Part shown: positions 1 through 64,000 of the stretch, piece by piece
Numbering within the stretch: the first letter of the stretch is position 1
Layout of the letters: every line of letters starts with the position of its first letter
NCBI GenBank assembly: GCA_030524175.1
Contig: JAUNHC010000008.1
Span: forward strand, 62,001 to 126,000
Direction of reading: 5' to 3'
Source of the DNA: Eubacteriales bacterium
GTDB lineage: Bacteria > Bacillota > Clostridia > Lachnospirales > Lachnospiraceae
Length of the DNA: 64,000 nucleotides
Notes under the pieces: model-generated
Seen by the model: only the letters and a program-made list of their open reading frames with translations
Databases searched by the model: none
What the model was told of the DNA's origin: nothing
Program-made: the position numbers and the translations under genes

Positions 1-1093
1 TAGGAACTGTGGCGCCTGCAAAAGCATGAACCAGCTCACCTACGGATTTCGCCATCATTTTCTCATTGCACAGAGTTGCTTTAAAGCCTGTCACATTTGT
101 CAGTGTAAGTACCGGGATATCAAATGCATCACAGAATTTCACGAAATCTGCTGCTTTTCTTGCTCCCCTTGCAGAAAGGCTTCCGTCAAATTCTTCTGTC
201 TTATTGCCTTCTGCATCATATATCTCGCTTCTGTTGGCAACTGCACCAACAGTCGCTCCGTTTAAACGGATAAATCCTGTTACCATGTCTTTGCCGTAGG
301 CTGCTTTTGTCTCGAAGAACTGTCCGTTGTCGGCTATCTGGGACAGGGCAATTGCAGTGTCACCTGCACAGTTTTCCAGATTCTCACATACACGGTTCAG
401 ATCATCTGTGCATTCCTCAAAGGAATCGTTATCCTCAAAATTGGAAGGAAGCAGGCATACCAGCTGGCGGATCTGTCCGAGGATCTCCTCTTCTGTACCC
501 ACTGCATCAATAAGACCTGTCTCTTCGCTCTGGAATTTTGCATCTGCAGTGTCGCACTTGGACACGTGGTTGCCTTCCAGCGCATTAGGAGTATTGACGA
601 ACATTTTCCCCTTTTTCTCTTCGATGAAAGTGAAATCGGTCAGCGCCGGAATCACAGCCATACCACCGCCGCAGCTGCCGAAAATACCTGTGATCTGCGG
701 AATTAAACCGGAAGCCATTGTCTGCTTGAAGTAAATCTCGCCGAATGCCTCAAGAGCGTCTGTTGCCTCCTGAAGACGAAGTCCTGCGCAGTCTACCAGC
801 CCGATCACCGGTGCCCCTGTTTTCATAGCCAGATCGTATAATCTGGAAATCTTCTTGGCATGCATCTCGCCTACTGTTCCGTTTAAAACGGCAGCATCCT
901 GGCTGTAAACATATACCAGATTTCCGTCAATGACACCATATCCGGTAATGACTCCATCAGAAGGTGCCTTCATTTCAGTCATGTTGAAATCTGTTGTTCT
1001 GGCTGTTACACTTTGTCCGATTTCAACAAAACTGTTCGCGTCAAGCAAAGAATCAATTCTTGTGCCCGCTAAGCTTTGTGTTGCGTTACTCAT
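1..1093 (-). CDS. Acyl-CoA/oxaloacetate-type carboxyltransferase subunit (3' part beyond window)
   Basis: The frame is open from an ATG at 1093 (GGAGGG ribosome site 9 bases upstream) to the left window edge, about 364 residues, so the C-terminus is missing. The protein reads as a biotin-dependent carboxyltransferase of the MmdA/PccB/AccD crotonase fold, which moves carboxyl between biotin and an acyl-CoA or keto acid. Visible features are the CoA/carboxylate-binding Gly-rich stretch GIFGSCGGGMAVIP near residue 190, the earlier GAPVIGLVDCAGLRLQEA segment, and the second-half pattern PVLTLTNVTGF. Biotin-carrier and membrane decarboxylase partners, if any, would lie left of the window. The exact substrate (methylmalonyl-, glutaconyl-, acetyl-CoA or oxaloacetate) cannot be told from this fragment. 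Confidence 0.85.
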   Translation of the reverse strand, partial: MSNATQSLAGTRIDSLLDANSFVEIGQSVTARTTDFNMTEMKAPSDGVITGYGVIDGNLVYVYSQDAAVLNGTVGEMHAKKISRLYDLAMKTGAPVIGLVDCAGLRLQEATDALEAFGEIYFKQTMASGLIPQITGIFGSCGGGMAVIPALTDFTFIEEKKGKMFVNTPNALEGNHVSKCDTADAKFQSEETGLIDAVGTEEEILGQIRQLVCLLPSNFEDNDSFEECTDDLNRVCENLENCAGDTAIALSQIADNGQFFETKAAYGKDMVTGFIRLNGATVGAVANRSEIYDAEGNKTEEFDGSLSARGARKAADFVKFCDAFDIPVLTLTNVTGFKATLCNEKMMAKSVGELVHAFAGATVP

Positions 1094-1150
1094 TCTCGTT
1101 TGCCCTCCATTTTTATAAGAATTTAAAAAGTATAACCAAAAATTTAGCCG

Positions 1151-1179
1151 ATTATAATTGTACATTTTTTTGCACAAAG
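1151..1179 (-). promoter_or_regulatory. Putative promoter of the carboxyltransferase gene
   Basis: On the minus strand a perfect -10 TATAAT (1151-1156) lies 17 bases from a weak -35 CTTTGT (1174-1179), in a very A/T-rich stretch. It would give a leader of about 50 bases before the ATG at 1093. Confidence 0.45.
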
Positions 1180-1256
1180 TTTCAATAGTTTTTAGCCATT
1201 TTGTTAAATTTTTAACCTAAAAAAAGTTTAGTTAACCAAAATATTTTTGTACATAA

Positions 1257-1295
1257 AAAGACCTCCGGCTGCCAATCCACTCGCCGGAGGTCTTT
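1257..1295 (-). terminator. Rho-independent terminator after the D-Ala-D-Ala carboxypeptidase
   Basis: A perfect 13-bp stem (AAAGACCTCCGGC / GCCGGAGGTCTTT) with a 13-base loop is followed on the minus strand by a T-run. It lies just downstream of the stop at 1302. Confidence 0.9.
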
Positions 1296-1301
1296 CTTTA
1301 T

Positions 1302-2573
1302 TTAGTGAAAAAAATCATGAAACACTTTATCCACACACCACATATAGTCCATTTTGTCCACGGCCTTTTCCGCAAGGACCGGATAGCTGCACAGCTCTTC
1401 ATCTTCCAGATAATAGGTGATCTCACCGATTTTCTGCCCCTGGCGGACAGGGGCTTTCAGAGACTCTGCCATAGACACCTTACATTTCACAGCCTCGTCA
1501 TTTTTCACCAGAAGCTTCTGTTCCTTTTCCTCTTCAGCCACCTCATAAGTCCCTGAAATGTACACAGGAACTCCTATTCCCAGTTCTTCTGAAACTCCGT
1601 TCTCCACCTTCACCTTTCCCAGTACAGGTTCTTTCCAGAAGGTCTGGTATTCAAAATTTTCTTCCCCGTATTTCAGAAGGGCCTTCGTATCGCTCCACTT
1701 ATATGTTTTATGGCTGGGCCACCCGCAGCCGAGAAGAGCGACAATAAATGTTTTCCCATTCTCCTCACAGGCACATACATAACAGTATCCCGCATTTCCT
1801 GTGAATCCGGTTTTGCCTGAGATCACTCCGTCCATCATATCCAGAAGCGCATTTGCATTATGTATGGAAAACTGACGTTTCTTAGTGATGTCCGAAAATG
1901 AATAATCCCTTGTCTGTGTAATGCGGAGAAAGGTTTCATTCTGTATGGCATACCGCATGATCAACGCCAGGTCACGGGCCGTGGTGTGATGCTCTCCTCC
2001 GCCGTCTTTGGCATCCAGCCCGTTTGGCGTGACGAAATGAGTGTCTGTACATCCCAGCTCCTTTGCCTTGGCATTCATCATATCCGCAAAACCGGAAACA
2101 GATCCGCCGATATGTTCGGCTATGGCAACTGCCGAATCGTTATGGCTTTTCAGCATGAGCGAATACAAAAGGTCTTCCAGATAATACTGCTCTCCCTCCC
2201 GGATATTAAGCTGCACATCTGGCTGGGCGGCCGCATTTTTAGAAACCGTTACATAATCGTCTCCATGAGCGTTCTCAAGCGCCAGGATGCATGTCATCAC
2301 TTTTGTAGTACTTGCATTGGCCCTTGCCACTTCCCCCTCCTTATCATACAAAACCCTGCCCGAATCTGCGTCCATCAGGACTGCAGACAGTGCGTAAAGG
2401 TTTCCCGGCCCGTCTTCATCCGTACTTCCGGCCGGCACCTTTGTCTCCATATCCACAGCAGCAGGAATCATCTGTACTACATGGGACATGTCCTCCCGGG
2501 CAGCGGCGGATACCTGTAAGAAAGCCATGGCAGCAGCCATGAAGCCCACTGCGGCAATATGTCTGATTTTCAT
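1302..2573 (-). CDS. D-alanyl-D-alanine carboxypeptidase, PBP5 family (S11)
   Basis: This is a secreted penicillin-binding protein of 423 residues that trims the terminal D-Ala from peptidoglycan pentapeptides. An N-terminal signal peptide (about residues 1-26, ending VSAAA) is followed by the serine transpeptidase-fold motifs: SxxK as STTK (near residue 89), SxN as SHN (near 143) and KTG inside SGKTGFTGNAGYC (near 255). A C-terminal beta-rich PBP5-C-like domain follows. The ATG at 2573 has a GAGGTGGGG ribosome site. It is a single gene with its own terminator, divergent from the ArsR gene. A second S11 enzyme lies at 10049-11281; in spore-formers such paralogues often divide into vegetative and sporulation roles, which I cannot assign here. 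Confidence 0.93.
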   Translation of the reverse strand: MKIRHIAAVGFMAAAMAFLQVSAAAREDMSHVVQMIPAAVDMETKVPAGSTDEDGPGNLYALSAVLMDADSGRVLYDKEGEVARANASTTKVMTCILALENAHGDDYVTVSKNAAAQPDVQLNIREGEQYYLEDLLYSLMLKSHNDSAVAIAEHIGGSVSGFADMMNAKAKELGCTDTHFVTPNGLDAKDGGGEHHTTARDLALIMRYAIQNETFLRITQTRDYSFSDITKKRQFSIHNANALLDMMDGVISGKTGFTGNAGYCYVCACEENGKTFIVALLGCGWPSHKTYKWSDTKALLKYGEENFEYQTFWKEPVLGKVKVENGVSEELGIGVPVYISGTYEVAEEEKEQKLLVKNDEAVKCKVSMAESLKAPVRQGQKIGEITYYLEDEELCSYPVLAEKAVDKMDYMWCVDKVFHDFFH

Positions 2574-2594
2574 ACCCCACCTCGCAAACCGTTT

Positions 2595-2609
2595 ATAAGA
2601 ATATCTTAT
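2595..2609. promoter_or_regulatory. 15-bp perfect palindrome between dacA-like and arsR-like genes
   Basis: ATAAGA-ATA-TCTTAT is a perfect inverted repeat in the 113-bp divergent spacer, overlapping where the minus-strand gene's -10 region would fall. It could be an operator for the neighbouring ArsR protein, but it is A/T-rich and does not match the usual SmtB/CzrA TGAA...TTCA operator. Confidence 0.3.
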
Positions 2610-2636
2610 GCCGACTTGTCCGGATTATGAATGTTC

Positions 2637-2665
2637 TTGCGGATTTTCTTTAATTCGTGTATGAT
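2637..2665 (+). promoter_or_regulatory. Putative sigma-A promoter of the ArsR gene
   Basis: TTGCGG (2637-2642), 17 bases, TATGAT (2660-2665). Transcription would begin near 2672, which rules out the upstream GTG at 2657 as the translation start and supports the ATG at 2687. Confidence 0.5.
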
Positions 2666-2686
2666 AAGCTTCAAGAGGTGAATATC

Positions 2687-3055
2687 ATGAATCATTCAGA
2701 AAAAAAAGAAAGCACAGCAACTCCGCTGTGCAGTGAAAAGCATAAACACGACCATATTGAGAGACATGTGATCCAAAGCCCGGAACTTCTCCAGGATCTC
2801 GGAGATCTGTTCAAGGTTTTCGGCGACCCCACCCGCATCCGTATTCTCTATGCCCTTTCAGGCCAGGAGCTTTGTGTGTGTGATATCGCCGATGTACTGG
2901 ACATGACCCAGAGCGCAATCTCCCACCAGCTCCGTGTTCTCAAACAGAGCCGCCTTGTGAAATTCCGAAGAGAGGGAAAAACCGTATATTATTCGCTGTC
3001 AGATGACCACGTTTATACGATTCTCAGACAGGGAATGGACCACGTGCTGGAATAG
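2687..3055 (+). CDS. ArsR/SmtB-family metal-sensing repressor
   Basis: This 122-residue winged-helix dimeric repressor releases DNA on metal binding. The start is the ATG at 2687 (AGAGGTG six bases upstream). The recognition helix is within DMTQSAISHQLRVLKQSRLV. Two metal-site signatures are visible: ELCVCD, the Cys-x-Cys of the alpha3N site of CadC-type sensors, with a Cys and His cluster near the N-terminus (LCSEKHKHDH), and a C-terminal D-x-H-x10-H-x2-E pattern (DDH...DHVLE), the alpha5 zinc site of SmtB/CzrA. It thus resembles two-site sensors such as ZiaR. No transporter or metallothionein lies beside it: the dacA-like gene is divergent and the phospholipase-like gene convergent, only 8 bases away. 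Confidence 0.9.
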   Translation: MNHSEKKESTATPLCSEKHKHDHIERHVIQSPELLQDLGDLFKVFGDPTRIRILYALSGQELCVCDIADVLDMTQSAISHQLRVLKQSRLVKFRREGKTVYYSLSDDHVYTILRQGMDHVLE

Positions 3056-3063
3056 CCGTCTGT

Positions 3064-3861
3064 TTATCCATTATATGTCAGATCCCATCTGCTGCTGAGA
3101 TGCTTATCTGACTGTGACAGGCCATAAAGCTCCTGGAGATAAGCCGGTGTCTCTTTCAGGGCTTCGTTGTACAATTCTTTAAGCTTCTGCACCGGCCCGG
3201 CGCATTCAGGCGCCGGAGTTTCTGTCATAAAATGATCCAGAAGTGCGGCAGAGTTCTTTTTGCCTGCTATTTTTAATATCCTTCCCAGCCACTTTCTCCT
3301 TCTTCCCCCGTCATCATATACCATAGCATTTGTAAGGATCTTCATCATTTTCAGGGAGATATAAATGTTACCCGTCCGTATGAGGGGCAATGCCTGATGG
3401 ATGACCCCGGCAGATGACTTTCTGGGCACAATGCAGTCTGATGGATAGTAAGAATATGGATCCCTGCCCGTCTCAACCATAAGCTCCCTGTCAAACTCCT
3501 TTTCAAGAAGGGTATGGGAAACAACGCCCCCGGAAGCCACCTGATTTACATAAGGATGTACTGAGGAATCCAGAAGGTAATGACATCCAAAGCCCAAAAG
3601 ATAAGAAAGAAGGGCCTTGTCCCCATACTTACGCACCTGTTCCATGCCCAGCTCAAAAAATTCTCTGGCCTTTTCACGGTGCATGGAAACCCCGAACCGG
3701 CTTACCGGATTCTTGGAAACCATAAAATAAAAGAGAATATCAGGACCATGCAGGCCGATACGGTACAATTCCCCGTTTTCCCGTATGATCTCCTGCATTT
3801 GTGCAGGAAGCTTATGGTATACTTTTTTTCCAAATAAATCATGTGCATATGTGGTTGGCAC
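3064..3861 (-). CDS. Zinc-dependent phospholipase C-like protein
   Basis: This protein of 265 residues belongs to the zinc-dependent phospholipase C/S1-P1 nuclease-like family. His and Asp residues that fit the metal ligands are seen: TTYAHDLFG at the N-terminus, LHGPDILFY near residue 60, GFGCHYLLDSSVHPYV near residue 110, and SHTLLEKEFDREL. There is no signal peptide, so it is likely cytoplasmic, unlike secreted clostridial alpha-toxins. Members of this short family are common in Firmicutes with no settled substrate. It is the last gene of a probable metallophosphatase-scpA-scpB-this gene operon (18-base gap to scpB). Confidence 0.75.
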   Translation of the reverse strand: MPTTYAHDLFGKKVYHKLPAQMQEIIRENGELYRIGLHGPDILFYFMVSKNPVSRFGVSMHREKAREFFELGMEQVRKYGDKALLSYLLGFGCHYLLDSSVHPYVNQVASGGVVSHTLLEKEFDRELMVETGRDPYSYYPSDCIVPRKSSAGVIHQALPLIRTGNIYISLKMMKILTNAMVYDDGGRRRKWLGRILKIAGKKNSAALLDHFMTETPAPECAGPVQKLKELYNEALKETPAYLQELYGLSQSDKHLSSRWDLTYNG

Positions 3862-3880
3862 AATCCCGCCTCCTTTTTAT

Positions 3881-4450
3881 CTAAACATCCAGTCTGAGCT
3901 GGATTTCTTCTTCTGCCTCTGCCTTAAAATCTTCAAGCTGTACAGGATCCAGCACCGGCAGTTCTTCCAATCCCTGTACCCCAAAGGAACGAAGAAATTC
4001 CTCTGTAGTCCCGAAAAGTATGGGCCGTCCCGGAGCATCCAGTCTGCCCAGTTCTCTCACCAGATTATATTCCACCAGCTTATTCACTGCGTGATCACAT
4101 TTTACGCCTCTGATCTTCTCTATCTCTGCCTTTGTCACCGGCTGCTTATAAGCAATGATAGAAAGTGTCTCCAGCATTACATCCGTCAAAACAGGCTTCT
4201 TCGGCTGCATGGCAATACGCACCAGATATTCATAATACTCTTTCCTGGTACACATCTGATACGACTGCTCCAGTTCAATGATCTGGATGCCTCTTTCTTC
4301 CCCCCGGCAACGGTCCATCAGATTATGGATCAGCTTTTCTGTTGTGTTTGTATCCTGCTCTATTGCCTTGGCGATCTGGGATAAGTCCACAGAATCACCC
4401 ATTGCAAAAAGTATGGCCTCAATAGCGGCCTCCATCTTCTTAATTTCCAC
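3881..4450 (-). CDS. scpB: Segregation and condensation protein B
   Basis: ScpB is the winged-helix kleisin-interacting subunit of the SMC-ScpA-ScpB condensin that organises and segregates the chromosome. The 189-residue protein has the typical opening (AAIEAILFAMGDSVDL) and the diagnostic LSIIAYKQPVTKAEIEKIRG segment near residue 95, followed by GRPILFGTTEEFL. Length is normal for the family. It lies 18 bases downstream of scpA, the standard order. Confidence 0.96.
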   Translation of the reverse strand: MEIKKMEAAIEAILFAMGDSVDLSQIAKAIEQDTNTTEKLIHNLMDRCRGEERGIQIIELEQSYQMCTRKEYYEYLVRIAMQPKKPVLTDVMLETLSIIAYKQPVTKAEIEKIRGVKCDHAVNKLVEYNLVRELGRLDAPGRPILFGTTEEFLRSFGVQGLEELPVLDPVQLEDFKAEAEEEIQLRLDV

Positions 4451-4468
4451 TGAATATCCTCATTCCTG

Positions 4469-5254
4469 TCACTCGTCTGCAAATTCTGTTAAATTCTTCC
4501 AGGTATCCGGCTCTGTCACCACCTCAACCTGAATATCATCAAATAAAGACTCCTGGTCTACATGTATATGTCCCATTTTCATCAGTTCTAATATTGACAA
4601 AAAAGTAACTATCACCTGAATCTTGGAACATTGCTGTTCCAGAAGGCTCCTGAAGCTGAAGCGCCGGTTCTCTCTGGCAAATTCTTTTACCTGGAGCATT
4701 TTATCTGAAAGGCTGATCTCTTCCTTTTCTATTTTGCCGAACTTACTTCTGATAGGATCGATCTTATCCTCCTGCCGGCGGATAATGGATTTGTATATAG
4801 CGTTAAGCTTCTCCAGAGTCAGACCGGCCAGCAGTTCACTGGGATCAACAGGCTCACGGTACTGAAGTACCTCCGGCGGTACGGAAGGCTTCTTGAAAAA
4901 TACATTGGCGGCATCGTCCATCCTGTCCTTAAGCTCATAAGACATATATTTATACATCTTATATTCCAGCAGCTTCTCCACCAGTTCAGCCCTTGGGTCC
5001 TCTTCTTCCCCTTCTTCATTGATTTCTTTGGGAAGGAGCATACGGCATTTAATGTCAAGGAGCGTAGCAGCCATAACCAGAAATTCACTCATCACCCCAA
5101 GGTCTTCTTCCTCCATGGAATGAATATATTCCATATACTGGTCTGTGATCTCCACAATAGGGATATCATATATGTCAATCTTGTTCTTGTCGATCAAATG
5201 AAGGAGCAGATCCAAAGGCCCTTCAAATACATTCAGTTTCACCGGTATGGCCAT
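4469..5254 (-). CDS. scpA: Segregation and condensation protein A (kleisin)
   Basis: ScpA is the kleisin that bridges SMC heads. The start is chosen at ATG 5254 (AAAGAGGA six bases upstream), giving 261 residues beginning MAIPVKLNVFEGPLDLLLHL, the family's hallmark N-terminus. A longer reading from 5299 adds 15 residues with no ribosome site. The middle holds DPRAELVEKLLEYKMYK. The C-terminal winged helix (FLSILELMKMGHIHVDQ) is intact. It is followed at once by scpB. Confidence 0.96.
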   Translation of the reverse strand: MAIPVKLNVFEGPLDLLLHLIDKNKIDIYDIPIVEITDQYMEYIHSMEEEDLGVMSEFLVMAATLLDIKCRMLLPKEINEEGEEEDPRAELVEKLLEYKMYKYMSYELKDRMDDAANVFFKKPSVPPEVLQYREPVDPSELLAGLTLEKLNAIYKSIIRRQEDKIDPIRSKFGKIEKEEISLSDKMLQVKEFARENRRFSFRSLLEQQCSKIQVIVTFLSILELMKMGHIHVDQESLFDDIQVEVVTEPDTWKNLTEFADE

Positions 5255-5291
5255 AAAACATCCTCTTTCTGATTTCTGTGCAACACAAAGG

Positions 5292-5320
5292 GGTAACAAT
5301 GAAGGTACTACATTATTACC
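5292..5320. repeat. Intercistronic hairpin between metallophosphatase and scpA
   Basis: GGTAACAATG and CATTATTACC form a 10-bp stem (one mismatch) in the 77-bp gap. Its ends (GTAACA...ATTATTAC) resemble the dispersed palindrome family described at 25152 and elsewhere, so it may be a shortened, diverged member. Confidence 0.4.
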
Positions 5321-5331
5321 AATTTTCCATT

Positions 5332-6147
5332 TTAACTGGAATGTTCATTTTTTTCAAGGGGTTTCATGGTTATGACCACCAGTTCTCTGGGATTATGGAT
5401 GCGCACAGGAACCGTATGTTCTCCAAGCCCTGCACTTACTATCATATGCTGTCCTCCTCTGCGGAAGTCCCCGCAGCAATAGGGGGGAAACAAAAGGAAC
5501 TGAGGCGACGTAAGACCTCTGTGCTCAGAGAACCTTACCACTCCTCCATGATAGTGTCCGGATATGATCAAGTCCGCCCCCCAGGAAAAATACGTCTTCC
5601 CGTATTTTGGATTATGAGCCAGAAGTACATGGACGCCTTCCCCGGAAGGGGTTCCCACCAGATGCTCCATATCTTTCAGTGAAAGCTTAGGCGAGGTTGG
5701 TTTATGATAATATTCCATGGGAAGTTCAAGACCGTAAAAGATAAAATCCGTACCGGCTATGTCCAGTTCCAGCTTTTCATTATGAAGAAAGAGCACACCT
5801 GCCTGTATCAGTTTTTTTTCGTATTCTTCGTACTGCTCCTTATATTTCCCGCAGGAAACTATCTTATATTCATGATTACCCAATGCATAAATGACAGGGT
5901 ATTTCTGTGCCAGGGAAGCCAGAAGCTTTCCCACCTGTTCCAGAGTTTCCGGATTCTCTCTGAAGATCATATCTCCGGCCACCAGAACGGCATCAGGTGC
6001 ATTCTGTTCCACCGCATTTATCAAATCCTTGTTATCCTCGCCGAAGACAAGTCCATGAAGGTCTGCCATCACTGCAAATCTTGCACCTAACACATCTTTG
6101 ATCTTGTGAGAACGAATTTCATATTTTTTTGTTATGAATTTTTTCAT
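5332..6147 (-). CDS. Calcineurin-type metallophosphoesterase
   Basis: This is a 271-residue dinuclear-metal phosphoesterase. The five metal-ligand blocks are all present: ADLHG (D-x-H, residue ~29), VLVAGDM (GD, ~57), LGNHE (~93), LLAHNP (~178) and SGHYHGG (~197). It resembles the YkuE/YaeI group acting on membrane phospholipid-type or cyclic substrates, but it has no clear N-terminal membrane segment, so the substrate is open. Start ATG 6147 has AAAGGAG just upstream. It appears to be the first gene of the scpA-scpB operon, separated from scpA by 77 bases containing a hairpin. Confidence 0.88.
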   Translation of the reverse strand: MKKFITKKYEIRSHKIKDVLGARFAVMADLHGLVFGEDNKDLINAVEQNAPDAVLVAGDMIFRENPETLEQVGKLLASLAQKYPVIYALGNHEYKIVSCGKYKEQYEEYEKKLIQAGVLFLHNEKLELDIAGTDFIFYGLELPMEYYHKPTSPKLSLKDMEHLVGTPSGEGVHVLLAHNPKYGKTYFSWGADLIISGHYHGGVVRFSEHRGLTSPQFLLFPPYCCGDFRRGGQHMIVSAGLGEHTVPVRIHNPRELVVITMKPLEKNEHSS

Positions 6148-6227
6148 GAATCTCCTTTAATCAGCCTCTTATGTCTGTCATTGTCTTACTTATTGCAACC
6201 ATTAAAGATTTCCTGATCTGTTGCTGC

Positions 6228-7256
6228 TTATTTGCCGAAGCCGCAGTTGGGGAAAGTGCAGACCTCACAGTTAAGGCACAATCCGCCTTCACCGAAAGCA
6301 GCAATCTCATCTGCTTTTATCTCATCATCTGCCATGATCCGCGGAAGGATCAGGTCAAATACTGTCCTTTTGGCATACATCACACATCCGGGCAGCCCAA
6401 GGATAGGAATACTGCGTCCCTCATATTCATAATATGCAAGAAGAAGCATAGCTCCTGGAAGAACCGGTGCCCCATAGGTGACGATCCTGGCTCCGGTATC
6501 CTTGATCGCCCCCGGAGTCCTGTCATCCGGGTCAACACTCATACCGCCGCTGCAGATGACCATATCTGCGCCTTCTCTGATAAATGCAAGGATATCTTCT
6601 GTGATCTGCTCTTTTACATCTCCCGGTGTAGTCTGCCCCACAACCTGGGAAGGATATTCCCCAAGTTTGTCTTTCAGCACAGGAGTAAAGGTATCCTGGA
6701 TCAAGCCCTTCTGTACCTCACTTCCGGTTGTGACGATTCCCACTTTCTTGTGATGGTAGGGCAGAATACGGAAAAGAGGTTCACTACCTGCTGCCTCCAC
6801 AGCCCTGTCCATCTTCTCCTGCTCAATGACAAGAGGGATGATCCTTGTACCAGCAAGCTTATCACCTTTTTTCACCGGAAAATCCCCGTGGCGGGAGGCG
6901 ATCATCATCTCTCCCAGGGAATTCACCTTAACCAAGGCTTCCCGGCGTATTTTCAGAACACCGTCTTCATCAGCCACTAATTCGATCTTTCCCTCTTTGA
7001 TTTCTGTTCCATGCATGGACGGGCCTGCACAGATACGGTACAGGATCTCTGCCCCTTCATTTTCGTGCAGGATTCCTTCCTTCTTCTCCCATACATATAA
7101 ATGCTCTTTTCCCACACTGAGCAATGCCGGGATATCTTCCTCCCGGACCACATGGCCTTTCTTAAAAAGCACACCCTTTTTCTCATCCTTGATGATCTGT
7201 GTGATATCATGACACAGAATATGGCCTGCCGCATCTTCTGTTCTTATTTCCCGCAT
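6228..7256 (-). CDS. MoeA-like molybdopterin-binding protein with C-terminal Cys motif
   Basis: The 342-residue protein carries a MoCF/MoeA-type molybdopterin-binding domain: IVTTGSEVQKGLIQD (~residue 175), MVICSGGMSVDPDDRTP (~240) and GAPVLPGAMLLLAYYE. The C-terminus is Cys-rich (CLNCEVCTFPNCGFGK) and could hold a metal or Fe-S centre. It is shorter than true MoeA and lacks the full domain I/II layout, so it may be a regulator or accessory factor for molybdenum (perhaps selenium-dependent) enzymes. The ATG at 7256 overlaps the nudC stop as TGATG, showing translational coupling; a TTG two codons earlier is a less likely start. Confidence 0.8.
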   Translation of the reverse strand: MREIRTEDAAGHILCHDITQIIKDEKKGVLFKKGHVVREEDIPALLSVGKEHLYVWEKKEGILHENEGAEILYRICAGPSMHGTEIKEGKIELVADEDGVLKIRREALVKVNSLGEMMIASRHGDFPVKKGDKLAGTRIIPLVIEQEKMDRAVEAAGSEPLFRILPYHHKKVGIVTTGSEVQKGLIQDTFTPVLKDKLGEYPSQVVGQTTPGDVKEQITEDILAFIREGADMVICSGGMSVDPDDRTPGAIKDTGARIVTYGAPVLPGAMLLLAYYEYEGRSIPILGLPGCVMYAKRTVFDLILPRIMADDEIKADEIAAFGEGGLCLNCEVCTFPNCGFGK

Positions 7257-8110
7257 CAGCAATGTCCTCCGTTTTTAAAATTCATCATCATCTCTTTTGT
7301 AAGACTGATATTCTCGCCCTCGTCAGGTATATCCTCACGGAACACCCATTCCGCCAAAGCCAGTTCCTGACGGTCCAGCGTGATACCCTCTTCCCCGTCA
7401 AGATCACAATAGAAGCCCATAAGAATGGTATCAGTAAACGCCCATGGCTGGCTTTTGTAAAAACGGATGTTTTTTACTTTAAGGCCCACTTCCTCCATCA
7501 CCTCACGGCGCACCGTCTCCTCCATAGTCTCACCGATTTCCGTAAAGCCTGCAATAAGGGCGTATCGTTTATATTCTCTGCCCACATACTTGGAGAGAAG
7601 TAATTTGTCTCCGTTTATGATACCTACAATAACCGCCGGACAGATTTTAGGATACTCTCTGTTTCCGCAGCTTTCACAATACATCATACGCTCTTTTCCG
7701 TCGTGAAGCATGGGAGTTCCGCAGCGTCCGCAGTACCGGCGGCTTTGATACCAGGTATAAAGCTGATGCCCTGTAGCTCCTGCAAATGCCAGATATTTTG
7801 GACTGGCAGTCCGCAGATAATTCAAGGGTTCATATTTCATCCCCTCAAATTTAGTGGTGTCCAGATCTCTGACCATGAAAAACTTCTTATCGTCAATGGA
7901 GAACAGATAAACACCCCGTTCACGGATGCCTTCCTCCTGCTTCTCCAGGTCTTTAAAAGTAGGGAAATCAATATTTCCTTCCTCTTCCTTTACCCACACC
8001 TGCCTGTTTTCATACATGAGGACGAAGCTGTCCTCCTTGGGTGCCTGGGGTGTGTATTGGTTATTAAATTTATAAGGTTCTATGTCCTGAATCATATCCT
8101 GCTCCTTCAT
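7256..8110 (-). CDS. nudC: NAD(H) diphosphatase / NAD-cap hydrolase, NudC type
   Basis: This is a Nudix hydrolase that splits NADH to NMNH and AMP and, in NudC relatives, removes the NAD cap from RNA. Of 284 residues, the N-terminal domain is variable, a four-Cys zinc ribbon (CGRCGTPM...CESCG) sits near residues 127-147, and the Nudix box GFTEIGETMEETVRREVMEE lies near 190, followed by SQPWAF, the NADH-specific SQPW motif (usual Pro after W replaced by Ala). It is in a tight cluster downstream of an ABC exporter (28 bases) and coupled to the molybdopterin-binding gene. Confidence 0.92.
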   Translation of the reverse strand: MKEQDMIQDIEPYKFNNQYTPQAPKEDSFVLMYENRQVWVKEEEGNIDFPTFKDLEKQEEGIRERGVYLFSIDDKKFFMVRDLDTTKFEGMKYEPLNYLRTASPKYLAFAGATGHQLYTWYQSRRYCGRCGTPMLHDGKERMMYCESCGNREYPKICPAVIVGIINGDKLLLSKYVGREYKRYALIAGFTEIGETMEETVRREVMEEVGLKVKNIRFYKSQPWAFTDTILMGFYCDLDGEEGITLDRQELALAEWVFREDIPDEGENISLTKEMMMNFKNGGHC

Positions 8111-8138
8111 TTATTTATCCGGAGGCGTACCAGCGTCC

Positions 8139-9887
8139 CTATAATCCGGCTCTGCAAAGCTTAGCATATACGCCGTCCTTTTCCATCAGTTCCTTGTGTG
8201 TACCTTCCTCGGCTATCCCCTCCTCTGTCAGCACCAGTATCCTTCTGGCATTACGGATCGTAGACAGCCTGTGTGCGATCACAAAAGTAGTCCTGTCTTT
8301 TGACAGAAGCTCCAGAGACTCCTGGACCACCTTCTCACTTTCATTGTCAAGGGCAGAAGTAGCCTCATCAAAAATCAAAATAGGAGGATTCTTAAGAAAC
8401 GCCCTGGCGATAGAAAGCCTCTGCTTCTGTCCTCCGGAAAGCTTCACTCCCCTTTGTCCGATATCTGTGTCATAATCTGCCGGCATCTCCATAATAAAAT
8501 CATGGGCATTGGCGGCCTTTGCTGCCCGGATCACCTCTTCGTCAGAGGCCCCCGGCTTGCCGTAACGGATATTCTCCATGATCGTACCTGCAAAAAGGTA
8601 TACATCCTGCTGCACGATCCCGATCTGACGTCTCAGATCTTTCAGCTTGATCTTGCGGATATCCTTTCCATCCAGATAGATCGCCCCGGAAGACACATCA
8701 TAAAACCGGGGTATAAGGCTGCATAAAGTGGTTTTTCCCGCACCGGAGCTTCCCACCAGCGCTACGTATTCTCCCGGCTTAACCTCCAGATTCACATGAG
8801 AAAGCACTGCCTCCTGGTTCTCCTCATAGCGGAAGGATACCTCATCAAACTTAATATCCCCATCCACATGATCCAGGGACACTGCATCAGGATCATCCTC
8901 TATATCCGGAGCAATCGCCATCATTTCCAGGAAACGGTCATAGCCGCTGTATCCATTCTGGAACTGCTCTGTGAAATTCACAAGCTTAGTTACCGGCTCC
9001 GTGAAATTATTAATGTATAAAAGGAATGTGACCAGGTCTGCCGTGGACAACGAGCCGTTTGTGAGAAAGAAAGCACCTGCTATGAGGGATGCCACTGTGA
9101 TCATTACAGTAAAGGCATCCATACCGGAGTGGTACCCCGCCATATAGCGGTAGGTAAGCCTTTTTGCATCTACAAACCGCTCATTGCCTTTTGCAAACTT
9201 TTCCATTTCCCGCTTTTCATTTCCAAAGGACTTCACTACACGGATCCCGGCCAGACTGTCTTCAATCTGACTGTTAATGTCCGCGATCCTGGCCCGGTTC
9301 TCTTTAAATGCATGTTTCATTTTTCTGTTGTAAACCAGGGCATATACGAGCATTACAATAACGATGGCAAAGCTGATAAGCGCCATTTTCCAGTTTACAT
9401 TTACCAGTATGACAAAAGCCCCCACAAGCTTGATAAAGGATATGATAATATCCTCCGGCCCGTGATGGAGAAGCTCGCTGATATCAAACAGATCGCTGGT
9501 AATGCGGGAAAGCAGGTGGCCTACCTTCTGATTATCGTAGAAAGCAAAGGATAGCTTCTGATAATGGCTGAAGATTTCATTTCGCATATCATGCTCAATG
9601 TACGCTCCCATCATATGCCCGTAATATGTGATATAATAGCGGCTGCCAAGCTGTATCAGCACAAGGATCAGCATACCGATCCCGATTTTTATTATCACTC
9701 CTCTGGCTTCTTCCACAGGCATACTGCCCACGGAATTCATGATATAACGTACCAGAAGAGGGATTACTAAGGATACTGCTGCCCCTGCAATGGCAAAAAA
9801 TAAGTCAGAAAAAAACAGTCCTTTATATGGTTTATAATATCCCGCCAGCAGCCTGAGCTTGCCGGGGGATTTCTTCTTTTGTTCCAT
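8139..9887 (-). CDS. ABC exporter, fused membrane and ATPase domains (type IV/B family)
   Basis: This half-transporter of 582 residues is expected to dimerise and export a lipid, peptide or drug. The start is ATG 9887 (GGAGGGG directly upstream) rather than an in-frame codon 63 bases earlier. Six membrane helices occupy about residues 20-300. The ATPase has Walker A GSSGAGKTTL, Q-loop IVQQDVYLF, signature LSGGQKQR, Walker B ILIFDEATSALD and switch His in VIAHRLSTI. All catalytic residues are intact, so it may act as a homodimer. The substrate cannot be read from the sequence. It is first in a probable operon with nudC and the molybdopterin-binding gene. Confidence 0.92.
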   Translation of the reverse strand: MEQKKKSPGKLRLLAGYYKPYKGLFFSDLFFAIAGAAVSLVIPLLVRYIMNSVGSMPVEEARGVIIKIGIGMLILVLIQLGSRYYITYYGHMMGAYIEHDMRNEIFSHYQKLSFAFYDNQKVGHLLSRITSDLFDISELLHHGPEDIIISFIKLVGAFVILVNVNWKMALISFAIVIVMLVYALVYNRKMKHAFKENRARIADINSQIEDSLAGIRVVKSFGNEKREMEKFAKGNERFVDAKRLTYRYMAGYHSGMDAFTVMITVASLIAGAFFLTNGSLSTADLVTFLLYINNFTEPVTKLVNFTEQFQNGYSGYDRFLEMMAIAPDIEDDPDAVSLDHVDGDIKFDEVSFRYEENQEAVLSHVNLEVKPGEYVALVGSSGAGKTTLCSLIPRFYDVSSGAIYLDGKDIRKIKLKDLRRQIGIVQQDVYLFAGTIMENIRYGKPGASDEEVIRAAKAANAHDFIMEMPADYDTDIGQRGVKLSGGQKQRLSIARAFLKNPPILIFDEATSALDNESEKVVQESLELLSKDRTTFVIAHRLSTIRNARRILVLTEEGIAEEGTHKELMEKDGVYAKLCRAGL

Positions 9888-10048
9888 GATTCCCCTCCAT
9901 ATGTCACCCTCTCCAAAATCATAACCGCCTTGCCGCCGTCTGCAGCACATAAGCGTCTGTCTGATGACTCACAATTATCCTCCATTATACCTCTGACCTA
10001 TATCTTTTGTCAAAAGAATCCTGGCCGTCCCTCCTCTCCTGCCCCTTG

Positions 10049-11281
10049 TCACGAAAACGCCTCCTTAAAGATCATCTTCAGGCAGTCCCCATAGGTGGCT
10101 TTGTCAATGGTTTTCCCATAGAGGATCGCTACCCTTCCCAGCTCCTTGCCGTCCATAGAGTATACCATTTCTCCGGCCTGCTGCCCTTTTTTCACAGGTG
10201 CCTTTACTTCCTTATGTATTTTCAGATTTTTCTTTACTTCTGTGATGGCTTTTCCATCTGTATTAAGATACTTGAACTGACTTCCGTAAACCAGGGGGAC
10301 CTCGTCCTCCACCCCCTTTTTTACAGGAAGCACCGGAAGCTTTGACATCTTTTCATCAACATAAAGACTGCATTTGGAAAAACCGTAATTCAGCATGGCA
10401 GTAGCATCACGGAACCGGGCCTTCACCTCCGGCGCAGCCATGACAACAGCGATCAGAGTGATACCGTTTCTCTGGGCCACTGCGGAAAGACAGTATTTTG
10501 CCACACTGGTGCTTCCCGTTTTTAATCCTACACAGCCCTCATAGCTCCTGATAAGCTTATTTGTATTCGTCAGTCCAAATTCACTTGTTCCCTGTCTTGT
10601 AACATGGGTGATATTCTCCATCCAAATTGAAGAATATTCCAGGATTTTCGGATATCTTGTCACCAATTCCCTGCTCATAACAGCTATATCATGTGCTGTT
10701 GTATAATGGCTGGGGGAATCTGTCAGGCCGCAGCAGTCTTCAAAGTGAGTATTTTCCATTCCGAGACTTGCAGCACGCTCATTCATCCTTTTTACAAATT
10801 CCTGCTCGCTTCCTGCAATATGCTCTGCCATTGCCACGCTGGCATCATTTCCCGATGCAATTACAATACATTTTATCATAGTTTCCACTGTCTGGGTTTC
10901 GCCTTCCTCCAGAAATACCTGGGAACCTCCCATAGACTTGGCATAGGCACTGGTGGTCACGGTATCCTCCATCTTCAGGGTTCCGTTTTCAATGGCATCG
11001 AAAATAAGGATCAAAGTCATGATTTTCGTGATACTGGCCGGGCTTCTTCTGGTATCTTTATCTTTCTCGTATATGACTGTGCCTGTCTCTGCTTCCATCA
11101 GGATACCGCTGGGCGCCTCGATCAGCGTATTATCCTGGGTAGTGCCCTGTTCTGATGTACTGTTTTCCTGGCCTGCCCCTGTATCCTGTCCGGCCGTCTC
11201 TGCGTATACAGCAGCCGGAGTCAGCATCAGACATATAGCTGTGATCCAACTGCAAAGTATGGTTATCCCCTTCCCCCGCAT
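10049..11281 (-). CDS. D-alanyl-D-alanine carboxypeptidase, PBP5 family (second copy)
   Basis: This 410-residue protein has a signal peptide (about residues 1-27, ending AVYAETA) and a linker rich in Gln/Thr/Ser. The S11 catalytic motifs are SITK (PASITKIMTL, ~residue 84), SGN (IASGNDASVAMAEHIAG, ~142) and KTG (GLKTGSTSVAKYC, ~254). A C-terminal PBP5-C-like domain runs to the end, finishing in an amphipathic stretch (YGDCLKMIFKEAFS) that fits membrane association. It shares family and layout with the enzyme at 1302-2573 but little direct sequence outside motifs, so the two are old paralogues. Confidence 0.93.
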   Translation of the reverse strand: MRGKGITILCSWITAICLMLTPAAVYAETAGQDTGAGQENSTSEQGTTQDNTLIEAPSGILMEAETGTVIYEKDKDTRRSPASITKIMTLILIFDAIENGTLKMEDTVTTSAYAKSMGGSQVFLEEGETQTVETMIKCIVIASGNDASVAMAEHIAGSEQEFVKRMNERAASLGMENTHFEDCCGLTDSPSHYTTAHDIAVMSRELVTRYPKILEYSSIWMENITHVTRQGTSEFGLTNTNKLIRSYEGCVGLKTGSTSVAKYCLSAVAQRNGITLIAVVMAAPEVKARFRDATAMLNYGFSKCSLYVDEKMSKLPVLPVKKGVEDEVPLVYGSQFKYLNTDGKAITEVKKNLKIHKEVKAPVKKGQQAGEMVYSMDGKELGRVAILYGKTIDKATYGDCLKMIFKEAFS

Positions 11282-11447
11282 AGCATTCTCCTAGCAATTT
11301 TATTCTATTCTATTGTAAAGGCATCTTTGGGAAAATATGACAAAAATACAATATTTCTATGTACCGGAAACCTGGGATTGAACTTTGGACAGAAACAAAA
11401 TAGAATATTTCCCAGTGTAGAGCAAAACGGACTGTTTTTCTGCATAC

Positions 11448-11496
11448 AAAAAGCTGCCGTCTTGTAATCTGATATCAGTTACAAGGCAGCAGCTTT
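11448..11496 (-). terminator. Long bidirectional-looking terminator after the kinase operon
   Basis: A stem of about 18 bp (AAAGCTGC-CGTCTTGTAA / TTACAAG-GCAGCAGCTTT) around a TCTGATATCAG loop ends the response regulator-kinase-acidic protein operon read leftwards. Confidence 0.85.
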
Positions 11497-11525
11497 GTTC
11501 CGCCATAGGATCAGGATATATTTTT

Positions 11526-11558
11526 GTAACAGTCAGACAGATCTGACCGGAGTGTTAC
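11526..11558. repeat. Dispersed palindrome, copy a
   Basis: GTAACAGTCAGA...TCTGAC...TGTTAC lies 8 bases past the stop of the acidic membrane protein gene and before its terminator. It is one of at least six related elements in the window. Confidence 0.65.
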
Positions 11559-11566
11559 ATCATTTC

Positions 11567-12568
11567 TTAGGAATTCCGGCTGTTAAACAGCACACACATT
11601 TCATCATAGTCCATGTCCTTCACGCTGAAAGTGATCGTTCCGCTGTCATTGTTCTTTCTTGTTATATAAAGACATATGCTGTCGTCCTCATCTACATTGC
11701 CCCAGGTACTGTAGCTGCCGTCTTCCACATAGACGATTTTCACCTTTTCCCCGTCATACTTCCAGCACTGGTCTTTACGGCTCCAGGTAAGTCCTATAGA
11801 TTCATACAACTCATTATACTCTGTGCCCGAAAGATTACCTTCTTCCACAGTAGCTGCGTATGATTTTTCAGCGTCAGCTCCGGAATAGTAAGTATCATTT
11901 TCATAACCGCTGTCAAGAATAACATCTTCACGAGCTGAAGCCCTTTCATCAACTGCAGTCCCTTCATGAGCTGCAATATCCAGGTCATCATACTGTGACA
12001 TATAATCATTATTTTCAACAACTGTAATCTGCACATCATCATCTATAGCCACATCCCCTGCAGATTCATCCGGAGCTATCTCTATGCCGTACATTCTTAT
12101 TGCCTTCTGTCCCGGCTTAGAAGCTTCTATATCCTTGTACATTTCACTTCTTTCCCTGAATTCAGAAGCGGATGCCACACGCACGCCCATGAGCCGCCCG
12201 GAGGTATTGCGCTCCGTATAAACGTCAATCTCACCATCTTCATCATACAGACAGTCTGCCAAACCATCGTCTTGCTCATCAACAAGCCAGCGGACTTTAC
12301 GGTCATCGTAATACACTGTATCTGCAGCCTCATCATAGGAGATATCATACTTTTCCAGAGATTGGATCCTGTCTCTGATTTCCCGGACATGGTCTTCTGA
12401 TCTCTCCTGGCCGGTACGGTCACTTTCCCTGCTCTCTGCCCAGGCATAAGTCCTTGCCTGTACATCCTGGAGATGGTATCCTGTAAGACCTGTAATACCT
12501 ATCACCGCTGCACAAACCCCCGCTGCTGCTGCTTTTTCATGTTTCTTGAACCAATTTTGTTTACTCAT
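11567..12568 (-). CDS. Acidic membrane-anchored extracytoplasmic protein, unknown function
   Basis: I do not recognise this 333-residue protein. A short basic N-terminus (MSKQNWFKKHEK) leads into one hydrophobic helix (about residues 13-32), predicting a type II membrane anchor or uncleaved signal. The remainder is strongly acidic: a helical, charged stretch (~40-75), a Tyr/Asp-rich beta-like segment (~75-140), an Asp/Glu-rich linker (~165-245) and a C-terminal domain with aromatic Lys/Asp strands (DQCWKYDGEKVKIVY...). It lies 68 bases downstream of the histidine kinase and before a strong terminator, so it is likely co-expressed. The kinase sensor domain carries a similar acidic Ser/Asp/Glu-rich insert, so the two may work together at the membrane; this is inference. 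Confidence 0.7.
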   Translation of the reverse strand: MSKQNWFKKHEKAAAAGVCAAVIGITGLTGYHLQDVQARTYAWAESRESDRTGQERSEDHVREIRDRIQSLEKYDISYDEAADTVYYDDRKVRWLVDEQDDGLADCLYDEDGEIDVYTERNTSGRLMGVRVASASEFRERSEMYKDIEASKPGQKAIRMYGIEIAPDESAGDVAIDDDVQITVVENNDYMSQYDDLDIAAHEGTAVDERASAREDVILDSGYENDTYYSGADAEKSYAATVEEGNLSGTEYNELYESIGLTWSRKDQCWKYDGEKVKIVYVEDGSYSTWGNVDEDDSICLYITRKNNDSGTITFSVKDMDYDEMCVLFNSRNS

Positions 12569-12635
12569 ATTGAAATGCTCCTTTCTTGTTTGTGACTTTA
12601 GAATAAAGCATTTCTATGTGATGCATTTGTAGGTT

Positions 12636-14330
12636 TTATGTGTTTTGTGTGGAGTTGTTTTCTTTGTCTTCCGGTGATCCACCGGTGGGTATCTCCCTTG
12701 GAAGGCGGAAGGTGAACTGGACACCGCTTGCCGTATTTTCTATTTTATAAGCTGCGCCATGCTGCTCAAGAATTTCTCTTACTATGTAAAGCCCAAGCCC
12801 GCTTCCGCCGCTCCTTCTGTTTCTGGAGGAATCAACACGGTAAAAAGCTTGAAAAATCTTTTCCAAGTCCTCCTGGGGAATCTGGACACCGGAATTTTCC
12901 ACCCGCACCACGGCATGATTCCCTTCCTTTGAAAGTCCCACTGAAATTCTGGCTTTCTCAGGTGAATAACGGACTGCATTTACCAAAAGATTACGTATGA
13001 CGATATCCATCATGGATGCATCTGTCTCCCATATAAGCTTTGGGGGGACATTGATTTCCATGTTCATTTGTTTCTTTTCAAATAATTCATTTAAATCTGC
13101 AAGTTCTATGCGGACCAGCTCTGCTAAATCCGTGTCCTTAGGCTGAATGGGCGCTCCCTTGGACTCCATCCTGGAGATGGTGAGAATCTCCTGAACCATT
13201 GTCTCCAGTGTGCCGGTAACCTCCTGTGCCCGCAAAAGATAGCGGTCCCTGTCCTTATAAGCGCCCACTCCCTGGATCATCCCCTCGATCTGTCCCTTTA
13301 GGATGGTAACAGGGGTTTTCAGCTCATGGGATGCAGCAGAAAAAAATTCCACCCGTCTTCTCTCCTGCTCCCGCTCCCTTTCCATATCGTCTTTCAGCTT
13401 TGCATTGGCATCCCTAAGTTCCGTAAGAGCATGATCAAGGCTCTCTGACATAGTGTCCAGACTCTCTGAGAGAACACCGATCTCATCTTCTCTCATCTCT
13501 TCGCTCCTGACATTGAAATCAAGCTCTGCCATGCGTCTGGAAACTCTGCTCAGACGTATCACAGGCCTTGTAAGATATCTGGAATAAAAAACAGAAATAA
13601 GCACTGATATGACCAGCACAGTCAGCACAAGCCAGGGCAGAATCTTCTTCAATGCTCCCATTGCCTGATTCACCTGCTCAGTAGACCCTAAAACAAACAA
13701 GGTATATTCCTGGTCACTGCCTTTAAATGACACTGGATAGCGCCCCATAGCACGCTGTTCCAGATTTTCCACCGATGTCTCATTCCGTTCTTCCACTGCA
13801 CCGGGTGATTCCGCGGCAGTCACTTCTACAGAATTTATCTGAGCACCAACAGGAAGCATATCATCAACTATATTTAAATCAAATTGCTCCGTCCCGGAAA
13901 CAGCTTCCGCTTCGTCCCTGGAATCTGACAGGATTTTGTCATTATCCTCAGGAGAATTGTCCATATCATTCATCTCTCCCGCCATAGACACATCACTGTC
14001 TTCCACAGTGGAAAATGTATAAACATCTTGCTGAAAAGCTGACATCTCTTCATACACCACTTCTCCCCGGCTGTCTATTAAAATCAGGCTTGACTTGTAT
14101 GCCTGGCTGAAATCATTGAGCAGCTCATAAGCCTTCTGCAGCTCATACCCGGAAAGAGATTCCGCCAGCTGCTTCGCACTCCTTTCCAATGTCCTGTTCA
14201 ACGCTTCACTGTATGTCAGAGGCATAAACCACGCCACAAACCCATAAGTGGCCCCGGCGATCCCCACCAGCATGGCAGTGGTGATCAGAAAGATTTTCAC
14301 ACTTAGTTTTGACTTAATGTATTTTATCAA
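12636..14330 (-). CDS. Sensor histidine kinase with large extracytoplasmic domain
   Basis: Of 564 residues, membrane helices at about 13-36 and 231-250 bracket a ~195-residue extracellular sensor that includes an acidic, low-complexity stretch (~105-190). A HAMP linker (~251-300, with DEIGVLSESLD) follows, then a coiled coil, the phospho-acceptor His335 in FFSAASHELKTPV, an N-box IRNLLVNAVRYSPEK, and G-boxes VENSG and GGSGLGLYIV. All kinase motifs are intact. The start overlaps the response regulator stop by 17 bases, so the pair is coupled. The signal is unknown; the organisation resembles cell-envelope-stress systems. Confidence 0.93.
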   Translation of the reverse strand: MIKYIKSKLSVKIFLITTAMLVGIAGATYGFVAWFMPLTYSEALNRTLERSAKQLAESLSGYELQKAYELLNDFSQAYKSSLILIDSRGEVVYEEMSAFQQDVYTFSTVEDSDVSMAGEMNDMDNSPEDNDKILSDSRDEAEAVSGTEQFDLNIVDDMLPVGAQINSVEVTAAESPGAVEERNETSVENLEQRAMGRYPVSFKGSDQEYTLFVLGSTEQVNQAMGALKKILPWLVLTVLVISVLISVFYSRYLTRPVIRLSRVSRRMAELDFNVRSEEMREDEIGVLSESLDTMSESLDHALTELRDANAKLKDDMEREREQERRRVEFFSAASHELKTPVTILKGQIEGMIQGVGAYKDRDRYLLRAQEVTGTLETMVQEILTISRMESKGAPIQPKDTDLAELVRIELADLNELFEKKQMNMEINVPPKLIWETDASMMDIVIRNLLVNAVRYSPEKARISVGLSKEGNHAVVRVENSGVQIPQEDLEKIFQAFYRVDSSRNRRSGGSGLGLYIVREILEQHGAAYKIENTASGVQFTFRLPREIPTGGSPEDKENNSTQNT

Positions 14331-14985
14331 TCCTGTATCCCACCCCTCTGATCGTTTCTATGTATTCCGCCTGCATCTTCTTACGGAGATTCTTAATATG
14401 AGTGTCCACGATCCGTTCTTCTCCGAAATAGTCCATCCCCCAGACAGCGTCCAGAAGCTGTCCCCGGGTGAGAACCCGGCCGGAATTTGTAAGAAACTCC
14501 CGAAGAAGTTCAAACTCCTTTTGTGTCAGATCCAGCTCTCTTTCCTCCATCCAGGCATGATAACCCTCCAGATCCAGCCGCAGTGCCCTGTAACACAGAA
14601 TGCCCGACTCCTTCCCGCTCTTTCCTCCTGTACGCCTTAACACCGCAGCAATTTTCCTCAGAAGAACCTGCATGGAAAAAGGCTTGGTCACATAATCGTC
14701 CACCTGTAAGTCATAGCCTTTGATCTGATAAGACTCGTCATCCAGTGCTGTAAGCATAATAACAGGAACCTGGGATTCTCTTCGTATTACTTCCAGCACA
14801 CCGAAGCCGTCAATTTTCGGCAGCATCACATCCAGCAGTACGAGATCAAATTTGCCCCCTGAGAAAGCCGTAACCCCTTCCACGCCGTCGGAGGCCAGCA
14901 CTGTCTCGTGTCCGGCCTCCTCCAGATAATTTTTAAGCAGTTCCTGAATATCCTGCTCATCTTCTACCACTAATATATATCCCAT
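14314..14985 (-). CDS. OmpR/PhoB-family response regulator
   Basis: The 223-residue DNA-binding regulator pairs with the downstream kinase. The receiver domain has the acidic pocket VVEDEQD (residues 6-12), phospho-acceptor Asp52 in LVLLDVMLP, the conserved Thr in MLTALDD and Lys in VTKPFS. The C-terminal winged helix spans about 125-223 (LTQKEFELLREFLTNSGRVL, then RIVDTHIKNLRKKM). It is first in the operon; an A/T-rich spacer of about 170 bases upstream separates it from the ABC permease gene and carries a TATGAT -10-like box near 15073. Confidence 0.95.
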   Translation of the reverse strand: MGYILVVEDEQDIQELLKNYLEEAGHETVLASDGVEGVTAFSGGKFDLVLLDVMLPKIDGFGVLEVIRRESQVPVIMLTALDDESYQIKGYDLQVDDYVTKPFSMQVLLRKIAAVLRRTGGKSGKESGILCYRALRLDLEGYHAWMEERELDLTQKEFELLREFLTNSGRVLTRGQLLDAVWGMDYFGEERIVDTHIKNLRKKMQAEYIETIRGVGYRIDKIH

Positions 14986-15118
14986 CTCATTTACTCCTTA
15001 TATTATGATCTCTGAAATCCTGCAAAGCACGCTGCTGATAAACCAATGTACAGCCGCACACTCTAGTATCATCATAACATATAAATATGGAGTTTTTATG
15101 GAGATGGGACAATTTTTC

Positions 15119-15151
15119 ATAACAATTCACACAGGCTGCCTGAGGTGTTAC
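15119..15151. repeat. Dispersed palindrome, copy b (degenerate)
   Basis: ATAACAATTCACACAGG...CCTGAGGTGTTAC begins 5 bases past the ABC permease stop (15157). It matches the palindrome family with several mismatches in one arm. Confidence 0.5.
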
Positions 15152-15156
15152 CGTTT

Positions 15157-16734
15157 TTAAACATAAAGTATGGTGTTCTTAAGTTTTCTGTAGCAGACTC
15201 CGGCGATGATCAGTACCGCAGCAGCTCCTGCGGACGAGATTGCCTGAGCATAACCGGGAAAACGCAAAGATATCATCAGAGGTATCATGGGCAGCAGCAT
15301 ACCTCCCAATACCGAAATCATCACTGAGGCTGAATTTTTTACTGCCTGCTGCTCATGGTTCCAGTCGTAACTTGGAAATTTCACGTTGGCAAACATTCCA
15401 AAAACAGAGCTGAATAAAGCATAGGAGGCAGGGATCACAAACAACAGAACCGCCTGAAGCCCTGTAGGATGAAATTTTATAAAGAAGCAGATACCGCAAA
15501 TTACCGCCGCCGGAATTGTCAAAACAAGATTAAGGGCGATTTTGGCATGGAATATCTGAATGGGTTCCACAGGAAGAGAGCACATGATCCACCTGTTTCT
15601 GCCTTCCAGAGACAGAGAAGCAGCCGTCGTAGGTGACAGAGCAACAAAAAAAGCCAGGATCAGGGGTGCGATCACCTGTATATGCTCCAGTATTCCCGGA
15701 ATCCCTATTGTCTTTTCTATGCTTGCCGGATCCATCACAAGTACGCCCACTCCCACAGCCAGCAAAAATACAGCTCCTATGGCAGTGTTTAAGGCATAGA
15801 TATTGCATGTCATAAGCCGGCGCAGCTCTTTGCGGAAAAGTGCCTGGAATACAGATGATGCCTTACCGGAGCGTGCTCTTTTTGCCTGACGTCTTTTCAG
15901 CGATGCGATGGCACTGTTGATGGGTATGTAGTACCTTGATACCACCCACACGAACAGGCCGAAGACGCCTCCTGAGACTGCGGTAAACACCAGTATCCCT
16001 CCAATTCCCCGTCCCTCCACGTATGATGCAGCCCAGGCAGCAGGCGGGTATACTCTTGCGACCAACTCAGATATGGACACACCGATATTGGCAAGCTCTG
16101 CTTCACCCTTCATGGAAATACCGCTCATCCAGACCACAAAGGCAAGGATCACACCTGCACTTAATACAAGTGAAAAGAGCTGTCGGTGGGGAAGTCTGCT
16201 TGTGACTGCCACGATCAAGGTACCCAGAGCCATTGCAAGGACAGTTGGCAGAACAGGACCCAAAATCACCATCAATATCATGGACAGTATTTGTCCAACC
16301 CCAGGGCCGGTGTAAACAGCGTATACAACAAGGGACGGCAGCAGAAAAACAATATACGCAAGCAGCCCTATGAAATATAATGCCATAAACTTCACTGTCA
16401 CAACATGATAATTCTTAACAGGCAGGGAAAGCATCATGTCAAAATCCTTGCTTCCGAACAATGAACCGCTGCTTTTCATAAAAGTGAGGAAGATCAGCAT
16501 AAGGGAACATGTGCCTGTCATCATTCTGGGCACCACGGCTGCCTCCCCGATCCGGGCATATCCATAAGCGATCATACCGCTGTACCACATCATGACCCCA
16601 GCAAGAACAACACCGCCCACCAGCGTCATCTGGATTCTTCTCTTCTTTTTGTTATCACTGTTATTTGTAAAAAATGCAGGATTGCACAAACGCATGACCT
16701 GGATTTTCATCAAAAGTCCAATTTTACTTTTCAT
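15157..16734 (-). CDS. ABC transporter permease, ABC-2-like
   Basis: This polytopic membrane protein of 525 residues has about 12 hydrophobic segments, with a central basic cytoplasmic loop (KRRQAKRARSGKASS, ~residue 290) and an ALFRKELRRL restart typical of duplicated ABC-2-type permeases. The start ATG 16734 overlaps the ATPase stop by 11 bases (ATGAAAAGTAA). Together with the ATPase and the upstream Xre regulator it forms a three-gene operon. The substrate is unknown; such Xre-ATPase-permease sets often handle antibiotics or bacteriocins, but nothing here proves this. Confidence 0.85.
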   Translation of the reverse strand: MKSKIGLLMKIQVMRLCNPAFFTNNSDNKKKRRIQMTLVGGVVLAGVMMWYSGMIAYGYARIGEAAVVPRMMTGTCSLMLIFLTFMKSSGSLFGSKDFDMMLSLPVKNYHVVTVKFMALYFIGLLAYIVFLLPSLVVYAVYTGPGVGQILSMILMVILGPVLPTVLAMALGTLIVAVTSRLPHRQLFSLVLSAGVILAFVVWMSGISMKGEAELANIGVSISELVARVYPPAAWAASYVEGRGIGGILVFTAVSGGVFGLFVWVVSRYYIPINSAIASLKRRQAKRARSGKASSVFQALFRKELRRLMTCNIYALNTAIGAVFLLAVGVGVLVMDPASIEKTIGIPGILEHIQVIAPLILAFFVALSPTTAASLSLEGRNRWIMCSLPVEPIQIFHAKIALNLVLTIPAAVICGICFFIKFHPTGLQAVLLFVIPASYALFSSVFGMFANVKFPSYDWNHEQQAVKNSASVMISVLGGMLLPMIPLMISLRFPGYAQAISSAGAAAVLIIAGVCYRKLKNTILYV

Positions 16735-17449
16735 TCTCCACGCCCTCCAGGAATACCTCCTCCAGACTGCTGCTGCCTTTTACCTCCTCCATGGTTCCGC
16801 TTGCAATGATCCTGCCGTCCTTAATGATCGCAACTTTATGACACAGCTTCTCTGCCACCTCAAGAACATGGGTGGAAAAGAAAATAGCACTTCCCATGGC
16901 GCACAGCTCCTGCATCATGGTTTTCATGTGGAAGGATGCCTCCGGGTCCAGCCCTACAAAAGGTTCATCCAGCACCAGCAGCTTGGGATGATGCAAAAAA
17001 GCACCGATGAGCGCCGCTTTCTGCTTCATGCCGTGGGAATAATTACTGATCAAGTCTCCAAGACTGTCGGTCATTCCTAAAAGCTCTGCATATTTCTGGA
17101 TGCGCTGTTTTCTCGTCTGTGTGTCAACCTGAAAAATATCTGCCATATAGTCCAGATACTGCATTCCTGTAAGGAAATCATAAATATCAGGATTGTCAGG
17201 AATATATGCAAGAACAGACTTACACAGTACCGGCTCCGTCTTTACAGAATGCCCGTCAATAAGGATCTCTCCTTCAGAAAAATCCATCACGCCCACAACC
17301 GCCCGTATCGTAGTTGTTTTGCCTGCTCCGTTATGACCGATGAAGCCGTAGATTTCTCCCGGCTGCACAGTAAGATTTACATCCTCGGCCGCTTTCTTTC
17401 CGTTTCCATATGTCTTTCCAAAATGTTTGATCTCTAAAACTCCGCTCAT
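16724..17449 (-). CDS. ABC transporter ATP-binding protein
   Basis: A 241-residue stand-alone ATPase. Walker A is GHNGAGKTTT (~residue 38), the signature is YSHGMKQK (the variant usual for ABC-2 export ATPases rather than LSGGQ), Walker B is LLVLDEPFVGLDP, and the switch His is in FFSTHVLE. It overlaps the regulator stop by four bases (ATGA) and the permease start by eleven, so all three genes are translationally coupled. Confidence 0.93.
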   Translation of the reverse strand: MSGVLEIKHFGKTYGNGKKAAEDVNLTVQPGEIYGFIGHNGAGKTTTIRAVVGVMDFSEGEILIDGHSVKTEPVLCKSVLAYIPDNPDIYDFLTGMQYLDYMADIFQVDTQTRKQRIQKYAELLGMTDSLGDLISNYSHGMKQKAALIGAFLHHPKLLVLDEPFVGLDPEASFHMKTMMQELCAMGSAIFFSTHVLEVAEKLCHKVAIIKDGRIIASGTMEEVKGSSSLEEVFLEGVENEK

Positions 17450-18579
17450 TTCTTACCTCCGCCGCAATCTTTCTGTTTCTCTTGTACAGTTGCAAGTCTT
17501 TTTTTCAGTATCTGGAACCTTGGATTCTCCTCCAAAAATGAGAAAACAGGATTCTCTGTCACTGCCCCTGTCATATCCTTCAGCACAAGGCGCATATCCC
17601 GGGGCATCTGATATCCTAGGGCACTTTCCTCCAGCCACTGGTCCAGCCTGTCAAAAAACTTATCGCCGTGAAGAGAAAAATTTTTCAAATTCCTCTCTAT
17701 GAGCAATACATAATCCTCCAGTGACGCAATGGTCTTCTCCTCATCCCTTTTATTCCCATAATAAATTGCCTCGCCGCAGAAAAAGCCCACCAGCTTATGA
17801 GGCATCAGACTGTCCATGGAAAAAGCCTCAGCAAATTTCCGGATACATTTCATCCCCATTTCCTTGTTATCATCACTACAGAGGGAGAGATACATGCCCA
17901 GATAATCCATCATGATCACAAGCTGCTGGTACATGGAGGCCTGTACATATTCCATTGCCCTCTCATTCTCACCCAGCATTTGGTAAGCACTGATGATCAG
18001 ATACTCTGTAGGAAGAACCGCACGGACCTTCCCGCCCAGAAGACTTAAAATCTCTTCCGGCTCCTTCTTGTACATGCAGATGAATGCTTCCATGGCAAGT
18101 GCATCCTTATTCAGCAGTGTGTCTTCGCATTCCTGCTGGATCCTGCGGCAAAGAGCCTTTGCCTCATCCAGTATCATAATCCCTTCTTCCATGGAAGAAG
18201 CCAGCATAAAATTATTCAGATAAAGCTGGGCCATAGAAAAAAGGAGGGGATAGCAGGAATCATATTTCCGGATGAATTCCCTCACCTCATCCATCACCTT
18301 AAGAAAAGGCTGTTCTGCAAAAGCCCCGGAGAATTCCCGGTATTTTTTCTGAATCTCTTTATCGCTCAGCTGGGGATGATATCCCAGAAGCTCATCAATG
18401 CTGATGTTAAAGTAAGTGGCAAGCAGAGGCAGGATCGTAATATCAGGATAACTCAGTCCGTTTTCCCATTTGGAAACAGAAGCTTTGGATACACCGGCAT
18501 ATTCAGCAACCTCATCCTGGGTAACTCCCTTCGCTCTGCGCCTGGCAGTAAGGATACTGCCGATATTTAACTCCTTCAT
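17446..18579 (-). CDS. Xre-family regulator with long helical C-terminal domain
   Basis: Of 377 residues, the first ~65 are a classic HTH_3 domain (GSILTARRRAKGVTQDEVAEYAGVSKASVSKWENG split over two helices). The remaining ~300 form a helical, TPR-like domain (KYREFSGAFAE, YVQASMYQQLVIMMDYLGMYL), as in Rgg/PlcR/NprR-like or transporter-linked Xre regulators that may sense a peptide. The gene leads the ABC transporter operon with a four-base overlap, so it probably controls it. No obvious pheromone gene is next to it. The ATG at 18579 is preceded by AAGGAGGAAC. Confidence 0.88.
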   Translation of the reverse strand: MKELNIGSILTARRRAKGVTQDEVAEYAGVSKASVSKWENGLSYPDITILPLLATYFNISIDELLGYHPQLSDKEIQKKYREFSGAFAEQPFLKVMDEVREFIRKYDSCYPLLFSMAQLYLNNFMLASSMEEGIMILDEAKALCRRIQQECEDTLLNKDALAMEAFICMYKKEPEEILSLLGGKVRAVLPTEYLIISAYQMLGENERAMEYVQASMYQQLVIMMDYLGMYLSLCSDDNKEMGMKCIRKFAEAFSMDSLMPHKLVGFFCGEAIYYGNKRDEEKTIASLEDYVLLIERNLKNFSLHGDKFFDRLDQWLEESALGYQMPRDMRLVLKDMTGAVTENPVFSFLEENPRFQILKKRLATVQEKQKDCGGGKK

Positions 18580-18726
18580 AATGTGTTCCTCCTTGTTTCT
18601 AACAGTTTATCTTCTTTTCATGGAGCAGGCAATAGAGTCTGATGAAACTTTTGTTTATTTTGTCAACCGTGAGGAAACTTATGCAAACAAAAAGGAGGCG
18701 GTTTTCTCCGTCTCCTGAATATCCCA

Positions 18727-20313
18727 TTATTTCTGGTTGGCCGGCTCTACGGCAACTGATTTCCCTTTTATCTTCGCATGGTTCACTGCGTCCAGGATCT
18801 CTCTGGCGTATTCCCGTGGAACCTCCACAAACGTATATTTATCATACATATCAATGGTCCCTACTATCTTGCCTGGCATTCCGCTCTCCCCTGCAATGGC
18901 GCCCAGGATATCTCCCGGCTTCGCCCGGTCCTTCTTGCCTATGTTGATAAACAGTCGTACCATTCCAGGCTCTTCTGCTCCTGTATTCTCAAACATGTCA
19001 TCACCGGATGGCTGGTCATCCCTTGCCCCTACACAGAGCTTCAGAAGAGCTGCCGCCATATCCATGCTTGTCAGATCAGACTGGTTTACTTCCTCCTGGA
19101 TCGTCTCAAGGAAGAAAGACAGATCGTCATTTTCAATCATATATGCGATCTCATCCAGTACCTTGTCAATCTTAGTGTTTGCCACATCATCAAGAGAAGG
19201 AACCTTCTGCGCACGGATCTTCGTATTGCAGTATCTCTGGATTTCTTTCAGCTTATACACCTCTTTGCCTGAAACAAAGGAGAAGGATCTTCCCACACGG
19301 CCTGCGCGCCCTGTCCTTCCGATACGGTGTACATAATACTCATCATCCTGAGGAAGATCATAATTAAATACTGCCTCAATCTCATCAACGTCAATTCCTC
19401 TTGCCGCCACATCGGTAGCCACCAGGATCTCAGTTTTGCCGCTCCGGAAACCCTGCATCACACGGTCTCTCTGAGCCTGCTTCATATCTCCGTGAAGTCC
19501 TGCAGCAAAGTAACCTCTTCCAAGAAGTCCGTTAACAAGATTGTCTACCTGCTTCTTGGTATTACAGAATACAACCGAAAGCTTAGGATGGTAAATATCC
19601 AGAAGCCTTGAAAGCACCTCTTCTCTGCTCTTGGGTTTCACTTCATAATAAAACTGCTCTATGTTAGGTACGGTGAGTTCTCTCTTCGTCACCTTTATAA
19701 GCTCAGCATCTTTCTGGAATTTCTTTGTGATCTCCAAGATAGGCCTGGGCATGGTTGCGGAAAAAAGAACAATCTGTCTTTCTTCGGGAACTCCCGCAAG
19801 AATTGTTTCTATATCTTCCCTGAATCCCATGTTAAGCATCTCATCTGCCTCATCAAGGACTACGGTGTGAAGCTCATCCATTTTCAGCGTTTTTCTGCGC
19901 ATATGGTCCATCACACGTCCGGGAGTTCCTATTACAAGCTGAACACCGCTCTTTAAAGAACGGATCTGTTTCACGATCTCCTGTCCGCCGTAGATAGGCA
20001 ATATCTTAATCCCATGTATATAGGCTGCAAGATTACGTATTTCCTCCGCAACCTGTATGGCAAGCTCTCTTGTAGGGCAAAGAACGATCGCCTGCAGCTT
20101 TTTACTTTTCGGGTCGATTTTCTCTAACAGAGGGATACCAAAGGCTGCCGTCTTTCCTGTACCTGTCTGTGCCTGGCCGATAATATCACGGCCTGACCTT
20201 ACAGCCGGAATGGCTTTCGCCTGGATCGGAGATGCCTCCTCAAATCCCATATTTTTTACTGCTTTCAAAATAGCGGGGCTTAGCCCCAAATCTTCAAATA
20301 TAACTGTCTCCAT
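18727..20313 (-). CDS. DEAD-box RNA helicase with DbpA-type RNA-binding domain
   Basis: This 528-residue ATP-dependent RNA helicase likely acts in ribosome assembly or RNA decay. All motifs are present: AQTGTGKTAA (I), PTRELAIQV (Ia), TPGRVMDHM (Ib), VLDEADEML (II), FSATMP (III), ATDVAARGIDVDE (V) and HRIGRTGRAGR (VI). The last ~80 residues (RLFINIGKKDRAKPGDILGA...) are a DbpA/YxiN-like RNA-binding domain that in known members targets 23S rRNA. The ATG at 20313 has AAAGGAAAT upstream. A promoter about 100 bases up gives a long leader, common for cold-responsive helicases. Confidence 0.94.
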   Translation of the reverse strand: METVIFEDLGLSPAILKAVKNMGFEEASPIQAKAIPAVRSGRDIIGQAQTGTGKTAAFGIPLLEKIDPKSKKLQAIVLCPTRELAIQVAEEIRNLAAYIHGIKILPIYGGQEIVKQIRSLKSGVQLVIGTPGRVMDHMRRKTLKMDELHTVVLDEADEMLNMGFREDIETILAGVPEERQIVLFSATMPRPILEITKKFQKDAELIKVTKRELTVPNIEQFYYEVKPKSREEVLSRLLDIYHPKLSVVFCNTKKQVDNLVNGLLGRGYFAAGLHGDMKQAQRDRVMQGFRSGKTEILVATDVAARGIDVDEIEAVFNYDLPQDDEYYVHRIGRTGRAGRVGRSFSFVSGKEVYKLKEIQRYCNTKIRAQKVPSLDDVANTKIDKVLDEIAYMIENDDLSFFLETIQEEVNQSDLTSMDMAAALLKLCVGARDDQPSGDDMFENTGAEEPGMVRLFINIGKKDRAKPGDILGAIAGESGMPGKIVGTIDMYDKYTFVEVPREYAREILDAVNHAKIKGKSVAVEPANQK

Positions 20314-20420
20314 ATATTTCCTTTCTTGTTTGTTCTATGGTAATAATGACAACGTACACAGCCGTAAATTAACCCGGCCGCTCATACAGTGGTCACCTAG
20401 CCCATAGCCGCATGGAGACT

Positions 20421-20450
20421 ATCATAACACACTTGCTTTCTAATTGTCTA
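20421..20450 (-). promoter_or_regulatory. Promoter of the DEAD-box helicase gene
   Basis: Minus strand TAGACA (20445-20450), 18 bases, TATGAT (20421-20426). The roughly 100-base leader to 20313 contains small GC-rich hairpin potential (CCATGCGGCTATGG, GGCCGGGTTAA). Confidence 0.6.
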
Positions 20451-20475
20451 CTTTTATTTTCTGAAAACCATCCGG

Positions 20476-22038
20476 TCACAGCATGGGTGCCAGCAGACGA
20501 AGGACGTTCTGCATGGCCCTGACAGCCATATTCCTGTTTCTGCAGAACTCCAGATCAATAAGCTCGCAATACTCCAATGTCTCCATAAAGTCCTGCTTAA
20601 TATCAGCTATAACACTGTTTCTGTACATCCATACACCATCCTCAAAATGCAGGTAAAGACTTCGGTAATCCAGGTTGATCGTGCCCACAACGCTGATTTC
20701 ATCGTCACATACAAAGGATTTGGCATGGAGAAATCCCGGCTGGTATTCATAAATCTTCACACCGGCCTCCAATAACTGTTCATAATAAGACTGGGTAAGA
20801 AGAAATACCATTTTTTTATCCGGCACCGCCGGAGTCATGATACGCACATCCACTCCGCTCTTGGCAGCAAGACAGAGGGCTGTCATCATTTCATTGTCAA
20901 TGATCAGATAAGGGGTGCAGATATAAACGTAGTGCCTGGCCCTGTTGATAATATTCAAATATACATTCTCACCCACTATCTCATCGTCCAGGGGAGTGTC
21001 ACAGAAGGGCTGTACAAAACCGCTGGTTTCAAAAGGCTCAGGATGGTAGGTATGAGGAAAGTAATTGTCGAACACACAAGGCTCCTTGGAACGGGTGACC
21101 ACATTCCACATGTGAAGAAACATGGCGGTCATGTTCCATACTGCATCCCCCTTGAGCATAACAGCAGTATCCTTCCAATGTCCGAAACGTTCCTTCTGGT
21201 TAATATATTCATCCGCCAGATTGATCCCCCCGGTAAAACCGATATATCCGTCTATAATACAAAGCTTTCTATGGTCCCTGTTATTCTGGATCACATTAAG
21301 AAGAGGGCGGAAGGCATTGAACACTTCACATTTGATCCCTTTCTCCCTGAGATGCATATAATACTTATGAGGCAGTGTGGTAAGGCACCCAAAATCATCA
21401 TAAATGAGACGTACATCCACTCCCTGGGCTGCTTTTTTCTCCAGGATATCCAGGATCGTGCGCCACATCACACCGTCGTTGATAATAAAATATTCAATAA
21501 AAATATAGTGTTCTGCCTGCTCCAGTTCCCTTACCAGAACAGGAAACATATCATCCCCCACCTGAAAATACTCTGCAACTGTATTCTCGTGGACCGGATA
21601 ACCTGAATGCATCCGGATATATTCCGACTGATTAAACACGGAACAGTCCGTTTCTTCCAATTTCCTGCTGGTTTCTTCATCTTCCCTCAGATATTCCTCA
21701 CTCTGCTGAAGGATTTCATCAAATCTTTCCTCCATAGCAGTCGCTATTCTGGACTGTCCGAATAAAATATACAACACAAGTCCGAAAACAGGAATCGTAA
21801 GGATAAGCATAGTCCAGGCCAGCTTATAAGAAGGGTTTATCTTTCTGTTTACAATCCACAGAACTACCAGAATACTGAGAATGTTCAAACCTATAGAAAT
21901 ATATTTAGAATACCCCATGAGACGCCAGACTGTCAGAAAAATCCACCCCAACTGAATGAGCAGGGCAAATACGACATAAAAAATCCGGTTGAACAGAAGT
22001 TTCGCTATTTTTTTCAGTGGCATTATAATTAAATTCAT
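20476..22038 (-). CDS. cls: Cardiolipin synthase (phospholipase D family)
   Basis: This 520-residue membrane enzyme condenses two phosphatidylglycerols into cardiolipin. Two N-terminal membrane helices (about residues 15-65) precede two HKD phosphodiesterase motifs: HRKLCIIDG (H-x-K-x4-D, ~residue 236) and HAKSFVCDD (~415). There is a glycine-rich GFTGGINLADEY after the first HKD and VVGTINLDYRS after the second. Length and layout are standard. The ATG at 22038 follows AAGGATTAAAC. Confidence 0.94.
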   Translation of the reverse strand: MNLIIMPLKKIAKLLFNRIFYVVFALLIQLGWIFLTVWRLMGYSKYISIGLNILSILVVLWIVNRKINPSYKLAWTMLILTIPVFGLVLYILFGQSRIATAMEERFDEILQQSEEYLREDEETSRKLEETDCSVFNQSEYIRMHSGYPVHENTVAEYFQVGDDMFPVLVRELEQAEHYIFIEYFIINDGVMWRTILDILEKKAAQGVDVRLIYDDFGCLTTLPHKYYMHLREKGIKCEVFNAFRPLLNVIQNNRDHRKLCIIDGYIGFTGGINLADEYINQKERFGHWKDTAVMLKGDAVWNMTAMFLHMWNVVTRSKEPCVFDNYFPHTYHPEPFETSGFVQPFCDTPLDDEIVGENVYLNIINRARHYVYICTPYLIIDNEMMTALCLAAKSGVDVRIMTPAVPDKKMVFLLTQSYYEQLLEAGVKIYEYQPGFLHAKSFVCDDEISVVGTINLDYRSLYLHFEDGVWMYRNSVIADIKQDFMETLEYCELIDLEFCRNRNMAVRAMQNVLRLLAPML

Positions 22039-22097
22039 GTTTAATCCTTCTTCTTCACGTAGATTCCTTCCTACCAGTCTTCATATGCCCGGTAGTT

Positions 22098-22128
22098 AAA
22101 AATCCCTGACTAAAAGTCAGGGATTTTT
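22098..22128 (-). terminator. Terminator of rpsU
   Basis: A perfect 14-bp stem AAAAATCCCTGACT / AGTCAGGGATTTTT with a three-base loop lies 8 bases beyond the rpsU stop. Confidence 0.92.
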
Positions 22129-22136
22129 GCGCACAA

Positions 22137-22313
22137 TTAATTATATTTACGTTTTCTTGCGGCTTCAGATTTTTTCTTACGACGAACACTTGGTTTCTCG
22201 TAATGCTCTCTCTTGCGGATTTCCTGCTGGATACCTGCTTTAGCACAGCTTCTCTTGAATCTGCGAAGAGCGCTATCTAAAGTCTCGTTCTCTTTTACGA
22301 TTACATTTGACAT
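22137..22313 (-). CDS. rpsU: Ribosomal protein bS21
   Basis: The 58-residue small-subunit protein begins [19 protein letters not shown] and ends with a basic tail ([19 protein letters not shown]), both diagnostic of S21. The start at 22313 is set by family length; an in-frame extension to 22463 has no homologous character and crosses the promoter. It is a single-gene unit with a promoter at 22392-22421 and a terminator at 22098-22128. Confidence 0.97.
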
Positions 22314-22391
22314 AGACTCACACCTAACCTCCCTCCAGTTGTAGATTGTGCTTAAATACAACTGTCTGGGTATTTTTCTTGCACATCTGAT

Positions 22392-22421
22392 ATTATATAT
22401 CATAGGGCTGAGGTTCGTCAA
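22392..22421 (-). promoter_or_regulatory. rpsU promoter
   Basis: Minus strand TTGACG (22416-22421), 18-base spacer, consensus TATAAT (22392-22397), leaving a leader of about 72 bases. Confidence 0.75.
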
Positions 22422-22487
22422 CAGATTTTGGGGATTTTTTGGAAAAAATATTTTTAACCCCAAAGGCCTGCTGTACCGTACCCTTAA

Positions 22488-25127
22488 TTAATGTAACTGA
22501 TCGGCCAGCAGATTCTGTACAGAGTCTATTGCTTCCTGTGCTTTCTCAGGATTTTTGCCTCCGGCCTGTGCCATGTTGGGACGGCCTCCGCCGCCTCCGC
22601 CTACGATGGCGGCTGTTGCTTTGATCAGATTTCCGGCGTGTGCTCCGGCTTTCTGGGCAGCGTCGGTAGCCATGGCAAGGAGGTTGACTTTTCCGCCGTT
22701 TACTGCTGCAAGTACCACAACACCTTCCCCAAGCTTCTCTTTGAGCTGGTCGCCAAGATCACGGAGACCATTCATGTCTACACCTTCCACTTTGGCAGCC
22801 AGAAGTTTTACACCTTTGACTTCAACAACCTTGTCCATAACATTACCTAAGGCACCCTGGGCAAGTTTGCTCTTTAAGGATTCATTTTCGCTCTGAAGGG
22901 CTTTTATCTCACCCTGTAAATGGGAAATCTTGTCTGTAATTTCGGAGGGGCTGGCCTTAAGGGCTTTTGCTGCCGCATTCAGAGTTTCCTCCTGCTTTTT
23001 ATAATATTCCAGAACACCGTTTCCGGTAAGCGCCTCAATACGGCGTACTCCCGCAGCGATGCCTGACTCGGATATGATCTTAAAGAGCATGATGGAACCG
23101 GTGTTGGATACGTGAGTACCGCCGCAAAGCTCCTTGGAGAAGTCTCCCATGGATACCACACGGACCTCCTGGTCATATTTTTCACCAAAAAGAGCCATTG
23201 CTCCTGATTTCTTAGCCTGTTCAATATCCATCACGTCTGTGGTGACTTCGATGCCTGCCTGGATCTGCTCATTTACAAGAGCTTCCACCTTTGCCAGTTC
23301 TTCTGCAGTCATGGCCTGGAAATGGGCAAAGTCGAAACGCAGTCTGTCAGGAGTTACCAGGGAACCTTTCTGCTCTACATGGGCTCCCAGAACTGTTTTC
23401 AACGCTTTCTGAAGAAGATGTGTGGCACTGTGGTTTTTCTCTGTGTCTTTTCTTCCGGCTGTATTTACTTTCAGGGAAACAGTCTCTCCTGCGGAGATCA
23501 TTCCTGACTCCATATGGCCTACATGGCCGAATTTGCCGCCCCGGAGCTTGATGGTATCTTCCACGATAAATTTACCGTCAGCAGTCCCGATCACGCCGGT
23601 ATCACCTTCCTGGCCGCCCATAGTGGCATAGAAAGGTGTCTTCTCAACGAAAATAGTCCCCTTCTGTCCCTCCATCAGAGAATTCACAAGCTCTGTCTCA
23701 GTGGTCAGGACTGTCACCTTGGAATCAAAGGACAGGTGATCATACCCAACAAATTCTGAAGTCACAGATGCATCAATCTCATCGTATACGGTAGCATCAG
23801 CTCCCATATAATTTGTGACCTCACGGGCTTCACGGGCTTTTGTACGTTGTTCTTCCATTGCCTTGCGGAAGCCGTCTTCATCAATGCCGTAGCCCTTTTC
23901 CTCCAGGATTTCCTTTGTAAGATCCAGAGGGAATCCGTAGGTGTCATATAATTTAAATGCATTGTCACCGGAAAGTGTGCTGCCGCCGGCTGCTTTCATT
24001 TCCTCTTCCATATCAGCAAGGATACGCAGTCCCTGGTCAATAGTCTTGTTAAACTGGTTCTCTTCATTTGTGAGAACCTTAAAGATAAAGTCTTTCTTCT
24101 CTTCCAGCTCAGGATAACCGTCGCAGGAACTCTTGATCACCATATCGCTTAACTTGGCCAGGAAGGTTCCTTTAATGCCAAGGAGGCGTCCATGTCTTGC
24201 GGCACGGCGGATCAGACGTCGGAGCACATAACCCCGGCCCTCGTTTGTAGGCATGATCCCGTCTGAGATCATGAAGGTTGCAGAACGGATATGGTCGGTG
24301 ATCAGACGGATGGACACATCATCGTCATAAACCTTTCCATACTCTTTGCCGGCCACTTCACATACAAGGTTACGCAGGGCACAGATAGTATCCACATCAA
24401 AAATAGAATCTACCTCCTGAACCACAACTGCCAGACGCTCCAGCCCCATACCTGTGTCGATATTCTTATTGCTCAGTTCTGTATAATTTCCGTTTCCGTC
24501 ATTCTCAAACTGGGTGAACACATTGTTCCACACTTCCATATAACGGTCACAGTCACAGCCTACCGTACAGCCTTCTTTGCCGCAGCCGTATTTTTCTCCT
24601 CTGTCATAATAAACCTCTGAACAAGGACCGCAGGGACCTGCCCCGTGCTCCCAGAAATTATCTTCCTTTCCAAAACGGAAAATACGCTCTGCCGGAATAC
24701 CAATGTCTTTATTCCATATGTCAAAGGCTTCATCATCATCAAGATACACAGAGGGATAAAGGCGGTCCGGATCAAGGCCTACCACCTGTGTAAGGAATTC
24801 CCATGACCATTCAAGAGCTTCTTTCTTAAAATAATCACCAAAGGAAAAATTGCCCAGCATCTCAAAAAAAGTACCATGACGTGCCGTCTTTCCTACATTC
24901 TCAATATCGCCGGTACGGATACATTTCTGGCAGGTGGCAACTCTGTTCCTTGGCGGAATCTCGGCCCCTGTAAAATATGGTTTCAATGGAGCCATACCTG
25001 CATTGATCAGCAGAAGACTCTTATCTCCCTGTGGTACCAGGGAAAAACTCTTCATGACCAGATGTCCTTTACTCTCCATGAAGTCAAGAAACATCTGACG
25101 AAGTTCGTTCACTCCGTATTTCTTCAT
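22488..25127 (-). CDS. alaS: Alanyl-tRNA synthetase
   Basis: An 879-residue class II synthetase starting at ATG 25127 (GGAGGAAAT upstream) with MKKYGVNELRQMFLDFME. Class II motif 1-3 region, the editing-domain zinc motif (HSATHLLQKAL, later KELCGGTHV) and the C-terminal oligomerisation/C-Ala domain with GGGGGGRPNMAQAGG are all present. Length is normal. It lies 56 bases downstream of tyrS with a dispersed palindrome between them and no separate promoter seen, so it may be carried by the tyrosine T-box transcript. Confidence 0.97.
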   Translation of the reverse strand: MKKYGVNELRQMFLDFMESKGHLVMKSFSLVPQGDKSLLLINAGMAPLKPYFTGAEIPPRNRVATCQKCIRTGDIENVGKTARHGTFFEMLGNFSFGDYFKKEALEWSWEFLTQVVGLDPDRLYPSVYLDDDEAFDIWNKDIGIPAERIFRFGKEDNFWEHGAGPCGPCSEVYYDRGEKYGCGKEGCTVGCDCDRYMEVWNNVFTQFENDGNGNYTELSNKNIDTGMGLERLAVVVQEVDSIFDVDTICALRNLVCEVAGKEYGKVYDDDVSIRLITDHIRSATFMISDGIMPTNEGRGYVLRRLIRRAARHGRLLGIKGTFLAKLSDMVIKSSCDGYPELEEKKDFIFKVLTNEENQFNKTIDQGLRILADMEEEMKAAGGSTLSGDNAFKLYDTYGFPLDLTKEILEEKGYGIDEDGFRKAMEEQRTKAREAREVTNYMGADATVYDEIDASVTSEFVGYDHLSFDSKVTVLTTETELVNSLMEGQKGTIFVEKTPFYATMGGQEGDTGVIGTADGKFIVEDTIKLRGGKFGHVGHMESGMISAGETVSLKVNTAGRKDTEKNHSATHLLQKALKTVLGAHVEQKGSLVTPDRLRFDFAHFQAMTAEELAKVEALVNEQIQAGIEVTTDVMDIEQAKKSGAMALFGEKYDQEVRVVSMGDFSKELCGGTHVSNTGSIMLFKIISESGIAAGVRRIEALTGNGVLEYYKKQEETLNAAAKALKASPSEITDKISHLQGEIKALQSENESLKSKLAQGALGNVMDKVVEVKGVKLLAAKVEGVDMNGLRDLGDQLKEKLGEGVVVLAAVNGGKVNLLAMATDAAQKAGAHAGNLIKATAAIVGGGGGGRPNMAQAGGKNPEKAQEAIDSVQNLLADQLH

Positions 25128-25151
25128 TACTATTTCCTCCTGAATTTTTTT

Positions 25152-25181
25152 GTAACAGTTCACACAAGTCTGAATTATTAC
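25152..25181. repeat. Dispersed palindrome, copy c
   Basis: GTAACAGTTCA...TCTGAATTATTAC fills the gap between the tyrS stop and the alaS ribosome site, so it is transcribed if the two genes form an operon. Confidence 0.65.
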
Positions 25182-25183
25182 AT

Positions 25184-26413
25184 TTATTTAATACAAACTT
25201 TATTGAATTTCTTCTTTCCTCTTTTAAGGACAACGCCCTCGCCTTCCAGGGTTTCCCGGGCAACCACATGCTTGAAGTCTGTGATTTTCTCACCGTCGAT
25301 GGAAACACCGCCCTGCTCAATAGCACGGCGTCCCTCGGAACGGGTGGGTACAAGCCCTGCTTTTACCAACAGAGAGATCAGATCGATGGTTCCGTCCTCT
25401 CCAAAATCTTCACCGGTAAGCTCAGTGGTAGGCATATTCTCCGTGTTCGCTCCCCCTGCAAACAGGGCGCGGGCACCTTCCTGTGCCTTTTTCGCTTCCT
25501 CTTCACCGTGTACCAGGTTGGTAAGCTCGTAAGCCAGGATTTCTTTTGCCTTATTCAGCTGGCTGCCTTCCCATTTTGCCATCTCTTCGATCTCTTCGAT
25601 AGGAAGGAAGGTAAGAAGACGCATACATTTAATGACATCAGCGTCATCAACATTTCTCCAGTACTGATAAAAATCAAATGGTGCTGTTTTATTGGGATCA
25701 AGCCACACGGCACCGGACTGGGTTTTTCCCATTTTCTTACCCTCTGAATTAAGAAGCAGGGTAATGGTCATGGCATACGCGTCCTTGCCAAGTTTACGGC
25801 GGATCAATTCTGTTCCGCCCAGCATGTTGCTCCACTGGTCATCGCCGCCGAACTGCATATTACAGCCGTATTTCTGGTACAGCATGTAAAAGTCATAGCT
25901 CTGCATGATCATATAGTTAAACTCCAGAAAGCTTAAGCCCTTTTCCATACGCTGTTTGTAGCATTCTGCAGTAAGCATGCGGTTCACAGAGAAATGAGCG
26001 CCCACTTCTCTTAGAAGCTCAACATAATTCAGCCCCATGAGCCAGTCTGCATTGTTTACCATCAAGGCCTTTCCATCGGAAAAGTCAATAAAACGCTCCA
26101 TCTGCTTCTTGAAACAGTCGATATTATGCTGGATCGTCTCTGTTGTCATCATCTGGCGCATATCAGATCTGCCGGAAGGATCACCGATCATACCTGTTCC
26201 GCCCCCTAAAAGTGCAATAGGTTTATTGCCTGCCATCTGCAGACGTTTCATCAGGCACAATGCCATGAAATGTCCTACATGAAGGCTGTCCGCTGTGGGG
26301 TCGAACCCAATATAAAAGGTGGCCTTGCCGTTATTTACCATCTCTTTGATTTCGTCTTCATCGGTTACCTGGGCAATAAGACCCCGGGCTTTCAGTTCTT
26401 CCCAAACTGTCAT
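25184..26413 (-). CDS. tyrS: Tyrosyl-tRNA synthetase
   Basis: A 409-residue class I synthetase. The HIGH-like motif is HVGHF (DSLHVGHFMAL, ~residue 46), KMSKS-like is KMGKT (~230), and the C-terminus has an S4-like RNA-binding domain (SEGRRAIEQGGVSIDGEKI). It is the TyrZ/TyrS-type enzyme in which the KMSKS motif is often KMGKT. It is controlled by a T-box leader whose specifier codon is UAC. Confidence 0.97.
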   Translation of the reverse strand: MTVWEELKARGLIAQVTDEDEIKEMVNNGKATFYIGFDPTADSLHVGHFMALCLMKRLQMAGNKPIALLGGGTGMIGDPSGRSDMRQMMTTETIQHNIDCFKKQMERFIDFSDGKALMVNNADWLMGLNYVELLREVGAHFSVNRMLTAECYKQRMEKGLSFLEFNYMIMQSYDFYMLYQKYGCNMQFGGDDQWSNMLGGTELIRRKLGKDAYAMTITLLLNSEGKKMGKTQSGAVWLDPNKTAPFDFYQYWRNVDDADVIKCMRLLTFLPIEEIEEMAKWEGSQLNKAKEILAYELTNLVHGEEEAKKAQEGARALFAGGANTENMPTTELTGEDFGEDGTIDLISLLVKAGLVPTRSEGRRAIEQGGVSIDGEKITDFKHVVARETLEGEGVVLKRGKKKFNKVCIK

Positions 26414-26453
26414 GTTATTTTCCTCCTGTTTCTTTCATAAGTGTGTTTCAAGA

Positions 26454-26734
26454 CAAAAATCCCGGTTCATGTCCTTTTAGGACGAGAACCGGGTCCCGTG
26501 TTACCACCTAAATTCACAGAAGACTCGCATCCTCTGCCTCCGTAAGTGACGTAATCCATCACTCCAGCACAATAACGGGTGCCATTCCGCCGCAGCCTAC
26601 TCATAATTTCAGTGCAGAGCTCCGGGATGTATTCACATGAGTTCCACAGGCGCCTCTCACCGTCCGGCTGCTCTCTGTCTGCTTGTGCTCAGGCTACTTC
26701 TTCCCTTCAAAGCTTTTCGCATATACTAATAGAG
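26454..26734 (-). promoter_or_regulatory. T-box riboswitch, tyrosine-specific
   Basis: On the minus strand the leader has a Stem I with specifier context GAA-TAC-ATC; the TAC (tyrosine) codon is at 26629-26631. The T-box sequence TAGGTGGTAACACG is at 26497-26510, and a terminator hairpin (stem 26461-26475 / 26479-26493, T-run to 26454) sits before tyrS. Uncharged tRNA-Tyr would pair with the T-box and block termination. The specifier agrees with the gene. Confidence 0.95.
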
Positions 26735-26763
26735 AGTATACAAACAGAGAATTTATTTGTCAA
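26735..26763 (-). promoter_or_regulatory. Promoter of the tyrS T-box transcript
   Basis: Minus strand consensus TTGACA (26758-26763), 17 bases, TATACT (26735-26740), just upstream of Stem I. Confidence 0.85.
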
Positions 26764-26812
26764 GGAAAAATGGGTGCATTTTAACAACTTAAAGCAGGAA
26801 ACTGCGGTAAAC

Positions 26813-27289
26813 TTACCTCAACCCAACATCTTCAATAAGCCCATCCCCGTCAGCCGCCGTTGTTGCAAGTGTGTCGCATCTTTCGTTTTCCTCATGTCCG
26901 TCATGGCCCTTCACCCAGTGGAAAGTCACTTGATGGGGTTCTTTTGCTTTCAGGAGGCGTTTCCATAGATCCACGTTTTTGACAGGCTCATTTTTTCCCC
27001 GTTTCCAGCCCTTTTTCAGCCAGGAATCAATCCAGTGCTGGTTAAAGGCATCCACCAGATATTTAGAATCAGAGTACAGTTCAACCTGGCATGGCTTGGT
27101 CAGAGCTTCCAGGCCCACAATAGCAGCCATCAGTTCCATTCGGTTATTAGTAGTTTTTACATAGCCTTGGCTGAATTCTCTTTTGTGGAGTTCTCCTTTG
27201 GAGTCTGTGAAGTGGAGGACTGTGCCATAACCGCCCGGACCGTCAGGATTTCCTCTGGCAGCTCCGTCTGTATATATTTTAACTAGCAT
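26813..27289 (-). CDS. rnhA: Ribonuclease HI
   Basis: This 158-residue enzyme cuts RNA in RNA-DNA hybrids. The four acidic active-site residues are seen: Asp in IYTDGAARGNPDG, Glu in RMELMAAIVGLEAL, Asp in LYSDSKYLVDAF, and Asp in ERCDTLAT. The start is ATG 27289, which overlaps the end of the MutS-like gene by seven bases and has AAAGGAG ten bases upstream; a longer reading from 27319 would add ten unrelated residues. Confidence 0.94.
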   Translation of the reverse strand: MLVKIYTDGAARGNPDGPGGYGTVLHFTDSKGELHKREFSQGYVKTTNNRMELMAAIVGLEALTKPCQVELYSDSKYLVDAFNQHWIDSWLKKGWKRGKNEPVKNVDLWKRLLKAKEPHQVTFHWVKGHDGHEENERCDTLATTAADGDGLIEDVGLR

Positions 27290-29007
27290 GATTTCATTTC
27301 TCCTTTCACCGTTTTCCATACGCCTGTGCGCTCAAATTCAGCGGCAGCATTTCGTGCTGCTTCCACCACCTCTTTGTCATACCCCAGCACATCCAGCAGC
27401 TTAATGGCATTCCTGGTAGTGGCTCTGCCTTTATGGAGCAGATAATTAAAGTTTACCTGCCCGTCTGTCACTTCTTCTTCAAAGTGATAATTTTCGTAAA
27501 CACCATCAAGAATGTACGACAGCTCTATATCATGGGTTGCAGCGAAAGGCAGCACCCAGTTTCTGCTGAGTTCTTTCAGAATCCTTGATGAGGCTGCGAT
27601 TCTCTCAATCGTGTTTGTTCCCCGGAGAACTTCGTCAATAATACACAGAAGCGGTTCTTCTTTACGGCTTTCATCAAGGATCCTCTTCAATGATTTTATC
27701 TCAACAATAAAGTAGCTTTCCCCGCCGCTTAAGTCATCCCGGAGCGCCATGGAGGTCATGACCTTAAGAAGGGGGGCACGGTAAAAGGAGCAGGTACATG
27801 TATTAAGGGTCTGGGCCAAAATACTGTTGATAGCTATATTTTTCAGGAAGGTTGATTTACCGGAGGCATTGGAACCGGTTACAAGGGTTCCCCCCTTTGC
27901 AGAGATACTGTTGGCAACTGCCTCACTGATCAAGGGATGGTACAGATCCTCTGCCTCAAGCTGGATTTCGCCCCCGTCATAGGATGTGAATTCAGGCTTA
28001 CATTTCAGGATCATCATTTCCCGGAAGGAGGCTATGGAAATAGCTGCGTCCAGTTCTCCTATATTATCAATAAGCTGCATGATCTTGTCCGTTTTGCCCT
28101 GAACATCCTTCAGAACAGAATTGTATGCAAGGATATCCACATGGAACACCATGCGTACGTAGTCCAGTATAGCCTGAAGGATATCTCCTGTACCTTTATT
28201 ATTGCTGGTTAACAGGATTGCTTTTTTCCGGAATGCCCCAAAGGCACTTCTTGACTCCTGGATAGCATCCATCTGTTTTTTCACCTGAGGCCATTTTACA
28301 GCCTGCATCTCATCTGCCGATGAAAGCATACTGAGTAAGTGTACAAAACAGTCAAGGTATAATTCTATCAGCTTATAATCCTTACTGGCATAGTAGTTAA
28401 TAACATTTGATATGCTGAGTATGAAAAAAACCATAATTGCATATAGAGGAGAGATCACTGCAAGGAAAGTCAGGCTGACCAGCATTGCAGCAAGCATGAT
28501 CACATGGATCTTCTTGGATACCAGCGGTGCCTTTTCCAAAGCCAGCACTGTGTCCGCCAATGAGCCCAGCCTTGTCTTTCCGATAGAAGAAAGCATGAGC
28601 TGCATCTTCTCTCTTTCCTCCTCATGGGTGGCAAAAAACTCCACAAGGGCGTCTCTTTCCTCCAGTTTTTCCTGTGAAAGCAAAGGCGTACGCATCATTT
28701 CATATAGTACATCCTCACCGGGGGATGACATGGTCTGGTTTACCAGCATATATACCCTGTCCATATCCAGGTCATTCCAGGTAATGTCGTCAATTACAAA
28801 ACCATCCCCTGCTTTCCTCCTGAAATACCGGGAAATTTTCTCAATATCTCCTGTCTCATATTCCCGGTCCGGAACATTACCATAGATTCTTTTTATTTTT
28901 TTGCGGATAGTTTTTTTCCGCTTATGATCTTCGTAAACGATCCAGATAAAAAAAGAGATAATAAGTGCGATTACGCATAAAATTGCTGTGATATAAGCCT
29001 GATTCAT
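27283..29007 (-). CDS. Membrane-anchored MutS-like ATPase
   Basis: The C-terminal half (about residues 370-550 of 574) is a MutS-family ABC ATPase: Walker A GSNASGKSTFLKN, signature-like LSGGESYFIVEI, Walker B LLCIIDEVLRGTN and switch His in AATHD. In place of the mismatch-recognition domains it has a membrane helix at residues 5-25 and a second hydrophobic block (~178-222) with a helical lever between. No Smr nuclease domain follows, so it is not MutS2. Related proteins are widespread in Clostridia without a known job. Its last codons overlap the RNase HI start, suggesting co-expression. Confidence 0.85.
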   Translation of the reverse strand: MNQAYITAILCVIALIISFFIWIVYEDHKRKKTIRKKIKRIYGNVPDREYETGDIEKISRYFRRKAGDGFVIDDITWNDLDMDRVYMLVNQTMSSPGEDVLYEMMRTPLLSQEKLEERDALVEFFATHEEEREKMQLMLSSIGKTRLGSLADTVLALEKAPLVSKKIHVIMLAAMLVSLTFLAVISPLYAIMVFFILSISNVINYYASKDYKLIELYLDCFVHLLSMLSSADEMQAVKWPQVKKQMDAIQESRSAFGAFRKKAILLTSNNKGTGDILQAILDYVRMVFHVDILAYNSVLKDVQGKTDKIMQLIDNIGELDAAISIASFREMMILKCKPEFTSYDGGEIQLEAEDLYHPLISEAVANSISAKGGTLVTGSNASGKSTFLKNIAINSILAQTLNTCTCSFYRAPLLKVMTSMALRDDLSGGESYFIVEIKSLKRILDESRKEEPLLCIIDEVLRGTNTIERIAASSRILKELSRNWVLPFAATHDIELSYILDGVYENYHFEEEVTDGQVNFNYLLHKGRATTRNAIKLLDVLGYDKEVVEAARNAAAEFERTGVWKTVKGEMKSC

Positions 29008-29166
29008 ACTTACTCCTTTCCGGCAGTATCTTCATTGTCTGAATTATCATATCATATCCGTTAATTTTTTCCAAGAACCAAGTGAAATCAGCCGGAGGTT
29101 TTTGTATACCAGGAAAGTCAGAACCTTCTGGCCAGAACAAAATGGAGGATTTTCGTAGTATATCAT

Positions 29167-29202
29167 AAAAGAGGACTCTCCTTGTCAGAAGAATCCTCTT
29201 TT
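29167..29202 (-). terminator. Terminator after the SleB-like hydrolase
   Basis: AAAAGAGGA / TCCTCTTTT stem with an 18-base loop, downstream of the stop at 29240 on the minus strand. Confidence 0.7.
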
Positions 29203-29239
29203 GTCTTTACAATAATATATTCTGTCTATTTTCTGTCAT

Positions 29240-30622
29240 TTACGGTGATACCCAGTCAACAAAGAACATGTGGTCTTTGTAAAGGAAATAATCCACCTTT
29301 TTAAAGTTCAGCTTCTGTGCCCAGAAGGATGCCTCCATCATAAAATACATATAATCGAAATCAGCCTTCTTGAATCCTGCAAGCTTTCTGGGAGTACCTT
29401 TTGTCACATAATTCTGGAACATGGTCATGGCCTCCTTGGCAGCTTCATATGCCAGAGTACGGTCATAAAACTGTCCGTTTAGCTTCTTCAGCAGAGCGCC
29501 GTCTCTTACAACGGAATACTGAGGGAAGCTTACTCCCTGATAGATCACATACCGTAAATCTGACGGGAACTCTTTATCCGGTTTGATCGTACGGTTCAAT
29601 ACGCAAAGTGCAACTGCTTCCATACCGATCTTCCCCTGGTCTCCCGCTTCTGCCTCGCAAAGTGCAGCCAGGAGATCAAGGTCTGTTACCTCACCGCTGG
29701 CAACACCGGGATGCTGCAGAAATTCTTTTACCAGCAGATAGTTCTTTCCGTTTTTATCATCATAGACTTTTACGTTATCTCCGTCCATGACATACTGCAT
29801 TTCAGTGGCCACACCGTTGGAATCAAAGCTGTAAGTCTTACCGCTGATATTGGCTGTGGTGTCTATATACATAACACCGCTCAGGTTAAAGTAATACTTC
29901 TTCCCATCCTGGGTAAGCCAGCCTGTCTGGGCTCGTCCGTTAGAAGGATTGAAATAGTATTTCTTACCGGAAATAGTGGTAAAACCTTTCTGGTTTCTGA
30001 CTCCTGAAGTTTTGTTAAAGTAGTATGTATAACCGCTGATCTTTTTCAGTCCTGTGTACATAAGGCCCGAACTTTTATCAAAAAACCTGGTGTTTCCCTT
30101 GGTATCTGTCTGCCAGCCGATGAGCATTCTTCCGCTGGCCTTACTGAAATAGCGTTTGCCGCCTTTTGTATTAGTGAGCCAGCCCTTGGCCATCACGCCC
30201 GCACCGCTGGTAAAGTAATACTTATACCCGGAGCTGTCGGTCATCCAGCCTCTTGCCATCAGTCCTGTGTCTTCTGCAAAATATCTGGTATTCCCTGAAC
30301 CGTCTGTCAGGAAACCTGTTATCATGTAACCTTGTCCTTTTGTAAAATACCGGATTTTCTTCCCGGAGCTGTCCTTCTGCCAGCCTTTCAGCTGAACGCC
30401 TGTCTTAGTGTTAAAATAATATTTCTTTCCGTTCAAGGTCAGCCAGCCCTTTTGTTTCGAACCATCCTTCTTTATGTAATAAGACTTACCGCCGATCGTA
30501 GTAAAACCAGTGGTTGCTGCCTGGGTTTCCTTCACATTTGCCATAAGGGCAGAGAAGGCGGTAAAAACAAGCAGCGCCAGAAGTAATGCCCGAAAACAAT
30601 TCTTCAACTTAGCTTTCTCCAT
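29240..30622 (-). CDS. Secreted cell-wall hydrolase: glucan/choline-binding-like repeats plus SleB-type domain
   Basis: About 460 residues. The start at 30622 (GGGG seven bases upstream) is preferred over an ATG four codons earlier with no room for a ribosome site. A signal peptide (~1-35, ending TQAA) is followed by about ten ~20-residue aromatic repeats of the form GWLTLNGKKYYFNTKTG, the cell-wall/choline/glucan-binding type (residues ~40-260). The C-terminal ~150 residues form a SleB-type hydrolase with CEAEAGDQGKIGMEAVALCV then NR, including the likely catalytic Glu. SleB enzymes cut spore cortex; the repeats suggest a wall-binding hydrolase instead. A near-perfect vegetative promoter lies upstream. 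Confidence 0.88.
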   Translation of the reverse strand: MEKAKLKNCFRALLLALLVFTAFSALMANVKETQAATTGFTTIGGKSYYIKKDGSKQKGWLTLNGKKYYFNTKTGVQLKGWQKDSSGKKIRYFTKGQGYMITGFLTDGSGNTRYFAEDTGLMARGWMTDSSGYKYYFTSGAGVMAKGWLTNTKGGKRYFSKASGRMLIGWQTDTKGNTRFFDKSSGLMYTGLKKISGYTYYFNKTSGVRNQKGFTTISGKKYYFNPSNGRAQTGWLTQDGKKYYFNLSGVMYIDTTANISGKTYSFDSNGVATEMQYVMDGDNVKVYDDKNGKNYLLVKEFLQHPGVASGEVTDLDLLAALCEAEAGDQGKIGMEAVALCVLNRTIKPDKEFPSDLRYVIYQGVSFPQYSVVRDGALLKKLNGQFYDRTLAYEAAKEAMTMFQNYVTKGTPRKLAGFKKADFDYMYFMMEASFWAQKLNFKKVDYFLYKDHMFFVDWVSP

Positions 30623-30704
30623 ACTTTTCCCCATTCCTTTTCACAAGTATATCAAATTGTGTCGAAATCGTTTCAATCGTTACAAAAATATTACATTTAG
30701 TTTT

Positions 30705-30733
30705 ATTATATCCGAACTTACCAAATATGTCAA
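30705..30733 (-). promoter_or_regulatory. Consensus sigma-A promoter of the SleB-like hydrolase
   Basis: Minus strand TTGACA (30728-30733), exactly 17 bases, TATAAT (30705-30710): both boxes perfect. The leader is about 75 bases. This argues for vegetative, not spore-specific, expression of the hydrolase. Confidence 0.88.
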
Positions 30734-30862
30734 CTTATTTGTATTTCACGGAATCCGTCCGCGTCACTCCCGGTTGCTGTTTACTCCGTGACCAGAAACA
30801 CTCTCCTGCCGGTCACTAAGGAGACAATAAGACACTTCCGAAATTCTTTCCGGAAATTTTGT

Positions 30863-30890
30863 AACACAATTCCCTGCCCCTACATACTAT
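30863..30890 (+). promoter_or_regulatory. Possible sporulation-sigma (E/K-like) promoter of the Cys/Gly-rich gene
   Basis: CATACTAT (30883-30890) resembles the CATANNNT -10 of sigma-E/K, with an AC pair 17 bases upstream (30864-30865). No sigma-A-like pair is seen in the same place. Weak evidence only. Confidence 0.3.
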
Positions 30891-30921
30891 GGAGTGTAAA
30901 CAAAATTTGGAGGACTTATAA

Positions 30922-31212
30922 ATGAGTGATTTAGCTGCTACAAATTGTGGATGTGGTGAAGAAAGATGTGGCTGTGGCTGTGACACCGGATGCGGATGCG
31001 GTAACAACGCTGGCTGCGGATGCGGCAACAACACCGGTTTAGGCTTTGGAAACGGCTCCTGCAGCTGTATTCTCTGGATCATCATCCTTATGTGCTGCTG
31101 CGGTAACGGATTAGGCGGCGGAAACAACTGCGGATGCGGTAACAACGGCGGAGACTGCTGCTGGCTCATCATTATTTTACTGCTGTGCGGCGGCAACGGA
31201 TTCTGCTGCTAA
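30922..31212 (+). CDS. Cys/Gly-rich small protein (annotated elsewhere as 'chorion class high-cysteine'-like)
   Basis: A 96-residue protein with about one quarter Cys and one quarter Gly, built from GCGCGNN-type repeats, with two hydrophobic blocks (CILWIIILMCCC ~residues 49-60 and CCWLIIILLLC ~79-89) and a CC terminus. A GGAGG site lies eight bases before the ATG, and a terminator follows, so it is a real single gene. Similar proteins occur in Lachnospiraceae genomes. Their Cys density, with spore-coat-like composition and a possible sporulation promoter, suggests a cross-linked coat or surface protein, but metal binding is equally possible. Confidence 0.8.
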   Translation: MSDLAATNCGCGEERCGCGCDTGCGCGNNAGCGCGNNTGLGFGNGSCSCILWIIILMCCCGNGLGGGNNCGCGNNGGDCCWLIIILLLCGGNGFCC

Positions 31213-31223
31213 TCTTGTTTAAG

Positions 31224-31254
31224 AAAAAGGCAGAGGTTATTTCCTCTGCCTTTT
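31224..31254. terminator. Bidirectional terminator between the Cys/Gly-rich gene and a small minus-strand gene
   Basis: AAAAAGGCAGAGG / CCTCTGCCTTTT stem with a six-base loop. It overlaps the stop codon of the small convergent gene at 31237. Confidence 0.85.
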
Positions 31255-31371
31255 CTGCTGCCTTTTTTTCTCCGCTGCCTCCTTTACTCTTCGTTTCTGC
31301 TCCAGGCAGTCAAGATCTACTTCATAAAAAGCATTTCCGTCTATAACAAGCTTTTCTTTTTTCTTATCCAT
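31237..31371 (-). CDS. Small basic protein of 44 residues
   Basis: Reading the minus strand from ATG 31371 gives MDKKKEKLVIDGNAFYEVD followed by LDCLEQKRRVKEAAEKK and an Arg/Gln/Lys tail, ending at TAA 31237. An AAAGGAT site lies about 12 bases upstream. The short beta-like start and the very basic helical tail look like a conserved microprotein rather than noise. I do not recognise a function. It is convergent with the Cys/Gly-rich gene and shares its terminator. Confidence 0.6.
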   Translation of the reverse strand: MDKKKEKLVIDGNAFYEVDLDCLEQKRRVKEAAEKKRQQKRQRK

Positions 31372-31555
31372 GAATCGCTGATATCCTTTCGACTTTCACT
31401 TGTCTCAAGTACAGATTAACAAGCCCAGGAAAGAATTTCATTTACGGGATTCTCCACCTGTATAAAATGTACTCAATAATATTATATGTCGGGACAAACT
31501 CCACCGTCATATTTTAATAGTAGAAAACATAGAATTCAGGAAAAGGAATGTTTTT

Positions 31556-31879
31556 ATGGAACAAGACTTTATTTCTCAGACTGCCCTTGACCAGATGGTA
31601 GGCACAGACCGTGACCAGATGATGAAAGCAGCGATACCTTATCTGCCCGCAAAAGGACAGCAGATTTTATCTGTCTATACAAAGGCCAGGGAGCTTGCAA
31701 ACACCGTAGCTTTGTTTTCGCCCTCCAGAGAGGGGATGCAGATGTGTGCCGCCTCCGCCGCTGACCCACTGGAAATGATAAATGATATCAAACGGTTCTG
31801 CTACGGAGAAAGCAGGCAAAAGCTGGACCAGATGGTAAATATGATGGCAATGGTCCAAATGCTTCAGCTAATGAAATAA
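31556..31879 (+). CDS. Small helical protein, unknown, first of a two-gene operon
   Basis: 107 residues, with an AAAAGGAATG site before ATG 31556. All-helical composition with Met/Gln/Leu-rich ends (MVNMMAMVQMLQLMK). I do not recognise it. It is followed 22 bases later by another small helical protein that also ends in a Val-Ser-Leu-Met-Lys-Met helix, so the two may be partners. A CATATTTTA box (31508-31516) upstream resembles a sporulation-type -10 but has no good -35. Confidence 0.75.
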   Translation: MEQDFISQTALDQMVGTDRDQMMKAAIPYLPAKGQQILSVYTKARELANTVALFSPSREGMQMCAASAADPLEMINDIKRFCYGESRQKLDQMVNMMAMVQMLQLMK

Positions 31880-31901
31880 TATAAAAGAAAGGATGATAAA
31901 A

Positions 31902-32174
31902 ATGAGTGATGACTGGAGAACTAATCCCAAGCTTGCAGGTATGGACAAAAGTAAACTGGATATGCTGCAAAGCCTGGCCGAACAAGGCAGCAATAAAAGT
32001 GCCGCTGATCTGCTTCCCTTTATAATGAGTGCCGCGTCCCAAAATAAAAGCAACGGACTGAAATTTAATTCCAACGAAATTTCTACCATTATAGAAGTTC
32101 TTAAAATGGGAAAATCGCCGGAAGAAGCAGCCAAGCTTGACCGGGTGGTAAGCCTGATGAAAATGATACAATAA
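31902..32174 (+). CDS. Small helical protein, unknown, second of a two-gene operon
   Basis: 90 residues from ATG 31902 (AAAGGATG upstream; an ATG nine bases earlier overlaps this site and is less likely). The sequence SDDWRTNPKLAGMDKSKLDML then ...LLPFIMSAASQNKS and MGKSPEEAAKLDRVVSLMKMIQ is helical and soluble. No family recognised. A strong hairpin terminator follows 16 bases after the stop. Confidence 0.75.
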   Translation: MSDDWRTNPKLAGMDKSKLDMLQSLAEQGSNKSAADLLPFIMSAASQNKSNGLKFNSNEISTIIEVLKMGKSPEEAAKLDRVVSLMKMIQ

Positions 32175-32189
32175 AAGTTTTATCCAAAA

Positions 32190-32222
32190 CAGCCGCATGG
32201 GCTATAGCATTCCATGCGGCTG
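32190..32222. terminator. Bidirectional terminator between the small-protein operon and cinA
   Basis: Perfect CAGCCGCATGG / CCATGCGGCTG stem with an 11-base loop and a T-rich tail on the plus strand. It also lies 28 bases beyond the cinA stop. Confidence 0.88.
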
Positions 32223-32249
32223 TCTCTGTTTTCTGACTTATATGGCTTC

Positions 32250-33518
32250 TCAGCCCTTCTTGCTGATCCCTTCCATAATACATTCTCTTAAAAGTGCCAG
32301 CGCATGGGCGGTAGCCTGCTCTCTGATCTTGCTCCTGTTCCCGGTAAAGTGATATTCCTGGGTGATTACTTTGCCGTTATAGCAGCACCCCATAAACACA
32401 GTTCCTACAGGCAGCTCTTTGGTTCCGCCCCCCGGCCCTGCCAGTCCGGTGATGGACAGACAAATATCAGCTCCGGAAAAGAAACATCCGCCTTTTGCCA
32501 TTTCTTTTGCACATTTGGCAGAAACAGGGCCGTCAATCTTTAAGGTTGACTTTTTCACTCCCAGACATTTTCTCTTGGCACGGTTGCTATAGGTAACAAA
32601 ACCATGGGTAAACACATCTGAAGCGCCCGGCACATTCACGATCCTTGCAGAAATTTCCCCGCCTGTACATGATTCTGCTAAAGCAAGAGTCAGCCCTTGA
32701 TCCTTCAGCATATCCACAATGGCTTCTTCCAGCGACTTCTCTTCATCCGTGGCAAAGATGTTTTTGCCGAAGCGTGCTTTCAGTTCCCGTACAATAGGCT
32801 TAATAAGCTTCTTACACTCTTTTTCATCCTCACTTTTGGCAGTGATCCTAAGATGAACCTCCCCTGTCTTTGCATAAGGGGCGATGGTAGGATTTGTCTG
32901 ATCATCTATCAGGTCCTGGATTTCCTCTGCCACTTGGCTTTCACCGATACCGCAGATTTTTATCATCTGAGAATATATGACCTCCGGCAGTCTCTTTCTG
33001 AGATATGGAAATACTTCTTCCTCAAACATAGGCTTCATCTCATTTGGAGGACCTGGAAGAAGAATGACCGTTTTTCCGTTTTTCTCGATGATCAGCCCCG
33101 GAGCTGTGCCGTTGTGGTTATCAAGGATCAATGCACCCTGGGGTACAAGAGCCTGTTTATAATTGTTGGCTGTAATCCGTCTCTGGGAATTGTTTTTTTC
33201 ATATTCTTTCAGGTAATGTTCAAGAAGCTCTCTGGTATGAGCGTCCTCCACCAAAGGAAGCTCCAGAAGCTCTGCTGTCACTTCTTTTGTAAGGTCATCC
33301 TTGGTGGGCCCCAGACCTCCGGTGAGGATCACCATATCTGAACGTTCCAGAGCTGTACAGATGGTGCTCTTCATCCTGGTCTCATTGTCCCCTACCACTG
33401 TCTGATAATAGACAGACAGCCCAAGCTGGGCACACTTCTCTGAAAGATAGGCACTGTTGGTATTTACAATGTTCCCAAGCAAGATTTCTGTTCCTACTGA
33501 TATTAATTCTGTAATCAT
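32250..33518 (-). CDS. cinA: CinA: MoCF-like domain fused to nicotinamide-nucleotide amidase
   Basis: A 422-residue two-domain protein starting at ATG 33518 (AAAGGAGTACC). The N-terminal MoCF domain has MITELISVGTEILLGNIVNT, ILTGGLGPTKDD and ILLPGPPNEMKPMF. The C-terminal PncC-type amidase has LALAESCTGGEISARI and SITGLAGPGGGTKELPVGTV. It recycles NMN to NaMN and ADP-ribose-type compounds, and in competent bacteria is linked to transformation. It is last gene of the yicC-remA-gmk-rpoZ-rimO-pgsA cluster, separated from pgsA by a dispersed palindrome. Confidence 0.95.
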   Translation of the reverse strand: MITELISVGTEILLGNIVNTNSAYLSEKCAQLGLSVYYQTVVGDNETRMKSTICTALERSDMVILTGGLGPTKDDLTKEVTAELLELPLVEDAHTRELLEHYLKEYEKNNSQRRITANNYKQALVPQGALILDNHNGTAPGLIIEKNGKTVILLPGPPNEMKPMFEEEVFPYLRKRLPEVIYSQMIKICGIGESQVAEEIQDLIDDQTNPTIAPYAKTGEVHLRITAKSEDEKECKKLIKPIVRELKARFGKNIFATDEEKSLEEAIVDMLKDQGLTLALAESCTGGEISARIVNVPGASDVFTHGFVTYSNRAKRKCLGVKKSTLKIDGPVSAKCAKEMAKGGCFFSGADICLSITGLAGPGGGTKELPVGTVFMGCCYNGKVITQEYHFTGNRSKIREQATAHALALLRECIMEGISKKG

Positions 33519-33553
33519 TGGTACTCCTTTCCACAGCAACATGTTAAGGTACT

Positions 33554-33583
33554 GTAACAATCCAGGCCTGTCTGAACTGTCAC
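33554..33583. repeat. Dispersed palindrome, copy d
   Basis: GTAACAATCCAGGCCTG...TCTGAACTGTCAC in the 93-base gap between pgsA and cinA. Confidence 0.7.
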
Positions 33584-33611
33584 AAGATACTTAACCCGGC
33601 TCTCAATAGTG

Positions 33612-34151
33612 CTAATCCTGCATTGACAATACCTTCTTGTTCTGCAGTATATAAGTAAACAGTGAAATAATTGTAAGCGCAACTGACAGCCAAACAAAAA
33701 TCTGCGCCAGCACTCCTAAGAATCCGCCGCAATCCAAAATCAGGAGAATGATCATGACCATCTGGGAAACTGTCTTGAATTTCCCCCAGTAATTAGCGGC
33801 AATTACCACACCGCTCTCCGCTGCGATAAGACGGAATCCGCTGATAATGAATTCTCTGGCAATAATTATAATGACGATCCATGCCTCTAGGCGGTCTAAC
33901 TCCACAAGGCAGATCAAAGCAGAACACACAAGCAGCTTATCAGCCAGCGGGTCCATAAATTTGCCGAAGTTTGTCACAAGCTGATACTTCCGGGCCAGAT
34001 AACCGTCGAACCAGTCTGTTACACTGGCCCCCACAAAAATCACAAGACAGATATAGCGGTTGGCATCTCCGCCCCAGCCGGTAAGCATAAAAGCCACAAG
34101 GAAAGGAACCAGTATCATCCTGGCAATCGTTAATTTATTCGGTGTATTCAT
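33612..34151 (-). CDS. pgsA: Phosphatidylglycerophosphate synthase
   Basis: A 179-residue membrane enzyme that makes phosphatidylglycerol phosphate from CDP-diacylglycerol and glycerol-3-phosphate. The CDP-alcohol phosphotransferase motif D-G-x2-A-R-x8-G-x3-D-x3-D is complete (DWFDGYLARKYQ...GKFMDPLADK, residues ~63-89). Four to five hydrophobic segments are seen. The start overlaps the rimO stop by 17 bases. Confidence 0.95.
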   Translation of the reverse strand: MNTPNKLTIARMILVPFLVAFMLTGWGGDANRYICLVIFVGASVTDWFDGYLARKYQLVTNFGKFMDPLADKLLVCSALICLVELDRLEAWIVIIIIAREFIISGFRLIAAESGVVIAANYWGKFKTVSQMVMIILLILDCGGFLGVLAQIFVWLSVALTIISLFTYILQNKKVLSMQD

Positions 34152-35472
34152 CAGCCAACACTCCTATCAAATCATATTCCAACGCACCTGTCACCACAAC
34201 CCTGGCAAAATCTCCCGTCATCAGAAGCTCCCCTGTCTGGACGAAAATATATCCGTCCACCTTGGGTGCATCGCCGTAGGTTCTGGCAATATATGCACTC
34301 TCCCCGGACACCTTACCTTCGATCATAACCAGTAATTCCTGCCCGATCCGTCCATTTCCTTTTTCATATGAGATTTCCTGCTGAAGCTCCATCAGCTCAT
34401 CTCTTCTCTCTTCCTTAACCTCTTCGGGAATCTGCCCTTCCATAGCGGCGGCAGGCGTATCCTCTTCCGGAGAATAAGTAAACACACCAAGCCGGTCAAA
34501 TTCCATATCATTTACAAACTCAGCCAGTTCCTCGTGGTCTTCCTGTGTCTCCCCCGGAAAACCTGTTATAAGAGTAGTCCGAAGCACTATGTCCGGAATA
34601 TTCCTGCGAAGCTTTTCAATAATGTCCACCAGCTCCTGCTTGGTGGTACGCCTTCCCATCCTTTTAAGAATCCTGTCACTTGCATGCTGGATGGGCAGAT
34701 CCAGATAATGGCAGATTTTCTTCTCTTCTTTTATAGTCTGGATCAGCTCGTCATAAATCTCCTCAGGGTAACAATAGAGAATACGTATCCATCGGATATT
34801 TTTTATTTTGCACAGTTCCTTTAAGAGCAGATGCAAAGATTTTTCGCCATATAAATCTTTGCCGTATACTGTAGTCTCCTGAGCCACAAGGATCAGCTCC
34901 TTCACGCCCTGTTCGGCCATATCTGCAGCCTGTTTTATCAGACGCTCCATGGGAACACTTCTGAATTTCCCCCTGAGCCGGGGAATAATACAGTAAGTAC
35001 AATGCTTATCACAGCCCTCAGCTATCTTAAGATATCCGAAATGTCCCCCTGTAGTCAGGATACGTCCTCCCTGGTCTTCAGGCAGATGATCAATATCTTT
35101 AAACTCCTCAAAATGGCGGCCGGCCTTAGCTTCCTCAACCGCCTTTACAATATCTCCGTAAGAGGTGGTTCCAAGAACTGCATCCACCTCCGGGATTTCC
35201 TGGGCGATCTCCTTTTGATAACGCTGAGCCATACACCCGGTGACGATCAGCACCTTGCAGCTTCCTGCTTTCTTATACTCAGCCATTTCAAGAATGGTCT
35301 GCACACTTTCTTCCTTGGCATCATTGATAAAACAGCAGGTGTTCACAACAATCGCCTCAGCCTGTGTCTCATCATCCACTATCTCATGCCCGTTCCTGGT
35401 GAGAAGTCCCAGCATTTCTTCAGAATCCACCAGGTTTTTATCACAGCCCAATGATATGAACAATAATTTCAT
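34135..35472 (-). CDS. rimO: Ribosomal protein uS12 methylthiotransferase
   Basis: A 445-residue radical-SAM enzyme that adds a methylthio group to an Asp of S12. It begins MKLLFISLGCDKNLVDSEEM (UPF0004 domain with Cys10, later TCCFIND and VTGCMAQRY Cys residues); the radical-SAM cluster motif is CDKHCTYC near residue 155; a C-terminal TRAM domain follows. Opening LGCDKN and absence of MiaB-type features favour RimO. It is coupled to pgsA. Confidence 0.95.
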   Translation of the reverse strand: MKLLFISLGCDKNLVDSEEMLGLLTRNGHEIVDDETQAEAIVVNTCCFINDAKEESVQTILEMAEYKKAGSCKVLIVTGCMAQRYQKEIAQEIPEVDAVLGTTSYGDIVKAVEEAKAGRHFEEFKDIDHLPEDQGGRILTTGGHFGYLKIAEGCDKHCTYCIIPRLRGKFRSVPMERLIKQAADMAEQGVKELILVAQETTVYGKDLYGEKSLHLLLKELCKIKNIRWIRILYCYPEEIYDELIQTIKEEKKICHYLDLPIQHASDRILKRMGRRTTKQELVDIIEKLRRNIPDIVLRTTLITGFPGETQEDHEELAEFVNDMEFDRLGVFTYSPEEDTPAAAMEGQIPEEVKEERRDELMELQQEISYEKGNGRIGQELLVMIEGKVSGESAYIARTYGDAPKVDGYIFVQTGELLMTGDFARVVVTGALEYDLIGVLADEYTE

Positions 35473-35491
35473 ATAAACTCCTAACGCGCAT

Positions 35492-35515
35492 AAAGGCTGC
35501 TATATGCAGCCTTTT
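35492..35515. terminator. Hairpin between rpoZ and rimO
   Basis: AAAGGCTGC / GCAGCCTTT with a TATAT loop. The T-run is better on the plus strand; on the operon strand it could act as a weak or partial terminator. Confidence 0.5.
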
Positions 35516-35518
35516 CTC

Positions 35519-35818
35519 TTACGCTTCTTCATTTGCCTTTGCTTCTTCTGCTGCTTCAGACTCCTCCTGAAGCTGTTCTTCTGTCTTATCCTCTGCAAGG
35601 ATTTTAACCTTGCCTTTATAAAGTTCATCAATAGCCACGGAAAGAGGCTTCTTTCCTGCTGCGCCTCCTACCAGCGGTTCGGAACCTGCGATGATCTGAC
35701 GTGCGCGTTTACTGGTTGCCAGTACCAGAGAGTAACGGCTGTTCACAAGAATGGTATCGTCCTCCTCGTTATTTGTATTGATCGCCTCGATTAATTCTGA
35801 ATAAGATGGATGTATCAT
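35519..35818 (-). CDS. rpoZ: RNA polymerase omega subunit
   Basis: 99 residues beginning MIHPSYSELIEAINTNN, with the core LVNSRYSLVLATSKRARQI of omega proteins and an acidic Glu/Ala-rich tail (EEQLQEESEAAEEAKANEEA). The start at 35818 has AGAAAGGAG nine bases upstream; a 12-residue longer frame lacks support. It is in the standard gmk-rpoZ order and assembles with beta-prime. Confidence 0.93.
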   Translation of the reverse strand: MIHPSYSELIEAINTNNEEDDTILVNSRYSLVLATSKRARQIIAGSEPLVGGAAGKKPLSVAIDELYKGKVKILAEDKTEEQLQEESEAAEEAKANEEA

Positions 35819-35870
35819 ATTTATTTCTCCTTTCTGCAATAGGCTCATAGCCAAGTCAATAATTTACGGA

Positions 35871-36491
35871 TCAGGCAAATACCTTTGTTTCACTTTTGAT
35901 CCTGTTCACAAATTTAAGATTCCTGTGAGTGCGGTAATGTTCACTCTGGATAATATGGTGCAAAGTCTCCACACACTCTTCCAGATCGTCATTGATCAGA
36001 AGGTAATCATAGTTCTCCATACCCTCCGCCTCTTCCTCTGCCCTTGCAAGTCTGCTGGAAATCACTTCCGGAGTCTCAGTTCCGCGGCCTTCCAGCCGAT
36101 TCTTCAATTCTTCCACGGAAGGCGGGGTGACAAACACCAGTAGAGATTCGGGAAGCTTTTCTTTTATCTTCATAGCACCCTGGATCTCTATCTCCAGAAT
36201 GACATCCTTACCCGCATTCAGCTGCTCCTCAACGTAAGAGCGGGGAGTACCGTAATAATTCTCTACATACCGGGCATATTCGATCAGTGCATCCTCCCGG
36301 ATCAGTCTTTCAAATTCTTCTCCGGACCGGAAGAAATATTCTCTTCCGTCCTCTTCCCCCGGACGGGGATTTCTCGTAGTAACGGAAATGGACAGGGCAT
36401 AATTATCATACTGCTCTAAAAGCCGCTTCATGACAGTCCCCTTTCCTGCACCGGAAAAGCCGGATACCACAACTAAGATTCCTTTACTCAT
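35871..36491 (-). CDS. gmk: Guanylate kinase
   Basis: 206 residues; phosphorylates GMP to GDP. P-loop GFSGAGKGTVMKRLL (~residue 10), GMP-binding SVTTRNPRPGEEDGREYFF (~35-53), and EIEIQGAMKIKE. The start ATG 36491 (GGGAGAG four bases before) overlaps the remA stop by eight bases. An in-frame longer reading from 36581 lies inside remA and is rejected. Confidence 0.97.
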   Translation of the reverse strand: MSKGILVVVSGFSGAGKGTVMKRLLEQYDNYALSISVTTRNPRPGEEDGREYFFRSGEEFERLIREDALIEYARYVENYYGTPRSYVEEQLNAGKDVILEIEIQGAMKIKEKLPESLLVFVTPPSVEELKNRLEGRGTETPEVISSRLARAEEEAEGMENYDYLLINDDLEECVETLHHIIQSEHYRTHRNLKFVNRIKSETKVFA

Positions 36492-36756
36492 GGTTCTCTC
36501 CCTTATCTTCAAAATCATATACTTCCGCAAACCGGCGGGCGATTGTCTCCGGCTGCAGTGCTGAAAGCACCAGATAATCATCTGTGGTGACGATCACTGC
36601 CTTTGTCTTCCTGCCCTGGGTTGCATCTATAAGTGACCGGGTTCCCTTTACACTCTGCACCATCCTTTTCACAGGAGCTGCATCAGGGCTTACCACTGCA
36701 ACTATCTTCTGGGAATTCACTACATTCCCGAAACCTACATTAATTAATTTCCCCAC
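36484..36756 (-). CDS. remA: RemA/DUF370 DNA-binding regulator
   Basis: 90 residues starting MGKLINVGFGNVVNSQKIVAVVS, matching RemA, the LytTR-like DNA-binding ring protein that activates biofilm-matrix and osmoprotection genes in Bacillus. The conserved GRKTKAVIVTTDDYLVLSALQ segment is complete. Its place between yicC and gmk is the usual one in Firmicutes. Targets in this organism are unknown. Confidence 0.94.
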   Translation of the reverse strand: MGKLINVGFGNVVNSQKIVAVVSPDAAPVKRMVQSVKGTRSLIDATQGRKTKAVIVTTDDYLVLSALQPETIARRFAEVYDFEDKGENHE

Positions 36757-36772
36757 GGATCATCAACCTCGA

Positions 36773-37651
36773 TCATTCGATATTTTGAATCTGCTCTCTG
36801 ATTTTCTCAATCTCTGTTTTTAAGTCAATGGCAATATTGGAAATTGTAAGGTCACTGGACTTAGACAGAATGGTATTAGCCTCACGATTCATCTCCTGAG
36901 CCATAAAATCCAGCTTTCTGCCCACACCCTCCTGTTCCTCCAGGATGTCTCTCATTCCGCGGATATGGCTGTGCAGACGGACTGTCTCTTCATCGTTACA
37001 GATTTTGTCCGCAAACAGAACCACCTCGGCAGCTATCCTGGCATCGTCTATCTGGGAAGCCTCCAGAAGCTCACGAACCTTTGCTTCCAGCTTCTCCCGG
37101 TAAGCATTTACCACCTCAGGGGAACGGGCTTCCACACTGGAAACCTTACTGTCAAGGCCCTCCAGTTTTAAAAGCAGGTCTTTCTTCAGATTCTCCCCTT
37201 CCTGCTCTCTGGCAGCTACAAATTTCTCACATGCCTCACGAAGGGGGCCTTCCAGAAATCCCCAAAGCTCATCTTCGTCCAGGGACTGCTCCTCCATAGT
37301 CAGAACCTCAGGATAGCGGGATAAAACTGATACTCTTACATCATTGTCAAGTCCGAATTCCTCCTCCATCTGCTTCAGATATCCAAGGTATTCTCCTGCA
37401 AGCTCTTTATTGTATTTCAGCGCCACCCGGTTCAAGGTATAATCTTCATAAGTGATGAAAACATCTACCTTCCCCCTCTGGATATAGGTCTTCATCAGAT
37501 TTCTGATGGAGCCTTCTAAAAAACTTAACTTCTTCGGCATCTTCATATTCAGGTCCAGATACCTGTGATTCACGGATTTCAGCTCAACAGTGATTTTCCG
37601 TTCACTTGTAATTACTTCTGCTCGGCCGAAGCCTGTCATACTTTTGATCAT
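36773..37651 (-). CDS. YicC/YloC-family endoribonuclease
   Basis: 292 residues starting at ATG 37651 with MIKSMTGFGRAEV, the family hallmark; an 11-residue extension is unlikely. Middle segment VNHRYLDLNMKMPKKL and C-terminal RLHSHIRGMRDILE, DFMAQEMNREANTILSKS and ISNIAIDLKTEIEKIREQ are conserved. YicC proteins form hexamers that cut or help degrade small RNAs. It leads the remA-gmk-rpoZ-rimO-pgsA-cinA cluster behind a strong promoter. Confidence 0.94.
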   Translation of the reverse strand: MIKSMTGFGRAEVITSERKITVELKSVNHRYLDLNMKMPKKLSFLEGSIRNLMKTYIQRGKVDVFITYEDYTLNRVALKYNKELAGEYLGYLKQMEEEFGLDNDVRVSVLSRYPEVLTMEEQSLDEDELWGFLEGPLREACEKFVAAREQEGENLKKDLLLKLEGLDSKVSSVEARSPEVVNAYREKLEAKVRELLEASQIDDARIAAEVVLFADKICNDEETVRLHSHIRGMRDILEEQEGVGRKLDFMAQEMNREANTILSKSSDLTISNIAIDLKTEIEKIREQIQNIE

Positions 37652-37700
37652 TGTTTTTCTCTCTTTGCATGGATTTGCCTCCATGGGCTGGATGCGTAAC

Positions 37701-37730
37701 GTAACAGCTCAGGCCTGCCTGAACTGTTAC
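37701..37730. repeat. Dispersed palindrome, copy e (best-formed)
   Basis: GTAACAGCTCAGGCCTG...CTGAACTGTTAC, a near-perfect 30-bp palindrome. It lies downstream of the yicC promoter, so it would form a hairpin in the mRNA leader. Confidence 0.75.
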
Positions 37731-37747
37731 AAATTACATACAGATTT

Positions 37748-37776
37748 ATTATAGTTCATTCTAAAACCCTAGTCAA
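37748..37776 (-). promoter_or_regulatory. Promoter of the yicC operon
   Basis: Minus strand TTGACT (37771-37776), 17 bases, TATAAT (37748-37753). Leader of about 90 bases containing palindrome copy e. Confidence 0.85.
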
Positions 37777-37865
37777 ATCCTTTTTTTATTGTTATACTTG
37801 GAGTGGATTTTTTTGAAAAGATGACACGGCTTATATTTATACTTATAGAGTAGGAGGATTTATAA

Positions 37866-39617
37866 ATGGCATTTGACGGGATAACTATCTCTGCGATGGT
37901 TCAGGAATTGAACAAGAGTTTAAGGGAGGGACGGATCAATAAGATCGCACAGCCGGAGGCGGATGAGCTGCTTATTACGTGTAAGGGCTCAGGGGGACAG
38001 CGCAGACTGCTGCTTTCCGCAAGTGCATCTCTGCCCTTAATTTACTTTACCGAAAAAAATAAAGTCAGTCCTTTGACTGCGCCTAATTTCTGCATGCTTT
38101 TGCGCAAGCATATCGGAAGCGCACGGATCACAGAAATCCGTCAGCCCAAAATGGAGCGGGTGGTGGAATTTGAACTGGAGCATTTGAATGAATTGGGGGA
38201 TCCTTGTAAGAAAGTTTTGATCATGGAGCTTATGGGCAAGCACAGTAATATTATTTTCTGCGATGAGAAAGGAATGATCCTGGACAGTATCAAGCATGTT
38301 TCTTCTCATATGAGTTCTGTCCGGGAGGTGCTTCCGGGACGTGAATATTTTATTCCTCAGACACAGGATAAGTCTGATCCTTTGACCATCACGGAAGAAG
38401 AATTTATGGAAAGAGTTTGTAAAAAGCCTTGTAATATTTCAAAGGCTCTGTATTCTGCTCTTACAGGACTCAGCCCTGTCATTGCAGAGGAAATCTGTTA
38501 TCGCGCCTCCATTGACGGCAGCGATGCAGCTTTGTCTCTGGATGAGACCGGCAGGCTTCATCTTTACCATACTTTCTGCAGACTCATGGAGCAGGTGAAG
38601 GAGGGGGATTTCACCCCTAACATTGTGTACCGCGGCGATGAGCCGGTGGAATACGGTGTGCTGCCTTTCCAGCAGTACGGAAATGAATATCATTTTCAGA
38701 ACTTTGACAGTGTATCTGCCATGCTGGAAACCTACTATGCCTCAAAAAATACACTCACACGAATCCGGCAGAAATCTGCAGATTTGAGAAAAATAGTTCA
38801 GACTGCCCTGGAACGTAACCGAAAAAAATATATGCTGCAGCAGAAACAGATGAGCGATACAGCAAAAAAAGATAAATATAAAATATACGGTGAATTGATC
38901 AACACCTATGGCTATGGCCTGGAAGAAGGCTGTAAATCTTTCCAGGCATTGAGCTATTATACTAATGAGGAAATCACAATCCCTCTTGATCCTACTCTTA
39001 CAGCGGCAGAAAATTCCAAGAAATACTTCGACAGGTACGGGAAGCTGAAACGTACCGAAGAAGCTCTCACGCAGCAGCTTGCAGATACAGAAAGTGAAAT
39101 CGAGCATCTGGAATCCATAGCCAATGCCCTGGACATCGCCCTTGCAGAAAGCGACCTTGCACAGATTAAGGAAGAACTCACTGAATATGGGTACATTAAA
39201 CGTCATTATACAGGTAAAAAGGGCAAAAAAATGCAGGTGAAATCCAAGCCCTTCCACTACATATCCAGTGATGGGTATGATATCTATGTAGGAAAGAATA
39301 ATTTCCAGAATGATGAGCTTACCTTTAAATTTGCCACGGGCAATGACTGGTGGTTCCACGCAAAAAAAATGGCCGGTTCCCATGTTGTGGTCAAATCCAA
39401 AGACGGAGAAATGCCGGACCGTGTGTTTGAGGAGGCCGGACGGCTGGCGGCTTACTACTCCAAGGGCAGAACAGCTCCCAAAGTAGAAATCGACTATATC
39501 CAAAAAAAACACGTTAAAAAACCCGGCGGTGCCAAGCCCGGGTTTGTGGTGTACTATACTAACTACTCTCTCATGGCAGAACCGGATATCAGCAGCCTGA
39601 AAGAAATCAACGACTGA
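37866..39617 (+). CDS. rqcH: RqcH/FbpA NFACT ribosome quality-control protein
   Basis: 583 residues. RqcH binds obstructed large subunits and, with tRNA-Ala, adds C-terminal alanine tails to stalled chains. NFACT-N (about 1-180, MAFDGITISAMVQELNKSL), a coiled-coil middle (~390-430, TQQLADTESEIEHLE), and NFACT-R (~455-560, ATGNDWWFHAKKMAGSHVV) are all present. At the position equal to the Asp97-Arg98 pair needed for tailing in B. subtilis this protein has Glu97-Arg98. It can also act as a fibronectin-binding surface protein in some species. It is divergent from the yicC operon, with AGGAGG before ATG 37866. Confidence 0.94.
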   Translation: MAFDGITISAMVQELNKSLREGRINKIAQPEADELLITCKGSGGQRRLLLSASASLPLIYFTEKNKVSPLTAPNFCMLLRKHIGSARITEIRQPKMERVVEFELEHLNELGDPCKKVLIMELMGKHSNIIFCDEKGMILDSIKHVSSHMSSVREVLPGREYFIPQTQDKSDPLTITEEEFMERVCKKPCNISKALYSALTGLSPVIAEEICYRASIDGSDAALSLDETGRLHLYHTFCRLMEQVKEGDFTPNIVYRGDEPVEYGVLPFQQYGNEYHFQNFDSVSAMLETYYASKNTLTRIRQKSADLRKIVQTALERNRKKYMLQQKQMSDTAKKDKYKIYGELINTYGYGLEEGCKSFQALSYYTNEEITIPLDPTLTAAENSKKYFDRYGKLKRTEEALTQQLADTESEIEHLESIANALDIALAESDLAQIKEELTEYGYIKRHYTGKKGKKMQVKSKPFHYISSDGYDIYVGKNNFQNDELTFKFATGNDWWFHAKKMAGSHVVVKSKDGEMPDRVFEEAGRLAAYYSKGRTAPKVEIDYIQKKHVKKPGGAKPGFVVYYTNYSLMAEPDISSLKEIND

Positions 39618-39640
39618 TTCTCAAGCTGCAGATTGACAAA

Positions 39641-39680
39641 GGCGGCTGTTACCGGAAAATAAAGCTCCGGGACAGCCGCC
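39641..39680. terminator. Bidirectional terminator between rqcH and the HD-domain gene
   Basis: GGCGGCTGTTACCGG / CCGGGACAGCCGCC stem with an 11-base loop; short T/A tracts on both sides suit both convergent genes. Confidence 0.8.
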
Positions 39681-39693
39681 AATTATATCGTTA

Positions 39694-40275
39694 TTAGACC
39701 AGTTTTTCCATCTCATCGTTGATAGACGCTTCACAGGAACGCATGGCAAGGATTGTCTTTTCAAACAGATCATTCAGATCCCATCCCAGGACTTCAGCAC
39801 CCTTTTCGATCACATCACGGGAACAGCCTGCTGCAAAACGTTTGTCCTTAAATTTCTTTTTGATACTCTTCACTTCCATATCCATCACACTTTTAGACGG
39901 ACGCATTAACGCCGCAGCACCAATGAGCCCTGTAAGCTCGTCAGCGGCAAACATGATTTTCTCCATAAGACAATTTGGCTCCACATCACTGCATATGCCG
40001 TAAGCATGGCTGCACACTGCATGTACCAGTTCCGGTGACGCATTCACTTCCCCCAGAAGCTCCGGTGCCTTCTTGCAATGCTCCTCAGGATATTTCTCAA
40101 AATCCACATCGTGAAGAAGTCCTGCAATCCCCCAGAATTCCTCGTCTTCACCGTTCTCCTTTGCATACCATCTCATAACTCCTTCCACAGTCAGACTGTG
40201 CTGAATGTGAAAAGGCTCCTGGTTATACTTTTTCAGAAGGCTGAGAGCCTCCTCACGTGTTACATTTGCATTCAT
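39694..40275 (-). CDS. HD-domain (HDIG-type) hydrolase
   Basis: 193 residues with metal-ligand pattern H...HD...D: HIQHSLTVEGVM (~residue 26), GLLHDVDFEKYPEEH (~55), HAVCSHAYG (~87) and FAADELTG (~112). The family hydrolyses phosphate esters or nucleotides; substrate is unknown. The short, single-domain layout is common in Clostridia. It is a single gene with AGGAGGAAA before ATG 40275. Confidence 0.85.
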   Translation of the reverse strand: MNANVTREEALSLLKKYNQEPFHIQHSLTVEGVMRWYAKENGEDEEFWGIAGLLHDVDFEKYPEEHCKKAPELLGEVNASPELVHAVCSHAYGICSDVEPNCLMEKIMFAADELTGLIGAAALMRPSKSVMDMEVKSIKKKFKDKRFAAGCSRDVIEKGAEVLGWDLNDLFEKTILAMRSCEASINDEMEKLV

Positions 40276-40317
40276 AGTTTTTCCTCCTAAATTTTACTTT
40301 TTCTATTGACCAAATGA

Positions 40318-41436
40318 TCACTGTTCACTGGTAACATCCCCCAGGGTGCTTTCCACCTTTCGGTCTCCGTCTGCATCAAACTTCATAAAATATGTAATAA
40401 TAAACGCTGACACCATACTGAGCACACAGCCGGCCACCAGCATCAGAAAACCATCCCCCAGAAAAATAGGCAAGGTGACAAGACACGGAAGCCCGAAGGC
40501 CACAGCATGGGCCCCTGACATTCCTGCGAGTATCCCCCCTAAAGCTCCGGAAATACATACAGCTATCATCGGCTTCTTAAGAAGAAGATTTACCCCGAAC
40601 ATAGCCGGCTCCGTCACTCCGAACAAAGCGGACAAAGACGCGGACACACAAGTGGTCTTGAATTTTGCATCCTTGGATTTTACAAACACAGCCATAGCTG
40701 CTCCCACCTGGGCAAATACACTGGTTCCCATAAGAGGAAGTACCGTATCGCTTCCGTTCACTGCAAGATTATTCATTCCGATAATGATCAGACTCCAATG
40801 AAAACCAAAAATAACCATAGGCTGTACTGCAGCGCCCAGTATCATACCTGCTGCCACAGGACTTAGGGCGTACACCCAGCCATATCCTGCTGCCAAAGCA
40901 TCTCCTATCATTCCCCCAACGGGACCGAACACAAGAAGCGCCGCCATAGATGCCGCCAGAATACTGAAAAACGGCGTCAGGGAACTTCTCAGCAGCTCAG
41001 GCAATATCCTGTCAAAAAATTTCTCCACATAATGAAGCAATGCCACTGTCAGCAATATGGGAATAACACTGGAATGGTAAATCACTGATTTCATGGGAAG
41101 CCCCAGAAAATGCAGGTTATTCCCCGCCTCCATCACTGCCGTCAGCGAAGGATAAAGCATCACCCCCGCCACTGTCACTGCTGTAAAAATACTGGCCTTA
41201 AACTTCTTTGCCGCTGTAATGGACAGAAGCACCGGCAAAAAATAAAATGCACTGTCTGCAACAGCATCAAGCACAAGATATGTCTCACTGCTCTGGGGCA
41301 GAATATTTACTGCGGCAAGAATCCCCAAAAGCCCCTTCATAATACCGGAGGCTGTGAGCAAATGGATCACCGGCAGTATAATGTCTGAGATTCCTTCGAT
41401 CAAAAGATCTGAGAATCGTTTCTTATTTTGTCTCAT
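40318..41436 (-). CDS. PTS transporter subunit IIC (beta-glucoside/glucose-type), stand-alone
   Basis: 372 residues starting at ATG 41436 (GGAGAG upstream), about ten membrane helices. The conserved GITE-like substrate loop GVTEPAMFG (~residue 250) and FGFHWSLIIIG place it in the EIIC glucose/beta-glucoside/sucrose superfamily. No EIIB cysteine domain or EIIA His domain is fused or adjacent, and no sugar hydrolase or antiterminator is nearby. It must borrow IIA/IIB subunits or do something else. Confidence 0.85.
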   Translation of the reverse strand: MRQNKKRFSDLLIEGISDIILPVIHLLTASGIMKGLLGILAAVNILPQSSETYLVLDAVADSAFYFLPVLLSITAAKKFKASIFTAVTVAGVMLYPSLTAVMEAGNNLHFLGLPMKSVIYHSSVIPILLTVALLHYVEKFFDRILPELLRSSLTPFFSILAASMAALLVFGPVGGMIGDALAAGYGWVYALSPVAAGMILGAAVQPMVIFGFHWSLIIIGMNNLAVNGSDTVLPLMGTSVFAQVGAAMAVFVKSKDAKFKTTCVSASLSALFGVTEPAMFGVNLLLKKPMIAVCISGALGGILAGMSGAHAVAFGLPCLVTLPIFLGDGFLMLVAGCVLSMVSAFIITYFMKFDADGDRKVESTLGDVTSEQ

Positions 41437-41519
41437 CTCGTATTCTCTCCTCAAAAACACCTGTCTGTATGGTTTTCTGCTTATTACATCATCTGCCGAA
41501 AACACAGGCAATTAGTCAC

Positions 41520-41548
41520 ATTATACTCCAGGTTCTTATTTGTTACAA
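41520..41548 (-). promoter_or_regulatory. Promoter of the PTS IIC gene
   Basis: Minus strand TTGTAA (41543-41548), 17 bases, TATAAT (41520-41525). Confidence 0.6.
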
Positions 41549-41611
41549 TATGAATTGATTCAATTTTCAAGACTTTTCCTTCTTTGGAACATGAACAATG
41601 CTATTCCCCTC

Positions 41612-41641
41612 TGGACAAACCATGATTAAATGTTGTAGAAT
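41612..41641 (+). promoter_or_regulatory. Promoter of the ABC-F gene
   Basis: TGGACA (41612-41617), 18 bases, TAGAAT (41636-41641), about 38 bases before the ATG. Confidence 0.5.
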
Positions 41642-41679
41642 CAGTACCATACGCAAATACAATTAAAGGAGTTTTTTTC

Positions 41680-43236
41680 ATGAGTATTCTTAATGTAGAA
41701 CACTTGACCCATGGCTTTGGTGACCGGGCGATTTTTAACGATGTATCTTTCCGGCTTTTAAAAGGTGAACATATCGGTCTTGTGGGTGCCAACGGGGAAG
41801 GCAAATCCACTTTTTTTAATATTGTAACAGGGAAACTGATGCCCGATGAAGGTAAAATCGAATGGGCAAAAAATGTACGGGCCGGCTATCTTGACCAGCA
41901 CACTGTATTGACTCAGGGCCTCACTGTCCGCGACGTACTCAAATCAGCCTTTGCCCATCTGTTCCAGCTTGAAGAGAGAATGAACAGTATCTGCGATTCT
42001 CTGGGAACTGCTTCTGAGGAAGAAATGACTGAGCTTATGGAAGAGCTTGGCACAATCCAGGACACCCTCACTATGCATGATTTTTATATCATTGATGCTA
42101 AGGTGGAAGAGGTGGCACGTGCTCTGGGACTATTGGACACCGGACTTGACCGTGACGTCACAGATTTAAGCGGCGGCCAGAGGACCAAGGTTCTTCTTGG
42201 CAAGCTTCTTCTGGAAAAGCCGGACATTCTTCTTCTGGATGAGCCAACCAACTACCTGGATGAAGAACATATTGCCTGGCTGAAACGATACCTTCTGGAG
42301 TATGAAAATGCCTTCATCCTCATCTCCCATGACATCCCTTTCCTCAACGAAGTGATAAACCTTGTATACCATATGGAAAACCAGGAGCTTAACCGTTATG
42401 TAGGAAACTACGACCATTTCCAAGAGGTTTATGCAGTAAAGAAATCCCAGCTGGAAGCCGCCTACCGCCGTCAGCAGCAGGAAATCAGCGAACTAAAAGA
42501 CTTTGTGGCACGAAATAAGGCCCGCGTTTCAACGAGAAATATGGCTATGTCCCGTCAGAAAAAACTGGACAAAATGGATGTCATTGAGCTGGCTGCAGAA
42601 AAGCCCAAGCCGGAGTTTCATTTTAAGCAGGGACGTACCCCGGGAAAATATATCTTCGAAACAAAGGATTTAGTGATCGGATATGACGAGCCTCTTTCCA
42701 AGCCTCTCACCCTTTCTATGGAGAGAGGCCATAAGATTGCACTTATAGGCGCCAACGGTATTGGAAAAACAACACTTCTCCGTAGTATCCTCGGACTGAT
42801 TCCGCCCCTTAAAGGCAGCAGCCAGCTTGGGGAGAATCTTCAGATTGGCTATTTTGAACAGGAAATCAAGGGAGAAAACAAGACAACCTGTATTGAAGAG
42901 ATCTGGGCTGACTTTCCCTCCTATTCACAGTACGAGGTTCGTTCCGCCCTGGCGAAATGCGGCCTTACCACCAAGCACATAGAGAGCCAGGTACGTGTCT
43001 TAAGCGGCGGCGAACAAGCCAAAGTACGTCTGTGTAAGCTGGTCAACAAAGAAACAAATATCCTCCTGCTGGACGAGCCCACCAACCATCTGGATGTAGA
43101 TGCGAAGGAGGCCCTGAAGCAGGCGCTTATTACTTATAAAGGAAGCATCCTCCTTATCTGCCACGAACCGGAATTTTACAGTGACGTAGTGTCTGAAATA
43201 TGGGACTGCAGCAAATGGACAACAAAACTTCTATAA
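41680..43236 (+). CDS. ABC-F ATPase (translation factor / ribosome protection type)
   Basis: 518 residues with two ABC domains and no membrane part. Domain 1: GANGEGKSTFFN, LSGGQRTKVLLG, ILLLDEPTNYLD. Domain 2: GANGIGKTTLLR, LSGGEQAKVRLC, ILLLDEPTNHLD. The inter-domain linker (~245-310) is charged and helical (RRQQQEISELKDFVARNKAR), as in YkpA/YbiT/EttA-like factors that bind the ribosomal E-site. No antibiotic-resistance-type long linker is evident, so a housekeeping translation role is more likely. AAAGGAG precedes ATG 41680; a terminator follows. Confidence 0.92.
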   Translation: MSILNVEHLTHGFGDRAIFNDVSFRLLKGEHIGLVGANGEGKSTFFNIVTGKLMPDEGKIEWAKNVRAGYLDQHTVLTQGLTVRDVLKSAFAHLFQLEERMNSICDSLGTASEEEMTELMEELGTIQDTLTMHDFYIIDAKVEEVARALGLLDTGLDRDVTDLSGGQRTKVLLGKLLLEKPDILLLDEPTNYLDEEHIAWLKRYLLEYENAFILISHDIPFLNEVINLVYHMENQELNRYVGNYDHFQEVYAVKKSQLEAAYRRQQQEISELKDFVARNKARVSTRNMAMSRQKKLDKMDVIELAAEKPKPEFHFKQGRTPGKYIFETKDLVIGYDEPLSKPLTLSMERGHKIALIGANGIGKTTLLRSILGLIPPLKGSSQLGENLQIGYFEQEIKGENKTTCIEEIWADFPSYSQYEVRSALAKCGLTTKHIESQVRVLSGGEQAKVRLCKLVNKETNILLLDEPTNHLDVDAKEALKQALITYKGSILLICHEPEFYSDVVSEIWDCSKWTTKLL

Positions 43237-43242
43237 TGATCA

Positions 43243-43279
43243 AGGCCCGCAAACCGATCATCAAACCGGCTGCGGGCCT
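43243..43279 (+). terminator. Terminator of the ABC-F gene
   Basis: AGGCCCGCA / TGCGGGCCT perfect stem with a 19-base loop (inner CCGATCATC pairs partly), just past the stop. Confidence 0.8.
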
Positions 43280-43334
43280 GTCACATTTTCAAACACATTC
43301 TGAGATCAAGGTGCCAAAAGTCCGGGCACAGTGA

Positions 43335-44153
43335 TCACTTGGGCTGACACACAGGACAATAGTAAACAGAGCCGCCTAAATAAGCTTCCTTGGTTATCAT
43401 ACCGCCGCACACAGGGCAGCCTGCCTTCCATGTATTTTTAGACAACTGTGTTTTATATCCTCCGGGATTTCCAAAAAGATCCTTTTCCGTGTCACGTCCG
43501 CCTTGGTCAGTCATCTCCCGGAGTACAGAAATTGTACATTCTAAAAGCTGTTCTCTCTCATCCTGGCTTAAACTTTCCAGTTTACTTTTGGGATTTATAT
43601 GAGCCTTAAACAGAATATCCTGTATCACCCCATTGCCGATTCCAGGAAATCGCTGTTCTGTAGCCAGAAGGGCTTTTATGCTAAGTGTGGGCTTGCTTTT
43701 CCCGATCATTGTCCAATAATATTCTTTAAATCCATCTGAAAAGGGTGAAACAAAACCTTTGCTTTTATCATAATATTCATTATCGTAATCCTGATCATGA
43801 AGTATGATCCCTCCATACATAGCCACCGTAAAAACCAGAGCTGTCCCATCCTCAAAGCTGATCATAAGCTGATAATTTTTCGGTACTTTCTCTTCAGGCA
43901 TCAGTCTTACATTTACTCCGTCATTAAAACAAAGCCTCTTCCCTCCCTCAAAGGATATTTCACAAAAAATCCCAAAGCCAGCAGCCCCGGCAATGGTTTT
44001 CCCCTTTAGACCATCTTCATATTCCCCTGGTTCTCCGTTATACCAACAAAACTTATGTACTTTCGTGGGCGGATAAACATGACTGACGATTTTCCCTGTA
44101 ACATTCTGTTCAAGCTGACTGCTCAAAGCCAATACTTCCGGTAATTCAAGCAT
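43335..44153 (-). CDS. Fpg/Nei-like DNA glycosylase lacking the catalytic N-terminal proline
   Basis: 272 residues with all Fpg/Nei domains: N-terminal beta-sandwich, H2TH helix region with GIGNGVIQDILFKAHINP (~170-188), and a C-terminal zinc finger CPVCGG...YYCPVCQ. True enzymes begin M-PELPEV, with Pro as the nucleophile after Met removal; here the start is MLELPEV, so Leu replaces Pro while the following Glu is kept. This subgroup may have lost lyase chemistry or use another residue. It stands at the left edge of the accessory region, alone between two terminators. Confidence 0.88.
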   Translation of the reverse strand: MLELPEVLALSSQLEQNVTGKIVSHVYPPTKVHKFCWYNGEPGEYEDGLKGKTIAGAAGFGIFCEISFEGGKRLCFNDGVNVRLMPEEKVPKNYQLMISFEDGTALVFTVAMYGGIILHDQDYDNEYYDKSKGFVSPFSDGFKEYYWTMIGKSKPTLSIKALLATEQRFPGIGNGVIQDILFKAHINPKSKLESLSQDEREQLLECTISVLREMTDQGGRDTEKDLFGNPGGYKTQLSKNTWKAGCPVCGGMITKEAYLGGSVYYCPVCQPK

Positions 44154-44216
44154 GTGGTTCCTCCTTTTCCGTTTCTGTTCGCGCCGTGACCAATTACCCT
44201 TTTCCGTCTCTTATCT

Positions 44217-44717
44217 CTATCCGTTAAAGTTTCCTGCCAATGAATCAGATGCTAATTTATCAAGCTGCTCCCCTGCAATGCGGTATACGGTCCATTCACT
44301 CATCTGCCTGGCCCCCATGGATAAATAAAAATCAATACTGGGTTGATTCCAGTCAAGACATGACCATTCCAGCCTCCCGCAGCCCCGCTCCTTAGCCGTT
44401 TCTGCCAGCTTCATAAACAGTGCCTTGCCATATCCTTTTCCCCTGTATTCCGGTTTCACATACAAATCTTCCAGATAAATCCCTGCTCTCCCCAAGAAAG
44501 TGGAGAAATTATGGAAGAATAAAGCAAAACCAACTTCACAGTTATCCTTAACAGCAAATAAAACTTCTGCTTTTTTCTCGTCAAAAATCCATTGCTCCAA
44601 CAATTCCTCTGTGGCAACTACTTCATCCAGCATATGTTCATATTCTGCCAGTTCCTTAATAAAATTTAAAATAACCTTTACATCTCCCCGCTCTGCATAG
44701 CGAAATAATAACTCCAT
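44217..44717 (-). CDS. GNAT-family N-acetyltransferase
   Basis: 166 residues from ATG 44717 (GGAGG eight bases upstream). The acetyl-CoA loop R-x-x-G-x-G/A is PEYRGKGYGKAL (~residue 95), preceded by LEDLYV and followed by LEWSCLDWNQPSIDFYLSMGA, typical of spermidine/diamine-type GNATs (SSAT-like pattern). Substrate is unproven; a polyamine or small amine is the first guess. Confidence 0.88.
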   Translation of the reverse strand: MELLFRYAERGDVKVILNFIKELAEYEHMLDEVVATEELLEQWIFDEKKAEVLFAVKDNCEVGFALFFHNFSTFLGRAGIYLEDLYVKPEYRGKGYGKALFMKLAETAKERGCGRLEWSCLDWNQPSIDFYLSMGARQMSEWTVYRIAGEQLDKLASDSLAGNFNG

Positions 44718-44839
44718 GTTTTTTTCCTCCATCTTTACTATTAAAATTCCGGACGGCAGCCACAAGATGACGCATACGCATGCAGAATCTCATGGATATC
44801 CCACCGGCTGACCCGTATGTACAAACAGGCCGACAGACT

Positions 44840-45553
44840 TCATGCCTCACTGCCCATCTGTGTCTTAGAAGAAATAAGCCTGGACCGGCCTTCTGCTTTC
44901 ACCAGATTCTCCAATTCCTTTAGGGCATCCTTCCCAATCCAAACCTGAGCTTTATTTCCGCTGTCCAACAGTTCATGTGCAAGAAGAATTGCTTTTTCAT
45001 TATAGTTAAAATCCCGTTTTCCAATTTCACGAAGAGCCCAGGAAATAGCTTTTTTAACATGCTCCCGCTCATCCTGTGAATATTTGGAAATCAGCTCCAA
45101 ATAATCATCCAGCACCTCATCTGAAATTTCCTTCTCATGAATGGCGGCTGAAGCCATCAAGGTAAAAGCAGCCCGCTTTTCATAAGTTTTGGGGGAGACT
45201 ATCCATTTTGTGATCAAATCGTTGTAACCCTTTATTTTTACCAGGAGATTTTTACATAAATGATCACACAAGTCCCAGGAAATCACATCACCCATAAGAG
45301 CCCCTGCCTCTTCTAAAGATGTCTGTTTTTTATCAAACAACAGCACTGCCAATAGTCTTGCCTCATGATAGCCTGTCTCCCAAAGTTCATGAGCAAGAAT
45401 ATTAGATTTTCCTATACTTTTCGCCAGTTTTCTCACATCTCCCGTGGAAACACCAATACTACACTCCTCCGGTATTCCCATTTTAACTACATTGGCTTTA
45501 TATTTTTCAGAAGCCATCGACTGTAACTGGGAAATAATTTCTCTGCTTTCCAT
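44840..45553 (-). CDS. AlkD-like DNA alkylation repair protein (HEAT-repeat glycosylase)
   Basis: 237 residues of HEAT-like helical repeats. AlkD-type enzymes excise positively charged N3/N7-alkylated bases without flipping them. The functional residues known from AlkD have matches: Trp and Asp in SWDLCD (~residue 94-98), Arg in YEKRAAFTLM (~130) and Trp in SWALREIGKR. Thus activity is likely. It lies 25 bases downstream of a GNAT gene and may be co-transcribed with it. Confidence 0.88.
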   Translation of the reverse strand: MESREIISQLQSMASEKYKANVVKMGIPEECSIGVSTGDVRKLAKSIGKSNILAHELWETGYHEARLLAVLLFDKKQTSLEEAGALMGDVISWDLCDHLCKNLLVKIKGYNDLITKWIVSPKTYEKRAAFTLMASAAIHEKEISDEVLDDYLELISKYSQDEREHVKKAISWALREIGKRDFNYNEKAILLAHELLDSGNKAQVWIGKDALKELENLVKAEGRSRLISSKTQMGSEA

Positions 45554-45578
45554 TCATATATCCTCCCGTCTTCACACC

Positions 45579-45980
45579 TTATCGATGTTGTATTGACATA
45601 GCAAAAGTTCCCTGAGCATATTCAAACCCTAAATGGTTATAAAATCCTACAAGCTGCTGATTTTCCGCAATTAAAATCAAATACAAGTAATCATTATACT
45701 TTTCCTTCACCAAATCCACAAGTATCTTGGCGATACCACACTTTTGAAATTCAGGTTCCACCAACAGATAATGAATATACGCCGTCAGTTCACCATCATC
45801 AATAGCATTTATTAATCCAATCAACCGCCCGTCAGCCCAGGCAGTAAACACTGTCTCGCAATTATTGAGCGCCTTGTATAACCGCTCAGGATAATTACCG
45901 GAAAGCCACCCTACCGATAAAAACAATTCCTGCAATTGTTCCCGGGTGAATTCTCTTTCTGAAGAATATATAATTTTCAT
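45579..45980 (-). CDS. GNAT-family N-acetyltransferase
   Basis: 133 residues from ATG 45980 (AGGG upstream), opening MKIIYSSEREFTREQLQELF, with core YLLVEPEFQKCGIAKILVDLV (acetyl-CoA loop Q-K-C-G-I-A, a slightly altered R/Q-x-x-G-x-A/G) and NHLGFEYAQG. Similar to short YpeA/YhfO-like GNATs. Substrate unknown. Next to AlkD on one side and CRISPR array 2 on the other. Confidence 0.85.
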   Translation of the reverse strand: MKIIYSSEREFTREQLQELFLSVGWLSGNYPERLYKALNNCETVFTAWADGRLIGLINAIDDGELTAYIHYLLVEPEFQKCGIAKILVDLVKEKYNDYLYLILIAENQQLVGFYNHLGFEYAQGTFAMSIQHR

Positions 45981-46097
45981 GATTTCCCTACTTTTTCTGA
46001 TATCCAAATACAAGTGATAAGGACCCTTTATATAACCTGACTTTAGTTGACAATTTAGTCATTACGCTGAAAATTATTGCATTACAAGAAGGCATAG

Positions 46098-46201
46098 ATT
46101 TCAATTCACGAGATTCCATACGAATCTCGACTAAGGGCAAACGCCGTATGTCCTTTGAGACAGCAAAATTTCAATCCACGAGATTCCATACGAATCTCGA
46201 C
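46098..46201 (-). CRISPR. CRISPR array 2: two 34-nt type I-C-like repeats, one 36-nt spacer
   Basis: Repeats at 46098-46131 and 46168-46201 differ at one base. Each starts ATTTCAAT(T/C)CAC and ends in TCTCGAC; the core CGAGATTC-CATAC-GAATCTCG is a perfect 8-bp stem. In the minus direction the repeat begins GTCGAGATTC and ends GTGGATTGAAAT, the type I-C 5' handle end. The leader is on the right (46202-46366), with the more consensus-like repeat next to it. Only one spacer (46132-46167) remains. No cas gene is adjacent. Confidence 0.85.
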
Positions 46202-46366
46202 AGCAAAAATGCACAATTTATTCTCAATATTATATGTAATATCCCCAAATTTTTGTGCATTATTTATTTAGGAAATAATTAAGTAAGAATTCACTTATTT
46301 ATAAATATAGTTTGTTTTACTGGTGCGAATCCACCTATAATTTTATGTTTACTTATGATTCGCACT
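46202..46366 (-). promoter_or_regulatory. CRISPR leader 2 with inverted repeat
   Basis: A/T-rich leader beginning AGCAAAAATGC next to the repeat. At 46322-46365 is an inverted repeat with arms GGTGCGAATC and GATTCGCAC around TTTTATGTTTACTT. The same element, 120-127 bases from the first repeat, occurs in leader 1. To its right, up to 46550, I see only A/T-rich sequence. Confidence 0.7.
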
Positions 46367-46554
46367 TAATAGTTTTCAAACAAACTTTATTGACACTGAT
46401 TATGATGAATAAATTCCAAAATATATTATTATTTCAACACATCATTTCCATAAATTCTATCGTAGGAATATATTTATGAAAAGCCACTCTATACTCACTA
46501 AATCCCTAATATTGTCCCAAGACAATAAACAACTGGAAGTATCTCATAAATATG

Positions 46555-46945
46555 GACTTCGATTTATATTAGGCAGCAAAAAAATAACTATATTTAACTT
46601 TTTAATATTCTCTACACACGGGAAATATCCAACGAATTTATAGTCTATTAACATTTTATCCAAACTTTGACGGAGTTCTGTCAAAAGAAAGTTCCAGCAA
46701 TTTATATTCGTTCTCAATGATATCAACCACCTCAAAGTCAAACTTCTTAGGAAATGTTTAACCAGTAGCCAAGACTTTTGCCTTTTACACCAAGCATACA
46801 AAAGCTAGACTTACCCTTTTCTTTAGCATCGGACAAACAATACTCCATCAACGATTTTCCGTAACCTTTTCATTAAGCGTTCTAAAAACATGTCCTTCAT
46901 TTAGTCTGGATAGCCACTGCCGCTTTATTTCAATCAGTTCCATGG
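46555..46945 (-). pseudogene. Decayed GNAT acetyltransferase (YoaP-like), internal deletion and frameshifts
   Basis: Reading leftward on the minus strand, ATG 46943 starts MELIEIKRQWLSRLNEGHV, then jumps at ~46870 to GYGKSLMEYCLSDAKEKG in the same style as the acetyl-CoA region of YoaP-type GNATs, with the intervening ~35 residues missing. Downstream pieces KSWLLVKHFL, KFDFEVVDIIENEYKLLELS and DYKFVGYFPCVENIKKLN fall in different frames and are broken by stops. The 85-residue open frame at 46544-46801 is part of this wreck, not a gene. It overlaps the end of the intact GNAT at 46930. Confidence 0.7.
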
Positions 46946-47370
46946 TCCCCTGCTGTCACCCAAACTGACATGCCATGTCCGTCAAAATCATTTGGTCTTT
47001 TCAGGAATCCAAGATTCTCATAAAAACATTCTCTTTTCTTAGCAGAATTTAAAGCAAACATTATCCTGTCACCGGCTTGAGACGAATCAATAACTTTTTT
47101 CATTAAAGTTCTAACTATGCTCTCTCCGATTCCCTTTCGTTGATATTCTGGTAATACAATAATATCTGCTATATATGCAGTATATCCAAAATCAAATAAC
47201 ACTCTGCCCATACCTACTGCCTTTTCTCCATCTCGGGCCACGGTAATAAATGTAGAATGGTCTAATCCTCGTATTGCCTGCTGTTCTGTCAGCGCCTGCC
47301 AACCAACAGCGACTCTCAATTCATTATATTCTATACCCGTCATGTCTTCGCCAAATATAATCTTATTCAC
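46930..47370 (-). CDS. GNAT-family N-acetyltransferase (second of a coupled pair)
   Basis: 146 residues from GTG 47370, which overlaps the previous gene's stop as GTGA, with AAGGAG eight bases upstream. Core: ADIIVLPEYQRKGIGESIVRTLMK (loop Q-R-K-G-I-G, split here over ~residues 70-93) and CFYENLGFLKRP. Family: short YhbS/AAC-like GNATs. Coupling to the next gene implies shared expression. Confidence 0.88.
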   Translation of the reverse strand: MNKIIFGEDMTGIEYNELRVAVGWQALTEQQAIRGLDHSTFITVARDGEKAVGMGRVLFDFGYTAYIADIIVLPEYQRKGIGESIVRTLMKKVIDSSQAGDRIMFALNSAKKRECFYENLGFLKRPNDFDGHGMSVWVTAGDHGTD

Positions 47371-47885
47371 AATCTTATCTCCTTATATTCTTCGGTTTTA
47401 ATTGCCTTTTGCCAAAAAGGGGAATCTGTTTGGCAATACTTTTTCATTACAAAATTAGTGAGTAAGATTCCTTCACGATCTACTTGTTGTTCTTTTATCA
47501 TTTTATATCCACGCATTTCAAAAAAAGGACGAGCAGTAATCGAGGCATGAACTGTTATAGAAGACCCTAATGCTTGTTTTTCAAGCATGTTACAAATCTG
47601 GGTTCCAATGCCCTGTCCTTGGCAATCCTTATGAACATAAAGTCTGTCAATATAGCTATTAGCGGCATCAAAATCTCCAAAACCTGCAATCATCCCATTA
47701 TTTTCAACGACGATACTATAATGCTGCAGAAATGAACGGTTCCAGTCTTTAAAATCTATTTTTCCAGAAGCCCAAACATCTACCTGTTTCTGACTGTAAT
47801 CTCTTATATTAATTGTATGAACTGTTTCATAAAATAGCTTTGCTATTTGATTTAAGTCTTGTGGGTGATATCTTCTGATCATCAA
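47367..47885 (-). CDS. GNAT-family N-acetyltransferase (first of a coupled pair)
   Basis: 172 residues opening MMIRRYHPQDLNQIAKLFYETV, with IDRLYVHKDCQGQGIGTQIC (Q-G-Q-G-I-G loop) and ARPFFEMRGYKMIKEQQV, features of the YafP/ElaA-like GNAT group common in Firmicutes. It begins 73 bases left of CRISPR array 1. AGAGGAAG precedes the start; either of two adjacent ATG codons could be used. Confidence 0.88.
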   Translation of the reverse strand: MMIRRYHPQDLNQIAKLFYETVHTINIRDYSQKQVDVWASGKIDFKDWNRSFLQHYSIVVENNGMIAGFGDFDAANSYIDRLYVHKDCQGQGIGTQICNMLEKQALGSSITVHASITARPFFEMRGYKMIKEQQVDREGILLTNFVMKKYCQTDSPFWQKAIKTEEYKEIRL

Positions 47886-47958
47886 TTTATTTCTTCCTCT
47901 CTCTATTCCTATAGAGTGGCATTTCCTGGTCGAATCATTACGTCATTTGAGCAATTTT

Positions 47959-48530
47959 AATCTTCACCCATCTCTACACGCGTAAAGTGACACTGAGCCG
48001 CCGCATTTCCAATCTCAATGGATGAATTCCACCCCACACTTTACTCGCATAAAGTAACCAGGATTTTACTGGGAGAGGAAATGATTAAAAAAATTTCAAT
48101 TCACACTTTACCCGCGTAAAGTGACCAATTACCACTCGCTGTGGTTTGACAACTGGTTATTTCAATCCACACTTTACTCGCGTAAAGTGACCCAGGTCAT
48201 CATACATATAATCACGGATATAGCAATTTCAATCCACACTTTACTCGCGTAAAGTGACGCGATCCACACGCATCCTGTAAAAATTGTCCGGGATTTCAAT
48301 CCACACTTTTACTCGCGTAAAGTGACCGGTTACAGAGATGGGTAAACATGAGAGCAATATTTATTTCAATCCACACTTTACTCGCGTAAAGTGACCCGGG
48401 CGGTTATTTTTGAGGCCAAGCATACAGATATTTCAATCCACACTTTACTCGCGTAAAGTGACACTACTACGATGCGCAGATCTATGTTGATACATACATT
48501 TCAATCCACACTTTACTCGCGTAAAGTGAC
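47959..48530 (-). CRISPR. CRISPR array 1: nine type I-C-like repeats (33-34 nt), eight spacers
   Basis: Repeats at 47959, 48026, 48093, 48159, 48226, 48293, 48363, 48430 and 48498 (33 nt each; 48293 has one extra T). The consensus starts ATTTCAATCCACACTTTA and ends CTCGCGTAAAGTGAC, with palindromic core CACTTTAC-TCGC-GTAAAGTG. Spacers are 33-36 nt and unrelated to each other. The two leftmost repeats are degenerate and the third slightly so, marking the leader-distal end; the right end is identical to consensus next to the A/T-rich leader, so transcription runs leftward. In that direction repeats end GTGGATTGAAAT, as in type I-C. No cas gene is in the window. Confidence 0.95.
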
Positions 48531-48702
48531 AGCAAAATCATACAATAAAAGCCATTAATTTTTGTAAATCTATCACAAGTTTTTCTTTATTTTATCAAAA
48601 TATCTGAAAAACATCAAGTAAATCCCCTCAAATATCTCATATATATATCATTTATTTGGTGCGAATCTCCCGGGAGTTTTATGTTTACTTGGGGTTCGCA
48701 CC
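48531..48702 (-). promoter_or_regulatory. CRISPR leader 1 with inverted repeat
   Basis: A/T-rich leader starting AGCAAAATCA. At 48658-48702 arms GGTGCGAATC and GGTTCGCACC flank TTTTATGTTTACTT, the same element as in leader 2 and similar to an inverted repeat I associate with type I-C leaders. From 48703 to the PHP gene stop at 48809 I see only A/T-rich sequence. Confidence 0.75.
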
Positions 48703-48808
48703 ATTTCAATTTTAGTGATATGACCTTGCCAGTTACGCTTTAATTATATAACTGGGGATTGGGAAATCAAAATGTATAGCTTGATATAGATTGTTTCCTT
48801 AGCTTTTC

Positions 48809-49594
48809 TTACAACAGCAGGTAGGTGGGCTGCATTTTCTCAAATGTACAGAAATGTGTAAAGCCCAATTCTTTTAGAGCACCGCTTACTTGGCGGATAT
48901 GATCGCCCAGATGTTCTGCATCATGGGTATCTGAGCCGATTGTAATGATTTTTCCGCCGAGCTTGTGGTAGCATTTAAGGATAGCTTTAGATGGCATTAA
49001 GTCGTTGAGACCGTACTTGAAGCTGGATGTATTTATTTCAATACCCTTTCCATCTGATATGACTTGGCGGAGTATTTTTTCTATAATATCCATTATATTG
49101 TTATCTGGATAATTCCCATAATCATCGTATCGTTTGATCATATCCAAATGACCCAGAACTGAATAGTTTTTATACTTTTGTACTACATTGTAAATGGCTT
49201 CATAATATGCTCTGTGAAACTCTTCCTGGCTTTTGCCTTCCTGGAATTGATAGTTCCAGAACTCTTTGTTGTCCACTTGATGGTTACTGAGGATTATAAA
49301 ATCAAAGGGCCAGGTTTCAAAATCTTTTTGAAAAAGAGGAATGGTTTGGGACTGAACTCCAAATTCTATTCCCGTTTTCAGGGTAATTTTTCCTGCGTAT
49401 TTTTTCTTGTATATTTCCACTGCTTTAAAATATGATGGATAATTACAGTTCAAGTCAGTTTTTATTCCGTAATCTACATGTTCTGTAAATGCAATTTCAT
49501 CCAGGCCATTTTTGAGTCCCTGTAAAATCATATTCTCCATGAGACATTGGGAATCGTCACTGTAACAGGTATGAACATGATAATCTGCTAACAT
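48809..49594 (-). CDS. PHP-family histidinol-phosphatase-like phosphoesterase
   Basis: 261 residues with the PHP metal motifs: DYHVHTCYSDDS (residues 4-15), FTEHVDY (~37), GIEFGVQ (~76), SNHQVD (~103), GHLDM (~150) and GSDTHDAEHLG (~222). Closest to HisJ/HisK-type histidinol phosphatases, the last step but one of histidine synthesis, though no his genes are near and related PHP proteins act on other phosphates. It sits where cas genes would be expected for the adjacent leader. Confidence 0.88.
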   Translation of the reverse strand: MLADYHVHTCYSDDSQCLMENMILQGLKNGLDEIAFTEHVDYGIKTDLNCNYPSYFKAVEIYKKKYAGKITLKTGIEFGVQSQTIPLFQKDFETWPFDFIILSNHQVDNKEFWNYQFQEGKSQEEFHRAYYEAIYNVVQKYKNYSVLGHLDMIKRYDDYGNYPDNNIMDIIEKILRQVISDGKGIEINTSSFKYGLNDLMPSKAILKCYHKLGGKIITIGSDTHDAEHLGDHIRQVSGALKELGFTHFCTFEKMQPTYLLL

Positions 49595-49679
49595 TCTCTT
49601 CTCCTCTTCTTCATAATGTATTGGTTAACGGAGCCGTAAAATTTCCGAGAATCCTACAACTGCTAAGTTTATTCCATAT

Positions 49680-51032
49680 TTATAGGGTATCTGTGGTTAA
49701 ATTATTAAGCCACTTATATCTTTTATAGTGGCGGTACACAGCAGGCAGTTTAATAAGCTCATCCAAATTCAGCAAAAAATATACAGCCATGACAGGAAGC
49801 TTAAAGGCAAAAGCAGCCAGCATTCCTGCAGGTACGATAATCAGCCACATAGTAACCGTATCGCACAGCAGTCCGAATTTCGTATCACCTCCGGCACAAA
49901 AAATACCGGCGATCACTGTGGAATTAATTGATTTCCCTACCAAATAATAAGAGCAAACATATAGCATGAGCCGAAGGTATTCCTGTGCCTGACTGCTTAA
50001 ATTAGTAAACCGCATGATCACCGTACCGGATATGAGCAGAAGAAGTCCTGACACTATCCCTGCTGCCAAAGATACTCTGCACAGCCTTGCACCATACTCT
50101 TTGGCTTGTTTAAGATCTCCTTTTCCCAGTTCATTCCCCACAAGAATACCGCTCCCTGTGCCAATCCCCAGACACATACAGGCAATAATGTTTTTTACAA
50201 TATTTGCAATGGAATTTGCCGCTACCGCATCATTGCCAAGATGCCCCATAATAACGGAAAACATAGTGAATCCACATCCCCATACCAGTTCATTGGCTAA
50301 AACCGGAAATGTATAGCGGTAAAAGTCACATTTTAAACGTTTACTTCCGGACAATAATAGCTTCAGTCTGATCCGTACTCTATCTTTCTTCCTATTTTCT
50401 GCCAAGACCAAAAGCAATTCTATCGCCCTGGAAATCACAGTAGCCACAGCTGCTCCGGCTATTCCCATCTTTGGAACCCCAAAAAGGCCAAAAATAAACA
50501 CTGCATTCAGAACAATATTTATAATCACAGCTGCTGAACCATATATTGTGCTGCGCAAGGTCCTCCCGCTGTTTTTCATAATACATAAATAAATCTGTGA
50601 AACGCCAGCAAACAAATAAGACCAGCTTACCTTCCGCAAATATTCTTCTCCAAGTCCGATCAGTGCGTTTTCATTTGTAAAAATCCTCATAAGTGATCCC
50701 GGTACCAGGGAAGCTGCAAAAAAGAATAAAAGAGAGACAAACATAGACATTTTAAGTGCTATTGCAAGCACCTGTTCCACTGACTTGCTGTCTCCTTTTC
50801 CCCAATACTGGGCAGCAAGTACAGTGGCCCCGATGGTAAGGGCAGCGTAAAAAAGATTCAGCACAAACTGTACCTGTGTTGCCAGCGAAACTGCCGACAA
50901 AGCTTCTTGGTTTAGCAGGCCAAGCATAAGTGCATCAGATGCACTTACCAAAGCAGAAAGCAGGTTCTGCATAGTTATAGGCAAAACCAATGCTAACAGC
51001 CTTTTATAAAATTTCATATTTTTATTTTCCAT
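49680..51032 (-). CDS. MATE-family multidrug/Na+ antiporter
   Basis: 450 residues with twelve predicted membrane helices in two six-helix halves. The opening LALVLPITMQNLLSALVSASDALMLG is the MATE N-terminal pattern (here spread over residues 12-37), and VLAAQYWGKGD and LVGNELGKGDLKQA are the paired loop motifs. It would export organic cations or metabolites. Divergent from the AraC regulator at 51275, which may control it. Confidence 0.92.
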   Translation of the reverse strand: MENKNMKFYKRLLALVLPITMQNLLSALVSASDALMLGLLNQEALSAVSLATQVQFVLNLFYAALTIGATVLAAQYWGKGDSKSVEQVLAIALKMSMFVSLLFFFAASLVPGSLMRIFTNENALIGLGEEYLRKVSWSYLFAGVSQIYLCIMKNSGRTLRSTIYGSAAVIINIVLNAVFIFGLFGVPKMGIAGAAVATVISRAIELLLVLAENRKKDRVRIRLKLLLSGSKRLKCDFYRYTFPVLANELVWGCGFTMFSVIMGHLGNDAVAANSIANIVKNIIACMCLGIGTGSGILVGNELGKGDLKQAKEYGARLCRVSLAAGIVSGLLLLISGTVIMRFTNLSSQAQEYLRLMLYVCSYYLVGKSINSTVIAGIFCAGGDTKFGLLCDTVTMWLIIVPAGMLAAFAFKLPVMAVYFLLNLDELIKLPAVYRHYKRYKWLNNLTTDTL

Positions 51033-51274
51033 TTCTTCTGCCCCTTTACAAATTTTTCTGTTTCTTTAAAATTCATATCCCGTGTTCTCTGCACGTATCT
51101 GTGTTATAATAAAAACATCTTAAGAATATACCCCTGAAACTCTCCAGGATAATGGGATCATACACGTCTTGTGTTCGTGTTCATGGTGTAATCATAATGT
51201 CAGGCTGAAAGTTTCTCTAACACAATAATTTAAATTTATTATAACAATCGTATTTTTTTAAAGGAGCTTATAAA

Positions 51275-52174
51275 ATGAAAATTGATATTCATGTGATGCA
51301 GGACGCTTCCGAGATTGTTCATTATGATACTGTTGGGATTCCTTTATATATCAGAACCAGTGCTTTATGCAATTATCCCGGGATGCGCGCACTGTGTCAC
51401 TGGCATGAGGATTTGGAGATGATCCGTGTCCTGAACGGACGGATGAATTATCATATTAATGGAAAGAAAATTCTTTTGGAAGAAAATGAATGTCTTATGG
51501 TAAATTCCAGACAGATGCATTATGGATATTCCCATAATCATGAAAATTGTACATTTACATGTATTCTATTTCATCCACAGCTTTTTACCGGAAGCATGGC
51601 TGTTTATGAAAAATATGTGAAACCTTATACAGAAAATCCTGGCCTTGAATATTTGTATTTTTACATAAACCATCCTCTGCACAAAGAAATTCTGGGTCAC
51701 CTTGATACAATTGCCAGTTTAAAATCCATAGGCCTGCCCGGATATGAAATGGCAATTACCGGAAATATGAATCTTTTATGGTCAAAGCTTCTAAGCGAGG
51801 CTGTACTCACCCTCCCTGAGCAGAGAACTCAGGGTGCTACTGACCTTATGATCCAAAAAGACATGGTATCTTTTATTCATCAGCATTATGCGGAAAAAAT
51901 CCTGCTCTCTGATATCGCCGCTGCAGGCAATGTGAGCCGAAGTAAATGCTGTATTATATTCAATCACTATTTACAGCAGACTCCCATTGATTTCCTCAAT
52001 CATTACCGTCTGGAAGTTAGCTGTAACCTGCTCCGAAACACTGACCTTAATATCACGGACATTGCATTTTCCTGCGGTTTCAATCATTTAAGCTATTATT
52101 CTAAGATTTTTATGAATAGCTATGGATACACCCCAAGCCAGTTCAGAAAATTATGCCTGAATAAAGACAAATAA
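51275..52174 (+). CDS. AraC-family regulator with N-terminal cupin
   Basis: 299 residues. N-terminal beta-barrel sensor (~1-150, with CHWHEDLEMIRVLNGRMNYH and LVNSRQMHYGYSH) followed by two HTH motifs: ILLSDIAAAGNVSRSKCCIIF (~210-230) and ITDIAFSCGFNHLSYYSKIF, ending GYTPSQFRK. Typical of regulators that sense sugars or small ligands. The ligand is unknown; the divergent MATE gene is a candidate target. AAAGGAG lies before ATG 51275. The 242-bp spacer holds no clear consensus promoter beyond A/T-rich -10-like boxes. Confidence 0.92.
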   Translation: MKIDIHVMQDASEIVHYDTVGIPLYIRTSALCNYPGMRALCHWHEDLEMIRVLNGRMNYHINGKKILLEENECLMVNSRQMHYGYSHNHENCTFTCILFHPQLFTGSMAVYEKYVKPYTENPGLEYLYFYINHPLHKEILGHLDTIASLKSIGLPGYEMAITGNMNLLWSKLLSEAVLTLPEQRTQGATDLMIQKDMVSFIHQHYAEKILLSDIAAAGNVSRSKCCIIFNHYLQQTPIDFLNHYRLEVSCNLLRNTDLNITDIAFSCGFNHLSYYSKIFMNSYGYTPSQFRKLCLNKDK

Positions 52175-52210
52175 CAGCAAAAACCTTGTAACTGCCAAAG
52201 TTTTTGCTGT
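52175..52210. terminator. Bidirectional terminator between AraC and GNAT genes
   Basis: CAGCAAAAACCTT / AAAGTTTTTGCTG stem with a 9-base loop in the 42-bp convergent gap. Confidence 0.8.
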
Positions 52211-52216
52211 TATACT

Positions 52217-52735
52217 TTATCTGTTTTCATACAACAACTTTTCAAATGCAATTTTTTCACTGCCTGCAAACCATACGGTTCCACAATATTGAAAGCCGTG
52301 TTTTTTAAGTATATGCTGCATAATTGTATTATTCTTATCGGTATCAGCACGTATACTGTAGATTCCTTTTTTCTTGCATAATTCTTCTGTCAGACGGATA
52401 ACAGATGCCGATAACCCGTTTCCCACATTTTTCTTGCCGGCTGCCAGCCGGTGGATGACTGCATAAGGAAGGCTGCTTTTCCACGCTCCCTTTAATTCTT
52501 TATAAGCTGGCTCACCGCCGAAATCAATGCAAAGATATGCCAGCTTATGTATACCGTCAGTTATAAAATATCCACGGTTGTTCACTATATCTTGTCTGAT
52601 ATTTTCTATATCAGGATATCCTGTCTGCCATTGGTCTATCCCTTGGTCTTTTAAGTATTCCTTCCCATCATTTATCAGATTCATAGCAATATCAATATCC
52701 TGCATATGAACCGGCTGCAGATAATATAAACTCAT
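52217..52735 (-). CDS. GNAT-family N-acetyltransferase
   Basis: 172 residues from ATG 52735 (GGGAG eight bases upstream) rather than two codons earlier. Contains GIDQWQTGYPDIENI and AVIHRLAAGKKNVGNGLSAS, in which the acetyl-CoA loop is altered (K-K-N-V-G-N-G-L), then SIRADTDKNNTIMQHILKKHGF. This pattern is that of a common Firmicute GNAT group of unknown substrate. Confidence 0.87.
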   Translation of the reverse strand: MSLYYLQPVHMQDIDIAMNLINDGKEYLKDQGIDQWQTGYPDIENIRQDIVNNRGYFITDGIHKLAYLCIDFGGEPAYKELKGAWKSSLPYAVIHRLAAGKKNVGNGLSASVIRLTEELCKKKGIYSIRADTDKNNTIMQHILKKHGFQYCGTVWFAGSEKIAFEKLLYENR

Positions 52736-52899
52736 TTTCATATCTCCCTTCTTTTATATTATACCTGTCTATATTATACTTTTATAATATCACCGGGATA
52801 TACTTATGTAAAAATGAAATATTAAAAGTTATACTTTAATTCTATTGAATAAATCAACTCATTAAAAAACAGCACTTCTCTCGTCTCACTGCATATCAC

Positions 52900-53502
52900 T
52901 CAGTTCTCGTTATCTCTTATTTTATGTACCACAGGATATCTCCCAGCAATGTCCCCATACCGGAAACAGTTCACTGTATGGTCATTGATCACCCCGCATG
53001 CCTGAAGATGGGAATACACAGTGATGGAACCTAAATACTTAAAACCTCTTTTTTTCAAATCCTTGCTTACAATATCTGACAGTCCGTTTCTGGACGGGCT
53101 GCCGTCTTTTTGATGTCCTTCGTAAAGGATCGTTTTTCCTTCTGAAAATGCCCACAGATACTCACTGAAGGTACCAAACTCTTGCCTAATGTTTATAAAA
53201 CATCGGGCATTGTTGATCACTGCATCAATCTTACGCCGGGATTTTATCATTCCTTCTGTCTCCAGTATCCGCCGAATATCTTCTTCTGTATAACAGGCAA
53301 TCTTCTCAAACTGGAAATTGTCAAAGCACTGACGGAATATCTCTCTTTTTTGTATCATCATATTCCAGTTCAAACCGCACTGCATAACCTCCATCATGAG
53401 AAATTCAAATTGTTTCCTGTCATCGTGAAGAGGTACTCCCCACTCCTCATCATGGTATTTCACCATTTTATCATTACACATACACCAGCCGCATCGTTCC
53501 AT
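52900..53502 (-). CDS. tag: DNA-3-methyladenine glycosylase I
   Basis: 200 residues from ATG 53502 (GAGG six bases upstream; the ATG 12 bases earlier has no site). Tag removes 3-methyladenine from DNA. Zinc ligands fit: Cys in ERCGWC, His in KYHDEEWG, and His/Cys in NDHTVNCF. The base-binding segment FLMMEVMQCGLNWNMMIQKR keeps the Glu and Trp of EGxQAGLSW but with several changes. Length is normal. It belongs to the same repair-rich neighbourhood as AlkD and the Fpg-like gene. Confidence 0.92.
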   Translation of the reverse strand: MERCGWCMCNDKMVKYHDEEWGVPLHDDRKQFEFLMMEVMQCGLNWNMMIQKREIFRQCFDNFQFEKIACYTEEDIRRILETEGMIKSRRKIDAVINNARCFINIRQEFGTFSEYLWAFSEGKTILYEGHQKDGSPSRNGLSDIVSKDLKKRGFKYLGSITVYSHLQACGVINDHTVNCFRYGDIAGRYPVVHKIRDNEN

Positions 53503-53604
53503 ATTTTTCCTCATTTCTTACCAGGCCTTTTTCGGAATCCTCTCTTTGGAAATCCTTCACTGTGCATCCCACGTTTATATTTAACCATAGTTTTTTCTTG
53601 GCAA

Positions 53605-54087
53605 TTACAAATCTAATCTCATAAAAACAGCTGTATTCATGGGATTGTCATTGTAACATTCAACTTCATAAAATCCAAAACGCTTGTACATATGTACGGC
53701 ACTTTTTAAAAACGGGAACGTATCCAGCAGCATATGTTTATATCCAATCTGGACTGCATCATCAATTATCTTTTGTATAAGCTGATTGCCGATATGTTTC
53801 CCACGGAACTCAGGCCTTACATATAGCCGCTTCATCTCACAGGTTTCATTGTCCATTTTCCGCAGTCCGATACACCCTGCCGCTTTTCCATCCTCGTAGG
53901 CCAGATACAGCCTGCCCTGAGGCACACCATATTTTTCCTCAAGATGTTCAATTTCCTTCTCATAATTCTGAAGCTTTAAATACTCTTCAAAGGAACTGTC
54001 ATGTGAGATGAGCATTTCTGTATATTCTGCAAATAGCTGCCCAATCTCCTGCTTACAATTATATGCCGGTTTCAATTCCAAACTCAT
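53605..54087 (-). CDS. GNAT-family N-acetyltransferase
   Basis: 160 residues. Core MKRLYVRPEFRGKHIGNQLI (loop R-G-K-H-I-G) and MYKRFGFYEVECYNDNPMNT, a widely found GNAT group. It lies 38 bases downstream of the SdpI-like gene and may be expressed with it. Substrate unknown. Confidence 0.9.
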   Translation of the reverse strand: MSLELKPAYNCKQEIGQLFAEYTEMLISHDSSFEEYLKLQNYEKEIEHLEEKYGVPQGRLYLAYEDGKAAGCIGLRKMDNETCEMKRLYVRPEFRGKHIGNQLIQKIIDDAVQIGYKHMLLDTFPFLKSAVHMYKRFGFYEVECYNDNPMNTAVFMRLDL

Positions 54088-54125
54088 TGATCATTTACTC
54101 CTTCGTTTTCTATAGTGGCTGTACT

Positions 54126-54491
54126 TTACTTCTTTCTTCCGTTTTTGTCAAACACTCTATTAAGCCTGATTTCCACTGGTATGATGGTTAAAGCCATGAC
54201 TGCCAGCTGAGAAAAAGTTAAAATGACAGCATATGTCTCAAATTCTGCGTTTTCCTTCACAGCAATCATAACTAAAACCGTGACTACTGTCAAACCCATG
54301 CCGAGAATCATCCATAATTTGCCTGCATATTTCTGCACATAATCCCAGGTATCTTTGTTTAGCCTTGACATAGCTGTCTTATATCCCAACAATCCATTTC
54401 TGTCCTGAGGAGGATGTTTTCTGTAAGACAATCCTATGACAGTCATTGAAACCGGAACCAGCAATGTACAGATAAATAAAAACAAATACAA
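54126..54491 (-). CDS. SdpI/YhfL-like small membrane protein
   Basis: 121 residues with three to four hydrophobic segments (2-21, 60-78, 88-106) and the family signature LLGYKTAMSRLNKDTWDYVQKY (residues ~34-55). SdpI in Bacillus gives immunity to the SdpC toxin; most relatives are uncharacterised. The start is TTG 54491, since an in-frame stop lies two codons upstream and GGGAGG sits nine bases before it. No toxin gene was found beside it. Confidence 0.82.
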   Translation of the reverse strand: MYLFLFICTLLVPVSMTVIGLSYRKHPPQDRNGLLGYKTAMSRLNKDTWDYVQKYAGKLWMILGMGLTVVTVLVMIAVKENAEFETYAVILTFSQLAVMALTIIPVEIRLNRVFDKNGRKK

Positions 54492-54730
54492 TGTTCACTG
54501 CCTCCCTATTCCTATTCTTAGATTCTAACAGTCAGCATAAGCAATCTGTTAAATTTATTGTATCACTGCCTCTTGCCTACTGCAACCGGCCTCAGCTGTC
54601 TTTCAGGCTAATTAATCTGTCTTTTAAGTAAATAACAGTTATACAAGTTATAAACATTGACATCTAAAATGTTCTCCAGTGGAATTATCTTTTGAAAGTC
54701 CTTTTCTGGTATGCAAAAATTTTAGAGTGC

Positions 54731-54770
54731 AAAAATGACGCAGATAATGTTTCCACTACCTACGTCATTT
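54731..54770 (-). terminator. Terminator of leuS, within the 343-bp gap 54492-54834
   Basis: AAATGACG...CGTCATTTTT hairpin read on the minus strand, about 65 bases past the leuS stop. The rest of the gap (54492-54730) is A/T-rich with no feature I can support. Confidence 0.65.
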
Positions 54771-54834
54771 CTTGCTGCATTTTTAATTTTAGCACTTACA
54801 GATACAGTATTCATTTGCGAAATTTTGTCTCAAA

Positions 54835-57252
54835 TTATTTCTGTACAATGTTGATGATTTTCTTAGGAACATAAATTTCCTTTACAATGTTTCCGGTAAG
54901 TTTATCAGCTACAGCCTCTTTTCCTCTGGCGATGGCTTCTTCTTTGGAAATGTCGGCAGGTATGCTGATGACAACCTTTGTCTTTCCGTTTATCTGAACC
55001 GGAACTTCGATCTCATCATCCTTCATAGCTTCCTGGTCTGCTGCAGGCCAGGTGGTGTGGAATACAGAATCGCTGTTGCCCAGCTTCTCCCAAAGCTCCT
55101 CTGCAATGTGAGGGGCAAATGGTGCCAGGAGGACTACTGCTGTGCTGATGGTCTCTTTATCCACAGCTCCGCCTGATTTCTTAGCCAGGTCGATAAGCTT
55201 ATTATTATATTCCATAAATCCGGAGATTACCGTATTCAGGCTGAAGCTCTCCAGTCGCTGAGTGATGTCATAGACCATCTTGTTACGGATTTTCACCATT
55301 TCTTTAGTGACCGGAACATCTTTTTCAATACTGTCTGCTGCCAGACCCCAGAAACGTTTGAGGAATCTGGAAACACCGTCGATTCCTCTGTCATCCCACT
55401 CTGCATCCAATTCCGGCGGTCCTACGAACAGCTCATACATTCTCAGGGAATCACAGCCGTAATCACGTACTAAATCATCCGGTGACACTACATTGCCTTT
55501 TGATTTACTCATCTTGATTCCGTTTTTACCGGTGATCATTCCCTGATTGAACAGTTTTTTGAAAGGCTCATCAAAGTCTACTGCACCGATATCATACAAG
55601 AATTTTGTGTAGAAACGGGAGTACAGAAGATGAAGTACTGCATGTTCCACACCGCCGATATACATATCTACAGGAAGGTATTTATCTGCCTTTTCCTTGG
55701 ATACCAGCGCATCTTTGTTCTTATTGTCCACGTAACGCAGGAAGTACCAGGAGGAACCTGCCCACTGAGGCATAGTGTTTGTCTCTCGTTTGGCAGGAGC
55801 ACCGCAGCACGGACAGGTAGTGTTCACCCACTCATCAATACCTGCAAGCGGTGATTCTCCTGTACCGGTAGGCTGATAACTCTCCACCTCAGGAAGAGTC
55901 AGCGGCAGCTGATCTTCCGGTACCGGAACAGCACCACAGCTTGGGCAGTGTATAATCGGAATAGGCTCGCCCCAGTAACGCTGACGGGAGAATACCCAGT
56001 CACGGAGCTTATAATTCACAGTTTTACGTCCAATACCCATTTTTTCAATGATTTCCGGTCCTTCTTTTTTCAGTACAGAGGATTCCATACCATTCCATTC
56101 ACCGGAATTGATCATAGTTCCGGAAGCCTCGGTATATGCCTCTGTCATATTTTCAATTTCCTTGCCGTCCTTGGCAATTACCTGGATGATCGGAATATTA
56201 AACTTCGTTGCAAATTCAAAGTCACGGTCATCATGGGCAGGTACGCACATGATAGCTCCTGTACCGTAATCTGCCAGTACATAATCAGAAAGCCAGATGG
56301 GCACCTTGGCTCCGTTTAATGGATTGACAGCATAGGTTCCTGTAAATACACCTGTCTTCTCCTTATCCTGAAGACGGTCTACATTGGATTTCATAGAGGC
56401 ATCAAAAATATATTTCTCTACTGCTTCCCTGGTCTCATCTGTGGCAAGGGATTTTGCCAATTCATGCTCCGGTGCAAGCACCATGAAGGTTGCACCGTGA
56501 AGAGTATCCGGTCTTGTAGTATATACAGTGATTTTTTCTTCTCTGCCCTCAACCGGGAATTCTACTTCTGCACCATAGGATTTTCCGATCCAGTCGCTCT
56601 GCATTTTCTTAACCTTCTCAGGCCAGTCCAGTTTATCAAGATCATCTAAGAGACGGTCTGCATACTTGGTGATACGCAGCATCCACTGACGGAGATTCTT
56701 CTTTGTCACTGTGGCACCGCAGCGCTCACAGCAGCCGTTAACCACTTCCTCATTAGCAAGTCCTGTCTTACAGGAAGGACACCAGTTAATAGGAAATTCT
56801 TTTTCGTATGCCAGACCTTCTTTGAACATTTTTACAAAAATCCACTGGGTCCACTTATAGAAGTCAGGATCTGTAGTGTTCACTTCCATATCCCAGTCAT
56901 ATATAGCAGCGATATCATTAATCTGATTCTTAATATTCTTTACATTGTCCGCCGTGGAGATTGCCGGATGAACCCCCATCTTAATAGCGTAATTCTCTGC
57001 CGGGAGTCCGAACGCATCCCAACCCATGGGATGAATCAGATAATATCCCTGGAGCATTTTGTAACGGCTCCATACATCAGAGATAACGTAGCCTCTCCAG
57101 TGTCCCACATGAAGTCCGTTTCCTGATGGATAGGGGAACATGTCCAGACAATAATATTTCGGTTTCTTTCCATCGTTGACGTTCACTGGATTCTTTTCCC
57201 AGTTTGTGCGCCATTTTGCTTCGATTGCCTTATGATTATAAGGTGCAGCCAT
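54835..57252 (-). CDS. leuS: Leucyl-tRNA synthetase
   Basis: 805-residue class I synthetase. HIGH is GNGLHVGHWRG (~residue 43), zinc-binding Cys pairs CPSCKTGLANEE and CERCG, the CP1 editing domain contains TTRPDTLHGATFMVLAPEH and GTGAIMCVPAHDDRDFEF, and KMSKS is KMSKSKGN (~580). Full length. It is under a leucine T-box; a dispersed palindrome lies between the T-box terminator and the ATG. Confidence 0.97.
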   Translation of the reverse strand: MAAPYNHKAIEAKWRTNWEKNPVNVNDGKKPKYYCLDMFPYPSGNGLHVGHWRGYVISDVWSRYKMLQGYYLIHPMGWDAFGLPAENYAIKMGVHPAISTADNVKNIKNQINDIAAIYDWDMEVNTTDPDFYKWTQWIFVKMFKEGLAYEKEFPINWCPSCKTGLANEEVVNGCCERCGATVTKKNLRQWMLRITKYADRLLDDLDKLDWPEKVKKMQSDWIGKSYGAEVEFPVEGREEKITVYTTRPDTLHGATFMVLAPEHELAKSLATDETREAVEKYIFDASMKSNVDRLQDKEKTGVFTGTYAVNPLNGAKVPIWLSDYVLADYGTGAIMCVPAHDDRDFEFATKFNIPIIQVIAKDGKEIENMTEAYTEASGTMINSGEWNGMESSVLKKEGPEIIEKMGIGRKTVNYKLRDWVFSRQRYWGEPIPIIHCPSCGAVPVPEDQLPLTLPEVESYQPTGTGESPLAGIDEWVNTTCPCCGAPAKRETNTMPQWAGSSWYFLRYVDNKNKDALVSKEKADKYLPVDMYIGGVEHAVLHLLYSRFYTKFLYDIGAVDFDEPFKKLFNQGMITGKNGIKMSKSKGNVVSPDDLVRDYGCDSLRMYELFVGPPELDAEWDDRGIDGVSRFLKRFWGLAADSIEKDVPVTKEMVKIRNKMVYDITQRLESFSLNTVISGFMEYNNKLIDLAKKSGGAVDKETISTAVVLLAPFAPHIAEELWEKLGNSDSVFHTTWPAADQEAMKDDEIEVPVQINGKTKVVISIPADISKEEAIARGKEAVADKLTGNIVKEIYVPKKIINIVQK

Positions 57253-57280
57253 AATTATTCCTCCTGAAATGTATTTGTTG

Positions 57281-57308
57281 GTAACTGTTCATGATTCTGA
57301 ACAGTTAC
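57281..57308. repeat. Dispersed palindrome, copy f
   Basis: GTAACTGTTCA-TGATTC-TGAACAGTTAC is a perfect 11-bp stem, in the leuS leader between the T-box terminator and the ribosome site (GGAGG at 57261-57265). Confidence 0.75.
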
Positions 57309-57344
57309 ATTTACTGTAATAGTCTTGTGAAGGTATGCAGCACG

Positions 57345-57603
57345 AAATATAAAAGCCTTTCGTCCCTTGTCAGAGACGAAAGGCCGAAGCTTCCGTGGTA
57401 CCACTCTAATTCACCGGATTTCCGGTGCACTCTTTGATTCTGTAACGGGAACTCCCGTCCGGCCCTACTTAAATGTTCAGCCCGGCTGCTCCGAGGCGAG
57501 TTCAACTCCCTGTGCATCTGCCTCACACCACCCGGCAGCTCTCTGGATACACAACAAAAATCTACTACTCCTCATCCATGCATTTCTCTGTAAACTACTT
57601 GCT
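57345..57603 (-). promoter_or_regulatory. T-box riboswitch, leucine-specific
   Basis: Minus-strand Stem I contains GAA-CTC-GCC; the CTC (Leu) specifier is at 57498-57500. T-box AGAGTGGTACCACGG at 57394-57408, then terminator GCCTTTCGTC / GACGAAAGGC (57355-57384) with T-run. Specifier agrees with leuS. Confidence 0.95.
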
Positions 57604-57632
57604 ATTCTACCTACCATGGGACATTTTGTCAA
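57604..57632 (-). promoter_or_regulatory. Promoter of the leuS T-box transcript
   Basis: Minus strand TTGACA (57627-57632), 17 bases, TAGAAT (57604-57609), right before Stem I. Confidence 0.85.
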
Positions 57633-57652
57633 GTGGCAAAGATGAAAAACCG

Positions 57653-57682
57653 AAGCCTGTTTACATTTTGTATAAACGGCTT
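57653..57682 (-). terminator. Terminator of the surface-protein operon
   Basis: AAGCC-GTTTA / TAAAC-GGCTT hairpin followed on the minus strand by CGGTTTTT. It overlaps the stop codon at 57681 and sits just upstream of the leuS promoter. Confidence 0.6.
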
Positions 57683-60323
57683 ATTTTATGACTATCTTCC
57701 TGGGTTTCGTCCAATTACCAAAATTTTTCTGGAATCCTTTCACATATGCATGACCTGTCAGATAGTAGGTGCCTGGTTTAATATTTTTAAAAACTATGTT
57801 TGCAGTGCTTTTGTTCTTCTGTATGTAGCTGTAGTTAGAAGGGGTATAAGTACCGTTTTTATTTTTTGCATATTTTTTTGCAAGTACCCAGTCATATCCG
57901 TTGGCTCCTTTTGGAACTGCACTCTGCACAGTAAAATTTCTGCGTGATATTGTAGCCTTTTTTATCACAGGAGCTGTCTTTACCGGACTTTTTTTAATTG
58001 TTACAGAAATTAATTTTGACCAGCGGCTAAGAACTTTCACTCCCCCGGTTTTCCGGTAGCTGTGGATTCCCACATAATAACTGCCCTTGGTTACTCCGGA
58101 TACGATGATCTTTTTGCTTGTCCCTGAATAACCGGTTTTCACCACCTTATAATCTACAGGCTCCGTGCCCTGGTAATCATTTGCCAACACCAGGTCAAAT
58201 CCGTCCACCTTTTCCGGGGTACTGACATTTATCATAATATCACAGTTATTTACCGCGTATCCCGTTATATCAGGTGCCTGAGGAGTTACGTACTTCACAT
58301 TGATCTCTTTTCCTTCTGACCAATCACCGTACTCTTCAGATCCACCTTTATTTCTGTATCCCCGGCAATATAACATATATTTACCTTTGGAAATATATTT
58401 GAGAGTTGCCGATAATTTGTCAGTTTTCTTGACAGAAATAAAATTTTCTTTTTCCAGATCTTCTGCTGATTCCACAACCACAAACTGGTAGCCTTCTGCG
58501 CCCTCTGCTTTTCCTGCAAGGACAGCATTTACATAATTTGTCACTGTCTCTGCTTTCTTAAATACAGGCCTGCCCATAGCCTGGTACCCGTTTACCTGTA
58601 TTTCCATAGTGACAGAAGTATCAAGGTGATCTCCGTTTTCTCCCGACTTAATTACAAGTGTTCCCCGTACCTGGAAAGTCTGTGCTTCTTTATTCTCCGG
58701 ATCATAGCTGCTCTCTTCCAAATACCAATTTACAGGAACCATGAAAGTAGTCTTCTTGTTCTCACCATATACCTTCAACTCTTCGGGAAGCCCAAGTGCT
58801 TTCTCGGTCTTCTCTGTGCCGTTTGGAAGGTTTTTGATGGGATCAAGGGGCAGGGCTCCTGCAAATAGTCTGCCGCCCACATTCACCCTGGTATCCAACA
58901 GGAAGGAATCTTCTTTTCCATTTTCATATTTCATCCAGATCCTGGTTGCTGTCATATAATTTCCTACAGGAAGCCCCTTCTCCGGTCTTACCGTGAACTC
59001 AGCCTCATCCCCCGGATTAAGGATTTCTTTGGATATCTTACCCACACGGAAAGACTCACCGGGATCCAACTCAATCCTCATTTTCTCATCAGTAACATTC
59101 CTGATCGTCACCTTCTGGGCCTCAGGTACATCCTTCGCATTGACATAGATATCACCAAAATTAACAACATATGGGGTTATCTCTAAAGGAGCCTTTGGCT
59201 TTTCATAATGCATGGAAACTTCTACCGGAAATTTACTGCCGTCATCCGTTTGGAAGTAAAAAACTTCCTTATCGTACGTACCATAGTAATGACGAGGTAC
59301 CACATAGAAATACTCACTCTGTCCGGGCTTCAGTATACGAGACTCTTCTTCGTCGTCTGCGATATTTCTTTTTACGTAGTAATTTTCCATGTTATTCTCA
59401 TTAACATTGACTTTGGTTTCCTTTGTACCGATGTTCGTCACCAAAACTTCACATCCAGAATCTGAATTCTCATCAAAAAAAGCTTTGTTGAATTCCACCT
59501 TGTCCGGTGAGCAGGATAGATCATACTCTTTCGAAGAAGCAGGCAGTATCGTTACTTTCAGCTGAAGAGGAAATGTGAAGCCTTCCTGGGTTTCAAGTGT
59601 TATATTTTCCTCGTAGCTTCCCTGGGGCAGCCCATCTTCCACTGTAATCTCCAGCCAGATAGAGGAAGACGCTTCCAGTATCCCCCCTGACTGGTCACGC
59701 CATGAAAGCCGGAAATATTGACACTCAGGTAAATCTTTAAAATGTACTGGTTTCTTCCCTTTATTGTAAAAAAGTGCCCCTTCACGTCCTCCGCTGACCC
59801 CATAAATCTCACCAAAATCCCCTGTAAAAAAATCAGAAAGTCCCACATCATAGTCCGGTATTAAATCAATGTTTTCTGCTATATGTAATTCTATTTTCCG
59901 GACACTCCTGGATTCTCCCACAGAAGCCTGCACATACAATATAAAATCCCCTGACTCCATAGGCGTTCCTGTCAGCATTCCCGACTCCGACAAAACAAGT
60001 CCTTTGGGTACAGTGCTTCCCTGTCCCATACTCCATGTGATCTCTCCGCTGCTTTCAGCCAGCAGCTGAAAAGAATAAGCTTCTCCGGCTTTTCCATAGG
60101 GAATTCTTTTCGTCTGGATCAATGGCAAGTATTCTTCCTCTTCCGCTGAAAAACTCTCAGCAGGAAATTCAAGCGCCTCCTCAAACTCAGCTCCGTCTGA
60201 AAACAGTGTTTCCTCCGGTGCCTGGGTAAAATCTTCTGCCGCCCATGTTATGGTCTGACTGCCGCCAGCCATTGCAGCACACAGCAGCAATGCAGCTATT
60301 TTTTTGTAAAATTTCTTTTTCAT
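57681..60323 (-). CDS. Large secreted protein with Ig-like and FN3-like domains (paralogue B)
   Basis: 880 residues. A signal peptide (~1-28, ending TWAAE) and acidic linker precede: a putative-Ig domain (~75-150, GEAYSFQLLAESSGEITWSM, LTGTPMESGDFILYV); a beta-domain (~190-265); two ASPM/Hydin-like Ig segments (~270-480, VNFGDIYVNAKDVP); a Big_4-like domain (~495-590, VNWYLEESSYDPENKEA); and three ~90-residue FN3-like repeats ending SKLISVTIKK and TKPRKIVIK. No LPxTG, SLH or hydrophobic tail is seen, so attachment is unclear. It is 17 bases downstream of paralogue A, with AAAGGAG before the ATG. Adhesion or wall structure is a guess. Confidence 0.82.
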   Translation of the reverse strand: MKKKFYKKIAALLLCAAMAGGSQTITWAAEDFTQAPEETLFSDGAEFEEALEFPAESFSAEEEEYLPLIQTKRIPYGKAGEAYSFQLLAESSGEITWSMGQGSTVPKGLVLSESGMLTGTPMESGDFILYVQASVGESRSVRKIELHIAENIDLIPDYDVGLSDFFTGDFGEIYGVSGGREGALFYNKGKKPVHFKDLPECQYFRLSWRDQSGGILEASSSIWLEITVEDGLPQGSYEENITLETQEGFTFPLQLKVTILPASSKEYDLSCSPDKVEFNKAFFDENSDSGCEVLVTNIGTKETKVNVNENNMENYYVKRNIADDEEESRILKPGQSEYFYVVPRHYYGTYDKEVFYFQTDDGSKFPVEVSMHYEKPKAPLEITPYVVNFGDIYVNAKDVPEAQKVTIRNVTDEKMRIELDPGESFRVGKISKEILNPGDEAEFTVRPEKGLPVGNYMTATRIWMKYENGKEDSFLLDTRVNVGGRLFAGALPLDPIKNLPNGTEKTEKALGLPEELKVYGENKKTTFMVPVNWYLEESSYDPENKEAQTFQVRGTLVIKSGENGDHLDTSVTMEIQVNGYQAMGRPVFKKAETVTNYVNAVLAGKAEGAEGYQFVVVESAEDLEKENFISVKKTDKLSATLKYISKGKYMLYCRGYRNKGGSEEYGDWSEGKEINVKYVTPQAPDITGYAVNNCDIMINVSTPEKVDGFDLVLANDYQGTEPVDYKVVKTGYSGTSKKIIVSGVTKGSYYVGIHSYRKTGGVKVLSRWSKLISVTIKKSPVKTAPVIKKATISRRNFTVQSAVPKGANGYDWVLAKKYAKNKNGTYTPSNYSYIQKNKSTANIVFKNIKPGTYYLTGHAYVKGFQKNFGNWTKPRKIVIK

Positions 60324-60340
60324 CTTTTTCTCCTTTAGAA

Positions 60341-63112
60341 TTATTTAACCACAATTTTCTTAATATCCGACCATTTTGTAAAATTCTTGGTGTAACCCTT
60401 TAGATAGGCATGTCCTGTCACATAATAGGTTCCGGGTTTAACATTTTTAAAAATAATTTTTGTACCGGTCTGATTTTTCATAATATATGAGTAATCCATG
60501 GTAAAGCCTGTATAATTCCCATCAGCATCTGTACTCACAGTCTTCACAAATACCCAGTCCGCACCTGTAGTTCCTTTTGGTCTGGACACATTTACAGTCA
60601 CATTTCTCCCTTTTATACTGGTATTCTTAATGACAGGGGCAGTATTTATTATTCCGTTTTTGACAGTAACCTTTATAAGCTTTGACCAAGGACTGAATAC
60701 TTTACGGTTTTGCTGATAGATATAGCTGTGGATCCCCACATAATAGGTCCCCTTGGCAGCACCTTTCAGTACGATCGTCTTGGAATCCCCGGAACAATTA
60801 ATGGTCTTTACTGCGTAATCAGAGGGAGTGTTTCCTGTTTTCTTCCTCGCAAGAACAGCATCAAATCCGCCGACCTTCTCCGGTGTTTTTATGGTAAGGC
60901 GCACATCGCAGTTTTTAACCTCTGTCTTTGTGATGGAGGGAGCCTTGGCCGTCTTTACAGTCACAGTGACCGGGGTGCTCTGTGACCAAAGGCCATACAC
61001 ATTCTTCCCTTCTTCTTTTCGGTAAGGACGGCAGTAGAGAAAGTAACTGCCCTTCTGAATATACTGGATAACAGCGGATGTGGATGTACTGTTCACAGAT
61101 TTCACAAAGCTGTTCTTCTCCAGGTCCGATTCCTTGGCAGTGAGGACAAATTGGTATCCCTCTGCGTCATTCACTCTGTCATATAAAGTAACATCGAGAT
61201 AATTGCCTGTAACCTTCGCTGTTTCAATCTGAGGCTGTCCCAGAGGGTCGTAGGCTTTCACCTGCACTGAAATTTCAACTGTGGTGTCAAGATCCTTATT
61301 ATTCTGCTCCTTTGGAATCTGCAGGTGTCCTTTGACTGTAAAATTCTGTTCCTCCTTGAGAGACGGATCATAGCTGCACTCTTCTGTATCCCATTCAACA
61401 GCCACATCGAACTGGGCCTCGCCCGCGCCGTTGACGCGCAGTGTTTCCGGCAGTTTTAATCCTACCGGACTTTTCTCTGCACCATTGGTAATACCCCCAA
61501 CAGGTTCAATAGGCAGCGCACTCTCAAAATTATAACTGCTTACAGTAAACCTGGCCTCCGCATAAGCAAGGGAAGATTTTCCTTCTTCTGTCTCAGCCCG
61601 GACATTCACCCACCACATATGACTGCCAACTTCCAGTCCTGAAGCTGGCTGCACAGTAAACTGCGCTGTTTCACCGGGAGCAAGGCTTGTCTTATCTATG
61701 CTTCCGATATCCAAATCTCTGCTGGAAAGCTGGGACAGCTTCACTGTATTGGTACTGATATTCTTCACAGTCAATGTTTGTTCCTGGGGTGCAGTGATAT
61801 AATACGCATATGCAGAATCAAAGGTTACTGAAGAAGGTGATATCTCAATATAATTCTGGGGCTTATCCGGCTTTGTGATATTCTGTACAATAGGTACAGC
61901 GAATCTGCTGCCGTCGTCTGTACATACATAAAACTCCTCCTGATAACTGCCATATTCATGCTTGGGCGTAATACACAGAAGGATACTGTCTCCCGGTTTC
62001 AATATGCGGTGTACATCCTCTGCCTCTTCATCGTCAATTTCAGCAGTATGGTCGCTTACAAAATAATTTTCAAGCATGGAAGTATCTCTTGTTACTTTAG
62101 TGTCCATCTTTCCTGTATTGGCAATCCGAACAAAAGTTTCGCCGTAAAGCTCATTGTCTTCCGAAAAAACATATTCATCCACCACAACCGTTTCCGGAAC
62201 AACAGTCAAATGATAATCCGCTTCTGAACGGCTGCCTATTGTTGCTTTCAAAGTAAATTCACATCTGGCGCCCTCATACGATACTAACGTTATCTTTTCC
62301 TCATAGGTACCTCCGGGCAATCCTTCTTTGCTCTTGACAAAAAGTCTTAAACGTCCGTTTCTGCCAATTTCAACGCCCTGGTCGTTTATCGGGTCAAACT
62401 GGAAATATTCACACTGCGGAAGTTCTGATATATGTACAGCCTCTTTACCGCAGTTGGTGATAAGCAGAGTTTTTGAAACATATTCTCCCGGAAGTGCATA
62501 TCCAAGATCTACAAGCCCCTCTTGTGCCTCAATCTCCATATCGTATGTGAGCCAAGGATCTGCCTTCTCAATAGTAAGCTCCAGTCTTCTCTCGGATTCC
62601 GCCTCCCCGTCTGCCGCTATTACATAGAAGCTGTTATCACCTTCCGTACGGGGAACTCCGGTAATGGCACCATCCTGAGTGAGAGTAAGGCCCTCTGGCA
62701 GAGTGTCTCCCCTTCCAAGTCTCCATCTGAGAGAATTTCCGGTTCTGCTGCTTCCTTCAAGCCGGGCTGAATAGTAGTCTCCCACTTTTCCATGGGGAAG
62801 GCTCAACGTACTGATATATGGCACATAAGCACGCTGGTCCTCTGCCCCATAGATTTCCGCCGTACCAGGTTCTGTTCCGGACTCCTGCCCTGAGAAAGAC
62901 ACCTCTGTCTCTTCCATGTTTTCTGATCGATCATCTATTAAATTCTCCGCTGCCTCGTCAACACCGCTTTCAAAGTTTTCTTCACTGTTAGCTGACGGAT
63001 ATTCCTCTCCTGAACTAAATAAATCTGATGCCAATACAGAAACAGGCATACTTGTTATCATTGCTGCGGCAACAGCAACCGCCGTCAGCTTCCTCCATAT
63101 TTTCTTCTTCAT
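60341..63112 (-). CDS. Large secreted protein with Ig-like and FN3-like domains (paralogue A)
   Basis: 923 residues from ATG 63112 (GGAAGG six bases upstream; earlier in-frame codons add basic residues with no ribosome site). Signal peptide MKKKIWRKLTAVAVAAAMIT then SMPVSVLAS. Domain order matches the downstream gene: putative-Ig (VGDYYSARLEGSSRTGNSLRW), beta-domain, two ASPM/Hydin-like parts, Big_4-like (VAVEWDTEECSYDPSLKEE) and three FN3-like repeats ending FTKWSDIKKIVVK. The two are clear tandem duplicates that have diverged a good deal. Likely transcribed together from a promoter at 63195-63222. Confidence 0.82.
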   Translation of the reverse strand: MKKKIWRKLTAVAVAAAMITSMPVSVLASDLFSSGEEYPSANSEENFESGVDEAAENLIDDRSENMEETEVSFSGQESGTEPGTAEIYGAEDQRAYVPYISTLSLPHGKVGDYYSARLEGSSRTGNSLRWRLGRGDTLPEGLTLTQDGAITGVPRTEGDNSFYVIAADGEAESERRLELTIEKADPWLTYDMEIEAQEGLVDLGYALPGEYVSKTLLITNCGKEAVHISELPQCEYFQFDPINDQGVEIGRNGRLRLFVKSKEGLPGGTYEEKITLVSYEGARCEFTLKATIGSRSEADYHLTVVPETVVVDEYVFSEDNELYGETFVRIANTGKMDTKVTRDTSMLENYFVSDHTAEIDDEEAEDVHRILKPGDSILLCITPKHEYGSYQEEFYVCTDDGSRFAVPIVQNITKPDKPQNYIEISPSSVTFDSAYAYYITAPQEQTLTVKNISTNTVKLSQLSSRDLDIGSIDKTSLAPGETAQFTVQPASGLEVGSHMWWVNVRAETEEGKSSLAYAEARFTVSSYNFESALPIEPVGGITNGAEKSPVGLKLPETLRVNGAGEAQFDVAVEWDTEECSYDPSLKEEQNFTVKGHLQIPKEQNNKDLDTTVEISVQVKAYDPLGQPQIETAKVTGNYLDVTLYDRVNDAEGYQFVLTAKESDLEKNSFVKSVNSTSTSAVIQYIQKGSYFLYCRPYRKEEGKNVYGLWSQSTPVTVTVKTAKAPSITKTEVKNCDVRLTIKTPEKVGGFDAVLARKKTGNTPSDYAVKTINCSGDSKTIVLKGAAKGTYYVGIHSYIYQQNRKVFSPWSKLIKVTVKNGIINTAPVIKNTSIKGRNVTVNVSRPKGTTGADWVFVKTVSTDADGNYTGFTMDYSYIMKNQTGTKIIFKNVKPGTYYVTGHAYLKGYTKNFTKWSDIKKIVVK

Positions 63113-63194
63113 ACTCAACCTTCCCTTCTTCATACGCTTCCTGAACTTTACCATACAGTTCACTGACACCAGGATTCCTATGGTACCTCTTTTC

Positions 63195-63222
63195 ATTATA
63201 CTACTATAATGCGTTTGTCACA
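63195..63222 (-). promoter_or_regulatory. Putative promoter of the surface-protein operon
   Basis: Minus strand TGTGAC (63217-63222), 16 bases, TATAAT (63195-63200). The remainder of the 295-bp divergent spacer (63113-63407) shows only A/T-rich sequence. Confidence 0.4.
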
Positions 63223-63407
63223 CGTTTTATTGCATAATACTGGCATATTTTGTCGAAAATTTTAGAATGATTTTTCTTTTCTTATATCTCAATTTATCCT
63301 ATAATGAAATTGCAACAACTTTCATGCTCCAGCTTAATCTCTGCCTGCTTTCTTTCAGGCGCTAATCTGGAACGGTTATCTAAATATATCTAAAGGGGAA
63401 CTATCTT

Positions 63408-64000
63408 ATGAAAAACCACACTTCTAAAAATTCTATACTGCAATCTTCTGATAACTTTTCTTTCTCGCAAAATGTAACCTCACCCAATCAAAATACCATC
63501 GAAATGTTTGAAAAAATGCAGTCAGAAATGACTGGCCCTCTGCCATATGGTTTTACTAACGACTATATGTTCCGGGCTGTATTCCAAAAGAATCATATTG
63601 CACTTAAGGATCTGCTCTGTGCTATACTCAATCTTTCTTCAGAAGATATCATTTCTTTGGAAATTACCAACCCCATCATACTAGGCGAAACCATTGATGA
63701 TAAGTCTTGTATTCTTGATATTCGTATACTTCTTAATAAAAACCGAAATATTAATATCGAAATGCAAATCGGTAATCTTTTCAATTGGCCCAAACGTTCC
63801 ACCTTCTATACCTGTCGTATGTATACAGATTTGCATAAAGGAGATGATTACATAAAAACACTTCCCTGTATTCATGTAGGTTTCGTCAATGAGTCACCTT
63901 TCCCAGATTATCATGAATTTCTAAGTAAGTATCAATTAATAAATTGTGAAAATGGGCATATTTTCTCTGGTGACATCACCATAATTATGATAGACTTAAG
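63408..64000 (+). CDS. PD-(D/E)XK nuclease-family transposase / Rpn-like protein (cut by window end)
   Basis: Open from ATG 63408 (AAAGGGGA ten bases upstream) to the right window edge, 197 residues seen. After a Ser/Asn-rich start, PLPYGFTNDYMFRAVFQKN and ALKDLLCAIL are the typical opening, and ILDIRILLNKNRNINIEMQI supplies the Asp...Glu-x-Gln active site of the PD-(D/E)XK_2 transposase/Rpn family. Such genes are recombination-promoting nucleases often present in many copies in gut Firmicutes. It uses more A/T-rich codons than its neighbours, in keeping with mobile origin. Confidence 0.85.
   Translation, partial: MKNHTSKNSILQSSDNFSFSQNVTSPNQNTIEMFEKMQSEMTGPLPYGFTNDYMFRAVFQKNHIALKDLLCAILNLSSEDIISLEITNPIILGETIDDKSCILDIRILLNKNRNINIEMQIGNLFNWPKRSTFYTCRMYTDLHKGDDYIKTLPCIHVGFVNESPFPDYHEFLSKYQLINCENGHIFSGDITIIMIDL

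Follow-up and report, generated by a model that had tools for sequence, protein, structure and literature searches.

Two cas-less type I-C CRISPR arrays with different repeat stems and a shared leader palindrome in a Lachnospiraceae genome carrying one complete type I-C operon

The window, meaning the whole 64-kb stretch of DNA that was analyzed, contains two CRISPR arrays with their leaders and two intervening acetyltransferase genes (Table 1). The repeats of both arrays start with GTC, contain a hairpin, end in the handle GTGGATTGAAAT, and have the 32- to 34-nt length of type I-C repeats, and both leaders sit on the side where the handle is transcribed last, as is the case for type I-C. The two repeats have stems with no sequence relationship to each other, and each can form a hairpin. 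A first-pass annotation made from the sequence had described two arrays with matching ends, unlike stems, and the same inverted repeat in both leaders, flanked by genes for GNAT and PHP proteins; repeat calls, folding, and an open reading frame scan bore this description out. The inverted repeat follows the pattern GTGCGAA-29-TTCGCAC, which matched twice in the window versus zero times in 100 shuffles, and both arrays belong to the palindrome-led leader family treated below, array 2 being out of phase.

Table 1. Positions of the CRISPR features and intervening genes in the window.
Feature	Position	Strand	Description
Array 2	46098..46201	-	2 repeats of 34 nt (GTCGAGATTCGTATGGAATCTCGTGGATTGAAAT) flanking a single 36-nt spacer
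Array-2 leader	46202..46366	-	TTTTGCT|GTC junction, as at array 1
Palindrome 2	46323..46365	-	GTGCGAA-29-TTCGCAC pattern, 121 bp ahead of first array-2 repeat
GNAT acetyltransferase between arrays	46930..47370	-	Family scan; outside the CRISPR system
GNAT acetyltransferase between arrays	47367..47885	-	Family scan; outside the CRISPR system
Array 1	47955..48530	-	9 repeats of 33 nt (GTCACTTTACGCGAGTAAAGTGTGGATTGAAAT), 8 spacers
Array-1 leader	48531..48703	-	Junction AGCAAAA (plus strand) 48531-48537 = TTTTGCT|GTC
Palindrome 1	48659..48701	-	GTGCGAA-29-TTCGCAC, 128 bp ahead of first array-1 repeat

Array 1 contains seven good repeats between 48093 and 48530, one of which has a 1-nt insertion, and two degenerate repeats at its distal end (approximately 47955-48058). 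Its leader-proximal repeats are perfect and its eight spacers, of 33 to 36 nt, are unique; array 1 is probably usable as a memory locus. The two repeats of array 2 (46098-46131 and 46168-46201) differ by one change in the distal copy, and the outermost pair (A/C) of its palindrome is broken. The array-2 spacing is off the helical phase of most relatives and places this array among five out-of-phase sites, so that this array, which holds just one spacer, probably accepts new spacers poorly or is in decay.

The seven flanking open reading frames that were scanned encode three GNATs, a DNA-alkylation repair protein, a PHP protein, a MATE protein, and an 85-amino-acid product without a family. No cas3-cas5d-cas8c-cas7-cas4-cas1-cas2 operon was found adjacent to the arrays, and a tblastn search of the 64-kb window with 11 Cas proteins from the same genome gave a best E value of 0.055, in agreement with the earlier statement that the window lacks cas reading frames. 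An Rfam scan of the window returned no CRISPR repeat family; it did identify T-box leaders (RF00230) on the minus strand at 26475-26719 and 57369-57587, with scores of 103.5 and 140.4 bits. Promoter and terminator predictions in this region were at chance level (13 promoter-like sites versus 12.9 expected). Relatives of the PHP gene were located at 80 loci, a set from which the host species was absent and in which the closest, from Lacrimispora, showed 71% identity; neither the palindrome nor a pair of I-C handles was found at any of these loci.

The assembly comprises 5.95 Mb in 119 contigs, with the window on contig C55, and is 90.7% complete, which means that a second cas operon could be missing from it. 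The sole cas1 gene found in the genome and the sole canonical Cas5d scoring over the cut-off are both on another contig, C100, in a complete type I-C operon (cas3-cas5d-cas8c-cas7-cas4-cas1-cas2) that is followed by an array. A genome-wide search with the 12-nt handle recovered arrays on C23, C26, C55, and C100; two lone GTGGATTGAAAT 12-mers, an intergenic one on C50 and one within a reading frame on C67, were taken as chance occurrences. A search for the palindrome matched seven places, all of them leaders, five of which precede handle-bearing arrays and two of which precede arrays with other repeats, namely, GTCTTCGCTTGCGAGAGCGAAGCGGGTTGAAAT on C87 and GATGTAACTTGCGCGTGCGAGAGTATGGAAAC, in 17 units, at C23a. 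Outside the window, the genome holds the complete operon and five arrays in addition to the two described above. All seven palindrome-led arrays carry different repeats, and six of the seven are located away from the operon with cas1. The distance from the end of the palindrome to the first repeat is 118 to 130 bp overall (128 at C100 and C23b, 118 at C23a, 127 at C26, and 130 at C87; values for the window are in Table 1). Pairwise identity among the seven leaders is 80% in the 45-bp palindrome and 70% in the last 10 bp before the repeat, versus 32% in the 45 bp next to the palindrome and 30% in the 45 bp upstream of it.

Contig C23 also contains a second effector set, cas5-cas8-cas7-cas3, which represents a divergent I-C variant (L036 10680-14333; L034 336-2564). 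Its Cas8 scored 444 bits against the PADLOC model PDLC01562, and its Cas5 scored 21 bits against TIGR01876, for which the cut-off is 85. No cas1, cas2, or cas4 gene was found between positions 62000 and 90000 of C23. The array at this effector has a very different repeat, with GAGTATGGAAAC where the window repeats keep the I-C handle, and has the palindrome in its leader; the C23b array lies 3.3 kb from the effector. With its cas5-cas8-cas7-cas3 genes and a palindrome, and with no cas1, cas2, or cas4 found, the C23 effector would share the adaptation module of C100. In the C23 Cas3, which adjoins the 17-repeat array, the HD motif is retained, but Walker A, DEAH, and the arginine of motif VI are missing, so that this Cas3 appears helicase dead by its motifs. 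A partial relative in genome G015 (L041) also lacks the helicase motifs, and they are kept in the Cas3 relatives of G104 (L083) and G099 (L129).

Related arrays are common in sister genomes; their absence, which the first-pass annotation had named as evidence against the arrays, is thus not what was observed. Within the genus, exact I-C-type repeats (matched with one pattern) were found in 16 of 64 genomes, the palindrome (at most 2 mismatches) in 14, one of them by chance, and cas1 in 25. Genuine palindromes accompany cas1 (10/13 genomes versus 15/51, p = 0.003), and an array lies at the expected distance from 15 of the 17 palindrome sites. Across the family, the palindrome (at most 1 mismatch) was present in 35 of 298 genomes, with up to six copies per genome; 31 of the other 34 palindrome-bearing genomes contain cas1, and one of the three without it represents a chance match. 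All but one of the 63 sites fetched from genomes other than the host's had an array at the expected distance. Eight further family sites, in G345, G230, G105 (twice), G171, G114, G088, and G262, and two sites in G484 were not fetched in full and are outside these counts; two of them, in L081 and L082, show I-C repeats. At the level of the phylum, palindrome matches occurred in 23 of 398 genomes across many families, and at L224 the palindrome leads an array whose repeat is exactly the one given for Bacillus halodurans in the accessible part of a review (PMC3890593). Matches in G053 and G162, which had no array, were dropped as chance, and L041 and L230, where the sequence is masked right after the palindrome, were left out. 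At L250, the palindrome is present and no array was found.

In a viral collection, the palindrome occurred on 19 contigs (L251-L269), ahead of I-C repeats on L253, L258, L260, L261, and L263 and ahead of arrays with other kinds of repeats on L255, L256, L257, and L264. In G099 (C1:5098511-5099380), cas1 is broken into three pieces with stops, and in G347 (L111) weak cas4, cas1, and cas2 remnants adjoin an array; palindromes are intact in both genomes.

The distance between palindrome and repeat is not spread evenly. The 84 distances in the first set fell at 116 to 122 (22 sites), 125 to 130 (52 sites), 134 (1 site), 137 to 140 (8 sites), and 158 bp (1 site). The best period, fitted on these same 84 distances, which were copied by hand, was 10.4 bp with an R value of 0.743, compared with a mean of 0.28 and a maximum of 0.47 in 2,000 rounds of a jitter null, and 79 of the 84 sites deviated from the shared phase by no more than 2.6 bp. 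Of the 32 sites that fall outside the main cluster, 29 were in phase (16 versus 3 genomes, p = 0.004), and steps of about one helical turn were found inside single genomes (G000, G176, G271, G273, G268, and G189). When GTC was taken as the start of the six repeats with extra leading bases, 75 of 84 sites were in phase, with a period of 10.65 bp. In a second set from the phylum, in which 26 of 28 fetched sites were measured (in 4 of these the script found no recurring unit), distances were mostly 123 to 128 bp with a mean of 125.4 bp, approximately 2.5 bp short of the 128 bp of the first set; longer spacings of 138, 139, 148, and 159 bp fit the period, and one of 115 bp is borderline. A preferred, roughly helical spacing is therefore supported, although the phase varies within the phylum, the second set being shifted by about 2.5 bp.

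The diversity of stems within single genomes recurs among the relatives. The stem count covered 82 arrays from 39 genomes; two arrays with a very different repeat, C23a and one other, were excluded, and 73 of the repeats copied from other genomes were rechecked. In 16 of the 18 genomes with at least two palindrome-led arrays all repeats are different, and 59 of the 61 arrays are distinct within their genome. The differences range from loop changes alone (G271 and G350) through paired substitutions to unrelated stems, which is what duplication and drift would give. Among the 77 distinct repeats, 51 different 7-nt arms occur, and with the register held fixed 93.3% of arm positions are paired, versus 66.3% (maximum, 70.9%) when the arms were re-dealt; 69 of the 77 start with GTC and 50 end in TGGATTGAAAT. 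Paired arms together with a kept handle are the trace that would be left by a nuclease dependent on both hairpin and handle. In the 18 multiarray genomes, Cas5d over the curated cut-off was found exactly once in 15, twice in two, and not at all in one, a profile search that could miss only the divergent kind, and exactly one cas1 match was found in 13. The premise of the first-pass annotation that Cas5d normally reads stem sequence is not supported: the accessible text of a review describes recognition of the hairpin structure and of the single-stranded 3' part of the repeat (PMC3890593), and the single Cas5d in most genomes with differently stemmed arrays weakens the premise further.

As cas-less I-C arrays, the arrays in the window are objects of an ordinary kind; their arrangement is unusual and recurs in other genomes. 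The anatomy, the one operon, the shared leaders, the distinct stems, their covariation, and the preferred spacing are observed, and both arrays probably serve as peripheral memory loci for the one type I-C system, encoded on C100, through biochemical steps that we infer. Between the options raised by the first-pass annotation, this favors two arrays sharing one distant Cas set, given that a single complete I-C operon lies on a different contig and that all seven arrays follow the same kind of leader. The inactivity that the annotation considered for one or both arrays may apply to array 2. The shared palindrome suggests that one set of spacer-writing enzymes recognizes the leader rather than the hairpin sequence. 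The Cas4-Cas1-Cas2 proteins of C100 would find arrays by a palindrome located approximately 12 turns upstream at a preferred phase and by the TTTTGCT|GTC junction, with a bend or loop in the DNA bringing the palindrome to the integrase. Each new spacer would copy the leader-proximal repeat, so that each array would come to hold one sequence, drifting separately from those of other arrays. Cas5d would require the hairpin and the TGGATTGAAAT handle and no given stem; with Cas5d indifferent to stem sequence, stems would change by paired (compensatory) substitutions, and crRNAs from all I-C-type arrays would load the same Cascade. An assay of the B. halodurans Cas4-Cas1-Cas2 proteins used a substrate with a 10-bp leader, according to the accessible part of that report (PMC6519985), and the palindrome is thus not needed in vitro.

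Neither the whole of array 1 nor the array-2 spacer matched any of 50,697 phage records, and six of the nine window spacers, each turned into a 24-nt seed pattern in which three positions were free, matched zero viral contigs apiece; this second scan covered array-1 spacers 1 to 4 and 8 and the array-2 spacer. For a type I-C array, spacers would be expected to match mobile DNA beside a TTC-type PAM. This lack of matches for the spacers searched would fit cas-less arrays that are relics of separate I-C loci, which lost their cas genes, gain no spacers, produce no useful crRNA, and resemble each other in their leaders because all I-C leaders do. Such loss appears to be in progress in G099, with its fragmented cas1, and in G347, with its adaptation gene remnants; the orphan arrays are short, and array 2 combines a lone spacer with a palindrome that is out of phase. 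We nevertheless consider this explanation unlikely. The surrounding neutral leader sequence is only about 30% identical, in contrast to the palindrome (80%) and the junction (70%), the leader-proximal repeats of array 1 are perfect, and six or seven dead loci in one genome, together with the 16 of 18 multiarray genomes in which all repeats differ, would demand much independent decay.

Palindromes upstream of promoters are classical operators, and CRISPR leaders carry promoters. The palindrome could accordingly be the operator of a transcription factor that controls array expression rather than a landing site for integration, a possibility that we judge quite unlikely, since the preferred spacing runs to the repeat, where integration occurs, and sites of the same genome can differ in it by one helical turn. 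It is more improbable still that different Cas5 proteins read different arrays, as the first-pass annotation had allowed, the Cas5d of C100 serving some and the divergent Cas5 of C23 serving others. The complete second effector, the very different repeat of its adjoining array, and the proximity of C23b could all be taken in that direction; however, seven repeats are too many for two Cas5 proteins, the window repeats keep the I-C handle that the array at the C23 effector does not have, and a single Cas5d over the cut-off is the rule in the multiarray genomes.

The window arrays, read as memory loci of the C100 system, resemble type I-C (Dvulg) systems, such as that of B. halodurans with its Cas4-Cas1-Cas2 and Cas5d, in repeat length, GTC start, hairpin, GTGGATTGAAAT end, spacers of 33 to 36 nt, and a complete operon. 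The difference is that, of the seven arrays, six are remote from the cas1 operon, and no two share a repeat. For other CRISPR types, motifs in the leader and their phasing are already known. Santiago-Frangos et al. 2021 and Buyukyoruk et al. 2025 are said to have described subtype-specific upstream motifs in leaders, some of them I-C, whose phase matters for adaptation, and reportedly covered IHF-bent leaders, including I-C leaders with IHF sites. Among the papers listed by a literature search, with most subscription papers out of reach, none dealt with this palindrome or with a single I-C genome holding private stems, which is weak evidence for their novelty. According to the accessible part of a recent survey, repeats are often diverse and deviant in arrays remote from cas loci, and such arrays may be misclassified, inactive, or false (Fehrenbach et al. 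2026, PMC12814883); unlike the arrays described in that part, the deviant repeats here stand in register behind a shared palindrome and keep their stem pairing. The same text cites adaptation in trans between II-C and VI-B systems (Hoikkala et al. 2021, cited in PMC12814883). As in that case, as far as it is described there, one Cas1-Cas2 may serve the arrays of another effector; here, in contrast, both effectors are I-C-like, the palindrome is shared, and the use in trans is our proposal.

More broadly, it is conceivable, and we put it forward tentatively, that leader identity rather than repeat identity addresses integration in the type I-C systems of Firmicutes, the phased palindrome allowing one Cas4-Cas1-Cas2 to write to a fleet of arrays with private stems and also to the array of an effector without adaptation genes. 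As part of such a scheme, private stems may also make it harder for arrays to recombine with each other and so cause deletions. It is common practice to discount distant arrays that have odd repeats, on the view that they are false, misclassified, or dead. With a leader mark held in common, those that are still attached to a particular Cas1-Cas2 could be told apart, more spacers would be counted in the repertoire of a host, and a simple test would become possible of whether Cas1-Cas2 recognizes the leader or the repeat. The arrays would also supply a collection of naturally occurring stems that one Cas5d tolerates.
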